NCBI GenBank assembly: GCA_016788685.1
Contig: JAEUSS010000068.1
Span: 1 to 14,996 of the forward strand
Reading direction: 5' to 3'
Source of the DNA: Prolixibacteraceae bacterium
Lineage (GTDB): Bacteria; Bacteroidota; Bacteroidia; Bacteroidales; Prolixibacteraceae
DNA: 14,996 bases
The notes under the pieces were generated by a model. That model searched no databases. It was not told the DNA's origin and worked only from the letters and a program-made list of their open reading frames with translations. Position numbers and translations under genes: made by a program. Below are positions 1-14,996 of the stretch, in pieces. How positions within the stretch are numbered: the first letter of the stretch is position 1; the number at the start of each line of letters is the position of its first letter.

Positions 1-2
1 TA

Positions 3-212
3 TCATTTGTAACAGCAGTAATAAGCCATACCCTATTTGCTCAAATGCCCCTAGTTGTAGGGTATTTATTTTGGTTTAGTTTTGGCTTTTTTGTATTTAG
101 TTTGGCAATAAGAAATGCGAGTTCCTTTTTAGAGAAAAAATATGAAAAACGGGATGAGTATTATTTTAGTCTGCTTGAAAAAAGTAAAAAAGGTATGTCA
201 GGTAAGTTATAA
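3..212 (+). CDS. C-terminal fragment of a membrane protein (5' end outside window)
   Basis: An open frame enters from the left edge and ends at TAA 210-212, giving 69 residues. It has a long hydrophobic, aromatic-rich stretch (about residues 13-37, rich in F, L, V, G), then a charged, lysine- and glutamate-rich cytoplasmic-type tail. This is the layout of the last transmembrane helix of a polytopic membrane protein. An O-antigen ligase/polymerase-like or similar envelope protein is possible, but no diagnostic motif is visible, so the family is not assigned. A hairpin terminator lies about 100 nt downstream. The coding sequence looks more AT-rich than the genes from 1250 onward, consistent with a boundary between two genomic neighbourhoods. 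Confidence 0.55.
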   Translation, partial: SFVTAVISHTLFAQMPLVVGYLFWFSFGFFVFSLAIRNASSFLEKKYEKRDEYYFSLLEKSKKGMSGKL

Positions 213-235
213 GTGCCAACCCTGCCTTGGTTTAT

Positions 236-276
236 CCTGCTCATCGGGATATGTAAAAAGCTGACAACTGCTGGTG
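236..276 (+). repeat. Direct repeat copy A (41 nt)
   Basis: This segment matches 1114-1154 at 35 of 41 positions by hand alignment, without gaps and in the same orientation. The most conserved core is the 14 nt GCTCATCGGGATAT followed one base later by TAAAAAGC, then AACTGCT. Both copies are intergenic and flank the lipoprotein gene at 429-1049. Its nature (REP-like element, remnant of a mobile element, or part of a small RNA) is unknown. Confidence 0.6.
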
Positions 277-309
277 ACGATTTGCAATCCTATTTTGAAA
301 ATTAAGATT

Positions 310-342
310 AACGAAGCTGCCCGTTTGGGGTGGCTTCGTTTT
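310..342 (+). terminator. Hairpin terminator after the membrane-protein fragment
   Basis: An 8-bp stem, AACGAAGC (310-317) with GCTTCGTT (333-340), extends inward through two G-U pairs and three C-G pairs to a short loop. Four T residues follow (339-342). The T tract is on the right, so it best serves rightward transcription of the gene ending at 212. It could also stop leftward transcripts of the lipoprotein gene. Confidence 0.6.
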
Positions 343-348
343 AAAGTT

Positions 349-413
349 TAGCTACCTTGGGTCGCACATTGATTGAGTCAGACTGGAACGTGCGGATCAC
401 AGATCCGTAGCTA
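349..413. other. Compact three-way-junction-like inverted-repeat structure
   Basis: The ends form a perfect 7-bp helix, TAGCTAC (349-355) with GTAGCTA (407-413). Inside are a second helix, GCAC (364-367) with GTGC (390-393), and a perfect 5-bp hairpin, GGATC-ACA-GATCC (394-406), stacked directly on the closing helix. The layout superficially resembles a tRNA, but the T-loop is 3 nt, there is no TTC motif and no recognisable anticodon arm on either strand, so it is not called as a tRNA. It lies just downstream of the lipoprotein gene and could be a 3' structured RNA or a small palindromic repeat. Confidence 0.35.
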
Positions 414-428
414 AGAGGTGGCGATTGC

Positions 429-1049
429 TCATTGAATATATTTCTCTTTGCGCAGCATCCGGGCAATGCCGCGAGCCAGATAATTGTTAAGCGTATCGTA
501 ACCGGCCCAGATTCCCGAAACATTTATTTTTCCGACCCAGGCATATTTCTGAAGATCTTCAAACGAATATAAATAAGCGTAATACGACGAATTTGGTTCC
601 GATTCGTTCGTTGTTACCGAAGTATTTTCGTAATGAGATGTGACATATTTGTCACTCATCCAATAGTTGCGGAGATTAATAAAAAGCACCGCTTCCGCTC
701 CCGTTTTCTTTACTTCAGAATAAAACTGTTCGAACGAATAATCTTCGTCAACCTTAAATACTTCTGATGACTTAATGATTTCCGGGAAACCATTTCTGCC
801 CAAATTCCGGTCAACAGTACGCTCCAATTGCGTTCTGAATTTTAAGCTGGCAATGTCATTAAATTTTTTTCGAATGTTCTCATCAAAGTATGGTGCGTCA
901 AGCTGGCTCATTTCATTCGATGTTTCGATACAAACAATCATGACGCGCGAAAAAGGGCGTTCCGGTTGGCTTTTCGGTACAGAAGTAATATCCATTGAAG
1001 CACAACTGTGTAAAAATAAAGTGACTAAGAAAAATAAAAAATATCTCAT
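429..1049 (-). CDS. Small lipoprotein of unknown function
   Basis: A 206-residue protein with a typical lipoprotein signal: a short basic start, a hydrophobic core (residues 4-13), and a lipobox-like L-H-S-C with the lipidated cysteine at residue 16. The mature part is mixed alpha/beta and charged. It contains a hydrophobic strand (A-V-L-F-I-N-L, about residues 120-126) of the kind seen in small envelope proteins with a nucleotide-like or TolB-N-like fold. I do not recognise the family. The gene stands alone, read leftward and separated from the cytochrome/oxidoreductase unit by a terminator. Its start (ATG at 1047-1049) has no clear Shine-Dalgarno sequence, which is normal in Bacteroidota. 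Copies of a 41-nt repeat lie on both sides. Nothing links it to the glycan genes. Confidence 0.75.
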   Translation of the reverse strand: MRYFLFFLVTLFLHSCASMDITSVPKSQPERPFSRVMIVCIETSNEMSQLDAPYFDENIRKKFNDIASLKFRTQLERTVDRNLGRNGFPEIIKSSEVFKVDEDYSFEQFYSEVKKTGAEAVLFINLRNYWMSDKYVTSHYENTSVTTNESEPNSSYYAYLYSFEDLQKYAWVGKINVSGIWAGYDTLNNYLARGIARMLRKEKYIQ

Positions 1050-1113
1050 AGCTCATTGATTAAAGGGTGAATGATAAAACTCTCCTGCATGTCAAAAAAG
1101 ATACCAGGCAAAC

Positions 1114-1154
1114 CCCGCTCATCGGGATATATAAAAAGCGGGTAACTGCTGTTG
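1114..1154 (+). repeat. Direct repeat copy B (41 nt)
   Basis: This is the second copy of the repeat at 236-276 (35 of 41 identical). It lies in the 200-nt gap between the lipoprotein start and the end of the TIM-barrel gene. Here the element can fold with a 6-bp stem, CCCGCT (1114-1119) with AGCGGG (1137-1142), a pairing only partly kept in copy A. It would fall in or near the promoter/leader of the lipoprotein gene. Confidence 0.6.
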
Positions 1155-1171
1155 GCTTAGGCGAATATAAC

Positions 1172-1203
1172 AAAAAACCGGATTCGTCCAAATCCGGTTT
1201 TTT
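1172..1203. terminator. Bidirectional intrinsic terminator
   Basis: A perfect inverted repeat pairs AAAAAACCGGAT (1172-1183) with ATCCGGTTTTTT (1192-1203) around a short loop, giving a GC-containing stem with a T tract on either strand. It lies 46 nt beyond the stop of the leftward TIM-barrel gene and is the natural end of the cytochrome-oxidoreductase-isomerase transcript. Confidence 0.85.
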
Positions 1204-1249
1204 TATTGATGCTCTTTCGATCCAGTTACTTTAAATCTCTTTTTCAGCC

Positions 1250-2155
1250 TCAGGCTTTTTTCCACTGTTCGCGCATGAGTTTTACGGCTGCCGGAAGTGT
1301 CACCTTCGGATCGCCAACCGAGCCGCACTCAAAACTCACGTAATCCTGATAGTTAATTTCCTTCAGGCCACGGAAGCCGTTGATGTAATTGTCGGCCTCA
1401 CCGTCTTCTCCGGGCATTTTGCGCCGTTTGCGGCTGGCAATGTGCACGTGGTGCAAATAGTCGCCTGCAGCCAGGAAAGCGGCGCGGTCGTTGGTTTCTT
1501 CCCAGGTCATGTGCCAGAAGTCGCCCATTACGGCTGCTCCCGCGCTGTCAACGTCGCGCACAATGGCAGCACCGTCGGCCACCTGCCTGCAGAAATAGCA
1601 TTCCTTCCGATTCAGTGGTTCGAGTAAGATACGGGTTTGATGCTGGAGGGCGAATTCGCCCAGTTCTTTCATCTGGCCCACTAAAAGGTCGCGGGCTTCT
1701 TTGTCGGGCAGTGATTTCTGGTTGTTGAATGCCGGAACAAAAATCACTCCGGTAGATCCCAGTTCGCCTGCTGCCGCGATGATAACCTTCATCGAATCCA
1801 TACATTTTTTCTGAATGGCAGCATCATCGGCAATGAGCCAGCCTTCGAATCCGGCACAGATGGCGCTTACTTTCATGTTGCGGTTCTGCAGCGCCTGTTG
1901 GATTTCGTTTACTCTTTTTTCAAGGCCTCCACCCCAGATTTCGAGCCCGACAATGTCGAGCGATTCCATAAAATCGAGTTTTTCGGTCAGGGTTTTGCCC
2001 GGGGCAACGCCTTCCTGACACGAAATCTTCAATTTGGAGGAATGTTTTTTTTCTGAAGATGCATCACTTTTGAAAGAAGAGAAAAGGCCGCCCGATGCTG
2101 CCAGTGCAGCACCGGAAACGGCCGTTCCTAAAAAAGATCTTCTGTTAAGAGGCAT
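1250..2155 (-). CDS. Tat-exported sugar isomerase/epimerase-like TIM-barrel protein
   Basis: A 301-residue protein of the xylose-isomerase-like TIM-barrel superfamily (AP endonuclease 2 / hydroxypyruvate isomerase / ketose 3-epimerase group). A twin-arginine signal (N-R-R-S-F-L, R5-R6, then a hydrophobic alanine-rich stretch) predicts folded export to the periplasm. The barrel runs from about residue 42 to 298. Likely divalent-metal ligands match the family pattern: E179 in L-L-E-P-L-N-R, D212 in G-D-F-W-H with H215, H238 in H-V-H-I, and E276 in S-F-E-C-G. It is the last gene of a leftward unit: only 3 nt separate its ATG from the TAA of the oxidoreductase gene, so translation is probably coupled. 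Given this pairing it may isomerise, epimerise or eliminate an oxidised (for example 3-keto) sugar made by the oxidoreductase. That is inference; the exact substrate cannot be read from the sequence. Confidence 0.88.
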   Translation of the reverse strand: MPLNRRSFLGTAVSGAALAASGGLFSSFKSDASSEKKHSSKLKISCQEGVAPGKTLTEKLDFMESLDIVGLEIWGGGLEKRVNEIQQALQNRNMKVSAICAGFEGWLIADDAAIQKKCMDSMKVIIAAAGELGSTGVIFVPAFNNQKSLPDKEARDLLVGQMKELGEFALQHQTRILLEPLNRKECYFCRQVADGAAIVRDVDSAGAAVMGDFWHMTWEETNDRAAFLAAGDYLHHVHIASRKRRKMPGEDGEADNYINGFRGLKEINYQDYVSFECGSVGDPKVTLPAAVKLMREQWKKA

Positions 2156-2158
2156 GTC

Positions 2159-3568
2159 TTAACGTGTTTGGTTTCCCTGCGGTGTTCCTGCGATATGGAT
2201 AAATTCGGGCAGTTTAAATTCTTTTCCTGCACCGTAGCCTTCTTTGGCAACAGCCATAGTTTTGGTCATATCGATATCTTTCGGCATAAGGTCAAGCGGC
2301 GAAGCAGACATTTCGTCCCAGGTGACTTTCTTTCCGGAGTAAGCCGATTCACGTCCCATGATGGCAGCCAGGTTGGCCACAGCCGTTTCGGATGCCTGTT
2401 CAATCGGTTTTCCGGCGCGGATATGGTTAATCCAGTTCACGTGTTCCAGCGTGTATGGGTCGGTTTGTTTGAAGTTGGTTTTTTCAGCTTCGTAGTCGTA
2501 TTTCCATATTTCGTTGCCTTTCAGGTCTTTGATGATGTGTCCGTCGGAAGTCCACGAACCTTTGGTGCCCTGAATAAATTCCCAGACGCCGCCTTCAGTT
2601 CCGTTGATCTGGCGGCAGGTGCTGTGAATGTGGATACCGTTTTCCATTTCAAAATCGACACTGAAATTGTCGAACTGGTTACCGGTAACACGGCGCTGAC
2701 GCGAGCCGAATCCAAGCGCTGATTTTGGTTTTAATCCGGAGAACCAGGTGAATACATCGATATTGTGGACGTGTTGTTCGACAATATGGTCACCCGAAAG
2801 CCATTCCCAGTTTACCCAGTCGCGGATCATCCATTCCAGGTCTGACCAAGCGGGGTTGCGGTCTTTGAACCAGAGCATACCGCCGCACCAGTAAACCGTT
2901 CCGCCGGTTATTTCGCCGATCGCCCCGTTCATGATTTGTTCGTATGAAGCTACATAATCGCGTTTATGGTGGCGTTGTGTGCCGGTTACCACGGAAAGGC
3001 CTTTTGCCTGGGCCTGTTTTGCCGTGGCTACAATGGTGCGGTAACCTACCGCGTCAACACAAATCGGTTTTTCGAGGAAGCAATGTTTGCCTTTTTCGAC
3101 CGCGTATTTGAAAATTTCGGGGCGGAAATTAGGTGGGGTGGCGGTAATAATCACGTCCACGTCGCTATCGATGACTTTCTGATAAGAATCGAGTCCCACA
3201 AATTTTTTATCTGCTGCAATGTCGATATTTTTTTCATTTTTCAGCTTTTCAGCTAAGCCTTCCAACCGGTCGGCATAAGTGTCGCCTAAAGCAACGATCG
3301 TCACATTGTCGGCGGCGTTGAGGAAGTTAAACGCTGCGCCGGATCCACGTCCGCCACAGCCTATTATTCCGGCTTTCAGCGGTTTGCCATCGGCCGCCTT
3401 ATCAACCAGGCTGGGCAGATAATAAGAGCCCGGCTCTTTTAGTGGCTGTATTTTTGGCGTACTGCTGCACGATGCCAATGTTGCAACACTTCCGGTGCCA
3501 ATTGCACCCAATGCTCCGGCCAAAGCCGAGCTTTTTAAGAATGAACGTCTGTCAACACCTTTTTTCAT
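2159..3568 (-). CDS. Tat-exported Gfo/Idh/MocA-family oxidoreductase
   Basis: A 469-residue NAD(P)-dependent sugar dehydrogenase-type protein. Residues 1-34 form a twin-arginine signal (D-R-R-S-F-L, R7-R8) that ends in L-A-S-C (C34), so it may also be lipidated. A Rossmann domain follows (about 65-185), with G-I-I-G-C-G-G-R-G at 67-75 and the family's E-K-P at 166-168, whose lysine is usually catalytic. The C-terminal alpha/beta domain carries a His/Asp/Glu cluster at 260-271 (D260, H261, E264, H266, H268, D271), typical of the exported Bacteroidota/Planctomycetes subgroup. Exported members usually hold the cofactor tightly, as in glucose-fructose oxidoreductase, and need a second substrate or redox partner for turnover. 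It sits 33 nt after the cytochrome-FGE-like gene and 3 nt before the TIM barrel. The GH109 glycosidase branch was considered, but the E-K-P motif favours an oxidoreductase. Confidence 0.9.
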   Translation of the reverse strand: MKKGVDRRSFLKSSALAGALGAIGTGSVATLASCSSTPKIQPLKEPGSYYLPSLVDKAADGKPLKAGIIGCGGRGSGAAFNFLNAADNVTIVALGDTYADRLEGLAEKLKNEKNIDIAADKKFVGLDSYQKVIDSDVDVIITATPPNFRPEIFKYAVEKGKHCFLEKPICVDAVGYRTIVATAKQAQAKGLSVVTGTQRHHKRDYVASYEQIMNGAIGEITGGTVYWCGGMLWFKDRNPAWSDLEWMIRDWVNWEWLSGDHIVEQHVHNIDVFTWFSGLKPKSALGFGSRQRRVTGNQFDNFSVDFEMENGIHIHSTCRQINGTEGGVWEFIQGTKGSWTSDGHIIKDLKGNEIWKYDYEAEKTNFKQTDPYTLEHVNWINHIRAGKPIEQASETAVANLAAIMGRESAYSGKKVTWDEMSASPLDLMPKDIDMTKTMAVAKEGYGAGKEFKLPEFIHIAGTPQGNQTR

Positions 3569-3601
3569 AACTTATTAGTTTTAGTATGGAAAATCAGTTA
3601 A

Positions 3602-5155
3602 TTATTGAACTTTAATTGAATTGTCTGGTTCACACACAACCCTGAAACCGATGGCTTTAATATCCGAGTACCACCAGATACTTTTAGGCTGCTGCGGGTC
3701 GGTTTTCAGCCATGCTTCGTGCTGGCTGTGGTCGCGGGCGGCTGCACGCACATCGGCGGCATCCGAAATATAACTTCCTCCGCGTACAACCCATTCCTCG
3801 CCTTCGGTTACCAGCGGATTAGTTACATTCCCGCCGTTTTTGGCATAAGCGTCGGGTGCGTAGCGGTCGGCACAATATTCCATTACGTTGCCCAGCATAT
3901 TTTTCAGGCCAAAGGGATTAGGTTTAACCTCGTCGGGCAACTGTGTTCTGCCTTTACTATTGTTCACATAAATGATGTACTGCGAAATCGGTTCGGTTTC
4001 GGCATCCGAAATTTTACGCCACAGACCTTTGTTAGAGAATTTATCCGGTTTCCCGTCAAAGAAATACGGTGTTTCAGTGCCACCGCGAGCCGCGTATTCC
4101 CATTCAGCTTCGGTGGGCAGGCGGTATTTTTTACCGGTTTTCTTTGAAAGCCACTGGCAGAAGGTTTCCGCTGCATAATGGGTCATGGTAATTGCCGGGC
4201 GTTTGCCAAAGCCCCAGTTCTGATCGGGTCGTCCGTACGGCGGAGTGGGACCGGAAATTGCATCCACGTTCGGGTTGCTGTTGTTGGCATAAATCTGCTC
4301 GGGCGGAGTGCGTCCTTCGCTCATGGTGTTGCCGTAGAATGCCCAATACTGTTCCCAGGTTGTTTCTACTTCGGCCATAAAAAACGGGCTGACTGTAACC
4401 TGGCGTACCGGTGATTCATCGGGTTCGCGGAGAGGTTCCTTTTCGGGGCTGCCCATGTTAAACGTGCCGCCTTTGACGGCTATCATCTTAAACGTAACTG
4501 ATGTGCCGGGAATCTGCTCGGTGTAGTCGGCAAAAGTTGTTACGCTGGTTGCCTGTTCAAAAACGGTTTTCAGACTGTCGGAGCTATCGTCGGTTTGTCC
4601 CGGAATGCCGGTCATTCTGCCGTGTTTGTAATCCGGGTTATAATGCCCGACATCGAGGTGGCAGCTGATGCACTGCAAATCCAGATTCTTCTCGTTATTT
4701 TCATAGTAAAGGTGAGCTGCTATGCCTGCGTCCGCTAAATCTTTCGGAAACAGGTTTTGGTGGCAATGCTTGCACGATGCGTTCGGAATATACTTCACGG
4801 CATGTTCCAGTTCAGACTTCATTTCCCAGTTGAATTCGGCCGAATCTTTGAAGAGGAAACCGTAGACATCTTTAATTCCCAGCCTGGTCTTTTCAATCAG
4901 ATAGCCCTCGCCTTTGGGAGGTAAATGGCAGTCGACACAATGCACCTTAATACCGCTTTTGTTGTCGTAATGGGTGGATAACTTCCAGGAGTCAAAGACA
5001 TGCGGATGCACATGGCAGGAGGCACAAAAATCGTCTGTTGAGGTATATTCGACGGCTTTATTCCCGAAAATGGCAGCCAGGATTCCAATAGCAAATGAGA
5101 AGAATAGTACGAGTAAAATACGTTTGCGGAAGAATTCTATCAACTTTTTAAGCAT
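3602..5155 (-). CDS. NapC/NirT-type tetraheme cytochrome c fused to FGE/SUMF1-fold domain
   Basis: A 517-residue two-part protein counted from ATG 5153-5155. The N-terminal half is a NapC/NirT/NrfH-type quinol-linked cytochrome: one membrane anchor (about 12-32), then four c-heme motifs C-A-S-C-H (44-48), C-V-D-C-H (73-77), C-K-H-C-H (128-132) and C-I-S-C-H (162-166), with the H-Y-x-N and C-H-L-P contexts of the family. The C-terminal half (about 215-509) is a formylglycine-generating-enzyme/SUMF1 fold, with M-G-S near its start, L-P-T-E-A-E-W-E-Y-A-A-R-G-G and R-G-G-S-Y near the end, and G-F-R at 503-505. Genuine FGEs carry two catalytic cysteines just after G-G-S-W/Y; here the first is Ser and the loop with the second is shortened, so sulfatase activation is unlikely. 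A longer reading from TTG 5200 adds 15 residues, but that codon overlaps a predicted promoter element. It is first in a leftward unit with the oxidoreductase and TIM barrel; electron transfer to or from them is plausible but unproven. Confidence 0.9.
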   Translation of the reverse strand: MLKKLIEFFRKRILLVLFFSFAIGILAAIFGNKAVEYTSTDDFCASCHVHPHVFDSWKLSTHYDNKSGIKVHCVDCHLPPKGEGYLIEKTRLGIKDVYGFLFKDSAEFNWEMKSELEHAVKYIPNASCKHCHQNLFPKDLADAGIAAHLYYENNEKNLDLQCISCHLDVGHYNPDYKHGRMTGIPGQTDDSSDSLKTVFEQATSVTTFADYTEQIPGTSVTFKMIAVKGGTFNMGSPEKEPLREPDESPVRQVTVSPFFMAEVETTWEQYWAFYGNTMSEGRTPPEQIYANNSNPNVDAISGPTPPYGRPDQNWGFGKRPAITMTHYAAETFCQWLSKKTGKKYRLPTEAEWEYAARGGTETPYFFDGKPDKFSNKGLWRKISDAETEPISQYIIYVNNSKGRTQLPDEVKPNPFGLKNMLGNVMEYCADRYAPDAYAKNGGNVTNPLVTEGEEWVVRGGSYISDAADVRAAARDHSQHEAWLKTDPQQPKSIWWYSDIKAIGFRVVCEPDNSIKVQ

Positions 5156-5197
5156 CGATGGTTTGTTTGGGTTATACAATGTAGCTTTTAGGTTGCC

Positions 5198-5205
5198 CAA
5201 AAATA
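5198..5205 (-). promoter_or_regulatory. Candidate -7 promoter element for the cytochrome-oxidoreductase unit
   Basis: Read leftward the bases are TATTTTTG, a full match to the Bacteroidota -7 consensus TAnnTTTG. Transcription would begin near 5190 and leave a leader of roughly 35 nt before ATG 5155. The element overlaps the alternative TTG start at 5198-5200, supporting the downstream ATG. No convincing -33 TTTG sits at the usual distance, so the call is tentative. Confidence 0.4.
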
Positions 5206-5389
5206 GTTAAAAATACGAGGACTAAAACAGTCGGGCAAGTACAAAGACCTTTAGTGAACAAAACTCCATGATAAAAAAGAATTTGTCCATATGGGAGATA
5301 TTTTGTTTTCAGGCAAGAGCTTATGAGAATGTTATTTAAAAGTTCTTCGGAAAAGCCGGGGAGAGACTCAAATATTCGCTGAGTGATTG

Positions 5390-5419
5390 TTTGAACTCTT
5401 AAAAAGGAATTTAACTTTA
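5390..5419 (+). promoter_or_regulatory. Candidate promoter for the kinase/CBM9/sigma genes
   Basis: A -33-like TTTG (5390-5393) and a -7-like TAACTTTA (5412-5419; consensus TAnnTTTG, last base differs) are separated by 18 nt, close to the spacing of Bacteroidota housekeeping promoters. The predicted start lies near 5425, giving a leader of about 38 nt. An AAAGGA ribosome-binding site (5451-5456) precedes the kinase ATG by 6 nt. Confidence 0.45.
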
Positions 5420-5462
5420 TGTCCAAAATTTTATTAACTACTGAACCAAAAAAGGAATAAAT

Positions 5463-6563
5463 ATGAATTTGGAAAAGATTGCAGCCATGTTTCAGCTCGA
5501 AGGAAAGGTTAAGAAAGTAGAGCAGATGGGCGAAGGGTTTATTAATGACACGTTTATCATTTATAATGCAGAAGAATCGGCTCCCGATTATCTTTTGCAG
5601 CGCAAAAATAAACGAATTTTCACCAACGTTCCGGCTATGATGGAGAACATCATGAAGGTAACCACTCATATCAAGAAAAAGGTAGTTGCACGGAACGGAG
5701 ATCCGATGCGCGAGGCAATGACTGTGGTTCCGGCCATTGACGGGAAATTGTTTTACCAGGATGAAGACGGAGAATATTGGGCCGTTTGTGTTTTCATCAG
5801 CAATACCATCACGTATCAGGCTGCAAAAACACCCGAACTGGCTTATCAGGGAGGAAAAGGGATCGGCTTGTTTCAATCGCTGGTTTCAGATCTGAACGAA
5901 CCGCTCACCGACATTTTGCCCGGATTTCACAATATTCGCTTCCGGTTTAATCAGTGGGATGCGGTGTTGGCTAAAGATCCGGCAGGGCGCAAAGCCAAAC
6001 TGGCAACCGAAATCAGCTGGATCGAAAGTCGTCGCGAAGAAATGCTGAACTTCTGGACACTGGTTGAGAACGGAGAGATTCCAACCCGGATTACACACAA
6101 CGACACTAAAATCAACAACATTTTGTTCGATCAGCAAGGCAATGTACTGTGTGTGATCGACCTGGATACGGTGCTGAACAGTACTTGTCTCAACGATTTT
6201 GGTGATGCCATGCGTTCGTATACCAATACCGGTCAGGAAGACGATAGTAATCTGGATGCGGTTTCATGCGATCTGTCTATCTTCGAGGGTTTTACGCGCG
6301 GATATCTTTCGCAGGCCATCACTTTCCTGAATAAAAAGGAACTTGAATACCTGGCTTTCTCGGCTAAATACATTACTTATGAGCAGGTTTTACGCTTCCT
6401 GATGGACTACATTGACGGAGACAACTATTACAGGATTAAAAGTCCGGAGCACAATTATCAGCGTACTCTTGCCCAGTATAAGCTGCTGACCAGCATGGAG
6501 GAACAGTATGATAAAATGTGCCATATTGTGAGCGATATTGCTGCAGAACAGGCGCAAAACTAG
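5463..6563 (+). CDS. nahK: N-acetylhexosamine 1-kinase homologue (NahK-like phosphotransferase)
   Basis: A 366-residue cytoplasmic protein of the APH/choline-kinase fold, close in length and in local motifs to Bifidobacterium NahK, which phosphorylates GlcNAc/GalNAc at C1. Visible features are G-E-G-F-I-N-D-T-F at 23-31 (ATP loop), Y-L-L-Q-R-K-N at 43-49, the catalytic Brenner-type motif T-H-N-D-T-K-I-N-N at 211-219 (D214 the probable base), D-L-D-T at 233-236 (metal ligand), and the C-terminal R-F-L-x-D-Y-I-D-G-D and P-E-H-N stretches also found in NahK. Bacteroidota relatives are often labelled mucin-desulfation (MdsC) or aminoglycoside phosphotransferase; a resistance role is unlikely here. 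The product, HexNAc-1-phosphate, could feed nucleotide-sugar or glycolytic routes. It has a good ribosome-binding site, its own promoter candidate, and lies 50 nt upstream of the CBM9-like gene. Its presence suggests the locus handles a HexNAc-containing glycan. Confidence 0.85.
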   Translation: MNLEKIAAMFQLEGKVKKVEQMGEGFINDTFIIYNAEESAPDYLLQRKNKRIFTNVPAMMENIMKVTTHIKKKVVARNGDPMREAMTVVPAIDGKLFYQDEDGEYWAVCVFISNTITYQAAKTPELAYQGGKGIGLFQSLVSDLNEPLTDILPGFHNIRFRFNQWDAVLAKDPAGRKAKLATEISWIESRREEMLNFWTLVENGEIPTRITHNDTKINNILFDQQGNVLCVIDLDTVLNSTCLNDFGDAMRSYTNTGQEDDSNLDAVSCDLSIFEGFTRGYLSQAITFLNKKELEYLAFSAKYITYEQVLRFLMDYIDGDNYYRIKSPEHNYQRTLAQYKLLTSMEEQYDKMCHIVSDIAAEQAQN

Positions 6564-6613
6564 TGTCGTGCGGAAAATCATCTGAAAGGAAGTCTCATTA
6601 AAAAAATAAAACG

Positions 6614-7258
6614 ATGAAAGTTCAGCAAATACTGGGAGGTTTTTCAAATCCGCCTTTAGAATTGATAGCCGAAACACTCCATCAGGAAGTTGCGCCCCTT
6701 AGGCTGGAGATGGTAAACTGGGATGAATTTCCGTATCACCCGGAAGTTTCGGTTCAGATTGCTTACAATGACGAGGAACTGTTTCTGCAATACCAGGTAA
6801 ACGAACAATCGGTAAAAGCCGAAATCGCCGAAAGTAACGGCCGGGTGTGGACCGACAGCTGCGTGGAGTTCTTTCTGTCGCCGGAAGGGAACGACGAATA
6901 TTACAACCTGGAAATAAACTGCATCGGGACTATCTTGCTGGGTTTCCGGAAAAAAGGGGATCCGGCGGTTCATGCTTCCGAAGAGCAGATCGCTTCTATC
7001 CGCCGGACCTCATCGTTGGGCGATTCTCCGTTTCCGGAGCGAAAAGAGGCAACCAGCTGGCAAATCACAGTGGCCATACCGTGGGGCACATTTTTTAAAC
7101 ACGATTTGAAATCGGTTCCAGAGAAAAAATTCCGCGGTAATTTTTATAAATGCGGAGATGAGCTGAGTGTGCCGCACTTTGTATCGTGGACCAAGATTAA
7201 GACCCCCCAGCCATCTTTCCATAATCCTGAATTTTTTGGAGGATTGGAATTTGAATAG
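6614..7258 (+). CDS. CBM9-like carbohydrate-binding domain protein, no signal peptide
   Basis: A 214-residue protein made of a single CBM9-like beta-sandwich (the carbohydrate-binding family 9-like group of Bacteroidota). Supporting motifs are W36, V-W-T-D-S-C-V-E-F-F-L-S-P at 78-90, Y-Y-N-L-E-I-N at 96-102, the W-Q-I-T-V-A-I-P-W strand at 149-157, and the C-terminal stretch at 191-214 (W191, P198, P200, F202, then P-E-F-F-G). The start has no signal peptide, and an in-frame TAA at 6599-6601 rules out an upstream extension, so the protein is predicted to stay in the cytoplasm. This is unusual for a binding module, though known stand-alone members look similar. The gene follows the NahK-like kinase by 50 nt and precedes the sigma factor by 35 nt, suggesting co-transcription. 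A role in binding a sugar intermediate is a guess. Confidence 0.8.
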   Translation: MKVQQILGGFSNPPLELIAETLHQEVAPLRLEMVNWDEFPYHPEVSVQIAYNDEELFLQYQVNEQSVKAEIAESNGRVWTDSCVEFFLSPEGNDEYYNLEINCIGTILLGFRKKGDPAVHASEEQIASIRRTSSLGDSPFPERKEATSWQITVAIPWGTFFKHDLKSVPEKKFRGNFYKCGDELSVPHFVSWTKIKTPQPSFHNPEFFGGLEFE

Positions 7259-7293
7259 CCCTGGCCGAAGGGCAAAAAGAAGGGAAACCTGAA

Positions 7294-7848
7294 ATGCAAA
7301 TGGATGTAGCCGATGATACGTTGATTACGGGCATTAAAAATGATGATTATACGTGTTATAATCAGCTTTTTGTGCGCTATTATCATCGGCTATGTGCATT
7401 TGTTTTTACGCTGACTCAAAATGACAGTGCTTCTGAAGATGTGGTTCAGGAGCTTTTTATCCGGATCTGGGCGAATCGTCAGAAACTGGAGATTAAAGAG
7501 ACTGTTTCGGGATATCTTTACCGGGCTTCGAAAAACGGCGCGCTCAATTACCTGCGGGCTGAAAAAAACCGCCAAAAATCGATTCAGAAGATGCCCGTTC
7601 CGGGATGGCAAAACGATGAGAGTCTGATTGAACAAATAGAGTTCAGTGCAATGCTGAATCAATGCATCAGCCGGTTGCCGGAGCGCAGCCGCGATGTGTT
7701 TCTGAAAAGCCGCTTTGAAGGGATGAAACTGCAGGAGGTCGCTGATCATATGGGCACATCTGTTAAAACCATCAAAAACCAAATCTGGAAATCGCTTTGT
7801 TTCCTGAAAACATGCCTTGAAGAAAAAGGCGCATTTGGCGGTAAATGA
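7294..7848 (+). CDS. ECF-type RNA polymerase sigma factor (Bacteroidetes-expansion type)
   Basis: A 184-residue group IV sigma factor. Region 2 covers about 24-92, with the F-x-x-Y-Y-x-x-L start, the A-S-E-D-V-V-Q-E-L-F-I-R-I-W helix (46-59) for core binding and -10 recognition, and Y-L-Y-R-A-S-K-N-x-A-L-N-Y-L-R (74-88). Region 4 covers about 125-172, with the L-P-E-R-S-R-D-V-F helix and a helix-turn-helix around G-M-K-L-Q-E-V-A-D-H-M-G-T-S-V-K-T-I-K. Length and motifs fit the family that controls SusCD loci in Bacteroidota. The ATG at 7294 has an AGAAGGG ribosome-binding site. The next gene is the FecR-type anti-sigma factor (149 nt downstream), then an STN-bearing SusC, so it is expected to drive susCD expression when the glycan is transported. 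Confidence 0.95.
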   Translation: MQMDVADDTLITGIKNDDYTCYNQLFVRYYHRLCAFVFTLTQNDSASEDVVQELFIRIWANRQKLEIKETVSGYLYRASKNGALNYLRAEKNRQKSIQKMPVPGWQNDESLIEQIEFSAMLNQCISRLPERSRDVFLKSRFEGMKLQEVADHMGTSVKTIKNQIWKSLCFLKTCLEEKGAFGGK

Positions 7849-7997
7849 CTGTGTTTCTGTACTTATTTTTCTTTTAAACTTCCGGATTCTTTTTTTTGTA
7901 CCCCCAAAGTTTTCCGTATCTGAATTATTTTTAAAATAACTGAGATCGGGATAGGACCTTTCCGGAGTCAAGGTGTCTTGAAGGAAAACAAACAGGC
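7849..7997 (+). promoter_or_regulatory. Sigma/anti-sigma intergenic region with possible ribosome-binding-site hairpin
   Basis: The 149-nt gap holds a long T tract (7889-7897), a CCCCC-AAAGT block (7901-7910), an AT palindrome TTATTTT-T-AAAATAA (7925-7939), and a hairpin TCAAG-GTGT-CTTGA (7968-7981). Outer pairing of TTTCC (7959-7963) with GGAAA (7983-7987) would place the GGAA ribosome-binding site of the FecR gene inside the stem. This could lower or gate anti-sigma translation; it is only a pairing seen by eye. Confidence 0.35.
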
Positions 7998-8987
7998 ATG
8001 GAAGAGCAGCTTCCGAAAGGAGAACATCTGGTTGATTATTTGGAAGAAGGAGAGCATCCGGTCTCCGGAAATCCTGATTTGGATTCGTGGCGGCAGGCAG
8101 ATCCGCGGAACGAAAGTGATCTGGAGAAATACCAGAGAATATGGAAAGCAAGTACGGGCGCTGCTGCTTTCAGCAAATTTGACACTTCAGCGGCGTGGGC
8201 AAAGGTCAATTCGTTGCTTGCTGATCAGGATGTTCGCACGAGAAGGTTGAAAAACCTGATGTATGTCGCTTCGGGAGTTGCCGCCTCGCTGTTTATTATA
8301 CTCGGTCTGGCGTTTTATACCCGGTTTTTCGTTATTTCGGATTCGGCCATTTCCATGAAAACTACCAACGGAAGCCGCTCCGAGGTTGTTCTGCCCGATG
8401 GTTCGGTGGTAAAACTCAATGCAGGTTCCAGCCTGAACTATCATTTCGACAAGATACATAAGGTTAGGGAAGTTAATTTTAGCGGCGAAGGCTTCTTTGA
8501 AGTAAGTAAAAGTACTCAGCCATTTGTAATTGAAACCGCCGAAGGCTTACGGGTAAGAGTACTTGGGACTAAATTTAATCTGAGCACTTATCCAGAAGAC
8601 AGGGCTGTTCGTACTACGCTGGTAGAAGGAAAGGTCGAACTTAGTATGGACGGGGCAGACCAGATGGTTCTCGCTTCCGGGCAAATGGCTTCTTTCGACA
8701 AAGAATCAAAAACACTGAAATATGATGAAGGTGAAGTCTCACATCAGATTGGCTGGCTTCAGAATAAACTGTACATGGACAACATGTCACTTAACGAGGT
8801 TTGTTCCAAGCTTGAACGCTGGTATGATGTAAATATATCGTTAGCTGACCGGGAGCTGGGAGAAAAGATACATTATACCGGAGTCCTGAAAGAAGAATCA
8901 GTAGCCGATGTGATGAGTGCCCTGAGCCAGTTGAGCAACATTGCCTATCAAATAGAAGGGAAAGAAATCGTTCTTTCCGGAAAGTAG
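7998..8987 (+). CDS. FecR-type transmembrane anti-sigma factor
   Basis: A 329-residue inner-membrane regulator. The N-terminal cytoplasmic part (1-84), with the W-R-Q-A-D and Y-Q-R-I-W motifs of anti-sigma FecR proteins, would hold the sigma factor. One transmembrane helix lies at about 88-107. The periplasmic FecR domain (about 118-215) includes T-x-N-G-S-R-S-E-V-x-L-P-D-G-S-V-V-x-L-N, F-x-G-E-G-F-F-E-V and V-L-G-T-K-F-N-L. A C-terminal DUF4974-type domain (about 257-328), with D-N-M-S-L-N-E-V and L-E-R-W-Y-D-V, is the usual partner of the STN domain on SusC. It lies between the sigma factor and susC, the standard order of these signalling loci. The start at 7998 follows AAGGAA by about 11 nt. 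Confidence 0.95.
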   Translation: MEEQLPKGEHLVDYLEEGEHPVSGNPDLDSWRQADPRNESDLEKYQRIWKASTGAAAFSKFDTSAAWAKVNSLLADQDVRTRRLKNLMYVASGVAASLFIILGLAFYTRFFVISDSAISMKTTNGSRSEVVLPDGSVVKLNAGSSLNYHFDKIHKVREVNFSGEGFFEVSKSTQPFVIETAEGLRVRVLGTKFNLSTYPEDRAVRTTLVEGKVELSMDGADQMVLASGQMASFDKESKTLKYDEGEVSHQIGWLQNKLYMDNMSLNEVCSKLERWYDVNISLADRELGEKIHYTGVLKEESVADVMSALSQLSNIAYQIEGKEIVLSGK

Positions 8988-9008
8988 CAGCTGTTTGCAG
9001 AAAAAAAA

Positions 9009-9032
9009 CGGAAGATGTGTCAGCATCTTCCG
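9009..9032 (-). terminator. Hairpin with T tract on the minus strand, between anti-sigma gene and susC
   Basis: A perfect 9-bp stem pairs CGGAAGATG (9009-9017) with CATCTTCCG (9024-9032) around a 6-nt loop. Eight A residues (9001-9008) flank its left side, so the T run that completes an intrinsic terminator is on the leftward strand. Rightward, no T run follows, so it would act as a structured spacer or RNA-stabilising hairpin in a fecR-susC transcript rather than a strong terminator. Confidence 0.5.
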
Positions 9033-9048
9033 CATGTCTTAGATAATA

Positions 9049-9095
9049 AGTCAAATGCTACCAACATTTGACTGAGTTAATTAACTAATAGCATT
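9049..9095 (+). promoter_or_regulatory. Structured susC leader with two mutually exclusive pairings
   Basis: A perfect 9-bp hairpin, AGTCAAATG (9049-9057) with CATTTGACT (9065-9073), is followed by a 12-bp palindrome AGTTAATTAACT (9075-9086). Bases AATGCTA (9054-9060) can instead pair with TAGCATT (9089-9095), which would break the first hairpin and end 8 nt before the susC ATG. This could be a regulatory leader or an operator; no known riboswitch class is recognised. Confidence 0.4.
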
Positions 9096-9103
9096 ACAAA
9101 TCT

Positions 9104-12100
9104 ATGAAAAAAAGTTATGAATCAGGGAAGAGTATTTTTTACATTCCCCCAAAGTTAATGTTGGTTATGAAACTAACTGCTATCTTGCTCATCTTCTTTG
9201 CCATGCATGTATCGGCAACGGTGTATTCTCAGAGCACCAAGTTGTCGCTTGATATGCGGCAGTCAACCATTAAGGAAGTGCTTCAGCAAATCGAAGCGCA
9301 GTCGGAGTACCGTTTCATTTATGAAAATGAAGAAGTAAATCTCGACTCTAAAGTGAATATCAGAGTAAGCAATGAAGTTGTCGAGAATATTCTGAAGCTT
9401 TTGTTTGACAGAGAGGGAGTCAGCTACTCAATTACCGAGAGTAACCTGATTCTGATCAATCCGTCGGCTAAGCAGATGAAGAATCTGATTAACGGATCAT
9501 CCAACTCTCTTCAGAAAAAGACGGTCACAGGAAGAGTTACCGATTCCGGAGGTGCTCCGGTTCCGGGAGTTTCGGTGGTTCTAAAAGGGACAACAAACGG
9601 AACCATTACAGACTCCAACGGGAATTATTCGATTGCCAATATTCCTGAAAATGCAAGCTTGCAATTTTCATTTGTTGGTATGAAGATGCAGGAAGTTTCT
9701 GTAGGTGACAGAACATCGATTGATGTTTCGCTTGCAGAGGAGTCCATCGGTATTGAGGAAGTTGTGGCTGTTGGTTACGGAGTGCAGAAAAAGGTAAACC
9801 TAACCGGATCCGTAGAAGTAGTTAAGAGCGAAGCTCTGGCCAACCGTTCGACGACTACTGTTTCTCAGGCTCTTCAGGGGAAAGTTTCGGGCGTTAACTT
9901 TAGTACCGGGAATTTCGGATTTGAACCAGGAGCCGCATTGAACATTGTAATTCGCGGGCAGGGAACTCCTTTAGTCCTTATTGATGGTGTCCCCGGATCG
10001 TTGAACGGACTTAATCCCAACGACATCGAATCCATGTCAGTACTGAAGGATGCTGCGGCAGCCGCGATATACGGGGCGCAGGCTCCTTATGGAGTGGTAT
10101 TGGTCACCACCAAATCGGGAAAACTGGATAACAAGCTGAATATTGAGTTTTCGTCATCGGTTTCAAGTATCAGGCCCATCCGGATGCCACATCATGCCGA
10201 TTCTTATACAACCGCACTGGCGCTAAACGAGGCTTGTGTTAATGCGGGCATTACGCCGATATTCACCAATGCCACCATCGACCGGATTATAAAATATCAG
10301 GCCGATCCGGTAAATACCCCGGAGACGGTGCCGTCGAGTTCGAATGCCGCTTTATGGGCTACCACAATTGAAAGTAACGCAAATTACGACTGGTTTGATG
10401 TTTATTACGGAGAAGGCCTGAGAAATCAGGAAAATCTGTCCGTTAGCGGAGGATCGAAAGCGGTATCTTACTACGTCTCAGCCGGTCATATTTATGATGA
10501 AGGGGTTCTTCAGGTTGCTACCGATGATTATCGCCGGTATAATGCCACTGCAAAATTTGATGCTAATATGACGAAATGGTTCAAGTTTTCATCTAACAGC
10601 CGATACTACAACACGATCAGGCAAAGACCGGCTTATGACAATCAGGGAGACTACGAACTGATGTTTCACCAGGTAGCCAGGACATTTCCATCGCAGTATA
10701 TGATTTCACCCAATGGCGTTTATTCGGTACAATCAAAAATTCCGTGGGCCAGAGACGCCGGAAGAGAGACCTGGAATACGAACGATTTTGTTAATCGGTT
10801 TGCTACCGAAATCACTCCGCTGAAAAACTGGACAATTAACGCCGACTATTCGTTCCGGCTGAGGCACGAAGAATTTACTTCAAATAATTACACCGTGTAT
10901 GAAGATAAAGTGGATGGCTCGCCGCTCATTTCAGGAAGTACATCTCCGTCGCATGTTAAAAAGTCGCAGGAGCTTTTTTTCTATAATACCCTGAATGCTT
11001 ATACTACTTACAAGTTCGATCTGGGAGCAAAAAACCATTTTTCGGTTATGGCCGGATACCAGCAGGAACAGTCGCGGACTTCTTACCTGTGGAGCAGAAA
11101 AAATGACATGGTTGCTCAGGAGGTTCCTTCTTTGAGCACTTCAACCGGAACAATTGATGCTACAGACAACTTGTCGGAGTATGCGACTCAGGGCTTTTTT
11201 ACCCGCTTAAACTACAATTTTGAAGAAAAATATTTGTTTGAGGTAAACAGCAGGTACGACGGGACCTATAAGTTTGCTGCTGATAAACGCTGGGGCTTTT
11301 TTCCCTCTGTTTCTGTTGGTTGGAATGCTTCCAACGAAAGGTTTTGGGAGAATATTCGTCCATGGGTCAATTTGTTGAAAATCAGGTCGTCGTGGGGCGG
11401 ATTAGGTAATCAGCTTACCGCTGCAGCTTATCAGGATCTTCCGTTGATGGGAGTCGGTTCAAATCTTGGATGGATTTTAAATAGCCGGCGCCCCGGATAT
11501 ACGACAGCTCCCAATCTTGTAAATACTGCTGTTACCTGGGAGACTGCCGCAACCAAAGATTTAGGGATTGATTTAGGTTTTCTTAAAAACAGGTTGACCT
11601 TTACCGGAGATATTTATCAACGGGATACATACAACCAGTTAGGCCCGGCCGATGCTGTTCCTGCAGTAATAGGAGTAGCAAGTAATAACTTGCCGAAATC
11701 AAACAACATGGAAACCGTGACCAACGGATGGGAGTTCACTTTAGTGTGGAGAGATAAAATCGGTAAAGATTTTAATTATTCGGTCACAGCCATGATGTTT
11801 GATTATCAGACCAAAGTAACCAAATACAATAATCCCACAAAAATCCTGACCAATCCGTATGCAGGACAAAAAACCGGTGAGATATGGGGTTTTGTCAGTG
11901 ACGGGTTGATCCAGACACAAGCTGATGCTGATGCAATCAATAGCGGAAGTATTCAGAAAGCCGTATCCGGACAATTGTGGAAAACCGGTGATGTTAAATA
12001 TACCGACCTGACAGGAGAGGGAATTATTACGTACGGGGCTAATACTGCAACCGATCCGGGAGACCGGAGAATTATCGGGAACTCTACCCCGAGATATCAG

Positions 12101-12616
12101 TATGGATTAACCTTAGCTGCCAACTGGAAAGGGTTCGACTTCTCCATGTTTTGGCAAGGCGTGGGTAAACGTGATCTGATGCTGAGCGGAAATATGTTCT
12201 GGGGATTTAATTCGTCGATACAAGGCTCAATATTTCCGGGACATCTGGATTATTACCGCGACGCGGAAGCTGATACTTATAAAGGGCTTGGAATCAATAC
12301 CGATGCCTATTTCCCCCGCCCGTATACCGACCAGAATATGAACCTGAAAAACCAGGTCACACAAACCCGCTATTTGCAGAATGGTGCATTTGCCCGGTTG
12401 AAAACTATCCAGCTCGGATACAATTTTCCGGAGAAATTGCTTGATCGGATTAAAATGCAGAACTTATACTTCTATGTTTCAGGTGAGAATATCTGGACGA
12501 TAACCAAAATGGCTGAATACCTTGATCCGGAAACAGCGAATGTCGGAAGCAGAGGAGATGGCAAGTCATATTTCTCGCAGGCCGCATTTACGGTAGGTAT
12601 TAATGTTAAATTTTAA
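9104..12616 (+). CDS. SusC/RagA-type TonB-dependent receptor with N-terminal STN signalling domain
   Basis: A 1170-residue outer-membrane receptor. The signal peptide has a long polar start and ends near V-Y-S-Q (residue 43); internal Met at 19 or 22 could be alternative starts. Domains in order are STN (about 48-120), CarboxypepD-reg-like beta-sandwich (141-215, V-T-G-R-V-T-D), a TonB-box-like E-E-V-V-A-V-G-Y-G (218-226), plug (about 229-345, with R-G-Q-G-T-P-L-V-L-I-D-G-V-P-G and Y-G-x-x-x-P-Y-G-V-V-L-V-T-T), then a 22-strand-type barrel ending in an aromatic F as required for outer-membrane assembly. The STN domain marks it as a transducer that signals through FecR to the sigma factor, so the transported glycan probably induces its own locus. 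The SusD gene starts 12 nt downstream. The substrate cannot be read from the sequence. Confidence 0.96.
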   Translation: MKKSYESGKSIFYIPPKLMLVMKLTAILLIFFAMHVSATVYSQSTKLSLDMRQSTIKEVLQQIEAQSEYRFIYENEEVNLDSKVNIRVSNEVVENILKLLFDREGVSYSITESNLILINPSAKQMKNLINGSSNSLQKKTVTGRVTDSGGAPVPGVSVVLKGTTNGTITDSNGNYSIANIPENASLQFSFVGMKMQEVSVGDRTSIDVSLAEESIGIEEVVAVGYGVQKKVNLTGSVEVVKSEALANRSTTTVSQALQGKVSGVNFSTGNFGFEPGAALNIVIRGQGTPLVLIDGVPGSLNGLNPNDIESMSVLKDAAAAAIYGAQAPYGVVLVTTKSGKLDNKLNIEFSSSVSSIRPIRMPHHADSYTTALALNEACVNAGITPIFTNATIDRIIKYQADPVNTPETVPSSSNAALWATTIESNANYDWFDVYYGEGLRNQENLSVSGGSKAVSYYVSAGHIYDEGVLQVATDDYRRYNATAKFDANMTKWFKFSSNSRYYNTIRQRPAYDNQGDYELMFHQVARTFPSQYMISPNGVYSVQSKIPWARDAGRETWNTNDFVNRFATEITPLKNWTINADYSFRLRHEEFTSNNYTVYEDKVDGSPLISGSTSPSHVKKSQELFFYNTLNAYTTYKFDLGAKNHFSVMAGYQQEQSRTSYLWSRKNDMVAQEVPSLSTSTGTIDATDNLSEYATQGFFTRLNYNFEEKYLFEVNSRYDGTYKFAADKRWGFFPSVSVGWNASNERFWENIRPWVNLLKIRSSWGGLGNQLTAAAYQDLPLMGVGSNLGWILNSRRPGYTTAPNLVNTAVTWETAATKDLGIDLGFLKNRLTFTGDIYQRDTYNQLGPADAVPAVIGVASNNLPKSNNMETVTNGWEFTLVWRDKIGKDFNYSVTAMMFDYQTKVTKYNNPTKILTNPYAGQKTGEIWGFVSDGLIQTQADADAINSGSIQKAVSGQLWKTGDVKYTDLTGEGIITYGANTATDPGDRRIIGNSTPRYQYGLTLAANWKGFDFSMFWQGVGKRDLMLSGNMFWGFNSSIQGSIFPGHLDYYRDAEADTYKGLGINTDAYFPRPYTDQNMNLKNQVTQTRYLQNGAFARLKTIQLGYNFPEKLLDRIKMQNLYFYVSGENIWTITKMAEYLDPETANVGSRGDGKSYFSQAAFTVGINVKF

Positions 12617-12628
12617 TAATGAACGATC

Positions 12629-14383
12629 ATGAAAAAAATTATATTATTCTTTGGATTAATTGCCCTGCTGGCTTCGTGCAGTGATTTTCTGGACCGGGAA
12701 CCTCTCGATCAGATTTCGACCGAGCAATACTGGAAATCAGCCAGAGATCTTGAAAATTATACGCTTCAGTTTTATCCCAATTTCCCGACATTCAGGAATG
12801 TTTCTGCCGGTTATCTCGGAACTATTGGCTGGGATGCTTTCAGGGGTTCTGATCACCAGATTTTTCAAACGCCGTCAACTCAGCTGAACGGAACCAGAAC
12901 GATTGTGCAGTCGGGTGGCGGCTGGAACTGGGATAATATCCGATCGGTAAATATCTTCTTTGAAAATTACAGGAAAGTTGAGGATATTCCGGTCAACGTT
13001 CAACATTTTATTGGCGAGGCGCACTTTTTTAAAGCATGGTTTTATTTTGATTTAGTAAGGCAGTTTGGCGATGTTCCGTGGTATTCCAAATCATTACAGA
13101 TGGATTCGCCGGAACTTTTCAATGCCCGTACTCCCCGGACCCAGGTCATCGACTCGGTATTGTGGCATCTGGATAAAGCTGTTGAGAACCTGAAATTTCT
13201 GAAAGATGCTAATGGAGGAAATAACCGGTTAAGCAAAGAAGCTGCCTTGATATTCAAATCGAGGGTAGCTCTTTTTGAAGGAACCTGGCAGAAGTATCAT
13301 GCCGGTACAGCTTTCGGGACATCGGGAGCTAATGCCAGCAAATATTTGCAGGCAGCGGTTGACGCAGTAACCGAACTAATGACTCCCAACAAATATAAAG
13401 TAGGAATCTTTAGCTCGGGACTTCCCGGAGAAGATTACAACAAGCTATTCTCGTCAACGAACCTGTCTTCCAATACCGAAGTTGTTTTATGGTGCAAGTT
13501 CGATAAAACACAGACTACTTTTTCGCACAATTTTCAGCAATTCATAACCGGGAGAACTTCGCAGGTGAGTGTAACCATGGAGCTGGTTAAAAACTACCTG
13601 GGAAAAGACGGAAATCCGTATGACTATCTGGCCGTTGCCAATACAACCAAAGGGACAGCATTTCTGAGCAAAATTGCCAACGATTGTGACCCCCGCTTAG
13701 CTCAGGTTATCTGGACTCCCGGTCAGGTACAATGGGATAACACTGCCGGGAAGGTGCTGTTTACAAAACCTTATTTGGATAAGTCGGGAGAAGTTAAAAA
13801 TCACACCGGATTTCAGCTGAGGAAGGGAGCCGATCCGAAAGACCCGACCGCAGGAGATGCCCAGGGATTCAGTACCGGATGTGAAACCGGCGCTGTTATT
13901 TTCAGGTATGCCGAGGCTTTGCTGAATTACGCCGAAGCACAGGCTGAATTAGGATTGCCGGTTGACTATAGCAAATCCATAAACCTGTTGAGAAAAAGAG
14001 CAGGTATGCCCGATTTTAAAGTAGTTGCCGATCCGACCCGTACAACTTATGCCGATTTTGGTTATCCGCTAAGCGACGAACTTCAGGAAATCAGAAGAGA
14101 GAGAGCGGTTGAACTTGCCTGTGAAGGGTTTCGGTTCGACGATTGGAGACGCTGGCGTGCCCACAACCTTTTTAGTGGCAAACGCCCCAAAGGATTTCCT
14201 TATTTGAAATCAGAGTATGCTCCAAACCTGGTGGTACTGACTGATGTAAATAACCTGGTTGATGCTTTTCAGAAATCACTTGCCAATGGCTATCAGTTTA
14301 ATGCTGCAAGAGATTATTTGAATTGTATTCCGACGAATGAAATTACCCTAAACCCGGCTTTGGTTCAAAATCCCGGATGGTAA
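12629..14383 (+). CDS. SusD/RagB-type glycan-binding surface lipoprotein
   Basis: A 584-residue outer-membrane lipoprotein with the lipobox L-L-A-S-C (C17), followed by S-D-F-L-D-R-E-P-L-D, the usual start of mature SusD proteins. The body has the TPR-rich SusD fold: an F-x-G-E-A-H/x-F-x-x-A-W-x-Y-F-D-L-V-R-Q-F-G-D-V-P-like stretch around residues 129-152, the L-N-Y-A-E-A-Q-A-E-L helix with N-L-L-R-K-R-A-G near 430-460, and the hallmark R-R-E-R-A-V-E-L-A-C-E-G-F-R-F-D-D-W-R-R-W at about 487-508. It pairs with the SusC receptor (12-nt gap, same strand) as the lid of the transporter. A terminator follows. Binding specificity is not predictable by eye. Confidence 0.96.
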   Translation: MKKIILFFGLIALLASCSDFLDREPLDQISTEQYWKSARDLENYTLQFYPNFPTFRNVSAGYLGTIGWDAFRGSDHQIFQTPSTQLNGTRTIVQSGGGWNWDNIRSVNIFFENYRKVEDIPVNVQHFIGEAHFFKAWFYFDLVRQFGDVPWYSKSLQMDSPELFNARTPRTQVIDSVLWHLDKAVENLKFLKDANGGNNRLSKEAALIFKSRVALFEGTWQKYHAGTAFGTSGANASKYLQAAVDAVTELMTPNKYKVGIFSSGLPGEDYNKLFSSTNLSSNTEVVLWCKFDKTQTTFSHNFQQFITGRTSQVSVTMELVKNYLGKDGNPYDYLAVANTTKGTAFLSKIANDCDPRLAQVIWTPGQVQWDNTAGKVLFTKPYLDKSGEVKNHTGFQLRKGADPKDPTAGDAQGFSTGCETGAVIFRYAEALLNYAEAQAELGLPVDYSKSINLLRKRAGMPDFKVVADPTRTTYADFGYPLSDELQEIRRERAVELACEGFRFDDWRRWRAHNLFSGKRPKGFPYLKSEYAPNLVVLTDVNNLVDAFQKSLANGYQFNAARDYLNCIPTNEITLNPALVQNPGW

Positions 14384-14411
14384 TATTTTAAAATCTTCGC
14401 ATGGGTTTTTT

Positions 14412-14443
14412 ATAAAGGATGCCGCTTTGGCATCCTTTATTTT
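14412..14443. terminator. Intrinsic terminator after susD
   Basis: A perfect 12-bp stem pairs ATAAAGGATGCC (14412-14423) with GGCATCCTTTAT (14429-14440) around a GCTTT loop, with a short T tract to 14443 and a T run on the left for the other strand. It ends the susCD transcript and separates it from the sulfatase gene. Confidence 0.88.
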
Positions 14444-14462
14444 AAATTTACGTTCAACCTTA

Positions 14463-14496
14463 TTTGAATACTTTAACCGAACTTGAGTTTTGTTTG
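14463..14496 (+). promoter_or_regulatory. Weak promoter candidate for the sulfatase gene
   Basis: TTTG (14463-14466) and TTTGTTTG (14489-14496; one mismatch to TAnnTTTG) lie 22 nt apart, slightly long. Since a strong terminator precedes it, the sulfatase gene should have its own promoter in this 73-nt stretch. Confidence 0.25.
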
Positions 14497-14516
14497 ATCA
14501 CAAAAATTATCTGCCA

Positions 14517-14996
14517 ATGAAAACAATTATATCTTGCACTGCCGCATTTGCAGCTCTTTCAGTTTGTACGCCGGCACAGGGAGCTAAACCGGAGAAGCCT
14601 GTGAATTTCGTGTTGATTCACCTCGACGATATGGGCTATGGCGACCTTACCTTAACCGGCGCAACCGGTTATGCTACGCCGAACCTGGATAAAATGGCCA
14701 GAGAGGGAGTCTTTTTCTCTCATTATTATACCCCGCAAGCGGTGTGTAGTGCTTCCCGGGCTGGATTACTGACCGGATGTTACCCCAACCGTGTGGGTTT
14801 TGCCGGGGCAATCGATCACAGTTCGAAAACAGGGATCAGCAGCGAAGAAAAAACCATTGCTGAGTTATTAAAAACAAAAGGTTATGCTACCGCGGCTTTC
14901 GGGAAATGGCATTTGGGCTGTCAGCCTCAGTTTCTGCCAACACATCATGGTTTTGACGAATATTTTGGGATTCCATATTCGCATGACATGTGGCCC
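14517..14996 (+). CDS. Exported arylsulfatase A-like sulfatase, N-terminal part (cut by window end)
   Basis: The frame opens at ATG 14517-14519 and runs to the window edge without a stop (160 codons; family members are usually about 450-550 residues). Residues 1-22 form a signal peptide, probably cut near A-Q-G-A. Metal-binding D37-D38 follow in H-L-D-D-M-G-Y-G-D. The sulfatase signature C-S-A-S-R is at 77-81, where C77 is the residue converted to formylglycine, followed by A-G-L-L-T-G. The second signature G-K-W-H-L-G is at 129-134, and G-I-P-Y-S-H-D-M near the end recalls arylsulfatase A and GalNAc-6-sulfatase-like members. It is a Cys-type enzyme, so it needs a maturase (anSME or a true FGE) encoded elsewhere, because the FGE-like protein in this window lacks the catalytic cysteines. 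It would remove sulfate from the glycan handled by the neighbouring SusCD. Confidence 0.93.

Follow-up and report, generated by a model that had tools for sequence, protein, structure and literature searches.

A Tetraheme Cytochrome-FGE Fusion Linked to Exported Sugar Enzymes Suggests a Periplasmic Sugar-Redox Module in Bacteroidales

Organization of the Operon

The window, that is, the whole stretch of DNA analyzed (14,996 nt from a Prolixibacteraceae bacterium), contains three minus-strand genes that end at a single intrinsic terminator. The first gene (3602..5155) encodes a protein of 517 aa from its ATG, termed CYT-FGE here, in which a membrane anchor is followed by a NapC/NirT tetraheme cytochrome and a C-terminal FGE/SUMF1-like domain. 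An alternative, longer version would start from the TTG at 5200; the close relative in L008 starts at the ATG. The second gene (GFO, 2159..3568) encodes a Tat-exported Gfo/Idh/MocA oxidoreductase of 469 aa, and the third (TIM, 1250..2155) a Tat-exported AP_endonuc_2 TIM barrel of 301 aa, which is of the sugar epimerase/eliminase type. The intergenic gaps are 33 nt (CYT-FGE to GFO) and 3 nt (GFO to TIM). The terminator (1172..1203, minus strand), which was located by scanning, has a fold of -16.7 kcal/mol (z -3.5), and 1 of 200 shuffled sequences folded equally well. This leftward arrangement, drawn in a preliminary description of the DNA, is borne out by the ORF calls, the Pfam domains and the terminator scan and fold.

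GFO has the Pfam domains PF01408, PF02894 and PF22725; its assignment to the Gfo/Idh/MocA family is based on PF01408 and PF02894, both over the cut-off, and on an EKP motif that is present in 111/111 family members. Twin-arginine signals had been noticed on both enzymes, and the motif scan placed them at 3545..3550 in GFO and at 2138..2143 in TIM (both minus strand); RRx[FL] occurs near the N-terminus of 109/111 GFO and 77/77 TIM sequences. Consistent with export through the Tat pathway, TatC is encoded in the genome of the window, together with cytochrome c assembly genes, and was detected in 27 of 29 genomes, G382 and G454 being the two in which it was not found. Because the twin arginine of GFO is accompanied by a lipobox (LASC with Cys34; 3467..3478, minus strand, motif scan), GFO is predicted from its sequence to be a Tat lipoprotein, a point absent from the preliminary description.

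The Heme Domain and the Quinone Site

The NapC/NirT domain of CYT-FGE (PF03264, aa 12-175; 4631..5122, minus strand) was identified by its Pfam match and by alignment with NrfH. Its four heme motifs, found by motif scan on the same strand, are CASCH (5012..5026), CVDCH (4925..4939), CKHCH (4760..4774) and CISCH (4658..4672). In the family alignment, which comprises 111 members (110 distinct sequences; the fragments L119 and L120 were excluded), the four CxxCH motifs are present in 111/111 and a hydrophobic anchor segment scoring >1.6 in 108/111. K/R residues are more abundant before this segment than after it in 110/111, an orientation that fits the periplasm-facing cytochrome previously suggested. 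A scan of plasmids yielded 469 records that match the protein, only one of which covers at least 80%.

CYT-FGE shares with NrfH, NapC and CymA the N-terminal anchor, the four CxxCH motifs and the quinol-site Lys and Asp, Lys82 of NrfH corresponding to K89 (111/111) and Asp89 to D96 (110/111). It is unlike them in its fusion to an FGE-like domain, in the lack of an NrfA-like multiheme partner in the operon and in the replacement of the heme 1 ligand Met49 of NrfH (CxxCHxM) by H50, which is His in 111/111. Met49 is called essential for menaquinol oxidation in one study (PMC10654088). Because its counterpart is His throughout the family, the quinone site of CYT-FGE differs from that of an ordinary NrfH. 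The Lys and Asp fit the proposed link to the quinone pool, but this ligand does not.

The 80 close loci, which are the best 80 of 366 CYT-FGE relatives found, contain no ORF with at least three heme motifs besides CYT-FGE itself. In the 32 loci from the survey of the order, the only other such ORFs are an NrfH-like and NrfA-like pair (L117), and because this sole pair sits apart from the operon genes, a role of CYT-FGE as a nitrite-reductase small subunit was rejected. The characterized NapC/NrfH proteins are quinol dehydrogenases, which work in the direction opposite to the one that we propose below. Since CYT-FGE matches NrfH and keeps the Lys and Asp, it might likewise carry menaquinol electrons outward, as NrfH, NapC and TorC do, and thereby reduce a keto-sugar or another periplasmic acceptor. 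Such a reductive use seems unlikely, however, because the Met ligand is lost, further multiheme proteins are nearly absent from the loci, and transfer of electrons from menaquinol to NAD+ would be uphill according to the generally accepted potentials.

The FGE/SUMF1-like Domain

The C-terminal domain (PF03781, aa 223-479; 3719..4489, minus strand, Pfam) belongs to the domain family common to FGE/SUMF1, EgtB and PvdO, and is unlike these proteins in that the copper cysteines of FGE are not conserved and hemes are fused to it. The first copper Cys aligns to Ser464 (Ser in 100/111, with Cys in none among the residues listed), and the second position, which we placed in the alignment by the spacing assumed for FGE, holds V, L, I or T in all 111 sequences. 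Because these cysteines are missing, a role in sulfatase maturation was rejected. The DinB-type iron domain, which is the mark of EgtB, is also absent, and W494, W495 and R505 are invariant.

In both NCBIfam and the PDB, CYT-FGE is matched best by PvdO, a SUMF1-like protein annotated as a dihydropyoverdine dehydrogenase, and every one of the 111 aligned members carries the domain as a fusion to the cytochrome. It may therefore be asked whether the FGE-like domain is itself the catalytic redox end of the cytochrome, with GFO and TIM preparing its substrate, an arrangement that would be compatible with the other readings. We regard this as quite improbable, because the match reaches 89 bits, far under the PvdO family cut-off of 500, and the aligned first FGE position holds no catalytic cysteine.

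The TIM Barrel and Sugar Chemistry

TIM matches PF01261 with 113 bits, and conservation across 77 sequences reaches at least 97% at E179, D212, H238 and E276, which we take to be its metal-site residues. Among its structural relatives are 3KWS, which is close, and the more distant 6WN6, a 3-keto-D-glucoside 4-epimerase; the TIM barrel of the operon in Parabacteroides distasonis, a genetically workable species, matches 3KWS almost over its full length. GFO resembles solved enzymes only remotely.

A TIM barrel already known to cleave 3-keto-glycosides presumably also belongs to PF01261. This activity has been shown for a barrel of the sugar-phosphate-isomerase type, and the accessible part of the source describes AtOGE/AtHYD and DgpA-type operons that likewise combine oxidoreductases with sugar-isomerase-like TIM barrels, one of which performs beta-elimination on a 3-keto-glycoside, with no cytochrome or FGE domain mentioned in that part (PMC10628242). 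DUF1080 genes, searched for with a small home-made profile, occur in 2/32 loci of the order survey, in 2/80 close loci and in 2/28 loci of the heme-free homologues described below, and the notion that they are regular neighbors was not upheld. ThuA genes were observed beside a few loci. The TIM barrels, together with these DUF1080 and ThuA genes, would fit chemistry of the 3-keto-glycoside type, as had been suggested at the outset.

BT2158 of Bacteroides thetaiotaomicron is, we assume, a member of Gfo/Idh/MocA, and we know of no cytochrome linked to its system. Its pathway resembles the present one in its periplasmic glycoside dehydrogenase chemistry (PMC11300592), and further points of likeness are the kinship of TIM to 6WN6 and the DUF1080 genes near a few loci. 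Unlike BT2158, GFO is not a member of the BT_2158 family NF058561 (31.3 bits, cut-off 750). LacABC of Caulobacter and Pedobacter possesses a cytochrome subunit, which is of a different kind from CYT-FGE, and its LacA is an FAD-containing GMC enzyme, not Gfo/Idh/MocA. LacABC is similar in that it performs membrane-bound periplasmic 3-oxidation of sugars (PMC9007349).

Conservation of the Linkage

GFO adjoins the CYT-FGE gene in 80/80 best relatives, and TIM is also linked in 77/80. In the loci for which ORFs were called, CYT-FGE and GFO are on one strand in 78/78 pairs with a median gap of 34.5 nt, and GFO and TIM in 70/70 pairs with a median gap of 3.5 nt. TIM is truly absent from L050, which shares its contig with L090. 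Of 247 genomes of the order, 28 encode CYT-FGE (E <= 1e-60) and 29 encode GFO (E <= 1e-90), the latter being the same 28 plus G454 (Fisher 4e-36 for co-presence, with kinship ignored). GFO is adjacent and collinear in 28 of the 32 further places in the order survey; it is adjacent on the opposite strand in L096 and L097 and about 9 kb away in L103, and L120 lies at a contig edge. TIM barrels are found within 4 kb of 14/33 CYT-FGE places, window included, against an expected 1.03. The possibility that the TIM barrel is the trait of a subgroup was rejected, as further exported TIM barrels turn up repeatedly in the vicinity of distant loci. Both the conserved linkage and the co-occurrence across genomes, which the preliminary description had put forward as checks on its proposal, were thus found.

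The distances of CYT-FGE and GFO correlate at 0.93 over 108 adjacent pairs, and their nearest neighbors agree in only 62/108 pairs (19/26 in the distant subset); the agreement between the gene trees gives weak support and partly reflects shared ancestry. That the genes are functionally unrelated, and stand together by chance or for regulation only, is scarcely credible: three loci of heme-free homologues without GFO (L199, L200 and L201) speak for it, whereas the linkage counts across many families exclude chance in practice.

Heme-Free Homologues and ApbE

Outside the order, heme-free homologues of the FGE domain have GFO within 1.5 kb in 25/28 loci and an exported TIM barrel within 5 kb in 13/28, and no proteins with at least three heme motifs were found near them. 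Because these homologues keep the GFO partner, the cytochrome is an addition made in Bacteroidales, and the core of the module, as judged from gene neighborhoods, is the FGE-like protein with the oxidoreductase. The cytochrome that the preliminary description made part of the module is therefore not required at every locus.

These loci suggest that a linked cytochrome is unnecessary for the chemistry, and in the order there are also 14 GFO copies without a CYT-FGE gene in the stretch read. GFO might accordingly oxidize and then re-reduce the same sugar, or two sugars, by means of a captive cofactor, with the cytochrome only resetting enzyme caught in the wrong redox state or acting as an anchor. 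A precedent is found in the Tat-exported aldose-aldose and glucose-fructose oxidoreductases of the Gfo/Idh/MocA family (PMC4628093). The genomes of the order, however, hold CYT-FGE and GFO together almost without exception, and the conservation of the four hemes and of two quinone-site residues is complete or almost complete, beyond what an anchor needs; we therefore give a redox-neutral cycle a minor, though appreciable, share of the probability.

For electrons to pass instead from GFO to the hemes, as in the transfer of electrons to menaquinone that we favor, a hydride-to-one-electron converter is needed, because direct transfer from NADH to heme is chemically awkward. The exchange originally proposed is not supported without such a converter. 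Since ApbE, a flavin transferase gene, is linked to some loci and the FGE domain contains an ApbE-like loop, a covalent flavin could supply the hydride-to-heme step that the proposal lacked. ApbE lies within 6 kb in 8/28 heme-free loci, with all eight over the Pfam cut-off, against a chance expectation of 0.135, which ignores kinship and assumes 1.5 copies per 4.2 Mb, a rate suggested by 38 matches in a different set of 28 genomes, where a single gene sometimes accounts for several matches. It also lies near 4 of the 80 fused genes among the best relatives, whereas searches of the 32 order loci and of a set of 17 loci did not detect it.

The invariant loop D298-A-I-S-G-P-T304 (DAISGPT; 4244..4264, minus strand), recognized by family alignment and motif scan, resembles the ApbE motif D-x-x-[ST]-G-A-[ST]. 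The exact motif is present in only 4/111 members, so that a strict ApbE motif was ruled out for the family; P replaces A in 104-105/111, 3/111 have neither form, and the Ser/Thr position is occupied by I or V in two sequences. In the heme-free homologues R replaces G in 24/28, and no ORF with the strict motif was found in the first 18 heme-free loci. CYT-FGE is thus like the ApbE-flavinylated extracytosolic systems in having an ApbE gene in or beside some loci and an ApbE-like loop, and unlike them in the P for A and in Pfam matches that do not include FMN_bind.

The ApbE linkage hints at a covalent flavin on the FGE domain. In its specific form, the domain would be a new ApbE substrate in which an FMN on T304 takes the hydride from the NAD(P)H of GFO and the hemes relay the electrons to menaquinone; we consider this version speculative and distinctly unlikely. 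If true, sugar oxidation would be served by a dedicated relay that runs in the periplasm from NADH to quinone.

A Model for the Module and Its Implications

In the model that we favor, to which we assign about an even chance, the operon encodes a periplasmic sugar-redox module whose Bacteroidales cytochrome fusion passes electrons from sugar oxidation to menaquinone. The core would consist of an FGE/SUMF1-like partner and the Gfo/Idh/MocA oxidoreductase, which would be exported through Tat, anchored to the membrane and supplied with a captive NAD(P), and which probably oxidizes glycosides at C3. The keto-sugar would then be processed by the exported metal-dependent TIM barrel, through epimerization or beta-elimination. 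In Bacteroidales, the FGE-like partner became fused to a tetraheme cytochrome of the NapC/NrfH type, which most likely carries the electrons of the oxidoreductase to menaquinone. Oxidation would be the working direction, downhill from NADH to menaquinone, with the FGE domain presumably in physical contact with the oxidoreductase. The hydride-to-heme step would possibly be performed by a flavin that ApbE attaches.

In the accessible portions of the open-licence PMC literature, no paper on the CYT-FGE operon or fusion is named, and the combination of exported sugar enzymes with a cytochrome-FGE protein, although widespread in Bacteroidales, is apparently unstudied. How exported NAD-type sugar enzymes handle electrons outside the cytoplasm can be addressed with this compact and conserved operon, which is present in Bacteroidales of the gut and of the environment, P. 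distasonis among them. The heme-free counterparts outside the order provide a natural control for the role of the quinone-type cytochrome, and the FGE domain is possibly a new class of flavinylated protein. Taken together, the operon suggests that Bacteroidales wire extracellular sugar chemistry straight into the respiratory chain.

Operon organization and conservation

The window contains a compact run of three genes on the minus strand, in which a cytochrome-FGE fusion gene (CYT-FGE; 3602-5155; Pfam NapC/NirT and FGE-sulfatase; four CxxCH motifs) is followed after 33 nt by an oxidoreductase gene (2159-3568; Pfam GFO_IDH_MocA) and, after a further 3 nt, by a TIM barrel gene (1250-2155; Pfam AP_endonuc_2), and which is closed by a hairpin terminator. 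Both enzymes carry twin arginines, to which the oxidoreductase adds a lipobox, and TatC and cytochrome c assembly proteins are encoded in the genome. Directly beyond the terminator lies a lipoprotein-like ORF (429-1049) without a Pfam or NCBIfam match. Divergent genes for an APH-family kinase and a CBM9_2 protein (5463-6563 and 6614-7258) stay with the operon in 7 of the 80 loci considered below (the closest relatives, L008-L014), and genes for an ECF sigma factor, FecR and SusC-like and SusD-like proteins (7294-14383, opposite strand; Pfam) resemble a polysaccharide utilization locus.

A scan of species-representative genomes with the CYT-FGE protein yielded 366 relatives, the best 80 of which were retained as loci, mainly from Parabacteroides, Tannerella, Dysgonomonas and Prolixibacteraceae. 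The oxidoreductase adjoins CYT-FGE in all 80 and the TIM barrel is present in 77, with the genes collinear and the gaps mostly short; two of the three misses are at a contig edge (L043 and L057) and one is a true absence (L050). The three-gene module of the preliminary description is thus real, and its linkage is conserved across relatives. Among 247 Bacteroidales genomes, scored for up to six candidates each, CYT-FGE was found in 28 (E <= 1e-60) and the oxidoreductase (E <= 1e-90) in 29, namely the same 28 and G454, a genome whose contig or completeness is doubtful because TatC was not found in it. This survey gave 32 CYT-FGE places beyond the window (one, L090, duplicating L050); at 28 of them the oxidoreductase adjoins in the same orientation, a relative of it adjoins on the opposite strand in L096 and L097, it is about 9 kb away in L103, and L120 is cut off by a contig edge. 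In a phylum sample of 296 genomes, a whole-protein match at E <= 1e-60 occurred in the window's own genome only.

That genome harbors a second CYT-FGE/oxidoreductase pair (L101; contig C632, 54-2943; 55% and 45% identical). Both of its genes have their closest relatives in L100, which belongs to another family, and the pair therefore appears to travel as a unit. The module is also present, at 7962-11891, in NZ_OY725790.1 (L197), a circular record of 277 kb that bears the label plasmid 45 of Parabacteroides distasonis TSDC17.2-1.1. Many Parabacteroides and Tannerella loci have, on the downstream side of the operon (L036 12870-14192 and equivalents), a protein of about 236 aa without a Pfam match and a LuxR-type regulator, which fall into one merged cluster (93 ORFs, 52/80 loci), and a 388-aa Gfo/Idh/MocA protein with no obvious signal peptide is upstream in 39/80 (L016 877-2040 and equivalents).

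Probable sugar chemistry

At least 14 of 33 CYT-FGE places, the window counted, have a TIM barrel no more than 4 kb away, against 1.03 expected. The solved structures nearest to the window's TIM barrel are 3KWS, a putative sugar isomerase that is presumably from Parabacteroides distasonis, and then 6WN6, a 3-keto-D-glucoside 4-epimerase; the operon TIM barrel of L036, a P. distasonis locus, matches 3KWS over 286 residues (E 8e-197). Among solved enzymes, the oxidoreductase gives only weak matches, to inositol dehydrogenases, DgpA and glucuronide-3-dehydrogenase. As reported in the respective papers, a sugar-phosphate-isomerase-type TIM barrel, from an operon that includes a Gfo-type reductase, beta-eliminates 3-keto-glycosides with Mn2+ (PMC10628242), and BT2158 is a periplasmic glycoside 3-dehydrogenase required for growth on several disaccharides (PMC11300592). 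Close to individual loci are ThuA proteins (L096, L100), DUF1080 3-keto-disaccharide hydrolases (L108, L202, L208), GMC oxidoreductases (L184, L204) and, at some, additional Gfo/Idh/MocA proteins. In L204, a heme-free FGE-oxidoreductase-ApbE-TIM run has a GMC oxidoreductase and another Gfo/Idh/MocA protein (3-2708) a few genes away.

Heme-free homologues

When the phylum sample was searched with just the FGE domain as query, heme-free homologues turned up in other orders and classes. Among all 28 places at E <= 1e-40 outside the window's genome, the same oxidoreductase family is within 1.5 kb of the FGE gene in 25 (it is absent from L199, L200 and L201) and an exported TIM barrel within 5 kb in 13, and no frame in these loci, the FGE proteins included, carries more than two heme motifs. 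Because the homologues keep the oxidoreductase without multiheme proteins nearby, this unrooted comparison suggests that the FGE-like protein was paired with the oxidoreductase first, the cytochrome probably having been fused on later, within Bacteroidales. Such pairs count against a cytochrome that is essential to the chemistry.

Seventeen oxidoreductase places with no CYT-FGE directly adjoining in the same run were also fetched. In 14 (L180-L193), several close to contig edges, CYT-FGE was not found in the stretch, and 13 of these places are in genomes that have a pair elsewhere. At one such copy (L184 5002-9233), the neighbors are a GMC oxidoreductase and a nine-heme cytochrome that matches NapC/NirT weakly, which again points to a respiratory setting.

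Putative quinone site and proposed electron transfer

We aligned 111 members (110 distinct): the window's own protein, one from each of the 80 loci and those of 30 order loci, the fragments L119 and L120 being omitted from the 32. NrfH Lys82 and Asp89, which we take to sit in the quinol site, correspond to K89 (kept in 111/111) and D96 (110/111), and Met49 aligns to His50, invariant in all members. Compared with NrfH, the quinol site is therefore partly kept and partly altered. Published accounts name Lys82 and Asp89 as conserved NrfH residues (PMC4683180) and Met49 and Asp89 as essential to menaquinol oxidation by NrfH (PMC10654088).

A converter from hydride to single electrons is needed, because NADH donates hydride and hemes accept single electrons. 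Linkage to ApbE and an ApbE-like loop suggest that a flavin may be this converter. An ApbE gene is within 6 kb of 8 of the 28 heme-free FGE genes (8/8 above the Pfam cut-off), in the order FGE-oxidoreductase-ApbE-TIM in L204, L214 and L221 and likewise, without the TIM barrel, in L206. Beside the fused genes, ApbE is divergent in 4/80 (one ApbE confirmed by Pfam), and a CcsBA-type cytochrome-assembly gene is next after the TIM barrel gene in 5/80 (two confirmed). The FGE-domain loop DAISGPT, whose D, G and T are each present in 111/111, resembles the motif given for ApbE targets, D-x-x-[ST]-G-A-[ST] (PMC12052999). Counting against the flavin are the occurrence of the exact motif in only 4/111 members and the replacement of the loop G by R in 24/28 heme-free homologues, the group most strongly linked to ApbE. 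In six genomes the loop matches in 7/7 fused proteins versus 0/21 other SUMF1-type proteins, and it is therefore a trait of this subfamily, no more. The eLife flavinylation survey leaves some ApbE substrates unidentified, and its main text does not contain the words Gfo, MocA, sulfatase or formylglycine (PMC8238504).

The proposed exchange of electrons with the quinone pool stands as the best-supported reading, with about an even chance of being right; in it, the cytochrome appears to be an add-on and the chemistry step is incomplete. The module would join exported 3-keto-glycoside-type enzymes to a NapC-type quinone cytochrome via an FGE-like adaptor. The probabilities assigned to rival readings are not mutually exclusive. 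Rather than a chemical necessity, the cytochrome would more plausibly be an adaptation to an anaerobic lifestyle.
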